Below are positions 1 to 39,286 of a stretch of 39,286 nucleotides of DNA, one piece after another. A program made the translations under genes and the position numbers. The DNA is from Clostridia bacterium (GTDB lineage: Bacteria > Bacillota > Peptococcia > DRI-13 > SV3-B141). The notes under the pieces were generated by a model. That model searched no databases. It was not told the DNA's origin and worked only from the letters and a program-made list of their open reading frames with translations. Within the stretch, counting starts at the first letter, position 1. Each line of letters begins with the position of its first letter. The DNA lies in assembly GCA_018433015.1 (NCBI GenBank), contig JAHDSB010000050.1, positions 1 to 39,286 on the forward strand. The letters are read 5' to 3'.

Positions 1-942
1 ATCATGAACTACCATAGTACGTTGATAATCGGCATTTGTATATTTTATAGACCCAGCAGCAATATCTGGTTCACTTGCTGGAATTGTTATTTTTCCCGTG
101 GTGTAGTCTACTATTGCACTAGCAGGTAAACCGGTTATTTCTGTAATAGGTTTGCCCAGCTCTATTACTGTATCCGTACCATTTGTATGACTAATTGTCT
201 TCTGTGAATCATAGCAACTATATACGGGGTTAAAAGTACCATCAGCTTCAGTTGCCGGTATAGTAATTGTGCCTGCTGTGTAATCAATTACTGCAGTAGC
301 AGGTAAGGTTGTTGTATCAACATTTTTTAGTAACCCACCAACATTCAACACTGTGTCTGTTCCAGTTGTATGGACCATTTCACCAGTTTGACCATTTGCC
401 TCTTCATTGGAATCTATATTCTTCGCAAAATCAGCAAAGCTTGTTGCTTTAGGTTTACAGGAAGAGAATTGAGCCAAATTTAGAGGTTCTCTACTCTCTT
501 TAAGTTTCCCTGTATCAGGATCTAAGAGATATCCTTCTACAATCATTCCGTTAGATGTGTTGTAGAAGTTTTTGTTTGTATCGAAATCAAAGTTACCAGC
601 ACGGGTATAAAATACATTGTCACCATTTCTCAGGATAAAGAACCCTTCACCCTCGATGGCTAAATCAGTGTTTTTTCCTGTAGATTGGGGGCTACCAGGG
701 CCATGAATCACATCTATAGATGATAGAGACATCCCTAAACCAACCTGCATGGGGTTAGTTCCGGCTCTACCGGATGTGGGGTTGGATGCTCCCCTCAAGG
801 TCTGACTCAACATGTCCTGAAAGGTAACTCTGCTTTTCTTATAACCAGGTGTATTAACATTAGCAATGTTATTACCAATAACATCCATGCGAGTCTGGTG
901 ATTTTTTAAACCAGAAACGCCGGCAAAAAGTGAACGCATCAT
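1..942 (-). CDS. flgE: Flagellar hook protein FlgE, N-terminal 314 codons (runs off the left edge)
   Basis: FlgE polymerises outside the cell into the hook that joins the rod to the filament. The N-terminus MMRSLFAGVSGLKNHQTRMD, then GNNIANVNTPGYKKSRVTFQ, is the flagellar rod/hook N-terminal domain, followed by a region with GEGFFILRNGD and FYTRAGNFDFD typical of hook and distal-rod proteins. ATG at 942 is chosen because AGGAGG lies about 10 bases upstream; a second ATG follows directly. From about residue 189 the variable outer domain contains a roughly 60-residue repeat: GTDTVLNVGG...LPATAVIDYTAGTITIPA and GTDTVIELGK...LPASAIVDYTTGKITIPA, with a third copy starting at the window edge. It is the last visible gene of the flagellar operon. 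The C-terminal domain is outside the window. The family call is near certain; the repeat is read directly. Confidence 0.95.
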   Translation of the reverse strand, partial: MMRSLFAGVSGLKNHQTRMDVIGNNIANVNTPGYKKSRVTFQDMLSQTLRGASNPTSGRAGTNPMQVGLGMSLSSIDVIHGPGSPQSTGKNTDLAIEGEGFFILRNGDNVFYTRAGNFDFDTNKNFYNTSNGMIVEGYLLDPDTGKLKESREPLNLAQFSSCKPKATSFADFAKNIDSNEEANGQTGEMVHTTGTDTVLNVGGLLKNVDTTTLPATAVIDYTAGTITIPATEADGTFNPVYSCYDSQKTISHTNGTDTVIELGKPITEITGLPASAIVDYTTGKITIPASEPDIAAGSIKYTNADYQRTMVVHD

Positions 943-974
943 TGTAGCATAACCTCCTAATTTTCCTTCTTATA

Positions 975-1029
975 TGCGGACCAGATCTGTCATTTACTGG
1001 TCCCGGGCTTCCTCCAAGAGGTCCAGCCC
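975..1029 (-). promoter_or_regulatory. Two adjacent hairpins in the gap before flgE
   Basis: Read on the minus strand just after the stop of the preceding gene, the first hairpin is GGGCT...AGCCC (1005-1029) with an inner CCTC/GAGG stem, and the second is GGACCAG...CTGGTCC (978-1003). Neither is followed by a run of T, so they are not ordinary intrinsic terminators. They may protect or process the mRNA, or tune hook expression. The role is inferred. Confidence 0.45.
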
Positions 1030-1030
1030 T

Positions 1031-1411
1031 TTAATTTATCACTGCGCTGTCAATATTCGTAAAAACATTTTCTTGCCTGTTTTGTCCATCTACTGCAGTA
1101 ATTACTGTTTTATTTTTAATGCTAACGACAAAAGCCAAATTATCCAGCATTATTAAGGATTCTTTACACCCTTTAGCCTGAGCTTTATCAACAGCTTCTT
1201 GTAATCTTTCCAGATGCTGTTTGCTCAAGGTAATGTGTCTTGCATCCAAGCGTGCTTGAGCATGTTTGGAAAACTTAATATTCTGTTGTTGCAGTTCTTT
1301 CTGCAACACACTATCAAATGCCGTACCTTTGTTTACAGCCTTTTGAGGCGTAGTAACGGGTTTACCTATAGGCTGTATAGGTTGAGGTATTATAAAAGGC
1401 TTATGTACCAT
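1031..1411 (-). CDS. Flagellar operon protein of the TIGR02530 type
   Basis: This 126-residue protein sits between flgD and flgE, the usual position of the small 'flagellar operon protein' family TIGR02530 in Firmicutes. It starts with a Pro/Gln-rich segment (FIIPQPIQPIGKP). The family-like core runs from about residue 45 to the end: FSKHAQARLDARHITLS, a helix LERLQEAVDKAQAKGCKESL, then LDNLAFVVSIKNKTVITAVD and a short tail. There is no signal peptide or membrane segment. It follows flgD by 8 bases and is presumably translated from the same mRNA. The biochemical role of the family is not established; a part in hook assembly is inferred only from position. Confidence 0.75.
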   Translation of the reverse strand: MVHKPFIIPQPIQPIGKPVTTPQKAVNKGTAFDSVLQKELQQQNIKFSKHAQARLDARHITLSKQHLERLQEAVDKAQAKGCKESLIMLDNLAFVVSIKNKTVITAVDGQNRQENVFTNIDSAVIN

Positions 1412-1419
1412 ACTACCAC

Positions 1420-1914
1420 CTACTTAATTTCCTTGATTTCGCTTATGGGCACTTCATCTTCCCCAACAACAGCTATAAAGGCTCCATCCTTCTGTTTTAC
1501 AGCTTGTACAACTCCAGTTTTTTCTTCATCTTCAACAGAATAGCTAACCTCTTTGCCTAATAAATTCATACCCGTATTAAAATTATTGTAACCCATCACC
1601 TGACTAAAAAGTTCCGCCAAGATGAGGCCGCAGTCACTTTGGGTCTCTACCATGGCCTGCAATCCGTTTTCCATAGTTTTATTTAAGTTTTCCATCTGTT
1701 CTAAGCTTGAAAACTGGGCCATTTGCGAGATGAATTCCCTATCATTCATAGGATTTATAGGATCTTGGTTCTGCAGCTCAGTTACTAAAAGTTTGAGGAA
1801 TTCATTTTTACCTAACTGATCATTTTTCTTGGTAATTTGATTTTCATCCGTTTCCTTCTGCTGAGTATCGGCAGTCCTTGATACAAATCTGTTTGTTACT
1901 TCATTGATTCCCAT
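1420..1914 (-). CDS. flgD: Flagellar hook capping/scaffold protein FlgD
   Basis: FlgD forms the cap under which hook subunits assemble. The conserved N-terminal region is clear: GKNEFLKLLVTELQNQDPINPMNDREFISQMAQFSSLEQMENLNKTM at residues about 35-81, the FlgD signature with the D-P-x-x-P-M-D-x-x-x-F-x-x-Q-x-A-Q-F-S pattern. At 164 residues it is a short FlgD: the C-terminal part (KEVSYSVEDEEKTGVVQAVKQ) is one small beta-rich module rather than the longer Ig/tudor pair of enterobacterial FlgD. ATG at 1914 follows GGAGGGAAAAGA. It lies 13 bases after fliK, the usual ruler-then-cap order in Gram-positive operons. Confidence 0.93.
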   Translation of the reverse strand: MGINEVTNRFVSRTADTQQKETDENQITKKNDQLGKNEFLKLLVTELQNQDPINPMNDREFISQMAQFSSLEQMENLNKTMENGLQAMVETQSDCGLILAELFSQVMGYNNFNTGMNLLGKEVSYSVEDEEKTGVVQAVKQKDGAFIAVVGEDEVPISEIKEIK

Positions 1915-1927
1915 TCTTTTCCCTCCT

Positions 1928-3184
1928 TTAGGCCATATAGTCTACTGAACCAGAGGCAATCAATCCTTGCACTCCCGTTTCATGAGCTAAATCGTCTTCA
2001 CCATAATAATCTTCAATATTCCAAGCCCCTGTGTTTCTATAACCTCTATTCTGTTGCCAGTGAGGTTGTTGATGTTGTCCTTGATCCGTAAACTGTCCTG
2101 CCAATTCCACATCAACTCGTCCATATTTTATACCTTGTTCTGCCAGGGATTGTTTCAACTGTTGAACGCCCTGTTCGATTATGGCTCTGGCGCTGGCATG
2201 CTCTGCTAAAATCTTAACGGTAACAACGCCTTCCTCGGCACTTAATTTGACAATTGTTTTACCCAGTTCCTTAGGCTCTAGTTGAATAGTAATATCCTTA
2301 TTATCATTTCTACTATCTAAGAGTTTAACCTGTGATTTGACGAGTTCCGGTAACTTTTCAGGTAATTCTTTGACATTCATTTTTGTTTCAAAGTTTTTAG
2401 AACCTGTTACTTTCATTCCTTCATCATCTGTTATTTGGAACATATTAATTTGGTTTAGGGATATTTCTTTTTTCTCTGGAGTTGTCAGGTCCTTCCCCTC
2501 TTCCCCCGGCACTTGCTGACTATCAATTAATTTACCTTCTCCTGGTTTAACCTCAGTTTTATTTATCAGTATATTTTCTGGTTTTGTTGCTTTAATCTCT
2601 TGAGCTTGTAGTTCTGGTTTGTTTTTTACCGGATCTTTTAATGCTGTAGTTTTTTCGTCTAGGCCTTTATTATCAATAGCTACATCTTGCCACTGTTTTT
2701 CCAGCTTTAAATCTGTTTTATTGACTTCTTCAGCTAATACAGCAGTCTTTTCCCCTGTTTCTAGTCCCTTAAGCGCAACAGTATCCTTAGTTATTACAGT
2801 CTGCTGTATCTCTTGCAGAGAGGCTGCGGCCTTCTGGAACTCTACTTGTTGCTGCACCACAGCTTCCTTTCTTTCAGGAGTTCCTACCACACCTTCCATA
2901 TTCAACATGGTTTGCTGAAGTTCTTCCGGAAGAATTTGTTGCAACATACCGCCTTGTACCTTACCTCCTGGCGCTTCCTGTACTTCACCTTTTATTTCTA
3001 CTGGTACAGCAGTATCCGGCAAGATGATATTCCCTGCTAATTCAGGCGGTATAGCTTGTATATTGGGACCTAATAGAGCCATTAGAGCATCTACAAATTC
3101 TCCCTTAATATCTGTTTTACTTTGTCCTTGTTTGGCTGAAGTTTTTAAACCACCTTCGGGACTAGGCAAACCCTGTACTTCCAT
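1928..3184 (-). CDS. fliK: Flagellar hook-length control protein FliK
   Basis: FliK is exported through the flagellar secretion channel, measures hook length and triggers the FlhB switch to filament export. The 418-residue protein has a long, Gln/Lys/Glu-rich, poorly structured N-terminal ruler region (about 1-290) and a C-terminal Flg_hook domain at about 295-365 with the typical pattern ITIQLEPKELGKTIVKL, then VKILAEHASARAIIEQGVQQ and LAEQGIKYGRVDVEL. A Gln/His- and acidic-rich tail of about 45 residues follows. ATG at 3184 follows GGAGGTGAAAAAGT. It lies between the motE-like gene and flgD. Ruler regions diverge fast, so the call rests on the C-terminal domain and gene order. Confidence 0.92.
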   Translation of the reverse strand: MEVQGLPSPEGGLKTSAKQGQSKTDIKGEFVDALMALLGPNIQAIPPELAGNIILPDTAVPVEIKGEVQEAPGGKVQGGMLQQILPEELQQTMLNMEGVVGTPERKEAVVQQQVEFQKAAASLQEIQQTVITKDTVALKGLETGEKTAVLAEEVNKTDLKLEKQWQDVAIDNKGLDEKTTALKDPVKNKPELQAQEIKATKPENILINKTEVKPGEGKLIDSQQVPGEEGKDLTTPEKKEISLNQINMFQITDDEGMKVTGSKNFETKMNVKELPEKLPELVKSQVKLLDSRNDNKDITIQLEPKELGKTIVKLSAEEGVVTVKILAEHASARAIIEQGVQQLKQSLAEQGIKYGRVDVELAGQFTDQGQHQQPHWQQNRGYRNTGAWNIEDYYGEDDLAHETGVQGLIASGSVDYMA

Positions 3185-3232
3185 ACTTTTTCACCTCCCT
3201 TCCAAGTTTGTCTATTATAGGTTATGGATATT

Positions 3233-3793
3233 TTATTTTGTTCCCAGTAATAGCTGAGTTATTAGAGCTGCCCTTTGAGAATCCATGCCTGACAAGATCC
3301 GTCCCGTCTGCTCTTTTTCTAATAATGGTAGAATCTTCATTACTGTATCATCATCCAGATTGTTCATAATTTCAACAATAGCATCGGGTTTCATCTCTTT
3401 ATAATATTTTGCTAGCTCTTCTGCACTAAGCTTAGCCGCTTCCGCCTCTTCCTTATACGCCCTAAGTTCCATTAGTTCTTTTTGCATCTCACTTATTTGC
3501 TGTAAAGATTGGGTCTTCTCATTCTCCAAAACCACTAACTTTTCCTGTATTTCTTTGAGTTCTGCTCTTAATTTTTTATTTTCTTCTTCAATAGGAGATA
3601 CTGGAACTGTTTCAGGCGTTTCTTCCCCTTCACCCTGATCCTCGTTTGCTACTAACTTCTGAACTAAGGGCACTTTGGCAGCTACAGCCTTAACATCTAT
3701 AAAGCCTGCGATATGGGCAGCCCATATTCCTCCTATTAAAACTGCTATTAAACACAATATGATTAATTTTACTGAAAAAGTTTTTTCCTTCAT
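3233..3793 (-). CDS. MotE/YlxF-like membrane-anchored coiled-coil protein (MgtE N-domain-like)
   Basis: The 186-residue protein has one N-terminal transmembrane helix (LIILCLIAVLIGGIWAAHIA, residues about 10-29). A charged segment follows, then a coiled coil (about 70-115), then a C-terminal domain related to the N-domain of MgtE: KYYKEMKPDAIVEIMNNLDD followed by DTVMKILPLLEKEQTGRIL. This is the layout of YlxF of Bacillus and of MotE, encoded between fliJ and fliK. Family members are thought to help stator or export-apparatus assembly at the basal body; that role is from the family, not shown here. ATG at 3793 follows GAGGTTTAGATA, 14 bases after fliJ. Confidence 0.82.
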   Translation of the reverse strand: MKEKTFSVKLIILCLIAVLIGGIWAAHIAGFIDVKAVAAKVPLVQKLVANEDQGEGEETPETVPVSPIEEENKKLRAELKEIQEKLVVLENEKTQSLQQISEMQKELMELRAYKEEAEAAKLSAEELAKYYKEMKPDAIVEIMNNLDDDTVMKILPLLEKEQTGRILSGMDSQRAALITQLLLGTK

Positions 3794-3807
3794 TATCTAA
3801 ACCTCAT

Positions 3808-4230
3808 TTAACTGCGGCTGGCTAATTCATCAAGAGCAGCCTGTTCTAATTTATCTTGCTCGTATAAGTACTTATGATATTGCTTATCTTTAAGTTTCTC
3901 AAATATTTTCCGTTCTTGCATGGCTTCTATCAACTTAGCACGAGCTGTCTCCAACTCTTCTCTTCTCTCCATAATTACTTGTTCTTGTCTTACCAGAAGA
4001 TTATTCAGATATTGGGAATATTCATAGCACATTTTAATTTGATCGATAGACACTATGCCCTTTAATTGAGTCTTTTTTTCAGCATTTAAGCGAGCAATTT
4101 CTTGGGCTATTTGCACCTTTCTTTCTTCAGCTTGATGCAATTTGATAGTACATTTGCCCAGCTCATCCAGTTGCATCTTTTCTTTATATACCTTAAGGCG
4201 CATTAGACTCTCTAACCTAAACCTAAACAT
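3808..4230 (-). CDS. fliJ: Flagellar export chaperone/escort protein FliJ
   Basis: FliJ is the small coiled-coil stalk that fits into the FliI ATPase ring and recycles export chaperones. The 140-residue protein starts MFRFRLESLMRLKVYKEKMQ, the usual FliJ opening (F-x-F-x-L-x-x-L-L/M-x-x-R). It is then almost entirely heptad-like helix (LHQAEERKVQIAQEIARLN, then QEQVIMERREELETARAKL). It lies 3 bases after fliI; its Shine-Dalgarno (AAGAGGAAT) lies inside the last fliI codons, so the two genes are translationally linked. FliJ sequences are weakly conserved, so position next to fliI carries much of the assignment. Confidence 0.9.
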   Translation of the reverse strand: MFRFRLESLMRLKVYKEKMQLDELGKCTIKLHQAEERKVQIAQEIARLNAEKKTQLKGIVSIDQIKMCYEYSQYLNNLLVRQEQVIMERREELETARAKLIEAMQERKIFEKLKDKQYHKYLYEQDKLEQAALDELASRS

Positions 4231-4233
4231 TTT

Positions 4234-5559
4234 TTATTCCTCTTGATCTCGCGTAATATTATCGTACAATTCCTGTAGCACGCTGCATGTCTGCTCATAT
4301 TGCCAACTTTCCTTTACTTCTTGGCAAAGAAAGGCATTTATTTCGTCAATATATTTTATTGCAAGATCGATTTTTTTGTTGTTGCCCTGTTGATAGGCAC
4401 CTACATCAATCAAATCTTTAGCTTCTTGATAAACCGCCAACAGTTCTTTTATTTTTTTAGCTGCCTCATTATGTTTTTCCTGAACTATATTGATCATTAC
4501 TCTGCTGATACTATTTAGTACATCAATAGCAGGATAATGGCCAAGAGCAGCTAGTTTTCGCGATAAAACTATGTGACCATCAAGAATACCACGGACCGCA
4601 TCGGATATAGGCTCATTAACATCATCACCATCAACTAAAACAGTGTACAAACCCGTGATACTACCTTTATCTGATGTACCCGTCCTTTCTAACAAGCGGG
4701 GCAATAAGGCAAATACAGAAGGGGTATAACCTTTAGTAGCCGGGGGTTCTCCTACTGCTAATCCCACTTCACGCTGAGCCATGGCAAATCTGGTCACAGA
4801 GTCCATCATCAAAACAACACGGGAACCTTTATTACGAAAATATTCTGCTACCGCCGTGGCTAAGAATGCCCCTTTAAGCCTCACTAATGCCGGTTGGTCT
4901 GATGTAGCAACGATTACTACGGATCTTTTTAATCCTTCTTCTTGCAGGTCTTTCTCGATGAATTCCCGTACTTCCCGGCCTCTTTCTCCTATCAGTGCAA
5001 TAACGTTTATGTCTGCACTGCTTTCCCGGGCGATCATGCCTAGCAATGTACTTTTACCTACGCCACTGCCTGCAAATATACCCATCCGCTGTCCATTACC
5101 ACAAGTCAACAACCCATCTATAGCCTTAACACCTAAAGCTAATTCCTCTGTAATACGCTTTCTCTTTAGAGGATGGGGCGAGTAATAATCGAGAGGATAT
5201 TCATCTTCGTAGACTATTTTCCCTTTATCATCTAAAGGTCTTCCTAAGCCATCAAGAACGCGTCCCACTAAGTGAGGTCCCACCTTTACTCTAAGTTCCC
5301 GACCACTAGCTGTTATGATATTGCCGGGAGCAATACCTTGCATATTACCTAAGGGCATTAGCAGCGTTTTATTTTCCTTGAACCCCACCACTTCCGCAGG
5401 AATATTTTCTTTCTCGTTATTTATGTAAACTAGCTCACCTATCCCAGCCTTAGGCCCATTAGCATGAATTACTAAACCAACAATTTCGCTAACCTGACCT
5501 TTAAAACGAAGAGTACGTGCATCTTTAACAGCTTCCTGTAATTTAAGATAGTTCAACAT
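4234..5559 (-). CDS. fliI: Flagellum-specific ATP synthase FliI
   Basis: FliI is the hexameric ATPase that energises flagellar type III export at the cytoplasmic face of the basal body. The 441-residue length is normal. An N-terminal beta-barrel (about 20-85) precedes the F1-beta-like catalytic core: Walker A AGSGVGKST near residue 165, GERGREVREF, Walker B VVLMMDSVTRFAMAQREV, and the FliI-typical GEPPATKGYTPSVFALLPRL. It overlaps fliH by 17 bases, so the ATPase and its regulator are translationally coupled. ATG at 5559 has only a weak Shine-Dalgarno, consistent with coupling. A virulence-type homologue is ruled out by the flagellar neighbourhood. Confidence 0.98.
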   Translation of the reverse strand: MLNYLKLQEAVKDARTLRFKGQVSEIVGLVIHANGPKAGIGELVYINNEKENIPAEVVGFKENKTLLMPLGNMQGIAPGNIITASGRELRVKVGPHLVGRVLDGLGRPLDDKGKIVYEDEYPLDYYSPHPLKRKRITEELALGVKAIDGLLTCGNGQRMGIFAGSGVGKSTLLGMIARESSADINVIALIGERGREVREFIEKDLQEEGLKRSVVIVATSDQPALVRLKGAFLATAVAEYFRNKGSRVVLMMDSVTRFAMAQREVGLAVGEPPATKGYTPSVFALLPRLLERTGTSDKGSITGLYTVLVDGDDVNEPISDAVRGILDGHIVLSRKLAALGHYPAIDVLNSISRVMINIVQEKHNEAAKKIKELLAVYQEAKDLIDVGAYQQGNNKKIDLAIKYIDEINAFLCQEVKESWQYEQTCSVLQELYDNITRDQEE

Positions 5560-6322
5560 GATCTGCCACTTCCAATATTGCTTGCTTTATTATATCTAGT
5601 TGTTCTTCTATTTTAGATTCAATAAAGCCATTTTCAGTTTCCACAATACAGTCGCCCGGTTCAATACCAGGATCTTCCACTATTTGCATTTTATCGTGGG
5701 GTAATTCCGGATACTGTTCGCGGTAATTGCTTAAGTACGGAATATGTAAAGGATTGACCTTGATGGTAATTCTCTCAGCAGCAGTAATTTGCACTATAAC
5801 CTTTTTGATCACTTGTGCAATCACTTCCGGACGATTTTCTACGATTGTCCCTAAGATTTTTTCCGTGATAGCAACAACTAATTTAATAATTTCATTTTCT
5901 TGCTCTGCCAGATACTTTTCTTTAGCACCACTTAACACGTTAAGCAACGCTTCCGTTTGTTGACATAGCGGTCTCAAATCCTCTTCTACTTGTTCTGCTG
6001 CTTTTTTATACCCCTCTTCATAAGCCGCCTGATAAGCTTCTTCTTTGATTCTATTACACTCTTCTAAGCTTGCCGTTTTAATAGCTTCTGCTTCGAGTTT
6101 AGCTTCATCCAGCATTTTTTTTGACTCCTGTTGTGTTCTGGCAAGCTGGTTTTTTATTTCATCATCCAACTTTTGCTTGATTTGGCACTCCCTTTTTATA
6201 TCTTCGGCAGTATTATAAAGCGCCGCATCTTGCTCTTTCCCATATTCCTTTGCGGAATCCCCTTGGAAATTATATTTGTGATCTTCTTTAATAACGAAAC
6301 GAGCTTTTATGACATTAGACAA
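5543..6322 (-). CDS. fliH: Flagellar assembly protein FliH
   Basis: FliH binds FliI, holds the ATPase at the switch complex and regulates its activity. The 259-residue protein has a charged N-terminal segment, a long helix rich in A, E, K and Q (about 45-125, e.g. ARTQQESKKMLDEAKLEAEA, then the Y-x-x-G-x-x-x-x repeat-like AYEEGYKKAAEQ), and a C-terminal domain like the V-ATPase E subunit: KLVVAITEKILGTIVENRPE and a DPGIEPGDCIVETENGFIE segment. The start is TTG at 6322, preceded by GGAGGTGAT inside the last fliG codons, so fliH overlaps fliG by 8 bases and fliI by 17. The annotation rests on the C-terminal domain plus position. Confidence 0.93.
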   Translation of the reverse strand: MSNVIKARFVIKEDHKYNFQGDSAKEYGKEQDAALYNTAEDIKRECQIKQKLDDEIKNQLARTQQESKKMLDEAKLEAEAIKTASLEECNRIKEEAYQAAYEEGYKKAAEQVEEDLRPLCQQTEALLNVLSGAKEKYLAEQENEIIKLVVAITEKILGTIVENRPEVIAQVIKKVIVQITAAERITIKVNPLHIPYLSNYREQYPELPHDKMQIVEDPGIEPGDCIVETENGFIESKIEEQLDIIKQAILEVADHVELS

Positions 6323-7322
6323 TTAGCTCATCACCTCCGCCGCGGGAAATAACAATTTCACCAGAATCTTCTAAGCGACGGATAACATTAACGATTCGTT
6401 GTTGTGCATCTTCCACATCCCGTAACCGCACGGGGCCAAGAAATTCGATATCTTCTTCCAGCATTTTTGCAGCACGTTTGGACATGTTGTGTTTGATCTT
6501 TTCTCCCACTTCATCACTGGAACCTTTGATCGCGAGAGCCATGTCTTTACTATCAACCTCACGCAGCACCAATTGTATGCTCCTGTCATCCAATCTAATA
6601 ATATCTTCAAAGACAAACATGAGTTTCTTAATTTCTTCAGCCAAATCCGGATCCTGTAGATCAAGGGTTTCCATAATGGTTTTCTCCGTTGATCTATCTA
6701 CTTGATTCAAGATATTAACTATAGACTTGATTCCGCCTGCACTAGTATAATCTTGTGTTCCAATGCTGGTAATCTTTCTTTCCAAGATACTCTCTACTTC
6801 CTTAATAATTTCTGGGGAAGTTCTATCCATAATCGCTATACGTCGAGCTACATCGGCCTGAGTTTCTGCCGGTAAAGCCGATAATATAGCTGCCGATTGT
6901 TGGGGATCAAGATACGAAACGATTAAAGCAATAGTTTGGGGATGCTCACCCTGTATAAAGTTAAGCAATTGACTGGGATCAGCTTTCCTTAAGAAATCAA
7001 AAGGTTTTATCTGTAAGTTAGAAGATAAACGATTTATGATAAATAACGCCTTTTCATTACCTAAAGCTTTTTCTAATACCTGTTTGGCATAATCAACCCC
7101 ACCCTGTCTAATATATTGTGAAGCCATATATAATTGAGAAAATTCCTCTAGAACCTTATCTAAATCTTCCGCTTTAATAGTTCGTACATTGGCAATTTCT
7201 AAAGTAATTTGTTCTATCTCTTCGTCACTAAGATGTTGCATGATACTTGCTGATTTTTCCGGTCCTAGACTAATAATCAACATTGCAGCTTTTTGCCGAC
7301 CTGTTAATTTCATGCTATTCAT
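6315..7322 (-). CDS. fliG: Flagellar motor switch protein FliG
   Basis: FliG forms the rotor ring that contacts the stator and transmits torque and switching. Its 335 residues cover all three domains: an N-domain binding FliF (LTGRQKAAMLIISLGPEKSA), a middle domain with the EHPQTIALIVSYLDPQQSA motif (binding FliM), and the C-domain with the torque helix, LVLREVDSKDMALAIKGSSD, followed by KIKHNMSKRAAKMLEEDIEF. The charged torque residues are present. ATG at 7322 follows GGGGTGATGTGTA; fliF ends 12 bases upstream. This is a standard, intact FliG. Confidence 0.98.
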   Translation of the reverse strand: MNSMKLTGRQKAAMLIISLGPEKSASIMQHLSDEEIEQITLEIANVRTIKAEDLDKVLEEFSQLYMASQYIRQGGVDYAKQVLEKALGNEKALFIINRLSSNLQIKPFDFLRKADPSQLLNFIQGEHPQTIALIVSYLDPQQSAAILSALPAETQADVARRIAIMDRTSPEIIKEVESILERKITSIGTQDYTSAGGIKSIVNILNQVDRSTEKTIMETLDLQDPDLAEEIKKLMFVFEDIIRLDDRSIQLVLREVDSKDMALAIKGSSDEVGEKIKHNMSKRAAKMLEEDIEFLGPVRLRDVEDAQQRIVNVIRRLEDSGEIVISRGGGDELIV

Positions 7323-7334
7323 TACACATCACCC

Positions 7335-8882
7335 CTACTCTTCAATTAGCCAGGTCTTAACAACCTTAGCTGCTTCTTCAGGGTTACTCTGGGTCAATTT
7401 TTCTACCTGATCACGCATCGCCTTTTTCTCTGCAAACTCTGGGGACATAGAGGTATTAAACTCAAATTCAGGTTGAGATGCTGCAGTTTCCGTATATCCT
7501 ACAAAAGCACCTGTATCGGTCTCTTCCTTCCGTTTTTTACGAAGTAAATAAACTACGGCTGCAATTAATAATAGCAACACCAAACCTGCTATACCCATCT
7601 GTATGTACCGCTGTCTCGCCTGTGCTCGTTGGCTGTCTTCCATAGCCTGTTTCATCCCATCATAATATTCTGTATTAAAGGCCATCCCTACCACTGACAC
7701 CTGATCTCCCCTGGTTAAGTCTATGCCAGCTGCACTACTTACAGCTTCTGTGATTTTTTCTTGTTCCTGCGGAGTTAACTCTCCATCTACTAAAACAGAC
7801 AAAGATATTTTTTCAATCTTACCCGGCGCCCTAACTTCAGACTCAACAGTTTTACTAACATCATAATTTCGTGTGCGATCCGTCAATTCATATTCGCTTT
7901 CTCCTGTATTACCAACACTTCCATAGCTAGGCCCCCCCATATTCGTATCTGCAGGGTTCCCTCCGCTTTGCGTTCCCATCCCTTTAGAGCGTTCTTCTTT
8001 AATATGTTCGTTAGCAAGAACAGATTCCCCATAGGTTTCTTTGTGGGATTCGTACTTATCAAAATCCATATCTACATTGGCCCTTACTACGGCTTTTCCA
8101 TGACCACGCATTTTTTCCAGCATGCTTTGCACAGATCGTGCCAAATCTTCTTCATATTCTTGCTTTAAAGCCAACTGGGTAGTAGATATTCTAGCAAAAT
8201 CTATACCCTCATCTTCTGCCAAGCCTTCAGAAAGTAAATTTCCGTTAACATCCATAACCGTGACATTTTCCTTTTTCAAGCCCTCTACGCTGTGGCTGAT
8301 AAAAGCCATGATAGATTTCACTTGATTAGGCTTTAGCTTCGCATACGGTTTAAGTCTTAAAAGTACCGAGGCCGTACTCTCTTCTTGCTCCTGAATAAAT
8401 AAAGAAGGTGCTGGCAACGCAATATGTACTCGGGATTCTTCTACCTCATCCAGCTGTTCTATAGTCCTAGTAAGTTCTCCCTGCAGTGAAACCAGAAATC
8501 TTACTCTTTTATCAGTATCCGTCTCACCAAAGCGCGTCTCGTTGAAACTTTCAAATCCTACTACACCACTCAAGTTGACTTCTTCAGCCATGTCTAATCT
8601 CAATTGATATTTTTGATCAGCCGGTACGAATATTGTTCCTCCTTCGTCTCCTAGCCGATAATCTACTTTTTGTTCTTTTAATTTTGTCGCTATGGCACTT
8701 GCATCTTTGGGTTCCAAATTAGTATATAGGGGTTCCATTGCAGGTTTATTTGCCACTACAATAAATATAATAATTCCGATTAACGTCAGCGATGCTGCAC
8801 CAATTACTGTGGCTTTTTGCCAAGTTGCAAACTTTGTCCACATCTTTTTAAATTGTTCTTTTAACTGTTTCCAAAAACCCAT
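7335..8882 (-). CDS. fliF: Flagellar MS-ring protein FliF
   Basis: FliF builds the MS ring in the cytoplasmic membrane, on which the switch and export gate assemble. The 515 residues show transmembrane helix 1 (VIGAASLTLIGIIIFIVVAN, about 26-45), the secretin-like/RBM region (ALPAPSLFIQEQEESTASVL; VKSIMAFISHSVEGL), a Gly/Ser-rich linker typical of FliF (GMGTQSGGNPADTNMGGPS, about 298-317), and transmembrane helix 2 (MGIAGLVLLLLIAAVVYLL, about 435-453). The FliG-binding tail is EEAAKVVKTWLIEE at the end. ATG at 8882 follows TTGAGGTGAGATA. It lies between fliE and fliG as in most Firmicutes. Confidence 0.98.
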   Translation of the reverse strand: MGFWKQLKEQFKKMWTKFATWQKATVIGAASLTLIGIIIFIVVANKPAMEPLYTNLEPKDASAIATKLKEQKVDYRLGDEGGTIFVPADQKYQLRLDMAEEVNLSGVVGFESFNETRFGETDTDKRVRFLVSLQGELTRTIEQLDEVEESRVHIALPAPSLFIQEQEESTASVLLRLKPYAKLKPNQVKSIMAFISHSVEGLKKENVTVMDVNGNLLSEGLAEDEGIDFARISTTQLALKQEYEEDLARSVQSMLEKMRGHGKAVVRANVDMDFDKYESHKETYGESVLANEHIKEERSKGMGTQSGGNPADTNMGGPSYGSVGNTGESEYELTDRTRNYDVSKTVESEVRAPGKIEKISLSVLVDGELTPQEQEKITEAVSSAAGIDLTRGDQVSVVGMAFNTEYYDGMKQAMEDSQRAQARQRYIQMGIAGLVLLLLIAAVVYLLRKKRKEETDTGAFVGYTETAASQPEFEFNTSMSPEFAEKKAMRDQVEKLTQSNPEEAAKVVKTWLIEE

Positions 8883-8897
8883 TATCTCACCTCAAGG

Positions 8898-9194
8898 TCA
8901 TACCTGCATTCTCATAATTTCTTGATATGACTCCATAACTTTATTTCTGATTTGCAGGGTCAATTGAAATGCTAAACTGGCTTGTTCTGTAGCTAATATT
9001 ACCTGTTGCAATTCGACATTTTTTCCTACAGTGTAAGCACTGGCTAACTTTTCCGATTCAATTAAACCACCATTAACTTCATGTAACGCTTTCTTCAACA
9101 TATCACCAAAATCTTTATTCAACTCATGGGCCGACCCTTTGTCGACTGTTGTATTTGTTGTTATTGGTATTGTCAGCTTATTATTTATTTGCAT
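8898..9194 (-). CDS. fliE: Flagellar hook-basal body complex protein FliE
   Basis: FliE links the MS ring to the rod. The 98-residue protein is of usual size and carries the family pattern in its second half: DFGDMLKKALHEVNGGLIES, then the segment with VILATEQASLAFQLTLQIRN and ending KVMESYQEIMRMQV; the K-x-x-x-x-Y-x-E-I-M-R-M-x-V ending is diagnostic. ATG at 9194 follows AGGTGATAGATT, 10 bases after flgC. Confidence 0.96.
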   Translation of the reverse strand: MQINNKLTIPITTNTTVDKGSAHELNKDFGDMLKKALHEVNGGLIESEKLASAYTVGKNVELQQVILATEQASLAFQLTLQIRNKVMESYQEIMRMQV

Positions 9195-9204
9195 AATCTA
9201 TCAC

Positions 9205-9651
9205 CTAACGACCAATTTCTAAAGTTTTCATAAAGATATTCTTCGTGGCATTTAACGTTGTAATGTTAGCCTCATACGCCCTGGAGGCCGTTATCATTTC
9301 AACCATTTCTTTCATTACATCCACATTAGGATATTCCACATATCCATCACTGGAAGCATCAGGATGCTTAGGGTCATATACTTTTTTCGTAGGCGAAGGG
9401 TCCTCCATGATTTTCACTACCCTAACCCCTCCAGATGACAATTCCTTTTCCTGAGCCCGCCCCAGAGCAGCCTTAAAACTAGTGGCACTCCCTTCATCAG
9501 GAGCCAACAAAGCAATCTGCCTACGATATGGTCCGCCTTTAGCAGTACGTGTTGTATTAGCATTGGCTATGTTAGAGGAAATAACATCCATTCTCAATCT
9601 TTCCGCACTAAGGCCGGAAGCGCTTATATTCAGCGAATCAAAAATATTCAT
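9205..9651 (-). CDS. flgC: Flagellar basal-body rod protein FlgC
   Basis: FlgC is a proximal rod subunit. The 148-residue protein has the N-terminal rod signature FDSLNISASGLSAERLRMDV followed by ISSNIANANTTRT, a middle segment with the FlgC-typical DPSPTKKVYDPKHPDASSDG then YVEYPNVDVMKEMVEM, and the C-terminal helix ITASRAYEANITTLNATKNI. Length and order (flgB-flgC-fliE) are standard. ATG at 9651 follows GGGAGAAGATAGCAA, which overlaps the end of flgB. Confidence 0.97.
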   Translation of the reverse strand: MNIFDSLNISASGLSAERLRMDVISSNIANANTTRTAKGGPYRRQIALLAPDEGSATSFKAALGRAQEKELSSGGVRVVKIMEDPSPTKKVYDPKHPDASSDGYVEYPNVDVMKEMVEMITASRAYEANITTLNATKNIFMKTLEIGR

Positions 9652-9654
9652 TTG

Positions 9655-10044
9655 CTATCTTCTCCCTTCATTAATAGAGTTCCTCAAGATTCCGATTTGG
9701 GAAGAGAGGAGTCGTGTTAATCCGTCATAATACAAATTGTTCTGCACCAGATGAGTAGATTCAATGTCTACATCCACGTTGTTTTCATCATTGCGCAAAG
9801 AAGTATCTTGTACCTTATGTACTTTAATAACGCTTTCTCTAAGTTCCTCATTTGATAGGGTCTTATTTCCTTGCTCCTCTAAGGACGCTAATTTTTGTGC
9901 CAATGCTCCTTGAAAACTAACTTCACTTTTCTTATATCCGGGAGTATTAAAATTAGCAATATTATTACTTATTACTTTATGACGAAGCGCGCTGCCATCC
10001 ATGGCTACTTCCATTAAATTAAACAACTGAGTTTTAAACACCAT
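9655..10044 (-). CDS. flgB: Flagellar basal-body rod protein FlgB
   Basis: FlgB is a proximal rod subunit and the first gene of the visible flagellar operon. The start is placed at the ATG at 10044 (GAGGGGAAGATAAG upstream), giving 129 residues, MVFKTQLFNLMEVAMDGSAL; an in-frame ATG at 10092 would add 16 basic residues with no ribosome site. The motif HKVISNNIANFNTPGYKKSE is the rod N-terminal signature, and the C-terminus (LVQNNLYYDGLTRLLSSQIG) is FlgB-like. An intrinsic terminator separates it from codY upstream, so the operon should have its own promoter in the AT-rich 10045-10207. Confidence 0.96.
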   Translation of the reverse strand: MVFKTQLFNLMEVAMDGSALRHKVISNNIANFNTPGYKKSEVSFQGALAQKLASLEEQGNKTLSNEELRESVIKVHKVQDTSLRNDENNVDVDIESTHLVQNNLYYDGLTRLLSSQIGILRNSINEGRR

Positions 10045-10207
10045 CTTATCTTCCCCTCGTATTTTTTTACACAATTTGCGAATAATCGTCAAATAATTAC
10101 TAAAATCTTTATTCTAGTTTGCTTTAAAAATTCCTTTTTCTAATTCTATAATTAAATAAATATTAACTATACTTTAACTAATTAGTATTACAATATTATA
10201 ACATAAT
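10045..10207 (-). other. AT-rich leader/promoter region of the flagellar operon
   Basis: This gap lies between the codY terminator and flgB and must contain the promoter of the flagellar operon if the terminator works. It is very AT-rich with several -10-like sequences, but I could not single out a convincing sigma-A or sigma-D promoter or a CodY box. Nothing else is seen. Confidence 0.35.
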
Positions 10208-10248
10208 AAAAAATTGAGACCACAATTAAATCTGTAGTCCCAATTTTT
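10208..10248 (-). terminator. Intrinsic terminator after codY
   Basis: On the minus strand an approximately 16-bp imperfect stem (arms 10209-10224 and 10233-10248, with two mismatches) ends in a run of T (AATTTTTTATT). It lies about 30 bases downstream of the codY stop and would separate the codY operon from the flagellar operon. Confidence 0.8.
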
Positions 10249-10279
10249 GTGAGATCTTGTAGTGTTTTCAAATACAAAC

Positions 10280-11065
10280 TTATTTTAGTTTGTTTAATTC
10301 ATCGAGCAGGTTTTCATTAAGTATTCTGATATATGTTCCCTTCATACCTAATGATTTTGATTCAATTACTCCTGCACTTTCAAACTTTCTCAGAGCATTT
10401 ACTATAACAGAACGCGTAATACCGACTCTATCGGCAATCTTACTGGCAACTAACAATCCCTCATTGCCTTTTAACTCAGCAAATATATGTTCTATAGCTT
10501 CCAGTTCCGAATAGGATAAGGTACCAATAGCAATCTGTACAGCAGCTTTACGACGAGCTTCTTCTTCAATGCGTTCTGCCTTAGCTCTAAGTATTTCCAT
10601 TCCAATTACTGTGGCTCCATACTCAGAAAGAATTAAATCTTCATGAGTAAATTCCTTGTCGAATTTAGCCAACAACAAAGTTCCTTGTCTTTCTCCACCG
10701 CCCATAATGGGTACAACAGTTGTAATTTTCCCATCAAAAAGGCAGCCTTGTTCACTAGCTACTCCAAAAACACATTCCTTAGGATTCTTTTTTAAATTAG
10801 CCTGGGTTTGTGTGATTCTCAGTAAATCTTCATTATAGCTTTCCGGAAACCTTTCAGTTTTCGTCACAATATCTTCAATCACTCCACATTGAAAACCATC
10901 CATAAAGGCATAACCAAGGATTTTTCCTCGTCTTCCCACAATATAAATGTTGGAGTCGATTAAATCACTGAGGACTTTGGCCATTTCGGTAAATTCAACT
11001 GGGTTCCCGGCAGTTTTTTGTAGCAGCTTGTTAATGGTACGAGTCTTTTCAAGTAATGTTTTCAT
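10280..11065 (-). CDS. codY: GTP- and branched-chain-amino-acid-sensing global repressor CodY
   Basis: CodY is the nutrient-sensing repressor of low-GC Gram-positives, active when GTP and Ile/Leu/Val are plentiful. The 261 residues match the family length. The N-terminal GAF effector domain contains [20 protein letters not shown], and the C-terminal winged helix contains [20 protein letters not shown] then [20 protein letters not shown], the recognition helix. ATG at 11065 follows TAGGAGGATACAAT. It is the last gene of the dprA-topA-trmFO-xerC-hslV-hslU-codY run and sits next to the flagellar genes as in Bacillus, where CodY represses motility genes. No CodY box was recognised by eye in the flgB leader. 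Confidence 0.98.
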
Positions 11066-11082
11066 ATTGTATCCTCCTATTA

Positions 11083-12477
11083 TTACAAGATAAAACGACT
11101 TAAGTCTTCATTTTTTACAATGGATTCCAGTCGTTCTCTAACATAATTATTATCGACAATGATATGTTTGCTTTCAACATCAGGTGCTTTAAATAATATG
11201 TCCTCTAGTAACTTTTCTATAATGGTATGCAATCTTCTAGCACCGATATTTTCTGTCTGGTCGTTTACAGTATACGCAATATTGGCGATTTCATCAATAG
11301 CATTTTCAGTAAATTCAAGCAAAACCTCATCAATTTTTAATAATTCTGTGTATTGTTTTATCAAAGAGTTCTGGGGTTTCGTTAAAATCAACTTAAAATC
11401 GTCGCGACTTAGGCTTCCTAGTTCCACTCTGATAGGGAAACGCCCCTGAAGTTCAGGTATAAGATCTGACGGTTTAGTAGTGTGAAATGCACCGGCGGCA
11501 ATAAATAATATATAATCAGTTTTAATGGGTCCATATTTGGACATTACCGTAGAACCTTCTACTATAGGTAGTATATCGCGCTGCACTCCCCCGCGAGAAA
11601 CATCTGGTCCATAGTTTTCTTTACCTATAATTTTATCAATCTCGTCCAAAAATATTATGCCATCTTGTTCGGCCCTTTTTACTGCTTCGTTAATAACTTG
11701 TTCCATATCTATCAGCTTTTGAGCTTCTTCCTGGGTTATTATCTTGCGCGCCTGTTTAATTGGTACTTTTTTCTTTTTCTTCTTTTTAGGAAAAAGATTG
11801 CCAAAAAGGTCTTGAAAATTCATTCCGATTTCTTCAAAATTGCTTCCTGCAAAAAAATCTAAATTTGTTGTGGCGGAATCTTCTACTTCAATTTCTACAT
11901 AATCTTCATCTAATTCGCCTTTAAGCAACTTTTCTTTTATTATTTCTCTCTGTCTATAAATGCTTTCTTTGACTTCCGTTGTATCTTCCTGGGTTTCAGT
12001 AGAAGATGTATTGCCGAATAGTACATCAAAGGGATTTTTCCCATAACTACTTTTTTTATGCTCCGGCACCAAAATTTCTACCAGTACTTCATCAGCTTGT
12101 TCAGCAGCTTTTTTTTCAACTACTTGTATTTTTTCTTGTTTTACCATTCTGATAGCTACTTCTACGAGGTCTCGCACCATAGCCTCAACATCTCGACCTA
12201 CATATCCTACTTCTGTAAATTTACTGGCTTCAACTTTGACAAACGGGTAGTTCATTAATTTCGCCAATCTACGAGCTATCTCTGTTTTTCCTACTCCCGT
12301 AGGGCCAATCATTAGTATATTTTTGGGCATAACTTCTTCAGAAAACTCTTTAGGTAAACAATTTCTCCGATAGCGGTTTCTTAGAGCTATGGCAACACTT
12401 TTTTTAGCATTTTCTTGACCGATAATGTATTTATCTAGCTCTCCTACGATTTCCTTAGGGGTCATATTTTTTTCCAT
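11083..12477 (-). CDS. hslU: ATP-dependent protease ATPase subunit HslU (ClpY)
   Basis: HslU is the AAA+ unfoldase that feeds substrates into the HslV peptidase. The 464 residues show Walker A GPTGVGKT at 58-65, the pore-loop region ([20 protein letters not shown], with GYVG), an intermediate domain of about 115-240 carrying a lysine run (KKKKKKK), Walker [12 protein letters not shown], sensor region ([20 protein letters not shown]), and the C-terminal tail EDLSRFIL that docks into HslV. ATG at 12477 follows AAAGGTGATATGTA. It follows hslV by 16 bases. All key motifs are intact. Confidence 0.98.
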
Positions 12478-12493
12478 TACATATCACCTTTTT

Positions 12494-13024
12494 TTAAACT
12501 TCTTCGATAGTAATATTGCTATTCGTATAGATGCAGATTGATGCTGCTATTTCCATAGCAGCTCCGGCAATTTTCTTAGGTGGAAGATCTGTGTTATATA
12601 GTAATGCTTTAGCAGCTGCTAAGGCATATGGTCCTCCCGATCCAATGGCCGCTATTCCGTCATCAGGTTCAATAACTTCTCCCGTACCGGATATTATCAA
12701 GAGATTATCTGCATCAGCAGCTATCAACATGGCTTCTAAATTTTTTAGGCTCCTGTCAGTCCGCCAGTGTTTAGCTAATTCCACAGCTGCCCGCGGTAGA
12801 TTTCCGTGATATTCTTCCAGTTTTTTCTCCAACTTTTCAAATAAGGTCAATGCATCGGCAACAGAACCGGCAAAACCTACTACAATCTTATCTCTATATA
12901 AGCGCCTTACTTTTTTAGCACCATGCTTCATTACTATATTTTGCCCAAAGGTTACCTGCCCATCACCGGCAACAGCCACCTGCTGTCCTTTTTTTACAGC
13001 TACAATAGTAGTAGCATGTAGCAA
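12494..13024 (-). CDS. hslV: ATP-dependent protease peptidase subunit HslV (ClpQ)
   Basis: HslV is the proteasome-beta-like double-ring peptidase partnered with HslU. The predicted N-terminus [13 protein letters not shown] suggests a short propeptide before the catalytic Thr of TTIV; most HslV proteins expose this Thr, while Bacillus ClpQ is unusual in processing. Further signatures are [37 protein letters not shown] and [19 protein letters not shown]. The start is TTG at 13024, with AGGTGAAAGG upstream; the ATG at 13017 is out of frame. At 176 residues it is normal length. Confidence 0.97.
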
Positions 13025-13043
13025 AACCTTTCACCTCTTTTTC

Positions 13044-13949
13044 TCAAGCCCTGGGATGTGTGTGGTTATATACATCCAGGAGCTTTTTATTTGAAACATG
13101 GGTATATACCTGTGTTGAGGATAACTTTTTATGTCCTAATAACTCCTGAACAACACGCAAGTCAGCTCCGTTATCTAAAAGATGAGAAGCAAAACTGTGA
13201 CGGAATCCATGAGGGGATATTACTTCCCTAGTTTTAGCCTGTAAACAGTACTTTTTTACAATATTGCGTACCGATCTATCAGTTAATCTACCACCTTTTT
13301 TGTTTAAAAAAAGAGCAGCAGAATCATTTGCATTCCATTTTGGTCTTACTTCTTCCATATAACGTATTAGCGCCTCAGCAGCCATTTTCCCTATTGGTAC
13401 TATTCTTTCCTTGTTCCCTTTTCCTAAAATTCTAACATATCTTAAAGCTAAATCAATATTTTTTACATCTAATTGAACTAACTCGGATACTCTGAGGCCC
13501 GCTCCATATAAAAGCTCTAAAAGAGCCCAATTACGGAGCCCGGCTGCTTTATCTTTGCATGATTGCCGGAGAACATCTGCTACTTCTTGCTCTTCCAAAA
13601 AACGCGGCAATCTTTTAGGTATTTTGGGAGTGGAGACTTTATCCAAAGGATTTTTTTGAATTATTTGTTTCTTTAATAAGTAGCGGTAAAAACTTTTTAA
13701 GGCTGCTAATCTACGAGCCAGAGTGCTTTTAGCCAGGCCTTTTTGATTTAGATGTACTAAATAGCGCCTGATCAAACCATGATCAATATCTTCTATGTTC
13801 AAGGAAGTAAGATCATACTTCATTTCTTGCTCTAAAAAACAATAAAAATCCAAAAAATCACTATTATAGGACTTTATTGTTCGAGATGACATATTTTTTT
13901 CGCTTTCCAAATATACAAAAAAACTATCGACCAAGGCTGGTAAGAGCAT
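13044..13949 (-). CDS. xerC: Tyrosine recombinase XerC (CodV-like)
   Basis: XerC-type recombinases resolve chromosome dimers at dif together with a partner. The 301 residues have the N-terminal SAM-like core-binding domain (FFVYLESEKNMSSRTIKSYN at 10-29) and a catalytic domain with the full residue set: Arg153 (YGAGLRVSEL), Lys177 (GKGNKER), His247-x-x-Arg250 (SPHGFRHSF), His273 (LLGHKKLSS) and the nucleophile Tyr282 (TQVYTHV). ATG at 13949 follows AGGTGATATAA. The place between trmFO and hslV equals that of codV in B. subtilis, which makes it the housekeeping recombinase rather than an integrase of a mobile element. Confidence 0.95.
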   Translation of the reverse strand: MLLPALVDSFFVYLESEKNMSSRTIKSYNSDFLDFYCFLEQEMKYDLTSLNIEDIDHGLIRRYLVHLNQKGLAKSTLARRLAALKSFYRYLLKKQIIQKNPLDKVSTPKIPKRLPRFLEEQEVADVLRQSCKDKAAGLRNWALLELLYGAGLRVSELVQLDVKNIDLALRYVRILGKGNKERIVPIGKMAAEALIRYMEEVRPKWNANDSAALFLNKKGGRLTDRSVRNIVKKYCLQAKTREVISPHGFRHSFASHLLDNGADLRVVQELLGHKKLSSTQVYTHVSNKKLLDVYNHTHPRA

Positions 13950-13962
13950 TTATATCACCTAT

Positions 13963-15267
13963 CTATATTAACAGCTTCCACTTAACGATTTCATCCAAAG
14001 CCCGTTGGGCTATTAATCCATTTTTTTTACGTTTATCTTTTATCTTCTCTGGCCAAGGGGGCATTAAACCAAAAGTAATATTCATAGGCTGAAAATCCTT
14101 ACTATCACTGTGGGTAATATAGTGTAATAAGGAACCCATAGCACTAGCTCTGGGAGGAATCACTGTTTCCTGATGGTTTTGTATCTTAGCGGCATTAATA
14201 CCCGCCACTAAACCGGAGGCAGCCGACTCTACATAACCTTCCACTCCCGAAATCTGCCCTGCAATTAAAAGATGGGGGAACTTTCTTAGTTGGGTGGTTT
14301 CCTGCAATACACGGGGAGAATTGATAAAGGTATTGCGATGCATTACTCCGAATCTGACAAACTCAGCCTCTTCCAAGCCTGGTATCATCCGGAATACTTT
14401 CTTTTGTTCGCCCCATTTAAGTCTGGTCTGGAAACCAACAATATTAAATAGAGTACCGTGAATATTGTCTTTACGCAGCTGTACTACAGCATATGGTCTT
14501 TCACCTGTTCGGGGATTTTCTAATCCTACCGGTTTCATAGGTCCAAACAACAAAGTTTGAGGTCCCCGTCTTGCCATTTCTTCAATAGGCATGCAACCTT
14601 CAAAATACATTTTTTTCTCAAAATCATGTGCATTGTATACATCAGATGCAAGCAAAGCTTGATAAAAACTCTCATATTCCCCTTTGTTCAGGGAGCAATT
14701 CAAATAATCAGCAGTTCCTTTATTGTAACGGGAAGCCCAGTATGCTTTAGCATAATCTACAGATTCACCATCTACGATAGGAGCAGCTGCATCATAGAAA
14801 TACAAAAACTCTTCCCCCGTTAGTTTTAAAAGTTGCTCCGTTAAAGAATCGCTGGTAAGAGGGCCCGTTGCTAAAATAGTTGTTCCTTGTGAAGGAATTT
14901 TTGTTACTTCCTCACGGACAATTTGAATCAAGGGATGTTTTTCTAGGGATTCGGTTACTCCCTTAGCAAAGGCCTCTCTATCAACGGCCAACGCCCCTCC
15001 CGCCGGCACTTGATATTTATCAGCACATGTCATAATCAGGGAATCTAATTGTCGCATTTCTTCTTTTAATAATCCTACAGCATTTTCTACATTATTAGCT
15101 CTAAAAGAATTGCTACAAACAAGTTCAGCGAATAAAGATCCGTGATGAGCTGGTGTCATTTTTTCAGGACGCATTTCAAAAAGCTTTACTTTAATTCCTC
15201 GTTGCGCAATTTGCCAGGCCGCTTCACTACCAGCTAAACCTGCTCCAACTATTGTTATATATTCCAA
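13963..15267 (-). CDS. trmFO: Methylenetetrahydrofolate-tRNA-(uracil-5-)-methyltransferase TrmFO
   Basis: TrmFO is the folate/FAD-dependent enzyme that makes m5U54 in the T loop of tRNA in Gram-positives. The N-terminal FAD site is [20 protein letters not shown], followed by [20 protein letters not shown] and [20 protein letters not shown], which are TrmFO signatures, and [20 protein letters not shown] in the C-terminal half. The start is taken as TTG at 15267: GGAGG lies 6 bases upstream and the resulting 434 residues match the family. The ATG at 15291 would add eight residues that simply translate the ribosome site and would overlap topA. Confidence 0.96.
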
Positions 15268-15287
15268 ATAGATACCTCCCTGGTGGC

Positions 15288-17387
15288 TCAATCATCTGTT
15301 TTATTTTCTAGAGGCATACGGAAACCACATTCTTTATTCGAGCATAACAGCTCTTCTCCTTTTTTCTTGCTTCTTTTGATAACCATATAACTATTACAAT
15401 GGGGGCACTTTTCTTTAGACGGCTCATCCCAGGAAACAAAGTTACATTTAGGATAGTTGCTACACCCATAGAATTTTCTCCCTTTTTTAGACCACCGTAC
15501 TACAACTTTTCCTTCTCCACACACGGGACAATTACTACCCGTTTCTTCTAAAATAGCTTTAGTGTTGCGACATTCCGGGAAACCCGGACAAGCTAAAAAC
15601 TTACCATATCGCCCTGTTTTGATAACCATGTTTCTCCCACATTGTTCACATATTTCATCTGTCTCTTCGTCAGTTATTTCTATTTGTCCGATTTCTTCGT
15701 CTGCTATTTTCAATTCTTCCTGAAAAGGTTGGTAGAAATCTCTTAGAACTTGTTTCCAGTTAACTTCTCCTTCTTCAATATCATCCAGTTTATTTTCTAA
15801 GTTAGCCGTAAACTCCACGTCTAAGATATCTTGAAAATATTTGGTTAACAATTCTATTACAAGGGTCCCCAGTTCCGTAGGATAATATTGTTTTTGTGTT
15901 CTTTTTACATAACCCCGGGAAACTATCGTTGCTAAAATTGGCGCATAGGTACTAGGTCTTCCTATCCCTTTTTCTTCTAAAGTTTTAATTAAAGTTGCTT
16001 CAGTATAGCGGGGCGGCGGTTGGGTAAAATGCTGCTTGGGTTCTAGTTTTTTAAGTTTAACCTCTTCTTTTTCCACCAAAGGAGGTAATAAATTTTCCTC
16101 CTCTTTTTGTTTTTCATCTTGTCCTTCCGTATAAATCTTGGTAAATCCCGGAAACTCCATGATTGAACCTGTAGTTCTAAAAATATAGTTGTTTACTTTT
16201 AAATCAACAGTAGTTACATTTATTACGGCTGCAGCCATTTGAGAAGCTATGAAACGTTCCCAAATTAACTTATATAGCTTATATTGATCGTTTGAGAGGT
16301 ATTCTTTGATTTTATCTGGTTCTCTATTAATAACAGTTGGCCTTATACATTCGTGGGCATTTTGTGCTTTACCTTTATTTTTATACTCCCGAGGTTTCGT
16401 AGGCACATAATCCTTACCATGATTTTCTTCAATATGCATAACAGCTTCATTTTTAGCTTCTTCGCTGACACGCATAGAATCGGTACGAATATATGTTATC
16501 AAACCGACGGTTCCTTCTGACTTGCTCAAATCCAGACCTTCATAAAGTTGTTGAGCTATCATCATTGTTTTTTTAGCAGTAAAATTTAATTTTCTATAGG
16601 CTTCCTGCTGTAAACTGCTGGTGGTGAAAGGGGGCGGTGAGTTTCGCTTTTGCTTGCGCTTTTTAATGCTATCTACATAAAAAGGATTATCACCAATATC
16701 ATTAATAATTTTATTTATCTCTTCTTCATTCTTAATTTCGGCTTTTTCTTTTCCAATTTTATGCAATTTGGCTTGGAAATTTATTTTGTCTTTCATTAAT
16801 TTAGCAGTTAAACTCCAATATTCTTCCGGTACAAATTCATTTATTTCTTGTTCTCGGTCACATACAAGCCTTACAACTACCGATTGAACACGTCCTGCAC
16901 TTAACCCTTTCTTTATCTTGCGCCATAATAGGGGGCTTAAATTATACCCCACTACTCTATCTAATACTCTTCTGGCTTGTTGAGCTTCCACACGACTTAT
17001 ATCTATTAATCGTGGTTTTTTCACAGCTTCCTTGATGGTTTTTTTTGTTATTTCATTAAATTCTATACGGCAATTTTTCTCATCAGGTATCTTTAAAAAG
17101 TGCTGTAAGTGCCAAGCAATAGCTTCCCCTTCTCTATCAGGGTCAGTTGCCAATAGAATTTTATCACATTTTTTAGCCGCACTTTTAATTTCCTGAAGAA
17201 GTTTTCCTTTGCCTCTAATGGTTATATATTTTATTTTAAAATCACTTTCTATATCCACACCAAACTGACTTTTAGGTAGGTCACGGACATGTCCCATGGA
17301 CGCAATTACAGAGTAATTTCTTCCTAAAAACTTACCTATTGTTTTTGCTTTGGCCGGAGATTCAACTACAACCAGTGTCTTATGCAA
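15288..17387 (-). CDS. topA: DNA topoisomerase I
   Basis: TopA relaxes negative supercoils. After a TTG start at 17387 (GAGG 8 bases upstream; the GTG at 17396 overlaps that site) the protein has the TOPRIM domain ([35 protein letters not shown]), the active-site region [15 protein letters not shown] with the nucleophilic Tyr near residue 300, and the domain IV motif [20 protein letters not shown]. The C-terminus carries three four-cysteine zinc modules starting [16 protein letters not shown] and CPHCNSYM. About 699 residues, a standard length. It lies between dprA and trmFO as in B. subtilis. Confidence 0.97.
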
Positions 17388-17416
17388 TATTATCACCTCA
17401 GAAACGCTAACATTAG

Positions 17417-18496
17417 TTATATTCTTATATAAAATTTACCTGGAAGCTGTTTTATTAAACCTTTAAGCTCTAAATTTAGCAAAATCCCATGAATATCAGA
17501 GGAATATTTATTTTTCTCAAGCAGGGTATCTAAGTGCAGGGGCTCCCAAGACAACTGCTTCAGAATCTCTTTATCCTTCTTAGTAATAGAATGAACTTTT
17601 CTCTCTCGTTGTATAAACATTTCTTGTTGATATTCACAACCCATTTCTTCCAGGATATCAGCAGGGTATAGCACCAGCTTAGCACCATTCTGTATCAAAC
17701 GCAAAGGGCCGATGCTATTAGGGCTTGTGACGGGACCAGGTAAAGCAAAAATATCTTTTCCCTGTTCCAAAGCACAATCACAAGTAATTAATGAACCACT
17801 CCTGGCTTTTGCTTCTATTACAAAAACCCCAGCGCTTATACCGCTAATAATTCTATTGCGAATAGGGAAATTCATATTCACAGGGGGTGTACCTGGTGGA
17901 AATTCACTTATAACTAAACCTTTATCACATATTTGGCTAAATAACTCTCTATTTTCTTTGGGATATAACACATCCAACCCCGAACCCAAAACGGCGATAG
18001 TATCTCCATCTTGTTCCAGAGCACTGCGGTGAGCCATGGCATCAATGCCACGAGCTAAACCACTAGTGATAACTAAACCTTGGCTTGCAAGTTCTCCCGC
18101 CATATAAAGGGCTTGTTTTAAACCGTAAGCACTAGCTTTTCGCGCTCCCACCATGGCAAGGGATTTCCTATTTAATAATGAAATGTTACCACAATAATAA
18201 AGGATACAAGGAACATTAACAATTTGCAACAGCAAATTAGAAAAAGAAGGTTCTAATCTAGTAATTATTTTGATATTTTTTCTATTTAATTCGTCTGCTA
18301 AACGTAAAGGATCTATTTTTTTCTTTGCAAATTGAAACTCATCCCATAGTTCATCGGTAATATCAAGCTGTTGCGGTTTGAACTTGCTTTTCCATACTTC
18401 TTCCCAGGAACCATATAACTCATAAAGAGCTAGAAAAATTTTATTTAAACGAAGTTTTAATATTTTATGTAATGCCGCACCATAATAAACGTCAAT
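17417..18496 (-). CDS. dprA: DNA-processing protein DprA with a probable ATT start
   Basis: DprA binds incoming single-stranded DNA and loads RecA during transformation; non-competent bacteria also keep it. The Rossmann-like core is clear: LAMVGARKASAYG, SGLARGIDAMAHRSAL, AVLGSGLDVLYPKENREL, SEFPPGTPPVNMNFPIRNRI, EAKARSGSLITCDCALEQGK; a C-terminal winged-helix-like part ends the protein. The first ATG/GTG/TTG in frame is TTG at 18235, which would delete the N-terminal SAM-like domain. The open frame continues to a TGA at 18502-18500, with no ATG, GTG or TTG in between. The extra residues (KIFLALYELYGSWEEVWKSK) look like the family N-domain. An ATT at 18496 lies 8 bases after GGAGG, giving 359 residues, a normal length. 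The start codon is inferred. Confidence 0.88.
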   Translation of the reverse strand: MDVYYGAALHKILKLRLNKIFLALYELYGSWEEVWKSKFKPQQLDITDELWDEFQFAKKKIDPLRLADELNRKNIKIITRLEPSFSNLLLQIVNVPCILYYCGNISLLNRKSLAMVGARKASAYGLKQALYMAGELASQGLVITSGLARGIDAMAHRSALEQDGDTIAVLGSGLDVLYPKENRELFSQICDKGLVISEFPPGTPPVNMNFPIRNRIISGISAGVFVIEAKARSGSLITCDCALEQGKDIFALPGPVTSPNSIGPLRLIQNGAKLVLYPADILEEMGCEYQQEMFIQRERKVHSITKKDKEILKQLSWEPLHLDTLLEKNKYSSDIHGILLNLELKGLIKQLPGKFYIRI

Positions 18497-18581
18497 TACT
18501 CACACCTCCTTTTGTTATGGTTCGCGTGTAAATTTTAGAATCCTTCTTAATTTAATGTATTTTCTGGATTTTTATATTTGC

Positions 18582-18626
18582 AAAAAAAGATAGCTGGCCT
18601 TAAAACAAGCAAACCAGGCTATCTTT
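18582..18626 (-). terminator. Intrinsic terminator of the UPF0173 hydrolase gene
   Basis: Arms AAAGATAGC-TGG (18586-18597) and CCAGGCTATCTTT (18614-18626) pair with one bulge; on the minus strand the hairpin is followed by a T run. It lies just after the hydrolase stop and separates it from dprA. Confidence 0.8.
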
Positions 18627-18653
18627 GCTTTCTTGTTTAAAATTACATCTGGC

Positions 18654-19340
18654 TTATAAATCAACTGATTCTCCAGGTTCTAGGACTTTTCCCTTTAAAG
18701 AGTTCTTCCTTAAATTATCAACAAACTTGTTAGGGTCCTGCTCAATCACAGGGAAAGTATTGTAATGCATTGGTACATTAAGCTTAGCTTGTAACATTTT
18801 TGCTGCTATTAGGGCATCTTCAGGGCCCATTACGAAATTATCACCAATAGGTAAAAGTGCGCAATCTAAGTCAAACATTTCCCCTATAAGTTTCATATCC
18901 CCAAACAATCCTGTATCACCAGCATGATAGATTTGCTTGTTGTCCATCTCAACCACAAAACCGCAAGGATTACCGGTATAAATAATATTTTCTCCATCTA
19001 TTACTGCGGAACCGTGCCAAGCCGGAGTTAGTTTAACTTTACCAAACTCAAAATTATATGCTCCCCCAATATGCATAGGATGAACCTTGGCACCTTTAAA
19101 CTGACAATATATTGCCAATTCATTAGGAGCAATTATAACAGCCCCTGTTCTTTTTGCTATATCCACAGCATCTCCCAAATGATCTCCATGACCGTGGGTT
19201 ACTAAAATATGTGTGGGATTTACATCAGCAGCTTGTATTTCACATAAAGGATTACCAGTAATAAAAGGATCAAACAAAATATGATATGTACTGTTGGTTA
19301 AACTGAAACAAGCATGACTGTGATAAGTTAGTTTCAACAT
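18654..19340 (-). CDS. UPF0173-type metal-dependent hydrolase (beta-lactamase fold)
   Basis: The 228-residue protein has the metallo-beta-lactamase fold signature THGHGDHLGDAVDIAKRTGA (HxHxDH metal ligands near residue 50), an early His motif LTYHSHACFSL, and further ligand regions AGDTGLFGDMKLI and MHYNTFPVI. This is the YtkL/UPF0173 arrangement. Related folds include RNases and lactonases, but the substrate of UPF0173 proteins is not known. ATG at 19340 is chosen because GAGG lies 8 bases upstream; earlier GTG and ATG codons overlap that site. It is a stand-alone gene between two terminators. Confidence 0.88.
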   Translation of the reverse strand: MLKLTYHSHACFSLTNSTYHILFDPFITGNPLCEIQAADVNPTHILVTHGHGDHLGDAVDIAKRTGAVIIAPNELAIYCQFKGAKVHPMHIGGAYNFEFGKVKLTPAWHGSAVIDGENIIYTGNPCGFVVEMDNKQIYHAGDTGLFGDMKLIGEMFDLDCALLPIGDNFVMGPEDALIAAKMLQAKLNVPMHYNTFPVIEQDPNKFVDNLRKNSLKGKVLEPGESVDL

Positions 19341-19419
19341 TCTCATCACCTCATTTTTCCTTTTATTATAAACTTTAGGAAATGTCTAGTCAAATATTTA
19401 ACAAAGATCTTTTCCTCCT

Positions 19420-19608
19420 TTAATTATGTGTGATTCCACTGGTATAAGATTCTAGTGTATTCAACCACTGATAAAAAATTTCTTGCTGCCTCCTCTTTTT
19501 TTCCTTTTTAATACACTCTTCCAAAAAGGTTAACTGTTCTGAATCAAGGTATGAAATTTCTCTTCTTAAATCAGCGGTCCTTTCGCTTTCGTGAACAATT
19601 TTAATCAT
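19420..19608 (-). CDS. Small charged protein of unknown function (62 residues)
   Basis: I do not recognise this family. ATG at 19608 has a good ribosome site (AGAGGTGTAACT), which supports it as a real gene. The sequence is mostly helical and charged: ERTADLRREISYLDSEQLTF, then LEECIKKEKKRRQQEIFYQW. The -LDSEQLTFLEECIKKE- stretch resembles short regulatory or anti-repressor-like helical hairpins, but I cannot assign it. No membrane segment, cysteine cluster or signal peptide. It lies 79 bases upstream of the hydrolase gene and could share its transcript. Confidence 0.6.
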   Translation of the reverse strand: MIKIVHESERTADLRREISYLDSEQLTFLEECIKKEKKRRQQEIFYQWLNTLESYTSGITHN

Positions 19609-19711
19609 AGTTACACCTCTTCCACTAATTACTTAATTTACGGACATAATATCATAAACTACAATTCGACAAATTATGACTTCTGCCTTTAAGAAATTAC
19701 TGGCATTTTAT

Positions 19712-19749
19712 TAACAAAGCGGTTTCTAATTTAAGAAACCGCTTTGTTA
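19712..19749 (-). terminator. Perfect 16-bp hairpin after the Gln/Gly-rich gene
   Basis: Arms 19712-19727 and 19734-19749 are perfectly complementary (core AAAGCGGTTTCT / AGAAACCGCTTT) around a 6-base loop, 17 bases downstream of the Gln-rich gene. The following minus-strand sequence is only moderately T-rich, but a terminator is the likely role. Confidence 0.7.
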
Positions 19750-19766
19750 TCTAATCTTGTTGTATT

Positions 19767-20681
19767 TTATTGATAATTTTTATTAGTATTTGTAACGCCG
19801 GCTTGCTGCCCTATCTGCTTCAAGCTGGAAGTTGTTCCAGCCAATTGTTGTTGAGAACTTTGATATACGCTGGGGTCCATAGTTGAAATATCAGATAGGG
19901 AAGAAGTTGTTCCCATAGAAGTCTTTCCCACGTTGCTAGCAGCGCCACTTATACTACCAGATGTTGAACCCAGAGCTCCTGAGGAAACTCCGGCTTGTTG
20001 ACCGATTTGCTGTAAAGAAGGGCTGCCTTTTCCTAATTGATTTTGCGAAGCCAAATAGGTATCGGCATTCATTGAGGCAATATCCGATAAAGGAGATTGG
20101 GCTCTAGCTTGGAAACCCTGACCTCCTGCCTGGTACTGTTGGCTACCCATCTGTGTTCCATATTGTTGAGCACCCATTTGAGTCCCGTATTGCTGACCAC
20201 CCATTTGGGCTCCATACTGCTGTCCACCCATGGTGGAGCCATATTGTTGTCCGCCTTGCATAGAGGCACCAGCGCCGTAATTTTGTGGAGCACCTGCAAA
20301 CTGCATGGCATTCTGATATGTATCAGGACTCATAGTTGCTTGGTTAAATAAAGCGTTGGATTGTTGTGGATATCCTTGTCCTGCCATCATTCCCATATTG
20401 GCTCCACCGGTGCCGTAATTTGCTGTTTGTCCATATCCGTATTGTCCTGTCATACCGGTCATATAAGTGGGACTTGGAGAGTACATTTGTTGACCGCTTA
20501 TATTTTGTAGATTTGAGAAGCACTCCTGACTAATTTGTTGAATTCTTTGAAGTTGTTGAGCAGCATAGGAACTTTCTTGTGCCATTTGTTGTACCCGTTG
20601 TTGAGATTGCTGCATTTGATTTGCTAACTGCTGTATAGCGCTGAGTTTTTGTTGAACCTGTTGAATTTGATTACTTAACAT
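19767..20681 (-). CDS. Gln/Gly/Tyr-rich repeat protein with N-terminal coiled coil, function unknown
   Basis: I do not recognise a named family for this 304-residue protein. Residues 1-65 are a Gln-rich amphipathic helix (QQVQQKLSAIQQLANQMQQS, heptad-like). Residues 66-140 are Gly/Tyr/Met-rich. Residues 143-187 are five 9-residue repeats of the type GGQQYGxxM. The C-terminal part has two 35-residue imperfect repeats (197-231, 260-295) with the pattern SLSDI-x2-M-x4-Y-x2-SQ-x2-L...SL-x-QIGQQAGV; a partial third copy of the M-x4-Y piece is at 117 (MSPDTYQNA). One Cys (54), no signal peptide or transmembrane helix. ATG at 20681 follows GGAGGTTAATTA. Composition resembles self-assembling coat or prion-like proteins; a spore-surface role is only a guess. 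Confidence 0.8.
   Translation of the reverse strand: MLSNQIQQVQQKLSAIQQLANQMQQSQQRVQQMAQESSYAAQQLQRIQQISQECFSNLQNISGQQMYSPSPTYMTGMTGQYGYGQTANYGTGGANMGMMAGQGYPQQSNALFNQATMSPDTYQNAMQFAGAPQNYGAGASMQGGQQYGSTMGGQQYGAQMGGQQYGTQMGAQQYGTQMGSQQYQAGGQGFQARAQSPLSDIASMNADTYLASQNQLGKGSPSLQQIGQQAGVSSGALGSTSGSISGAASNVGKTSMGTTSSLSDISTMDPSVYQSSQQQLAGTTSSLKQIGQQAGVTNTNKNYQ
20121..20255 (-). repeat. Five 27-bp tandem coding repeats
   Basis: Within the Gln-rich gene, five in-frame copies of a 27-base unit encode GGQQYGSTM, GGQQYGAQM, GGQQYGTQM, GAQQYGTQM and a diverged GSQQYQAGG. Copy number could vary between strains by slippage. Confidence 0.85.
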
Positions 20682-20798
20682 TAATTAACCTCCTTCATAT
20701 GTATTCCAAATTTATCTTGTACTTCAGCACTAATCATTATTCAGGTATATTTTTCCAGGGTGTTTGATAAATATTATTCTGTTTTCACCAAGTTTCTG

Positions 20799-21233
20799 TC
20801 AATGCAAAATATTGTTTTTAATAAATAATCTTACTATCCCAATAAAAATAAAACCCATCGTAGTTAAACCACACCAGGAATAAATATTAAAATATAGGGG
20901 CATGGTTTTTATTAATTCCATAGTATGGTGGGATGTTGTGAAGTCAACAACTTCCAAGAGAGATGAACGAAATTCTTGATATCCACTTAAACAAAATAAT
21001 AATACTAATCCCCAGGTAAAAATATCAATTATCCTGATAGGAATAGAAAATATAAAAAGTATCTTATCGTACCATTTCCACATCTTTATACTAATAAATA
21101 ACGCTAGACTGATATTAAATAATAAATATACATAAAAAATAGCACTCGGCAGTTGAAAAGCCAGAGAATTTGTTGCCAGGAGTTTTAATAAATATAAATT
21201 CATTACTAATATAATTGTCAGTACAAAGTACAT
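20799..21233 (-). CDS. Four-helix membrane protein, unknown
   Basis: ATG at 21233 follows AGAGGGGGAGAA and gives 144 residues; the frame is open further upstream but without a ribosome site and would run toward the tRNA-Trp gene. Four hydrophobic segments are visible: YFVLTIILVMNLYLLKLL (2-19), SAIFYVYLLFNISLALFISI (30-49), ILFIFSIPIRIIDIFTWGLV (58-77) extending into LLFCLSG, and IYSWCGLTTMGFIFIGIVRL (116-135). No conserved motif was recognised. It is transcribed away from tRNA-Trp and ends about 120 bases before the Gln-rich gene, which may be on the same transcript. Confidence 0.6.
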   Translation of the reverse strand: MYFVLTIILVMNLYLLKLLATNSLAFQLPSAIFYVYLLFNISLALFISIKMWKWYDKILFIFSIPIRIIDIFTWGLVLLFCLSGYQEFRSSLLEVVDFTTSHHTMELIKTMPLYFNIYSWCGLTTMGFIFIGIVRLFIKNNILH

Positions 21234-21276
21234 TTCTCCCCCTCTTTCTTTTTCATATTTTTTATCACTTATCGCA

Positions 21277-21305
21277 TTGACAATATTAATAATATATCTT
21301 ATAAT
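21277..21305 (+). promoter_or_regulatory. Consensus sigma-A promoter for tRNA-Trp
   Basis: TTGACA (21277-21282), a 17-base spacer and TATAAT (21300-21305): both hexamers match the consensus exactly. The tRNA starts 15 bases after the -10 box, so the primary transcript has only a short leader. Confidence 0.92.
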
Positions 21306-21320
21306 ATACAGGTGCAACAC

Positions 21321-21396
21321 AGGGGTATAGCTCAATTGGTAGAGTAGCGGACTCCAAATCCGTTGGTTGTGGGTTCAAGTCCTACTGCCCCTGCCA
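21321..21396 (+). tRNA. tRNA-Trp (CCA anticodon)
   Basis: A full 76-base cloverleaf can be drawn: acceptor AGGGGTA/TGCCCCT, D stem GCTC/GAGT, anticodon stem GCGGA/TCCGT with loop CTCCAAA (anticodon CCA), and the T-loop GTTCAAG. The discriminator is G and the 3' CCA is encoded. The Trp identity follows from anticodon and discriminator. Confidence 0.96.
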
Positions 21397-21410
21397 TTAT
21401 TTCGTATTAT

Positions 21411-21436
21411 ACACCTTTTCGAGGTGTTTTTTTTAT
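21411..21436 (+). terminator. Intrinsic terminator of tRNA-Trp
   Basis: ACACCT-TTTCG-AGGTGT followed by eight T residues, 14 bases after the tRNA. Confidence 0.9.
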
Positions 21437-21463
21437 ACTTTTTTGTATGGGAAACATTACATA

Positions 21464-21490
21464 ATAAAAAAAGGGAGCATATGCCCCCTT
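21464..21490 (-). terminator. Intrinsic terminator of the EF-G-2 gene
   Basis: On the minus strand AAGGGGG-CATATG-CTCCCTT is followed by TTTTTATT, just downstream of the EF-G-2 stop. Confidence 0.88.
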
Positions 21491-21506
21491 CGTTTATAGT
21501 AGTAAT

Positions 21507-23549
21507 TTATTTCTCGTTATTTTTAGTAGTTGCCGTTTCAATTATGGTTTTAGCAACCTGTTGAGGTACATCTTCATAATGTGAAAATTCCATTGAGAAA
21601 CTACCGCGACCTTGGGTGATGGATTTTAAATCAATAGCATAACGATACATTTCAGCTAGGGGAACATGGGCTTTTACTACTTGCCATTTATCTTGGGGTT
21701 CCATTCCTAACACACGACCACGTTTGCTATTTAAGTCGCTAATGATATCACCCATATATTGATCAGGCACTTTTATTTCAACGCTCATATAAGGCTCCAT
21801 TAGAACCGGATTAGCCTTTTCTATACCTTTCCTAAAGCACATACTAGCAGCGATCTTAAAAGACATTTCCGAAGAATCTACATCATGATAAGATCCATCA
21901 TAAAGAGTAACTTTAACATTTGTCACTGGATAACCTGCTAAGATTCCTTCCTGCATTGCTTCGCGTACACCTTTTTCTACAGCAGGATGGTAATTCTTGG
22001 GAACAGCTCCACCAAATATGGTTTCATCGAATTCAAACTCATTATCTTTTAGAGGCTCGAATCTCAGCTTAACATGACCATATTGTCCATGACCACCCGA
22101 TTGTTTTTTATGTTTATATTCATATTCCGCCGTTCCTCTGATTGTTTCACGGTAAGGTACTGTAGGGGTCTTGGTAGTAACTTCTACACCAAATTTTCTC
22201 TGCAATCTTTCCATAATAATATCCAGATGCTGTTCACCCATTCCTGTAAGAATGGTTTCTTTCGTTTCAGTATTTTTTTCCAGTCTTAAGGTGGGATCTT
22301 CATCTAACAATCTATTTAAAGCGTTGCCCACTTTATCTTCATCATTTCTTGATTTTGCTTGAACAGCTACAGAGTAAGTAGGATTCGGGAAGATAACACC
22401 TTCTTCAGCAGTAGTCTTGCCCTTAATACCTAAGGTATCACCCGTAGTAGTAGCTGCTAATTTAGCAATAGCAAAGATATCCCCCGGCTGGGCTTCCGTA
22501 ACATTATTTTGGCTTTTACCTCGCATAACTAGCAGAGGGCCGTAGCGTTCATCTTTATCTTTATTAACATTATGAACTGTGGTATCGCTCTTCATAACGC
22601 CTTTAAGAACACGGATAAAACTCAATTTTCCTACAAAAGGATCAGCTAATGTTTTAAAAACAAGGGCCGAGAGGGGCTCTTTATTAAGTTCTTCATTTTC
22701 AGCATCAACAACTTCCAAAGGAGACGGTAACATATTAATAACTGCGTTAGTTAAAAGTTGTACACCTATGTTTTTAAGGGCAGATCCACAATATACCGGA
22801 ACGACTTTAGCATTTTTCACACTTGCTCTGATGCCTTTATACATTTCTTCATCTGTCAAAGGTTCGCCTTCTAAATATTTCATTAGCAGATCGTCGTCCC
22901 CTTCGGCAGCAGCTTCCATTAGAGCTTCTCTATACTGTTCTACCTCGTCTTTTAGCTCTTCCGGTATCTCTTCTTCAATAACATCCTTGCCCTTGAATTT
23001 ATAAGCTTTTTCTTTCAGAATATGGACAACACCTGAAAAATTTTCTTCACTACCAATAGGTAAGGTTATAGGCACTACCTTTTTGCCAAAACGCTGTTGT
23101 AAATCATCAAGGGCTCTGTTAAAATTAGCATTTTCCCTGTCTAACTTATTGATAAAAATGATTCTTGGCATTCCCGCTTCTTCTGCTACATCCCAGTGTA
23201 CTTCTGTTTGTACTTCTACGCCAGCTACTCCACAAACAACTAATACCATTCCATCTACTGCACGCAATGCACTCTTGACTTCTCCAATAAAATCCGCATA
23301 ACCTGGTGTATCCAGAATGTTGATCTTATAATCCCGCCATTCTACGGGAGCAAGAGTTGTACTTACCGTTACCTTCCTTTTGATCTCCTCTGGCAAGTAA
23401 TCTGTCGTGGTTGTACCATCATCAACTTTGCCTAAACGGTTAGTATGTCCTGCATTATATAAGATGGCTTCAGTAAGAGAAGTTTTCCCAGCACCTCCAT
23501 GAGCTAAAATACCCACGTTTCTGAGTTTATTACTTGAGTATACTTGCAA
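21507..23549 (-). CDS. Elongation factor G-like GTPase of the EF-G-2 group
   Basis: The 680-residue protein has the five-domain EF-G layout but belongs to the EF-G-2 branch. The P-loop is AHGGAGKTSL (residues 16-25; canonical EF-G has AHIDAGKTT), switch I is GTTTTDYLPEE, and G3 is DTPGYADF, with Tyr where canonical EF-G has the catalytic His (DTPGH). G4 is NKLD. Domain IV is present (KQSGGHGQYGHVKLRFEPL; YPVTNVKVTLYDGSYHDVDS). Thermus EF-G-2 has the same Tyr replacement, so this is a family trait. The cellular role of EF-G-2 is unsettled. TTG at 23549 (GGAGG upstream) fits the family N-terminus QVYSSNKLRN; the upstream in-frame TTG at 23585 only translates the ribosome site region. Confidence 0.92.
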   Translation of the reverse strand: MQVYSSNKLRNVGILAHGGAGKTSLTEAILYNAGHTNRLGKVDDGTTTTDYLPEEIKRKVTVSTTLAPVEWRDYKINILDTPGYADFIGEVKSALRAVDGMVLVVCGVAGVEVQTEVHWDVAEEAGMPRIIFINKLDRENANFNRALDDLQQRFGKKVVPITLPIGSEENFSGVVHILKEKAYKFKGKDVIEEEIPEELKDEVEQYREALMEAAAEGDDDLLMKYLEGEPLTDEEMYKGIRASVKNAKVVPVYCGSALKNIGVQLLTNAVINMLPSPLEVVDAENEELNKEPLSALVFKTLADPFVGKLSFIRVLKGVMKSDTTVHNVNKDKDERYGPLLVMRGKSQNNVTEAQPGDIFAIAKLAATTTGDTLGIKGKTTAEEGVIFPNPTYSVAVQAKSRNDEDKVGNALNRLLDEDPTLRLEKNTETKETILTGMGEQHLDIIMERLQRKFGVEVTTKTPTVPYRETIRGTAEYEYKHKKQSGGHGQYGHVKLRFEPLKDNEFEFDETIFGGAVPKNYHPAVEKGVREAMQEGILAGYPVTNVKVTLYDGSYHDVDSSEMSFKIAASMCFRKGIEKANPVLMEPYMSVEIKVPDQYMGDIISDLNSKRGRVLGMEPQDKWQVVKAHVPLAEMYRYAIDLKSITQGRGSFSMEFSHYEDVPQQVAKTIIETATTKNNEK

Positions 23550-23699
23550 TACAAGCCCCTCCTTTTTTGGAAGTATTTTTTTCAACGTTTGCCAGCGGAA
23601 TAAGACAAAACGTATTGATGCTTATGTATTTATATTAATCATCGAATAAAAAAAATCCTGCTTTTTGTTAACGATAATTTAACACTAATTTTACGTAAA
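23550..23699. other. Upstream region of the EF-G-2 gene
   Basis: AT-rich sequence between the EF-G-2 start and the repeat array. The ribosome site is at its left edge. A promoter for EF-G-2 on the minus strand must lie here or inside the array; I see only weak candidates such as TTAACA followed by a T-rich spacer. Confidence 0.4.
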
Positions 23700-24112
23700 G
23701 TGAAACTTCCCTCAGAGGAAGTCTTTTTTATTTCCTCTGATGGTTAGCTGAACCAATCAGGGAGTTACTGTCTGTTCTCTTTGATGCCCTTTCAAACATA
23801 TTACAGACAGTTATTGCGTGGTACAGTGAAACTTCCTTCAGAGGAAGTCTTTTTTTATTTCCTCTGATGGTTAGCTGAACCAATCAGGGAGTTACTGTCT
23901 GTTCTCTTTGATGCTCTTTCAAACATATTACAGACAGTTATTGCGTGGTACAGTGAAACTTCCTTCAGAGGAAGTCTTTTTTATTTCCTCTGATGGTTAG
24001 TTGAACCAATCGGGATGTTAGCGTCCGTTGCCACAACTATCACTTAATTTTTACGGACGCTTTCAACGCGGTACAGTGAAACTTCCTTCAGAGGGAGTCT
24101 TTTTTTATTTCT
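23700..24112 (+). repeat. Tandem array of a structured 123-127 bp element (three full copies and one partial)
   Basis: Copies begin with GTGAAACTTCC at 23700, 23826, 23953 and 24076. On the plus strand each full unit has three parts. H1 is a 7-bp hairpin ACTTCC(Y)-TCAG-AGGAAGT followed by a T run (23705-23729, 23831-23857, 23958-23982; copy 4 at 24081-24107 has a G-T pair). H2 is CTGAT-GGTT/AACCAATCAG (23737-23760, 23864-23887, 23990-24013). H3 is a 9-bp stem: ACTGTCTGT/ACAGACAGT in copies 1 and 2 (23767-23811, 23894-23938) but AGCGTCCGT/ACGGACGCT in copy 3 (24020-24061). Three pairs differ and all are compensated, while the loops are unrelated. Copies 1 and 2 are nearly identical. H1 followed by T runs suggests plus-strand transcription with termination. 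No coding frame fits. I do not recognise the family. Confidence 0.93.
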
Positions 24113-24184
24113 CGCATTACCTATTATTGCCAGTTATTCGCCTTATTACTGTAACATTTTAATTTAGATTTTGCTATCTTATGA

Positions 24185-24214
24185 TGATATTTTCCGCTCC
24201 ACTTACATACTTAT
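24185..24214 (+). promoter_or_regulatory. Candidate sigma-E (mother-cell) promoter for spoVB
   Basis: TGATATT (24185-24191), a 14-base spacer and CATACTTAT (24206-24214) resemble the sporulation sigma-E consensus (-35 near ATATT, -10 near CATACAAT). The expected start near 24221 leaves a short leader with GGAGG at 24232. B. subtilis spoVB is sigma-E dependent, which supports the reading. If right, the repeat array is not part of this transcript. Confidence 0.55.
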
Positions 24215-24243
24215 CTTTAGGTATATAATGTGGAGGTATTATA

Positions 24244-25773
24244 ATGGGTAAGCAGTCATTCCTGAAAGGGGCCTTTATTCTTGTCTTTGCAAGTTTTATT
24301 GTCAAAATACTGGGATTTTTGTATCATGTTACAATTATCAGAATTATTGGTACAGAAGGAATAGGTATTTTTAATATGATTTACCCCCTTTATACTACTG
24401 CTTTAGTACTAACTACGGCCGGTCTTCCTCTGGCTATATCTAAGTATGTGGCAGAAGAAACGGCTTGTGATGACAACCACTCCGCAGAAATATTGTTGGG
24501 TAAAGCCTTGGCCATTCTATTAATTTTTTCTTTAGTGGTCTCCCTTTTTCTCATTGTATTTGCTCCTAAATTCCTGCAATATCTTTATGCTGACCCCAGA
24601 GTTACACCGTGTTTTTTAATTCTCGTACCCTCCCTGCTATTAGTAGCGATTTCCTCTGCCATAAGAAGTTACTTTCAGGGCTTGCAAAATATGCGACCTA
24701 CTGCTTTTTCTCAGCTCCTGGAACAAATAATACGATTCATTAGCGGCATTTCCTTGGTCTATTTCCTCTATCCCTATGGTTTAACGTTATCGGCAGCGGG
24801 CTTAGCTTTAGCCATTCTGTTAAGTGAAATAGGAGGTTTTATTTACATCCGTAACCTTTTCATAAAAACTTCCCAAACAAAAAAGTTTGTAGTTTTTCCC
24901 ACATGCAAGGATTTAAAAAAACTATTAGCTTTCGGCTTACCTATTACCATAACTCGCATAGTAATAACTCTAACTACTGTAGCAGAAGCAAGTTTAATTC
25001 CTCATCAGCTAATAACTGCCGGTAAATCATTATCGGAAGCTACAGCTTTTTACGGGGAATTATCAGGTGTTGCATTAACTCTTATATTTCTACCTTCTAC
25101 ATTATCTTTTTCCCTCTCCACTACTCTGGTACCTGCAGTTTCCGAGGCCCAAAGTAAAAAACAGAGCAAATTACTAAAACAGCGTACTACAGATGCCCTG
25201 GGCGTTACTATTTTGGCAGGAATTCCTAGCGCTATAATATTATTCTTATACGGTCCCACTTTAGCTCAGATCTTGTTTAAAGCTCACCAAGCCAGCTTTC
25301 TTATTCAGATCTTATCTACAGGCAGCATCTTTCTCTACATATCCCAGACAGCCTCCGGTATTTTACAGGGGATAGGAAATGTTAAACTTAATTTCGCTAC
25401 CACTCTACTAGGAGGATTAATGCGTTTAGCAGGAATTTATTTTTGGGGTAGCGATCCCCAGTTGGGAATTTTCTGTATAGGCATTAGCTATGTCGTTGGT
25501 TTTGTGGTTTCAGCCCTTTTGAAAATCATTATTATCAAAGTAAAAACGGGTTTTTCCCTAGAAAAAACTTTCTATCTACGGCTTTTTTTCGCTAGTATTC
25601 TACTTATCTCGCTTCTCTATTTAACAGCTTCTATGGTCCAGGGTAGTATTTTGTTCCTGCTGGGTAATATACTCTTTGCCCTTGCTTGCTTCTTCTTTTT
25701 TATGGTATTAACAGGTGATAAGTACAGTAGGCTGATTTTTCAACAATTACTTCAGTTAATAAAGCGTACGTAA
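24244..25773 (+). CDS. spoVB: Stage V sporulation protein B (MOP-superfamily flippase)
   Basis: SpoVB is a polytopic membrane protein of the MATE/MOP flippase superfamily needed for spore cortex peptidoglycan, probably moving lipid-linked precursors. The 509 residues contain about 14 hydrophobic segments. The N-terminus GAFILVFASFIVKILGFLYH followed by IIRIIGTEGIGIFNMIYPLY, and ALVLTTAGLPLAISKYVAEE, are typical of the SpoVB/polysaccharide-export branch, as is SYFQGLQNMRPTAFSQLLEQ. ATG at 24244 follows TGGAGGTATTATA. It is one of few plus-strand genes and is divergent from EF-G-2, with the repeat array between. A general lipid II flippase of the same superfamily is the alternative. Confidence 0.9.
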   Translation: MGKQSFLKGAFILVFASFIVKILGFLYHVTIIRIIGTEGIGIFNMIYPLYTTALVLTTAGLPLAISKYVAEETACDDNHSAEILLGKALAILLIFSLVVSLFLIVFAPKFLQYLYADPRVTPCFLILVPSLLLVAISSAIRSYFQGLQNMRPTAFSQLLEQIIRFISGISLVYFLYPYGLTLSAAGLALAILLSEIGGFIYIRNLFIKTSQTKKFVVFPTCKDLKKLLAFGLPITITRIVITLTTVAEASLIPHQLITAGKSLSEATAFYGELSGVALTLIFLPSTLSFSLSTTLVPAVSEAQSKKQSKLLKQRTTDALGVTILAGIPSAIILFLYGPTLAQILFKAHQASFLIQILSTGSIFLYISQTASGILQGIGNVKLNFATTLLGGLMRLAGIYFWGSDPQLGIFCIGISYVVGFVVSALLKIIIIKVKTGFSLEKTFYLRLFFASILLISLLYLTASMVQGSILFLLGNILFALACFFFFMVLTGDKYSRLIFQQLLQLIKRT

Positions 25774-25799
25774 AAAAAGCCTGCTAACAGGCTTTTTAT
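25773..25799. terminator. Shared bidirectional terminator of spoVB and surE
   Basis: AAAAAAGCCTG-CTAA-CAGGCTTTTT lies exactly between two convergent genes. The A and T flanks serve both directions, and the hairpin touches the stop codon of each gene. Confidence 0.93.
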
Positions 25800-26575
25800 C
25801 TTTCTATATCTTTGTTTTCTATACCCCACTCTTGAACTTTTTCTATAATTTTATAATTAGTCAAATCAAAATGCAGCGGTGAAACAGATATATAGTTTTG
25901 CTCCACGGCGGCTATATCAATATTTATATCCTCATATCCATGGGGAACAACCTTACCGGTAAGCCAATAATAGATATTTCCTCTAGGATCAACTCGTTTA
26001 TCAAATTCATTCTCATACTCGCGTATTCCTAATTTAGTTATTTTTACTTCTCTAATCTTATCCTTATCAACAGCAGGCACATTAACATTTAACAAGGTAC
26101 GTTCAGGCAAAGATTGTTGGTTTTCATACATGTACCGAGCTAACATTAGTGCCATATCCCCCGCTAAAGAAAAGTCACAGGACTCATAAGAAGCTAGGGA
26201 TACTGCTAAAGATGGTATTCCTAAAATAGCCCCTTCTATAGCTGCTGATACAGTACCGGAATATAATACATCCGTACCTAAGTTAGGACCTTGATTAATT
26301 CCGGAAATAACCAGCTTACAATCGCTACAAAACTCATTTATGGCTAACTTGACACAATCGGCAGGAGTTCCTGATACCGCCCATGCTTCTTTAATACCCG
26401 GAAAAGACATTTTTTTTACTCTTATGGGTTCAAACATTGTAATACCATGGCCTATGGCGCTTTTCTCCTCAGAGGGAGCCACCATGATCACATCCCCCAG
26501 TGACGTCATTTTCTGCGCCAATTCCTGAATGCCCGGGGCCATAATTCCGTCATCATTTGTTACAAGAATTTGCAT
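25796..26575 (-). CDS. surE: 5'-nucleotidase SurE
   Basis: SurE removes 5'- or 3'-phosphates from nucleoside monophosphates using a divalent metal. The 259 residues begin MQILVTNDDGIMAPGIQELA, with metal ligands Asp8 and Asp9, followed by the ligand Ser in EKSAIGHGITMF and Asn in ISGINQGPNLGTDVLYSGT, the SurE signature. The C-terminal part (VEQNYISVSPLHFDLTNY) is usual. ATG at 26575 follows AGGAGGAAACA. It follows the DUF4264 gene by 23 bases, so these two and the upstream TPR gene may be co-transcribed. Confidence 0.96.
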   Translation of the reverse strand: MQILVTNDDGIMAPGIQELAQKMTSLGDVIMVAPSEEKSAIGHGITMFEPIRVKKMSFPGIKEAWAVSGTPADCVKLAINEFCSDCKLVISGINQGPNLGTDVLYSGTVSAAIEGAILGIPSLAVSLASYESCDFSLAGDMALMLARYMYENQQSLPERTLLNVNVPAVDKDKIREVKITKLGIREYENEFDKRVDPRGNIYYWLTGKVVPHGYEDINIDIAAVEQNYISVSPLHFDLTNYKIIEKVQEWGIENKDIER

Positions 26576-26598
26576 TGTTTCCTCCTGTCGATCCCCTT

Positions 26599-26784
26599 TT
26601 AGAATTCATAAATGTTAATATTACAGGTATTTGTTTCCTTATTTTTTCTCAGACCCAGCATTACTTTTTTATCCTTGAGATTTTTGTTTAAAAAGTCCAC
26701 TACCTTATACATATCATCATAGTTACTAAAATCCCGGGATGCAATTAATACTAGTTTGTTTTCATTTTCTGTTTCAGAATTCAT
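26599..26784 (-). CDS. DUF4264 (YpmA-like) small protein
   Basis: The 61-residue protein has the pattern of YpmA of Bacillus: LVLIASRDFSNYDDMYKVVD then FLNKNLKDKKVMLGLRKNKE, comparable with the YpmA core (a -D-L-Y-K-I-V-D-x-L-N-x-x-L-K- helix followed by a short -F-G-L- strand). No function is known for the family. ATG at 26784 follows GGGGGATATT. It sits between a TPR protein gene and surE. Confidence 0.7.
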   Translation of the reverse strand: MNSETENENKLVLIASRDFSNYDDMYKVVDFLNKNLKDKKVMLGLRKNKETNTCNINIYEF

Positions 26785-26846
26785 AATATCCCCCTATTTT
26801 ATCTAGACATCTTATATTTTCTTATATATTCTAACACAACCTTTTA

Positions 26847-27980
26847 TTAATCTAAACCCAAGGATTTATTATAATATTCCACTGCTAAGGTTTTTGCTCC
26901 CAGCTTCTCATATATTTCAGCCAGAGAAGACCAATATAAGCTGTAACCATCAGGATTTTCTTTTATCTTATGTATAATATCCAGAGCTTCCAGAAATTTA
27001 TGCTGCTTTTTGAGACAACATACTAGATTATATACAAGGTTAAGATTTTCCGGTTCTAAAGCCAGCCCACGATAATAGTAGTCTTCCGCCGTAGTATACT
27101 GATCCATTGTTTCATAAATCCAACCTATATTATTTAATAGATCGGCATCATAAGGATTTATATAGACCAGCTCTTTTAATATACGATAAGCTTCCTGAAT
27201 ATCTCCACATTTTGAATAAAGAGTAGCTAAATTTAAGCATATTTCTTTATTTTCAGGTTCCAAGGTTTGGGCTTGTTTATAATAATTAATACTCTGTTGA
27301 TAATCTTCTAGCTTACCATAGCAAAATCCTATATTCATTAAAAGATCCACATTGTTATTATCTTTAATTTTCTTGTACTCTTCGATGGCCTGGTGATAAT
27401 TGTTATTTTTAGTTAAAAGCAAGGCATAGTTATAGCGAATCACTTTATCACAAGGTTTTATATCTACAGCTTCTTTACTGCATTTTAGGGCTAAATGGAG
27501 TTGATTTAAGCCACCATAACATAAGGCCATATTGTTCAAAATATGAGCATCAACTGCTCTTATTTCTATACATTTTTTAAAATATGGCAACGCTGCTCTG
27601 AGCTCATCTTTTTTTAGTAACATCTCTCCCTTAGCTAACAGAGCTTCAAAATACTCTTCTTCCGTACTCAAAACTTTATCGTATAATTCTTCTGCCTCCT
27701 CGGTGTTCCCAATTTGCTCTTCTGCCTTACCTAACCAAAACAAATATTTAACCTTATTTCCCCCTTCTTGGTGGGCTTTTAAAAATGCGTTATAAGCTTT
27801 ATCCCAGTTATCCATTTTTCCATGTAATATTCCCAGGGACCACCAATCATCATCAAGGGCTTCCCCCCGTTGGATAAGCTTATTTATAACTGTTATTGCT
27901 CTGGCATTATCACCGATTTTATGCAATAAATAAGCAGCCCCTCTGAGACACTTATTATATAAAGTAATACTTAATGTCAT
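26847..27980 (-). CDS. Tetratricopeptide repeat protein
   Basis: The 377-residue protein is almost wholly built of about nine to ten TPR units of 34 residues. Examples are DDWWSLGILHGKMDNWDKAY, AHILNNMALCYGGLNQLHLA, NVDLLMNIGFCYGKLEDYQQ and DADLLNNIGWIYETMDQYTT, each with the W/L-G-Y-A spacing. Such solenoids act as protein-binding scaffolds. No signal peptide or extra catalytic domain is seen, so it should be cytoplasmic; the partner is unknown. ATG at 27980 is preferred because GGAGG lies just before it, inside what would be the second and third codons of an upstream ATG at 27995. Confidence 0.9.
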   Translation of the reverse strand: MTLSITLYNKCLRGAAYLLHKIGDNARAITVINKLIQRGEALDDDWWSLGILHGKMDNWDKAYNAFLKAHQEGGNKVKYLFWLGKAEEQIGNTEEAEELYDKVLSTEEEYFEALLAKGEMLLKKDELRAALPYFKKCIEIRAVDAHILNNMALCYGGLNQLHLALKCSKEAVDIKPCDKVIRYNYALLLTKNNNYHQAIEEYKKIKDNNNVDLLMNIGFCYGKLEDYQQSINYYKQAQTLEPENKEICLNLATLYSKCGDIQEAYRILKELVYINPYDADLLNNIGWIYETMDQYTTAEDYYYRGLALEPENLNLVYNLVCCLKKQHKFLEALDIIHKIKENPDGYSLYWSSLAEIYEKLGAKTLAVEYYNKSLGLD

Positions 27981-28130
27981 GCTAGTAACCTCCATTTCTT
28001 CATATCTACTCTTCTTATACTTTCAACGAAAAATTTACATTTCCTTCCATATTTTTAAATTATTATTAGTTTCATATTTTTCAACTTTAGGCATATTGAT
28101 ATGTTAAGAAGTCGATGGAGGTGACTTTGC

Positions 28131-28529
28131 ATGAGGCTAATAAACAAAACTCCTTCCACAAGTTTACAAATAAATAGTATTTTCAAAGGTGTAGTGTGGG
28201 CTCTTATCATTACTATTATGCTAGGTGTCTTGTTAAGTCTAATATTACAATATACTCCCCTATCAGAAGGACTTCTTTCTGGCTTTTCGATTTTTATTTT
28301 TTTCATTAGTATGCTTCTGGGAGCCCTTATAGCAGCCCATTCTGCAGGGTGTAAAGGATTATTTCACGGATTATCAACTAGTCTATTATATTTTGTTTTA
28401 ATGATAGCTGCCGGTTTACTATGTGTACCTACAGCAATATCTCTGGGTTTTGCCCTAAAGAGATTTTCCCTTTGTTTGGTTTCCGGTGTAGTAGGGGGTA
28501 TTATTGGTATAGGTCTCTCAACAAAATAG
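28131..28529 (+). CDS. TIGR04086 family (YrzE-like) four-helix membrane protein
   Basis: The 132-residue protein has four hydrophobic helices: FKGVVWALIITIMLGVLLSL, GFSIFIFFISMLLGALIAAH, GLSTSLLYFVLMIAAGLLCV and FSLCLVSGVVGGIIGIGLST. The G-x-x-x-A-x-x-x-A-x-x-K-G-x-x-H-G pattern (GALIAAHSAGCKGLFHG) is characteristic of the TIGR04086/YrzE family of spore-forming Firmicutes. Its function is not known. ATG at 28131 follows GGAGGTGACTTTGC. It is divergent from the TPR gene and convergent with the spoVM-like gene, with which it shares a terminator. Confidence 0.82.
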   Translation: MRLINKTPSTSLQINSIFKGVVWALIITIMLGVLLSLILQYTPLSEGLLSGFSIFIFFISMLLGALIAAHSAGCKGLFHGLSTSLLYFVLMIAAGLLCVPTAISLGFALKRFSLCLVSGVVGGIIGIGLSTK

Positions 28530-28545
28530 GGTCCTTTCAACTTTA

Positions 28546-28590
28546 CATAAAAAAAGAAGTGCTAAAAATAAAAGCACTTCTTTTTTTATG
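28546..28590. terminator. Bidirectional 18-bp terminator hairpin
   Basis: Arms 28546-28563 and 28573-28590 pair perfectly over 18 bases (core GAAGTGCT/AGCACTTC flanked by A and T runs) with a 9-base loop. It lies between the TIGR04086 gene (plus) and the spoVM-like gene (minus) and can end both transcripts. Confidence 0.93.
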
Positions 28591-28668
28591 TTATTTAACA
28601 ACTTTTCTTAATAATTGCTTGAGAAAGTTCGGTGCCCTAAAAAAATAAATTGCTTTGATATCTTTCAT
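28591..28668 (-). CDS. spoVM: SpoVM-like amphipathic spore morphogenesis peptide (25 residues)
   Basis: A 25-codon frame with a strong ribosome site (GGAGGGTGATAACC before the ATG at 28668) encodes a basic amphipathic helix whose residues 8-24 read YFFRAPNFLKQLLRKVV. B. subtilis SpoVM, a 26-residue peptide that marks the convex forespore membrane and anchors the SpoIVA coat platform, reads YTIKLPKFLGGIVRAML in the matching region. The Pro-x-Phe-Leu core with a preceding basic residue and a basic amphipathic tail is shared. The gene ends immediately before a strong terminator and follows a membrane-protein gene by 32 bases. The peptide is too short for normal gene finders. The call is by pattern, so a different small basic peptide remains possible. 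Confidence 0.65.
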   Translation of the reverse strand: MKDIKAIYFFRAPNFLKQLLRKVVK

Positions 28669-28700
28669 GGTTATCACCCTCCGCCCCTCATTCTCACCAT

Positions 28701-29324
28701 TTATTTTATTAAATTAATTTTGAAAGGTGACTGTTTCCTGGAAAAAAACCAAGCCATAGCACCTATTAAATTCCAATAGACCCCTTCAACCAAGGTTAAA
28801 TTAAGTAAAACTAAAAAACTATACGCGAAAAAACCAGTAATCATACTTAATTTAAACTTTTTGGTAATTATAAAGCTAACCACTATCACCGTCATTATTC
28901 CCTGAACTATCTGGGGGCTATATGCTATGATAATCCCTCCCAGAGCTAACCAGGGAGTGTAAAATAAACCCCGACAACGGTGAACAGCTATTATATTACC
29001 TATAACATATAAACCACCTGCAATATAAGAGTAGTGATTACCACACATGGTCAACAACAAAATACCCCAATAATATCCCTTCAAGAAACTGATAAAGAAA
29101 GCTCCCCCAAAAAGCCAAATACTCTTGGGTATGCACAATAAAAGCCAACCCTCATGGTCATAACTTAGATTACAACAAATTCTGTTTACGGATACTTCTT
29201 CATTTAAAATATAACCGGTCAAAATTGATAAAAAAGAAAAAAAGATCATAAAAAAACACTCCTTGTCCACTACATATATATGCAGGACAAGAAGTGCTAT
29301 GCAGACAAAATTCTTTATTATCAT
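28701..29324 (-). CDS. Polytopic membrane protein, unknown, coupled to pssA
   Basis: ATG at 29324 overlaps the stop of pssA (TAATG), so translation is probably coupled; a TTG at 29351 lacks a ribosome site. The 207-residue product has about six hydrophobic segments, e.g. FVCIALLVLHIYVV, CFFMIFFSFLSILTGYIL, WLLLCIPKSIWLFGGAFFIS, IMTVIVVSFIITKK and FFAYSFLVLLNLTLVEGVYW. A TraX-like fold was considered but no diagnostic motif is visible, so I leave it unassigned. Its place between phosphatidylserine synthase and the spoVM-like gene suggests a membrane or sporulation role; this is inference. Confidence 0.7.
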   Translation of the reverse strand: MIIKNFVCIALLVLHIYVVDKECFFMIFFSFLSILTGYILNEEVSVNRICCNLSYDHEGWLLLCIPKSIWLFGGAFFISFLKGYYWGILLLTMCGNHYSYIAGGLYVIGNIIAVHRCRGLFYTPWLALGGIIIAYSPQIVQGIMTVIVVSFIITKKFKLSMITGFFAYSFLVLLNLTLVEGVYWNLIGAMAWFFSRKQSPFKINLIK

Positions 29325-29830
29325 TAATATTTGGGGACTTTTATATTGCAAATCATTAAATAAGATAGAACAATAGATGCAATCGGATAAAACATAACAG
29401 GCAATTTATTAGATAATAACACAAAAATAGCCATTAAAGGTCCCGCAAAGGTAATTGGTGTTCCAATGTAATAGGTTTTAATATTTAAAACATTAAATCT
29501 TGCTAAACGAATTGCCCCACATAAAGCAAAAACTAGCGCAATCACAATGCCACCAATACCTAAAACGTTTAAAACTGCACTATATGTCAAGATAGCTGGT
29601 GCTATTCCAAAAGTTACAAGATCCGCTAGAGAATCTAATTCTTTACCAAAATCTGAGGATACTTCCAAGCGACGAGCAACTCTCCCGTCAACACTATCAA
29701 GTACCATCCCAAAAAGAATAGCAATAGCTGCTTCTTTATGATTTCCCTGAAGCGTAAATAATAATGAGATAACACCAGATATTAGATTTGACAAAGTAAT
29801 AATATTAGGAATCTGTTTTTTCGTGTTCAT
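29324..29830 (-). CDS. pssA: CDP-diacylglycerol-serine O-phosphatidyltransferase PssA
   Basis: PssA makes phosphatidylserine from CDP-diacylglycerol and serine in the membrane. The 168-residue protein has the CDP-alcohol phosphotransferase motif D-x2-D-G-x2-A-R-x8-G-x3-D-x3-D: DSVDGRVARR followed by DFGKELDSLAD at residues about 47-67. Several hydrophobic helices follow (GIGGIVIALVFALCGAI; FAGPLMAIFVLLSN). ATG at 29830 follows GGGAGGTTATCAA; upstream in-frame codons lie inside psd and lack a ribosome site. It overlaps psd by 26 bases, so the two steps to phosphatidylethanolamine are encoded together. Confidence 0.94.
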   Translation of the reverse strand: MNTKKQIPNIITLSNLISGVISLLFTLQGNHKEAAIAILFGMVLDSVDGRVARRLEVSSDFGKELDSLADLVTFGIAPAILTYSAVLNVLGIGGIVIALVFALCGAIRLARFNVLNIKTYYIGTPITFAGPLMAIFVLLSNKLPVMFYPIASIVLSYLMICNIKVPKY

Positions 29831-30479
29831 TTGATAACCTCCCGATGATGGTCTTACCCCCCTTAACTTTAGTACCTTTTTGAACGTTAATTTGCGAATT
29901 CTTAGGTAAATAAATTTCTGTGCAAGAACCATATTTAATTAATCCGAATCTTTCCCCCGGCGTCATTTTGTCGCCTTCTTTAACCCAACAAACTATCCTT
30001 CTTGCAATAAAACCTGTTATTTGTACAACCATTAAGGCCAAATCAGGATTCTTTTCACTCCTGATTCCCACATAGTTTCTTTCATTTAAGTTAGAGGCAT
30101 GACTTTTGAAAGCAGGGAAAAACTTACCTGGACGATAAAACACATATTCTACAAGTCCTGCTATAGGACTTCTGTTTACATGTACATTAAAGATGCTTAA
30201 GAAAATGCTCACTTTTATGGCAGGCCCTTTTAAATACTTATCTTCATTGACTTCTTCCACCGACAATATAACACCATCAGCAGGGGATACCACATCATAT
30301 GGCCCTGCATCAACTTGCCTTTCCGGATTTCTGAAAAAATATATTGTGAATATGGAAAAGAAAGCAGGTATAATAGCCCAGACAGAGCCAAAAATTATAT
30401 ATACTAAAGCGGTAGTGATAAGACCAACACCTACAAAAGGAAGAGCATCAGGTAAAATGATGCTATTTCTTCTGTTCAT
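29805..30479 (-). CDS. psd: Phosphatidylserine decarboxylase proenzyme, short type
   Basis: Psd decarboxylates phosphatidylserine to phosphatidylethanolamine using a pyruvoyl group made by self-cleavage. The 224-residue protein is the short form found with PssA in Firmicutes. The N-terminus has a hydrophobic hairpin (FVGVGLITTALVYIIFGSVW, then AIIPAFFSIFTIYFFR), then VVSPADGVILSVEEV, the conserved FNVHVNRSPIAG (His100), and the cleavage site FGLIKYGSCTEIYLP, with Gly184-Ser185 where the chain splits. ATG at 30479 follows AGGAGGAAAC at a slightly long spacing. It leads the psd-pssA-membrane protein-spoVM run. Confidence 0.95.
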   Translation of the reverse strand: MNRRNSIILPDALPFVGVGLITTALVYIIFGSVWAIIPAFFSIFTIYFFRNPERQVDAGPYDVVSPADGVILSVEEVNEDKYLKGPAIKVSIFLSIFNVHVNRSPIAGLVEYVFYRPGKFFPAFKSHASNLNERNYVGIRSEKNPDLALMVVQITGFIARRIVCWVKEGDKMTPGERFGLIKYGSCTEIYLPKNSQINVQKGTKVKGGKTIIGRLSNEHEKTDS

Positions 30480-30547
30480 TAATCAAGTTTCCTCCTCTCT
30501 TATGCCTTTTTAATTTTACCACCTTTTCTCTTTAGATAAAAGAATAT

Positions 30548-33343
30548 TTATTTATCCATGTCAAAATTTGCAAGCCATGATCTTACCTTTTCAGATAAAT
30601 GTAGTGTATTACCAGCTAGATATTTATTGTGAGGCAAAGAATTGATAAAAATTTTCCCATATCGCTTGGAGACTATTCTTTTATCCAAAAGAACTACAAC
30701 ACCCCAATCATCGATGGTCCTAATTAATCTACCATAACCCTGCCTAAATCTAAGTACTGCTTGCGGTATGCTGTAACCATAAAAGCCATCTTTACCTTCT
30801 TTTTGAAACTCTTCTATTCGCGCCTCAACAATAGGTAAATTAGGGGGAAGAAAAGGTAATTTTACTATAATTAAAGTAGTCAAGGATTTGCCTGGTAGGT
30901 CAATTCCTTCCCAGAATGTGTTAGCTCCAAATACAATGGCATTAGGATTATTCTTAAGCTCATTAATTAAAGTATTCCTCCTACCATTAACCCCATCGGC
31001 AAACAGTTCCAATCCTTGTTGTCTCAAAGGGTTCACCAGCATTTCATAAAGTGAACGTAATTGTTTATGGGATGTAAATAAAACTAAAGAACCTCCCTGA
31101 GATACTTTCAAAAGTGTCAACAACGACTCCTTCACGGCCCTATTGTAGTGCTCTTCTCTAGTTCTAGCAGGCTCTGGTACACTGGTATCAACTAGTAGCA
31201 ATGACTGTTCGTCGTATAAAAAAGGAGATGATATTTTTATAGTATCTACCAATTCTTCCGGCAACCCTAGTTGCTCAATAAAAAATTTGAAATTACCATT
31301 TACACTTAGCGTTGCCGAAGTAAAAACTACAGACGTTTTATTGTTAAACAAAGACTCATAGAATAAATCACCTGTCTTTAAGGGGGTAATATTAAGGCGC
31401 AAATCCCTTCTATTGCCGTCTTTTTCCATCCAATAAACTTTATCTTCTTCTTGATCAGCGGCGAAAAAACATCTTATTAAGGTTTGGTTAGCCTCCATCA
31501 TTACTAGTGTTGTCCGTATATCCTTTAGGGAATCTTCTCCCTCTCCTTGCTTTGTATCTAGTATATTATAAAGATTTTTTAAATACTTAATTAAATCACT
31601 CAATTGTACCACCAAATTTTGGAATATTGTTTCCAAATGCTGCCACCAAACTTGATTTTTTGTATTGTTATTAATCCTTATATGTTCGGTAACCTGATTG
31701 TTGAGGTAATAATCAGCTAATTCTTGCTCTGTACCATTTATTTTTTTGATTACTGCTTCTATACTTATTATATTATTTTGTATTTCTTTAGCTAATTCTT
31801 GGTTATTCTCTTTAATTAGTGCTATTTTATTTTTGAACAATTGAACTATACTATTTCTTTTTAATAAATCACGCTTTCTCTGCATTTGATTAACAGTTTT
31901 ACGCAGTTCCCGTAGAGAAAAACTTTCACTAAATTGTTTTGTTCCTTCTTCCTCTAAATGATGGGCTTCGTCCACGATTAAATATTGATACTTAGGAAGT
32001 ATAGTTTCGCCCATCTTAACATCAGACAGTAAAAGGGCATGATTAACAATAATTAAATCAGCATTCTGGGCCTTTTGTTTAGACTTATGGTAAAAACAAT
32101 CTCTGTAGAAAGGACAGTCTCCTCCTAAACAATTTTCGCTGGAAGAAGCCAGTTGGGAAAAGAGTTCTGATTCTCCCTGTCGCAAATTAACACTATCCCT
32201 ATCTCCCGTACCATCTTGCTCCATCCACGTTGTAAGCCGAGCCATTACTATTTTTTCCTTCCAACTTAAGCCTTCGCTATTTTCTTTAGCTGCCTTCCAC
32301 TTGTATAGGCAAAGATAGTTAGCTCTTCCTTTCAATACTGCAGCTTTAAATGTAAAATTCAAAGCTTTTTTTAAGAATTTAATATCGCTGCGTAAAATCT
32401 GTTCCTGTAAGGCAATAGTATGAGTTGCTACAATAACTTTATCCCCTTGAGCAATAGCCCAGGTCAAGGCGGGAACTAGATAAGCTAAGGTCTTACCGAT
32501 TCCTGTACCTGCCTCCACAATTAAAAAGCGCTCCTGGCTAAAATTCTTGGCTACTGCTCTAAGCATTTCTAACTGTTGGTTTCTCTTTTGATAAGAATTA
32601 ATTGCTGACGCAATACTGCCGCCCGGCATAAACATTTGCTCTAATGAATCAATATCCCAAGGAATGGAAAAAGTACTTTTTTTCTCTTCCTCTCTATCTT
32701 CTTCACCATATCCTGCCGTTAGTCTCTGTGTGAAATCATAATTTTTTAAACTATCCTGGAGCAGATCTTGAAAGAATATAGCCAATCCTTCCCTAGTGTT
32801 TCTCAAAAAGTATACTATCTCTTCCAAAGTGCGAAGAGGTAAATTTTTAGCTTCTTCCAACAAAAATGTAAAAAGCTTTTCCAAGGCTTCAGCATCAGAT
32901 AAGGCCCTATGAACTTCTTCCCTCCTACCGATCAAGGTTGTAACTAAATGATTTAAACTATAGGAAGTCATCCTGGGACATAATATTTGAGCTAATTCCA
33001 ATGTATCTAAATAATGATTTGGTAAATTGTAACCTACGGCAGCTTGAAGAAAAGTTAAGTCAAAAGTTGCGTTATGAGCAACGATGACCTTATCCTTTAA
33101 TATATTTAACAATTCGTCCTTTATTTCCGAAAAAGCTACAGCATTTTTTACCATACTATCAGTTATTCCTGTTAAACGGGCAATATCCTCCGTAAGCTTC
33201 TTGCCAGGATGTATCAGGTGATTAAAAGTAACTTTTTCTCCTTCTTGGGAGTGATAAATTAACGCAACTTCTATAATTTTATCACTATTTATATCAAAAC
33301 CCGTCGTTTCTAGATCTAAAAATACCAAATCATTAATTTTCAT
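30548..33343 (-). CDS. dinG: DinG-type helicase with N-terminal DEDD exonuclease domain
   Basis: The 931-residue protein fuses a DnaQ-like 3'-5' exonuclease to an XPD/DinG superfamily 2 helicase. Exonuclease motifs: FLDLETTG (Asp10, Glu12), HNATFDLTF (Asp95) and HRALSDAEA (His145, Asp150). Helicase: Walker A EAGTGIGKT (277-285), DEAH box IVDEAHHLEEEG, and the last motif VLRFRQGYGRLIRTIDDWGV. Between motifs I and II, NYLC followed later by C-x4-C-x5-C (ENCLGGDCPFYRDC) matches the 4Fe-4S ligand spacing of E. coli DinG, so a cluster is expected. ATG at 33343 follows GAGGTATC, 9 bases after the DUF2889 gene. It likely unwinds R-loops or forked DNA. Confidence 0.94.
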   Translation of the reverse strand: MKINDLVFLDLETTGFDINSDKIIEVALIYHSQEGEKVTFNHLIHPGKKLTEDIARLTGITDSMVKNAVAFSEIKDELLNILKDKVIVAHNATFDLTFLQAAVGYNLPNHYLDTLELAQILCPRMTSYSLNHLVTTLIGRREEVHRALSDAEALEKLFTFLLEEAKNLPLRTLEEIVYFLRNTREGLAIFFQDLLQDSLKNYDFTQRLTAGYGEEDREEEKKSTFSIPWDIDSLEQMFMPGGSIASAINSYQKRNQQLEMLRAVAKNFSQERFLIVEAGTGIGKTLAYLVPALTWAIAQGDKVIVATHTIALQEQILRSDIKFLKKALNFTFKAAVLKGRANYLCLYKWKAAKENSEGLSWKEKIVMARLTTWMEQDGTGDRDSVNLRQGESELFSQLASSSENCLGGDCPFYRDCFYHKSKQKAQNADLIIVNHALLLSDVKMGETILPKYQYLIVDEAHHLEEEGTKQFSESFSLRELRKTVNQMQRKRDLLKRNSIVQLFKNKIALIKENNQELAKEIQNNIISIEAVIKKINGTEQELADYYLNNQVTEHIRINNNTKNQVWWQHLETIFQNLVVQLSDLIKYLKNLYNILDTKQGEGEDSLKDIRTTLVMMEANQTLIRCFFAADQEEDKVYWMEKDGNRRDLRLNITPLKTGDLFYESLFNNKTSVVFTSATLSVNGNFKFFIEQLGLPEELVDTIKISSPFLYDEQSLLLVDTSVPEPARTREEHYNRAVKESLLTLLKVSQGGSLVLFTSHKQLRSLYEMLVNPLRQQGLELFADGVNGRRNTLINELKNNPNAIVFGANTFWEGIDLPGKSLTTLIIVKLPFLPPNLPIVEARIEEFQKEGKDGFYGYSIPQAVLRFRQGYGRLIRTIDDWGVVVLLDKRIVSKRYGKIFINSLPHNKYLAGNTLHLSEKVRSWLANFDMDK

Positions 33344-33352
33344 GATACCTCA

Positions 33353-33793
33353 CTAACCGTTGACATGCCCATGAGAAAAATAATAGCATGTTCCCTTTAA
33401 TTCATTCCAATAAAATTTTTCGCACTCTTCCTTACTCTTATTAACATATACCCAGCGATAGCGCGCTTGTTTCAAAGCTTTAATAGTTTCTAGAAACATA
33501 TCAGTAAAGTGATAACAACCTTCACAGCCACCTATTTTTTCTTTTACTATTCTAGCTATCCCTGGTTTTACCCTTTGTCCCACAAGGTCTTGAGCCTTTT
33601 TCTCCACATCCTTACAGATATCATTTGGTGTTCTCATCATATATATTTTAACACTTTTTATCTGCAAATCCTGTAAGCCAGCACGCATTTCTAATACCAT
33701 TTCGTGAACTGTATCTACTAAAGTAGTACGAGCAAATAAATCGTCATCTACTTGTTTAACACTACAATTTTTAGTACGATCGAAAAGATACAA
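33353..33793 (-). CDS. DUF2889-like protein
   Basis: The 146-residue protein carries the DUF2889 pattern: an N-terminal beta part with RTTLVDTVHEMVLEMRAGL, a middle motif GQRVKPGIARIVKEKIGG, then CEGCYHFTDMFLETIKALKQ with the C-x-x-C/H cluster of the family. The C-terminus has CEKFYWNELKGTCYYFSHGH. No function is known. The start is TTG at 33793 (GGAGG 8 bases upstream). It directly precedes dinG by 9 bases and is probably co-transcribed. Confidence 0.7.
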   Translation of the reverse strand: MYLFDRTKNCSVKQVDDDLFARTTLVDTVHEMVLEMRAGLQDLQIKSVKIYMMRTPNDICKDVEKKAQDLVGQRVKPGIARIVKEKIGGCEGCYHFTDMFLETIKALKQARYRWVYVNKSKEECEKFYWNELKGTCYYFSHGHVNG

Positions 33794-33922
33794 TGATTTT
33801 TCCTCCTTATGCCATTAAAGTTTGCATTATTATATTTTAACAGACTTAGCATCATTAGCCTATACTTTATACTTGTACACCTATTTTTTCTGTGGCAAAA
33901 TAATGATACGAGGTGAAACAAA

Positions 33923-34246
33923 TTGGATCTTAAAACTATGCAAAATGAAGTTGACTCCTGGATCAACCAATTCGTTGAAGGTTATTGGAAACCGACAAGC
34001 ATGGCCTTATGTCTTGTTGAAGAGGTTGGAGAATTAGCTCGAGAAATTAACCATTTATATGGTGAAAAAAAGAAAAAACCTGAAGAAGCAGAGACTGATT
34101 TAGAACTGGAATTAGGAGACATTCTTTTTATAATTCTCTGTTTCGCTAATACCCACAAAATTGATTTAGATCATGCCTTTAAGCGAGTAATGGAAAAATA
34201 TAAACAAAGAGATACTAAACGTTGGACTTTAAAAGAAAAACCTTAA
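33923..34246 (+). CDS. MazG-like nucleotide pyrophosphohydrolase (YpjD type)
   Basis: The 107-residue protein is a single all-alpha NTP-PPase domain. The metal-binding motifs are EEVGELAREI (E-E-x-x-E near residue 28-32) and ELGDILFIILCFAN (E-x-x-D). Such proteins hydrolyse NTPs or dNTPs to monophosphates and clean up aberrant nucleotides. The start is TTG at 33923 after GAGGTGAAACAAA. It is divergent from the DUF2889-dinG operon and lies upstream of tRNA-Arg. Confidence 0.9.
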   Translation: MDLKTMQNEVDSWINQFVEGYWKPTSMALCLVEEVGELAREINHLYGEKKKKPEEAETDLELELGDILFIILCFANTHKIDLDHAFKRVMEKYKQRDTKRWTLKEKP

Positions 34247-34277
34247 CTTATTAATTATACCCTAAAACTACACTCCT

Positions 34278-34306
34278 TTGACTTTTCTTTTAAAATAGTT
34301 TATACT
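34278..34306 (+). promoter_or_regulatory. Sigma-A promoter for tRNA-Arg
   Basis: TTGACT (34278-34283), a 17-base spacer and TATACT (34301-34306), 33 bases before the tRNA. Confidence 0.85.
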
Positions 34307-34338
34307 CTTAGTTACTGTTAGTTTACAAGTGATGATTT

Positions 34339-34413
34339 ACGCCCGTAGCTCAGTGGATAGAGCACTGGCCTCCGGAGCCAGGTGCGTAGGTTCGATTCCT
34401 ATCGGGCGTACCA
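34339..34413 (+). tRNA. tRNA-Arg (CCG anticodon)
   Basis: A complete 75-base cloverleaf: acceptor ACGCCCG/CGGGCGT, D stem GCTC, anticodon stem CTGGC/GCCAG with loop CTCCGGA (anticodon CCG), T-loop GTTCGAT, discriminator A and encoded CCA. It reads CGG codons, which are rare in low-GC genomes. Confidence 0.96.
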
Positions 34414-34429
34414 GAAAAGATATTTATAT

Positions 34430-34470
34430 AACTCCTGTTCTTTTTAAGAACCAGGAGTTTTATTTTTTAT
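34430..34470 (+). terminator. Intrinsic terminator of tRNA-Arg
   Basis: AACTCCTG-TTCTT pairs with AAGAACCAGGAGTT with one bulge and is followed by TTATTTTTTATT. Confidence 0.88.
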
Positions 34471-34569
34471 TATGGACAAACAGCCAGATTCTCTATGCCC
34501 CTTACTATATTAAAAGATTTAGGTATTGCGTTAGCCTTTTAAGATAATTTAAATACTAGTGAAATAATT

Positions 34570-34637
34570 ATGCATTTACCTAGTGCACCCAGACAAATAA
34601 AATTTTTGTCTGGGCGCTAAGGTAAATGCATTTTTTA
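34570..34637. terminator. Long (about 27-bp) hairpin between tRNA-Arg and trmL
   Basis: Arms 34570-34597 and 34604-34631 pair almost fully (ATGCATTTACCT...CCCAGACAAA with small bulges). The plus strand continues TTTTTTATTATC, a good U tract; the minus strand is less T-rich. It probably serves as terminator for trmL and as backup for the tRNA transcript. The stem is unusually long. Confidence 0.7.
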
Positions 34638-34666
34638 TTATCTTATTATAATCTTCTTAGAAGAGA

Positions 34667-35128
34667 TCATATCATAGTTTCAAAATCATGTTGTCTAAAG
34701 GCCTCATAGACTATGATAGCCACAGAATTGCTTAAATTTAGAGAACGGTAGCTGGGACACATAGGAATTCTGAAACAATTGTGGGGATGATCTTTTCTAA
34801 GTCCCTCCGGTAAACCTTTCGTTTCTTTACCAAACATCAAATAAGCACCTTTTGGATAGCTTGTATCCGTATAGTTATGGGCCCCTTTAGTCGTTGCTAA
34901 AAACAACATTTCCGGATCTACAGTTTTTAAAAATTCCTCCAAGTTTTTATAAACATGAATATCTAAAGTATCCCAATAATCAAGGCCCGCTCGCTTTAAA
35001 TGTTTATCATCAATAGAAAATCCCAACGGTTCTACAAGATGAAGACTGCATCCTGTTACTGAACATGTTCGGGCTATATTACCAGTATTTGCAGGTATTT
35101 CTGGTTCGACTAATACAATATTAAACAC
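34667..35128 (-). CDS. trmL: tRNA (cytidine(34)-2'-O)-methyltransferase TrmL
   Basis: TrmL methylates the ribose of the wobble base in certain leucine tRNAs. The protein of about 153 residues is a minimal SPOUT methyltransferase: NIVLVEPEIPANTGNIARTC, then HLVEPLGFSIDDKHLKRAGL, the AdoMet-knot segments MFGKETKGLPEGL and FRIPMCPSYRSLNLSNSVAI. GTG at 35128 is chosen (AGGTGAG upstream); a GTG at 35137 overlaps that site. It overlaps the upstream YkgJ-like gene by 8 bases. TrmL acts on cytoplasmic tRNA. Confidence 0.94.
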   Translation of the reverse strand: MFNIVLVEPEIPANTGNIARTCSVTGCSLHLVEPLGFSIDDKHLKRAGLDYWDTLDIHVYKNLEEFLKTVDPEMLFLATTKGAHNYTDTSYPKGAYLMFGKETKGLPEGLRKDHPHNCFRIPMCPSYRSLNLSNSVAIIVYEAFRQHDFETMI

Positions 35129-35804
35129 AACTCTCACCTTTTTTCTTTACTTTTTCCCATAAATTATCAGGCAAAATCTCTTTTATTTTCAACTCATCAT
35201 AGTTAGTTTTACCTGTCCACACATTTTCCGGCCAATCTTGGCCTATAACAGCAGGATCATCAGCTTCATGAATAACCAACCCTTTTTCTTGGCCGCTCTC
35301 CCACCAAATTCTTACTAATTCATCCTCCCCGGAATTAACAAGATAATCCCTCATTTCACTGGCTTGAGGCGATAATTTTGTGCAAATATATGTTCTGCAC
35401 ACTAAAGGACGAGCCTCATAAATTAAACACTTATGAGTATGAGGATCTAAAAATATACATTTATCTTGGCAATCTCGGGCCAAGGTAATATCAACGGCTC
35501 TACCTTCTACTGTAATATATGTGTATCTCTGAAAGAATTGTGGTAAATCTAGGTCGGGGGCTATTTCCCTTTTTAGCCTTCTTACATCAATACTTGTAAG
35601 AGGGATCCTCTCCTGACAACAAATATTACAACCCTCACACTGTCCGGTATTACTCCTTAACCTAGTAAACTTTCCCTTAAGTATGTAAGCATCTAAGGCC
35701 TTAGTATAATCAGCTATGGTAGCATTATCATTATACAACAACACATCTATTCCATCCAGGTTCTCCCCAGTATACGGAGCTATTTCTACTGCCTTTTTCG
35801 ACAT
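35121..35804 (-). CDS. YkgJ-family cysteine-cluster protein
   Basis: The 227-residue protein has the YkgJ/UPF0153 metal-chelating pattern: CEGCNICC (C-x2-C-x2-CC) around residue 70, then CQDKC, and HKCLIYEARPLVCRTYICTK, the typical C-x-I/L-Y-x-x-R-P-x-x-C-R. The cluster probably binds Zn or Fe-S; the role is unknown. ATG at 35804 is chosen because GGGAGGTGTGACGGT precedes it, lying in the last codons of the MFS gene; the frame is open upstream but without support. The spacing suggests coupling with the MFS transporter gene and trmL. Confidence 0.82.
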   Translation of the reverse strand: MSKKAVEIAPYTGENLDGIDVLLYNDNATIADYTKALDAYILKGKFTRLRSNTGQCEGCNICCQERIPLTSIDVRRLKREIAPDLDLPQFFQRYTYITVEGRAVDITLARDCQDKCIFLDPHTHKCLIYEARPLVCRTYICTKLSPQASEMRDYLVNSGEDELVRIWWESGQEKGLVIHEADDPAVIGQDWPENVWTGKTNYDELKIKEILPDNLWEKVKKKGESCV

Positions 35805-35808
35805 ACCG

Positions 35809-37011
35809 TCACACCTCCCGATACATTTCTTTCCTACTTCGTGCAATATCATCTCTAATACTAGCTAAGATTATTGTCAGTACAATTGCAACAACCAAAG
35901 ATAACGAGGTAATCAGCAAGGCCTTAGGAATCCCCCACGTATCTGCAGCAATTCCTGTAAATGATATTCCTAGACCTCCCAAGCCATAAGCTAGCCCCAT
36001 AGTCATGCCGGAAGCTAACCCTGCCCTAGTGGGCAAGAGCTCCTGCCCAATAACTATAGTAACAGGTATTGTACCGGCGAGGAAAAAGCCAAGTAGACAT
36101 AATATCCATACCCTAAGTACATGCGAAGAATATAAATAAATAGGTAAAAGTAATAATGATACAGAAAAAGTAGCTAATAACAGTTTTCTTCCACCTGTTC
36201 TGGGATAGATATAGCCCATTACAAAACCTCCTAAGGTGCCTGCCAATAGAAAATATGTAAGATTTAAGCCTCCTGCTTGCTCACTAGCACCTTGAGAAAC
36301 CAGCCAAAGAGGGACAAATACTGATATGGCCGCAATAAGCCAGGATCTTAGAGCCACTATACTACTTAAAACAAGTAGTGGCCTATAATTATCGAATTTA
36401 AATTTCTCCTCTGTTTGCAACGTTGTAGTATATCCTGTATGTTCTGAAGAGTTCTTAGCTTTATTTATTAAAACAAACACAATAAAGATAATACCCGGAA
36501 TCACCATTAAAGTAAGGGCCTTTAAGCCCCAAACGCTAACCAGATATGCTGTTAACGCAGGGGATATGGCAAAACCTAAATTCCCCAGGCTACTGAATAA
36601 GGACATTTTTAAGGCTCGATCTTCTAAGCTAGCATTTTCTACAGCTTTAGTAGCCCCCAGGGGATGAAAGATAGCAGAACCAATAGCAGCCAAAGCAACC
36701 ATTAATATAAAAATAATATAGTTTTCAGCTAAATAGATAAAACACATGGGAACAGCAGTAAGAAGTATGGCAAAATTCAAAGACCATTTTTGAGGATCTT
36801 TGTCTATAATAAATCCCAAAAATGGCTGTAAAAAATTTGCAATAACTGATTGTATGGAAACAATTAAAGCTACTTTTGTATTACTAAGTTCCCACATCCC
36901 ACAAATAAAGGGAAGTAAAGGAGGAAGCATATTGGCATACAAATCTGACCAAAAATGCCCCCATGATACAATTACAGTTTGAAACCATTTTTTATTTTGC
37001 ACAGAAACCAC
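35809..37011 (-). CDS. MFS transporter of the fosmidomycin-resistance (Fsr) type
   Basis: The 400-residue protein has about 12 hydrophobic segments. The N-terminal motif WGHFWSDLYANMLPPLLPFI resembles the H-x-x-x-D-x-x-x-x-x-x-P-P-L-L opening of Fsr-like MFS proteins. The loop 2-3 segment QPFLGFIIDKDPQKW and the symmetrical GGFVMGYIYPRTGGRKLLL in the second half fit the MFS fold. Substrate is unknown; drug or small-acid efflux are options. The start is GTG at 37011 (AAGGA upstream), or GTG at 37002. It is first in the MFS-ykgJ-trmL run. Confidence 0.85.
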   Translation of the reverse strand: MVSVQNKKWFQTVIVSWGHFWSDLYANMLPPLLPFICGMWELSNTKVALIVSIQSVIANFLQPFLGFIIDKDPQKWSLNFAILLTAVPMCFIYLAENYIIFILMVALAAIGSAIFHPLGATKAVENASLEDRALKMSLFSSLGNLGFAISPALTAYLVSVWGLKALTLMVIPGIIFIVFVLINKAKNSSEHTGYTTTLQTEEKFKFDNYRPLLVLSSIVALRSWLIAAISVFVPLWLVSQGASEQAGGLNLTYFLLAGTLGGFVMGYIYPRTGGRKLLLATFSVSLLLLPIYLYSSHVLRVWILCLLGFFLAGTIPVTIVIGQELLPTRAGLASGMTMGLAYGLGGLGISFTGIAADTWGIPKALLITSLSLVVAIVLTIILASIRDDIARSRKEMYREV

Positions 37012-37107
37012 CTAGATCCTTATACTAATTCTCCTCCAGATAATTATACACAAATTTAATTTAACTTACTATCGATTTTGCCCTATATCACACCTCATTA
37101 TTGCGCC

Positions 37108-38388
37108 TTATCCTTCTTCACTTTTTCCCTCTTCCCCATCTTCCCCTTCTTTCTTATCTTCCTCTTCTGCTCCCTCTCCTTTTTTCATTTCAATACTTTC
37201 AATCTCGCCTTTAATGTTCATTTCAAACTCCTGACCATCTTTTGTTTTAATCTTTACTACTGTTTTTTTTTCGTCCTCATTTTTACCAGCTTCTTTATCT
37301 CCCGGATTATCTTTATTATCTTGTTTTTCTTCACCTTCTGAGCCCTTCTGATTTTCTTTTCCATCCTTGGCTTGCTTTTCTTCAAGCATCTTAATTCTTT
37401 CATCTAGTAAAGAAATATTATCTTTGGTAATTGAACGTACAGGGATAAAACGTACGGGAACTTCTTGCACGCCATTAGTAATCTGTTGTTCATAATCCCA
37501 TGGTTCATCTTTACTTAAATCCTCAGCAGTCTGTACAAGCAATTTAGCTAAGAGATCTGGACGCATATCTATTTCACCTGTATGCTCCTTTTTCTTTAGG
37601 GCATCCAAGGCCTGGAGCTCTGTGGCTACTCCGAAGGTTTTTATTTTATCCTTATCTTCACTTTCTTTAACTTTATTAATTACTTCCGTTGTGCTTTCCG
37701 CAGCATGGCATAAGATGGCCTGAGGGGCGGGAGTTTTAGCTAAATATTTGTTAACAGTATCACCCACACTGCTTTCCTTTTCAAGTTCTTCTACTGTTAC
37801 CTTACCAACCCTCTTATCATGCTTTAAAATGTTTAAATTGCCTTGCAGTAAATCCCGGAAAACAGGGTTATCCTGAGGCCCCGTAATTATTAGAACCTCT
37901 CCTACATCTTTCCCTGCTAAATTTTCCAACATCTGCTGTGCCTGTATTTCTCCTGTTCTTTCATAATCAGGTGCTAAATAAGCTTCGCAAGCAAAATCTT
38001 GGGGTAGTTTATTATAACAAATAACTTTTATACCCTGGCTTTGTAAAGCCTCCAAGCTTTTAGTAATCTCTGAAGTTTCAACAGGTTCTATAACAAGAAC
38101 TTTTACCTTTTCTTTTACAGCCTTTTGGATATTTTCTTGCTGTAAAGAGCTATTATTCTGTGCATCTAGCCAGAGAATTTCCATTTTCTTTTCCTTGGCT
38201 TGTTTATCAACCATCATTTTTAATATTTGATAATCATCGCCTTTTGTATCTGCTGAACTTACTGCAATCTTAACTTTATTGTTGCCTTCATCAAGTTTTG
38301 GTTTAGTTTGTGGATTTTGCCCGCAACCCGTTAGTACTGTTGTCACAAAAAATATTACCGCTATAAAATAAGTTATTATCTTTCTCAT
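37108..38388 (-). CDS. Periplasmic-binding-type lipoprotein with a highly charged C-terminal tail
   Basis: A lipoprotein signal (hydrophobic FIAVIFFVTTVLTGCGQ, lipid-carrying Cys22) is followed by a sugar-type periplasmic binding fold (about 37-325): KVKIAVSSADTKGDDYQILK, VKVLVIEPVETSEITKSLEA, VLIITGPQDNPVFRDLLQGN, ILCHAAESTTEVINKVKES. From about residue 330 it continues with a lysine/glutamate-rich segment, a small strand-like piece (KKTVVKIKTKDGQEFEMNIK) and an acidic end (EGAEEEDKKEGEDGEEGKSE). No permease or ATPase gene is adjacent, so it may sense rather than import. ATG at 38388 follows TGGTGGTGTCTGGAT. The ligand is unknown. Low complexity makes the tail look AT/GA-biased, but it is in frame with the rest. 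Confidence 0.85.
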   Translation of the reverse strand: MRKIITYFIAVIFFVTTVLTGCGQNPQTKPKLDEGNNKVKIAVSSADTKGDDYQILKMMVDKQAKEKKMEILWLDAQNNSSLQQENIQKAVKEKVKVLVIEPVETSEITKSLEALQSQGIKVICYNKLPQDFACEAYLAPDYERTGEIQAQQMLENLAGKDVGEVLIITGPQDNPVFRDLLQGNLNILKHDKRVGKVTVEELEKESSVGDTVNKYLAKTPAPQAILCHAAESTTEVINKVKESEDKDKIKTFGVATELQALDALKKKEHTGEIDMRPDLLAKLLVQTAEDLSKDEPWDYEQQITNGVQEVPVRFIPVRSITKDNISLLDERIKMLEEKQAKDGKENQKGSEGEEKQDNKDNPGDKEAGKNEDEKKTVVKIKTKDGQEFEMNIKGEIESIEMKKGEGAEEEDKKEGEDGEEGKSEEG

Positions 38389-38536
38389 ATCCAGACACCA
38401 CCATAAGCTTTTCTTAATCTTAGTATGATGAATAATTCTAAAAATATGAGTTAGCTAAGAGTATTAATTACTAGATTTCTTGGGCATTCTAATTAATAGG
38501 TAACTTTCGGAATATTATTAAGGGGGGTGATTTATT

Positions 38537-38698
38537 ATGAAGGGATATATTTGTCCTACCTGCGGAAAAACCGGAAAACTACCATCCTTCTGCTGTGGGG
38601 AGAGCATGGTGCAACGAGGAATGTATTACTGTGACAAATGTAAGGCTCAAGCAAATTCAGCAGGAGACTGCTGTGGTGCTCCGATGAGACAATTATAA
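38537..38698 (+). CDS. 53-residue protein with two desulforedoxin-like Cys4 sites
   Basis: This frame has a very strong ribosome site (AAGGGGGGTGATTTATT before ATG at 38537). It contains two copies of one Cys4 pattern: C6-x2-C9...C19-C20 (ICPTCGKTG...FCCGESM) and C32-x2-C35...C45-C46 (YCDKCKAQA...DCCGAPM). The two halves have identical 10-residue spacing and each ends in CCG-x-x-M, the ending of desulforedoxin and of the N-terminal iron site of desulfoferrodoxin (CCGxPM). It may bind two iron or zinc atoms. It is followed by a terminator and stands alone. The exact family is not recognised; metal binding is inferred from the eight ordered cysteines. Confidence 0.75.
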   Translation: MKGYICPTCGKTGKLPSFCCGESMVQRGMYYCDKCKAQANSAGDCCGAPMRQL

Positions 38699-38715
38699 TA
38701 CTTATCTTTTAAAAC

Positions 38716-38755
38716 AAACAAAAGAAGGACCAAAATCTGGTTCCTTCTTTTGTTT
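38716..38755. terminator. Convergent terminator between the Cys-rich gene and the FlhB-like gene
   Basis: Arms AAACAAAAGAAGG (38716-38728) and CCTTCTTTTGTTT (38743-38755), with an inner ACC/GGT pairing, lie between the convergent genes and overlap the stop codon of the minus-strand gene by two bases. Confidence 0.85.
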
Positions 38756-39032
38756 ACGTGCTACTTTTTTCATCCAATTTATATAAGAATGCTAATATTT
38801 CCGCCACAGCTTTATAAAGCTCTGAGGGTATTTCCGTATCAAGTGGCAGTCGGACAAGTTTTGCTACCAGTTCCACATCTTCATAAAGGGGCACATCATG
38901 TTCCTTGGCCGTCTTAATTATGTTATCAGCTATCAAACCTTCACCAACGGCCACTACTTTGGGGGCTCCTTGGGTGTGTTCTTTTTCATACTGCAAGGCA
39001 ACCGCTTTTTTCCGTTCATTCACATGTTTCAC
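38754..39032 (-). CDS. Free FlhB C-terminal domain protein (YlqH-like)
   Basis: The 92-residue protein aligns with the cytoplasmic C-terminal domain of the flagellar export switch FlhB: KKAVALQYEKEHTQGAPKVV, then AVGEGLIADNIIKTAKEHDV and IPSELYKAVAEILAFLYKL. It begins exactly where FlhB is self-cleaved: FlhB has NPTHYAVAL, here NERKKAVAL, so the cleavage motif is lost and no membrane domain is present. This is YlqH of B. subtilis, whose function is not established. It follows the FliK-like gene by one base, so the pair is translationally linked. Confidence 0.9.
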   Translation of the reverse strand: MKHVNERKKAVALQYEKEHTQGAPKVVAVGEGLIADNIIKTAKEHDVPLYEDVELVAKLVRLPLDTEIPSELYKAVAEILAFLYKLDEKSST

Positions 39033-39033
39033 C

Positions 39034-39286
39034 TCAAACCATCAAATCAATATTATCTTCATTATTCTTAACGATTAGAGGTCCCTTCAAGGCCGGGACA
39101 ATTTCTACAAATACATTACTTCTACTCAATTTTTTGCTTTCCCCGCGCAATATTTCCTCTGTCTCTGATGACTCTGCCCATAATTGGGTATATATCCTCT
39201 CATCAATCATTTTCATTCTCGCTTCTATATGCCCTAATTTTTCTAATTGTAGATCAAAACATATTTCCCATATTTTCTGATTATCC
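39034..39286 (-). CDS. C-terminal part of a FliK-like (YlqG-type) protein, runs off the right edge
   Basis: The open frame enters from the right edge (first visible residues DNQKIWEICFDLQLEKLG) and ends at 39034. The segment FDLQLEKLGHIEARMKMIDE then RIYTQLWAESSETEEILRGE has the layout of the Flg_hook domain of FliK (L-x-P-x-x-L-G-x-x-x-V-x-L...A...R-x-x-L). The C-terminus continues VEIVPALKGPLIVKNNED. An internal ATG at 39216 is not the start, since the similarity begins before it. It is paired with the FlhB-like gene, as ylqG-ylqH in Bacillus. Length and N-terminus cannot be judged. Confidence 0.7.
   Translation of the reverse strand, partial: DNQKIWEICFDLQLEKLGHIEARMKMIDERIYTQLWAESSETEEILRGESKKLSRSNVFVEIVPALKGPLIVKNNEDNIDLMV

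Follow-up and report, generated by a model that had tools for sequence, protein, structure and literature searches.

The tandem array at positions 23695-24111 of the window, the 39,286-nucleotide stretch of Clostridia bacterium DNA analysed here (contig JAHDSB010000050.1, assembly GCA_018433015.1), is very probably a cluster of copies of a non-autonomous, MITE-like mobile element, of the same kind as bcr1 and BOX repeats and mobilised in trans by an enzyme. The array consists of three complete units of about 127 nt and an incomplete fourth, arranged head-to-tail; Tandem Repeats Finder reported 23695-24020 with a period of 127 and 96% matches. Each unit is built around two hairpins, P1 and P2, the second of which contains the nine-pair H3 stem. 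The features are as follows:

23695-24111, + strand, whole tandem array, three complete units and an incomplete fourth (Tandem Repeats Finder, blastn, covariance model)
23695-23825, + strand, unit 1, covariance-model positions 1-134 (covariance-model match)
23821-23952, + strand, unit 2 (full-length covariance-model match)
23948-24075, + strand, unit 3, with the other H3 subfamily (full-length covariance-model match)
24071-24111, + strand, incomplete unit 4, limited to the pentamer and the 5' arm and loop of P1 (sequence, blastn)
23700-23753, + strand, hairpin P1 of unit 1 (sequence; pairs of alignment A3)
23705-23730, + strand, terminator-like hairpin and T-run inside P1 of unit 1 (terminator search)
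23756-23822, + strand, hairpin P2 of unit 1, comprising H3 and its extended base (covariation alignment)
23767-23775, + strand, H3 left arm of copy 1, ACTGTCTGT (sequence)
23803-23811, + strand, H3 right arm of copy 1, ACAGACAGT (sequence)
23894-23902, + strand, H3 left arm of copy 2, ACTGTCTGT (sequence)
23930-23938, + strand, H3 right arm of copy 2, ACAGACAGT (sequence)
24020-24028, + strand, H3 left arm of copy 3, AGCGTCCGT (sequence)
24053-24061, + strand, H3 right arm of copy 3, ACGGACGCT (sequence)

The array is flanked by two divergently oriented genes, which their translations suggest to be an EF-G-like gene (21507-23585, minus strand) and a SpoVB/MurJ-like gene (from 24244, plus strand). 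No plausible gene runs across it, in agreement with a preliminary description that had called it non-coding. Unit 1 is bounded by the pentamer GTAAA on the left and by GTACA, common to units 1 and 2, on the right. Its P1 has the form GTGAAAC..CCTCAG/CTGATGG..AGCTGAAC, and a tandem G.A/A.G mismatch (GA/GA) close to the base of this hairpin is conserved. The terminator-like hairpin recurs at 23831, 23958 and 24081, so that all window units carry one on the + strand, and the region holds five such hairpins where 0.4 are expected. Units 1, 2 and 3 fold more stably than shuffled sequences (z of -4.3, -4.3 and -5.1), and comparison of the units with Rfam gave no match at the gathering score or, with a relaxed threshold, at a meaningful E-value. 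Elsewhere in the window, at 20145-20252, a 27-bp in-frame tandem repeat in the minus-strand ORF 19767-20681 encodes a QQYG-rich part of its 304-aa product.

The preliminary description had centred on H3, reporting that copy 3 departs from copies 1 and 2 at both partners of pairs 2, 3 and 7, and had argued that such double changes are hard to explain without selection for pairing. The stems and the three double changes are as it described. Since copies 1 and 2 share 99% identity, the comparison within the array is in effect one copy against one. The stem type of copy 3 recurs at C153, an independent locus in this genome, with near versions, AGCGTACGT/ACGTACGCT, at C49 and C135, indicating that the pair changes are older than the array. 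The contrast between copies 1/2 and copy 3 is one of subfamilies, which also exist at other places in the genome, and does not represent compensation inside the array. Across 74 homologous copies, 90.3% of cells formed standard pairs, compared with 29.9-45.8% in slid controls, and 249 cells were double-changed, compared with 28-60 in slid and 88 in shuffled controls (0/500). On a tree computed with the H3 columns left out, about 21 changes of Watson-Crick type fell on the nine H3 pairs. Together, these data indicate that base pairing is maintained. In some homologues (C114c, C135a and C136/C148) H3 is partly mispaired; C114c is a hybrid with mismatched H3 arms.

Double changes alone do not prove selection for RNA pairing, because a DNA hairpin formed during transposition, or template-switch correction of a quasipalindrome, yields the same signal. 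In alignment A3 (columns 79-88 with 150-159), the window's genome has ACTGTCCGT..ACGGACAGT where most Bacillales copies have ACGGGCAGT..ACTGCCCGT, the two H3 arms having changed places. A one-step hairpin inversion could produce this swap, so that selection is not the sole possible source of the pair changes. That the paired changes in H3 arose altogether by such DNA mechanisms (quasipalindrome correction or arm-to-arm inversion) and not by pairing selection is consistent with this exchange and with the existence of hybrids such as C114c; however, pairing has been kept across 74 diverse copies through the many H3 changes on the tree, and correction alone leaves the near-invariant sequence of the P1 foot unexplained. 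We therefore consider a purely DNA-level origin of the changes possible but somewhat unlikely. It is compatible with the MITE-like reading, since it concerns only how the changes arose.

The units belong to a family with a well-defined anatomy. A typical Bacillales copy is about 155 nt long and consists of ATAAA, hairpin P1, hairpin P2 (equivalent to H3) and a second ATAAA, the pentamer being TTTAT on the opposite strand. The P1 consensus is GTGAAACTT-CCATCAG..CTGATGG-TTAGTTGAAC, and that of P2/H3 is ATCGG..ACGGGCAGT..ACTGCCCGT..GGGAT. The foot of P1, GTGAAACTT/TTAGTTGAAC, is near-invariant and includes the tandem GA/GA mismatch, whereas the tip of P1 is variable. Both ends are ATAAA in nearly all of 81 extracted copies, a fraction biased upwards because extraction demanded part of the motif. 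Adjacent units in arrays have one pentamer in common, as seen from overlapping covariance-model matches, and the same arrangement, with its shared pentamer, is seen in Peribacillus huizhouensis and in genome G196. Some long variants contain additional hairpin modules, placed either between the two hairpins or in the loop of P1. Two variants of about 490 nt (L049:1891-2382 and L056:1763-2248) have 4-5 tandem hairpin modules of about 55 nt (CACGCGGAGCCTGATTGA...) separating P1 from P2, plus a further module within the loop of P1, a modularity reminiscent of BOX elements. At G000:C160:22642-23119 (L020), four tandem units lie inside an operon between genes read as pyrF and pyrE, with the stop codon of pyrF falling within the first unit.

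The family is dispersed and abundant. A single unit used as a blastn query gave 28 matches in its own genome, spread over many contigs and often in tandem, and the covariance model gave 53 (E<=0.1). Blastn of 40 genomes in a search of relatives found a match in four, including the window's own and one with 14 matches, indicating a patchy distribution. Among the matches listed for species-representative genomes, the conserved core is widespread in Bacillales and present in some Clostridia; other element-bearing genomes, including Bacillales, hold from 13 to at least 150 copies. Within the window's phylum, the element was present in 24 of 299 sampled genomes and 18 of 215 genera. The exact core was absent from viral contigs, and a search of the open literature with core sequences gave only three hits, all tomato papers and all through one string.

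Comparison of Cytobacillus citreus with a 95-96% identical relative provided two clean empty sites, each with one pentamer where the filled site has two; both are from Cytobacillus, the genome collection containing no close relative of the window's own lineage. The first (L144) has a single pentamer, GATAA, that is one base off, and the second (L101) has a single exact TTTAT. For the first, the joined flanks of the C. citreus copy gave a continuous match to the relative at 96%. The presence of the same site with and without the element, with two pentamers and one, respectively, indicates that the element inserts, precisely and with duplication of a short target. At two further loci, the element is present in both genomes. 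At one other, the site occupied by the element in C. citreus (L076) holds a different repeat in the relative: a palindromic sequence, GCGCAAGCGCC...GGTAGGCGC, at about 1660-1800 of L275, which suggests an insertion hot spot common to both repeats. None of 111 full copies lies inside an ORF, and their gene context appears random. Copies between co-directional genes have the same orientation as the genes in 25 cases and the opposite orientation in 25. The insertion polymorphism, random context and lack of orientation bias are the behaviour of a DNA-level mobile repeat and not of an RNA made from one strand.

These observations bear directly on the proposal of the preliminary description that the array is a new structured RNA or regulatory element. 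A dedicated RNA or cis-regulatory element would be transcribed, and its fold would act on neighbouring genes, possibly via the terminator-like P1 hairpins. The significant folding of the units, the covariation and the terminator-like hairpins on the + strand of every window unit are all consistent with this, as is the frequent location within UTRs of bcr1-3 repeats, which are of similar kind (PMC3446304). The terminator-like form of P1 is, however, particular to the window's units and is not retained in the family's other copies, and the array itself sits between divergent genes. Given, in addition, the very high copy number, the insertion polymorphism and the absence of strand bias or preferred gene context, we consider a dedicated RNA very improbable. 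If the array affects its EF-G-like and SpoVB-like neighbours at all, it would do so incidentally. The conserved P1 foot could alternatively be an RNA motif.

The element is short, non-coding, dispersed and multicopy, as expected of a MITE-like repeat. Terminal inverted repeats matching an autonomous partner, the mark of a classical MITE, were not found: the ends consist of the ATAAA pentamer in direct orientation and two hairpins that differ from each other, and no partner was found, so we classify the family as a MITE-like hairpin repeat of Bacillota and not as a classical MITE. An autonomous copy with an internal ORF was rejected as a candidate, since 117 8-kb loci yielded no extended form of the element with an ORF inside it; the inserted material proved to be either non-coding modules or partial copies that are unrelated. 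We propose that a trans-acting enzyme would recognise the hairpins, together with the conserved bases of the P1 foot, and insert the element at TTTAT; recognition of the hairpins would keep the stems while allowing the loops to drift. Because each copy ends in a pentamer that may itself serve as a target or recombination site, insertion of new copies at terminal pentamers, or recombination between pentamers, would build head-to-tail arrays with a common pentamer. The window junctions GTAAA and GTACA are decayed pentamers, suggesting that this array is old and inactive.

We know of no enzyme that moves bcr1-like elements. A more specific form of the mobile-element explanation places the repeat among miniature IS200/IS605- or RAYT-type elements: a Y1 HUH transposase would recognise the hairpins, cleave at TTTAT and move the element as single-stranded DNA. 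The fixed T-rich pentamer at the insertion site, the subterminal hairpins and the precise empty sites would fit such an enzyme, and 10 of the 11 element-bearing genomes tested contain Y1 genes. By contrast, domain PF01797 (Y1_Tnp) is absent from two carriers, the window's genome and Rummeliibacillus sp. POC4, and where Y1 genes are present they are not clearly flanked by intact copies of the element. Moreover, the hairpins of the element begin directly at the pentamer, unlike the layout of IS608, in which the cleavage sites are spaced from the hairpins. With neither consistent presence in hosts nor linkage to the element, a Y1 partner is unsupported, and we regard this form of the explanation as distinctly unlikely. 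Rather unlikely, too, is a broader proposal, that of a phylum-wide two-hairpin family with TTTAT-specific insertion unlike that of known transposon families, extra modules at two fixed places, and hairpins read by the enzyme, possibly as RNA or single-stranded DNA.

Among described repeats, bcr1 (group A, bcr1-bcr3) of the Bacillus cereus group is a non-coding interspersed repeat of about 150 bp that folds into hairpins, is MITE-like and associated with a TTTAT motif described as flanking, and has no known transposase (PMC6542083, PMC3446304, PMC3733652, PMC2267715). The family in the window resembles it in size, lack of coding capacity, hairpins, MITE-like character and flanking TTTAT, but spans Bacillales and Clostridia, whereas reports confine bcr1 to the B. 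cereus group. By description, which is the basis of the comparison, the two appear similar in kind; we do not claim membership, because the covariance model found no match in 12 genomes of the family expected (identity unconfirmed) to hold the B. cereus group. A pattern search for the bcr1 comparison in 12 genomes gave matches at chance level, blastn of the element matched no B. cereus-group plasmid, and no bcr1-like repeat was recovered from 176 kb of one genome of the expected family. BOX elements of Streptococcus pneumoniae, described as parasitic, non-autonomous and highly folded, have two end parts that enclose hairpin modules, which vary and are sometimes in tandem (PMC3049150). The long variants L049 and L056, with repeated hairpin modules between P1 and P2, are BOX-like in this respect; by description, the family differs from BOX in ending in an ATAAA pentamer and in repeating whole units, not only inner modules. 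It also resembles REP/BIME sequences with their RAYT proteins, which are hairpin-based, dispersed, often clustered and moved in trans, but has no Y1 partner in the genomes examined. REPs are palindromes of 20-40 bp. Resemblance to integron attC sites and T-boxes was dropped in view of the ATAAA-bounded dispersed unit; no defining motif of either was seen.

What appeared to be a new RNA is one cluster of a large and seemingly undescribed repeat family, with more than 100 copies in some genomes. It serves as a warning that covariation in tandem arrays can stem from mobile hairpin DNA. Since close genomes differ at individual sites, the family offers a direct means of searching for the enzyme behind bcr1-like elements. 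A stretch of the Bacillota element, 63 bp long and 85% identical to the consensus, lies at 221561-221623 of the Klebsiella grimontii plasmid pNY3A (CP079755.1; L244), near genes for a CPBP protease and a restriction endonuclease, and is either a trace of horizontal transfer or contamination.

Follow-up and report, generated by a model that had tools for sequence, protein, structure and literature searches.

The window, a stretch of 39,286 nucleotides analysed as a whole, comes from a Clostridia bacterium (contig JAHDSB010000050.1). It contains an open reading frame, running from ATG to TAA, whose translated product of 53 residues is MKGYICPTCGKTGKLPSFCCGESMVQRGMYYCDKCKAQANSAGDCCGAPMRQL (Table 1). 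The eight cysteines of the protein all belong to two sites, C6-x2-C9-x9-C19-C20-G-E-S-M and C32-x2-C35-x9-C45-C46-G-A-P-M. The translation agrees with the sequence-only reading, which had described the eight cysteines as two CxxC-x9-CC sites, each ending in CCGxxM. The stretch LPSF in half 1 corresponds to LPD(F/Y) in most relatives. The terminator hairpin located 3' of the stop codon (−20.9 kcal/mol, z −6.47) was not equalled by any of 200 shuffles and is probably common to this gene and the convergent gene. Since its neighbours are divergent on one side and convergent on the other, the gene forms a single transcription unit in the window. Elsewhere in the window, positions 19767–20681 (−) encode a 304-residue protein rich in Gln, Tyr, and Gly that contains short repeats and lacks a match in Pfam. 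Positions 35121–35852 (−) encode a CxxCxxCC protein (PF03692), a cysteine-rich metal-binding candidate, beside an MFS transporter.

Table 1. Position of the gene for the 53-residue protein, its putative signals, and its neighbours in the window.
Feature	Position	Strand	Basis
Divergent neighbour, periplasmic sugar-binding-type lipoprotein (PF13407)	37108–38388	−	Context, outside the unit
−35-like TATTA (in GTATTA, 38461–38466)	38462–38466	+	Highest-scoring bipartite match 5' of the gene
−10-like GGGCATTCTA, spacer 15	38482–38491	+	Family-wide motif, discovered without a prior model
Ribosome-binding site AAGGGGGGTG	38520–38529	+	Read directly, just 5' of the ATG
53-residue protein with two CxxC-x9-CC sites	38537–38698	+	Translation; homologues
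Half 1, residues about 3–27, CPTC-x9-CCGESM	38543–38617	+	Alignments, HHalign
Half 2, residues 28–53, CDKC-x9-CCGAPM	38618–38695	+	HHalign
Terminator hairpin	about 38716–38755	+	RNA fold and pattern scan
Convergent neighbour, FlhB C-terminal-domain homologue (PF01312)	38754–39032	−	Context

BLAST searches of the window's own genome returned one copy of the gene and one weak match. Matches at E ≤ 0.1 were obtained in 12 of the 25 genomes of the order, eight of which were real (E < 1e-6), and in 18 of the 46 genomes of the class, ten of which were real. Of 398 genomes sampled evenly across the phylum, 37 were positive at E ≤ 0.001. Since the open reading frame is carried by 8/25 genomes of the order and 37/398 genomes of the phylum, it is not due to chance but represents a real gene, equipped with a ribosome-binding site and a terminator of its own. 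When named genomes were scanned with a profile, 30 loci were retained out of 53 candidate stretches, all in records bearing the name of Bacillota/Firmicutes or of Clostridia within them (e.g. Peptococcaceae, Thermincola, and Candidatus Formimonas). No relative was found in plasmid records, phage records, or viral contigs, so an origin in mobile elements is unsupported. The comparisons thus define a family conserved among Bacillota in which spore genes are mostly present. The protein and its family are covered by no Pfam or NCBIfam model, and searches of Pfam, NCBIfam, PHROGs, and the PDB with the single sequence, or of the PDB with a family profile, returned only chance-level zinc-finger matches. 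Such a family was not described in the literature listings retrieved on desulforedoxin (in relation to sporulation, tandem or homodimer arrangement, or zinc) or on redox proteins or zinc ribbons of the forespore.

The 68 loci collected correspond to 46 distinct core sequences, gathered with the pattern CxxC-x5-[LI]P-x2-C[CH], members lacking this pattern being uncounted. Both sites were of the CxxC-x9-CC type in 31 of the 46 sequences. Site 1 displayed CH in place of CC in ten sequences and site 2 displayed CDC in two. In three distinct sequences (L007, L008, and L009, together with named copies), site 2 was gone and half 1 was retained. The latter three loci belong to small genomes from a single family of the order and still carry the upstream motif described below. 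Low-complexity sequence was present where half 2 had been in the one-site relatives L007/L075, L008/L071, and L009/L080. The alignment of 33 members showed P16 and all cysteines but C20 to be invariant, C20 being Cys in 82% of the members and otherwise His. Conservation besides the cysteines involved P16, L15, G21, and M24, and column identity was higher in half 1 (0.71) than in half 2 (0.59). These residues bear on the possibility that the protein is a metallothionein-like thiolate store of metal which would itself be loaded into the spore. Eight cysteines per 53 residues would suit this function, but the conserved non-cysteine residues, together with a predicted ordered fold containing two discrete four-ligand sites, make it highly improbable.

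The sequence-only reading had likened each site to desulforedoxin, had considered the protein as an intramolecular version with both sites on one chain, and had proposed sequence and structure searches of each half. Comparison of the half 1 and half 2 profiles by HHalign gave 98%. This computation therefore indicates that the protein is an internal duplication with homologous halves, which supports the single-chain reading. Each half was also compared with a profile of 15 desulforedoxin domains taken from desulfoferrodoxins of the same order. HHalign gave 92.8% (score of 28.1) for half 1 and 95.6% (score of 32.4) for half 2, with all four ligands matched and the loop interrupted by a gap of six residues. 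Column shuffles in which the cysteines were fixed reached at most 16.7 for half 1 and 17.5 for half 2, and none of the 60 shuffles per half attained the real scores. Profiles of Fin and Gin scored 17.5–23.1 over 10–15 columns, indicating that the shared CxxC accounts for some of the desulforedoxin signal without explaining it entirely. Kinship beyond the cysteines thus stood, and the computed alignments point to a relation of each half to the desulforedoxin domain, with a loop cut from 15 to 9 residues. The spacing did not follow: the defining desulforedoxin motif is CX2CX15CC (available parts of PMC3116461 and PMC11980386), whereas both halves are CX2CX9CC.

Loop length varies in nature, as indicated by the 13-residue desulforedoxin loop of an HTH-Dx-SOR protein encoded by the window's own genome. 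Taking this variation and the divergent spacing together, we refer to the protein as desulforedoxin-like rather than as a desulforedoxin. Several copies of open reading frames of the HTH-Dx-SOR type, 207–209 residues in length, were observed in the order (L002 at G000:C116:6405-6485, −; L013; L015; L016); they combine an HTH, a desulforedoxin site with the 13-residue loop, and an SOR-like domain, named by eye. Separately, a stand-alone short desulforedoxin-like open reading frame with the canonical loop spacing and a short tail (L196, G001:C1:3415851-3415940) was detected in one of the genomes harboring the tandem family.

In both AlphaFold2 models (pLDDT of 85.4 and 87.0; pTM of only 0.56–0.57), halves 1 and 2 share one short-strand pattern. 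In Foldseek searches, desulforedoxin (1dxg) ranked third with the first model, behind PolD zinc modules at ranks 1 and 2 (probability of 0.96, E of 0.23), and first with the other model (probability of 0.80, E of 0.70). Neither E-value is significant alone, 1dxg being the best interpretable match for both models. VIA-align against 307 chains gave no match at Z ≥ 2. These data may also be considered in light of a common small double zinc ribbon without relation to desulforedoxin, in which the CCG..M endings would be convergent. Such a ribbon would account for the Cys-to-His substitutions, which fit zinc, and for single-sequence searches of Pfam and the PDB that returned weak zinc-finger matches only. 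It is improbable given that the similarity to desulforedoxin lies far above cysteine-preserving shuffles (0/60 for each half) and that the Fin and Gin profiles score lower than the desulforedoxin domains. Adjacent CC pairs are, in addition, unusual in zinc ribbons.

The genomic context varies by lineage, and the clustered neighbour genes provided no functional clue. The FlhB-homologue convergent neighbour recurs in 17 of 40 clustered loci. In 52 of 68 loci (many genomes being counted twice), the upstream neighbour is encoded on the other strand, indicating that the gene has its own promoter there. The gene is not always stand-alone, since nine genomes of one branch harbor a same-strand gene directly upstream (L024, L027, L030, L031, L032, L034, L035, L038, and L045), as do the named copies L055, L058, L061, and L063. 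This upstream gene is conserved, encodes about 120 residues (MGYKFEFTWLLRLPV...), and has no Pfam or NCBIfam match. An operon is likely in L024, L030, and L031 because the gap between the two genes is very short, and some copies may be read from the promoter of the upstream gene.

Visual comparison of the upstream regions pointed to a common element, and a promoter motif was sought in 42 non-redundant upstream regions out of the 68 collected. The motif obtained, TTTTTGGnAAnACT, had a log-likelihood ratio of 146.8, versus 54.0–71.8 for 12 dinucleotide shuffles and 48.5–62.8 for eight sets, each of 42 upstream regions drawn at random from other genes. The site present in the window scored 13.9. 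The genes gpr and spoIIR are classical members of the sigma-F regulon, and their promoters in genomes of the same order were used as a yardstick. The family motif scored higher on 15 gpr (p = 6e-4) and 15 spoIIR (p = 2e-5) upstream regions than on 198 control upstream regions. For the reverse test, a −35/−10 model was built from 16 of 30 gpr and spoIIR sites of the order. The median score was 9.05 for the 42 family upstream regions versus 3.47 for the 198 controls (p = 1.5e-9), a comparison that is not wholly independent because the gpr and spoIIR sites were the best matches of the family motif, chosen by eye. The −35 part and the spacing played no role in locating these training sites. Scores of at least 10 were reached by 16/42 family regions versus 10/198 controls, the window site TATTA-N15-GGGCATTCTA scoring 11.0. 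Scores below 8 were obtained for 20/42 family regions, and 20/198 controls reached 8. The contrast was weaker for the −10 alone (score ≥ 9 in 11/42 family regions versus 15/198 controls, p = 5e-5).

The gpr- and spoIIR-based model thus recognizes a sigma-F-type promoter family-wide, single sites being predictions. The consensus of sigma-F promoters is GYWTA-N15-GGnnAnAnTW. SASP genes are targets of sigma-G and served as the sigma-G yardstick; only one of 29 SASP upstream regions with a usable start (out of 30) reached a family-motif score of 10. The motif is therefore of the sigma-F rather than of the SASP-like type. The family motif contains a G before the −10, as do the sigma-F promoters of C. 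difficile, in which this residue distinguishes them from sigma-G promoters (available part of PMC3789822). The csfB sigma-F promoter of B. subtilis reads GTATA...GGGGAGGCTA (available part of PMC4383634). A scan of the + strand from 38380 to 38800 for sigma-A-type sequences revealed no promoter-like site. Together, the upstream comparisons strongly suggest that the gene is transcribed in the forespore by sigma-F, and perhaps additionally by sigma-G. Since the upstream motif resembles the sigma-F promoters of gpr and spoIIR, the 53-residue protein is probably a forespore protein. This promoter, which was invisible to the sequence-only reading, is the new element and changes the likely biology.

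The distribution of spore genes was compared with that of the family. SASP and gpr genes were present in all eight positive genomes of the order, and SASP genes in 11 of the 17 negative genomes (p = 0.07). Over the 398 genomes of the phylum, SpoIVA was detected in 34/37 positives versus 302/361 negatives (p = 0.14), a lack of separation explained by the fact that most of the phylum sporulates. The three positive genomes lacking SpoIVA are 80, 75, and 61% complete. Among good-quality genomes (≥90% complete and ≤5% contaminated), SpoIVA was found in 28/28 positives versus 279/328 negatives (p = 0.013). The distribution agrees, weakly, with a spore role for the family. As a separate observation, a SASP gene and gpr, which encodes the protease degrading SASPs, are adjacent on opposite strands in the window's genome (G000:C4:2340-3585) and in several relatives.

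A forespore regulator of sigma factors standing in for Gin or Fin would have the promoter class and size of CsfB/Gin, a sigma-F-controlled zinc protein (available parts of PMC4383634 and PMC5890618). Alternation between the family and these proteins was not observed: Gin was found in 24/37 positives versus 169/361 negatives, and also in the window's genome, whereas Fin was found in 5/37 positives versus 41/361 negatives and was not found in the window's genome. Since Gin co-occurs with the family and the distribution of Fin is unrelated, the family does not replace Gin or Fin. Sequence kinship was also lacking (HHalign gave 14% for Gin, and 41% over 12 columns for Fin). We consider the stand-in even less probable than the double zinc ribbon.

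The reading that we prefer, to which we give slightly less than an even chance, is that of a small protein of the developing spore carrying two desulforedoxin-like metal knuckles on one chain and acting as a partner-binding module, with zinc as the likelier metal. Each CxxC...CC set would hold one tetrahedral metal, for which zinc seems somewhat more probable than iron. The metals would fold a rigid two-lobed module equivalent to the desulforedoxin homodimer, and this module would work mainly by binding a forespore partner. The putative binding face is the conserved LPD(F/Y)-C-(C/H)-G of half 1, and half 2 would be a stabilizing lobe that may sometimes be dispensable. By analogy only, partner binding could resemble that of Gin and Fin, which are small zinc proteins known from the forespore. 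Gin is a zinc protein that binds sigma factors (available part of PMC5890618), and the predicted sigma-F timing of the family resembles that of Gin.

The kinship with desulforedoxin might alternatively reflect electron transfer. The protein would then be a forespore iron redox carrier whose two Fe(SCys)4 sites pass electrons to superoxide reductase or rubrerythrin, thereby shielding the spores of anaerobes from oxygen or facilitating their outgrowth under air, a proposal that we regard as rather unlikely. It is favored by the fact that the desulforedoxin domain is centre I of 2Fe superoxide reductases (available parts of PMC11980386 and PMC3116461), by a full desulfoferrodoxin (L186) in the window's own genome, and by the production of C. 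difficile rubrerythrin and SodA under sigma-G (available part of PMC3789822). The proposal retains some probability because spores of anaerobes carry oxygen-defence proteins (PMC3789822 and PMC11980386, in the parts available). In contrast, no redox gene adjoins the gene in the window, none was recognized by eye among the listed neighbour clusters, and a sigma-F-type promoter would act earlier than those of the sigma-G defence genes. Rubredoxin-type iron sites seldom take His. His substitutions in site 1 (10/46 distinct sequences) and loss of half 2 (3/46) speak against two strictly conserved Fe(Cys)4 redox sites and favor zinc and binding over a strict iron redox centre. Together with the CDC variants of site 2 (2/46) and the stronger conservation of half 1, they would fit a structural metal and an LPD(F/Y)C(C/H)G face better than a redox pair.

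A broader version of the partner-binding reading, which we consider unlikely, is that the family represents a third, hitherto unrecognized class of sigma-F-controlled forespore metalloproteins in anaerobic spore formers, in which the desulforedoxin homodimer would have been rebuilt on one chain and turned from electron transfer to partner control. The candidate partners of such a class would be RNA polymerase, a sigma factor, or an enzyme of oxidative defence, with the same low likelihood.

To our knowledge, many small forespore proteins of anaerobic spore formers are unnamed, and the differences between the spores of strict anaerobes and those of Bacillus are poorly known. The family provides a concrete and conserved candidate for which the time and place of expression are predicted, together with a putative metal site and naturally occurring variants that have one site or a His ligand. 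If the kinship with desulforedoxin is true, a classic iron protein of two chains has been converted into a single chain having a shorter loop.

Comparison with known systems places the family as follows. Rubredoxin contains two CxxC pairs about 30 residues apart, whereas the family sites end in CC, and rubredoxins appeared in the PDB profile search at E ≥ 0.19 over 14 residues. Fin (PF10955), which is under sigma-F control, is likewise a small CxxC protein, starting with YxCxxCG, but has two distant CxxC pairs and no CC; the window protein was unlisted for PF10955 at E ≤ 10. Gin/CsfB (PF10764) is a small protein of the forespore that has a Cys4 metal site and a sigma-F promoter, the latter being predicted for the family, but is a treble clef (CxxC...CxxC) with one zinc per chain. 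The window protein was unlisted for PF10764 at E ≤ 10, and this family was absent from the 25 commonest families of the 33 members.

The HTH-Dx-SOR protein of the window's genome (L002, 207 residues), which was the only other BLAST match in that genome (E of 0.08), has a desulforedoxin site whose loop is also shortened (13 residues), but with HTH and SOR-like domains attached. The N-terminal domain of desulfoferrodoxin, or 2Fe-SOR (PF06397, TIGR00319), is related by profile to each half (93% and 96%), and the family differs in being devoid of the superoxide-reductase domain. For PF06397 (Desulfoferrod_N), the window protein was unlisted at E ≤ 10, below the curated cut-off, and 7/33 members matched at E ≤ 1 (best of 3.6e-4), versus 1/33 for TIGR00319. 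Desulforedoxin itself (Desulfovibrio gigas, PDB 1dxg), the functional unit of which is a homodimer with two sites, one Fe(SCys)4 per chain, has the same CxxCG...CCGxxM ligand set. It differs by its loop of 15 residues, versus 9 in the family, which carries both sites on one chain and has a predicted forespore-type promoter.
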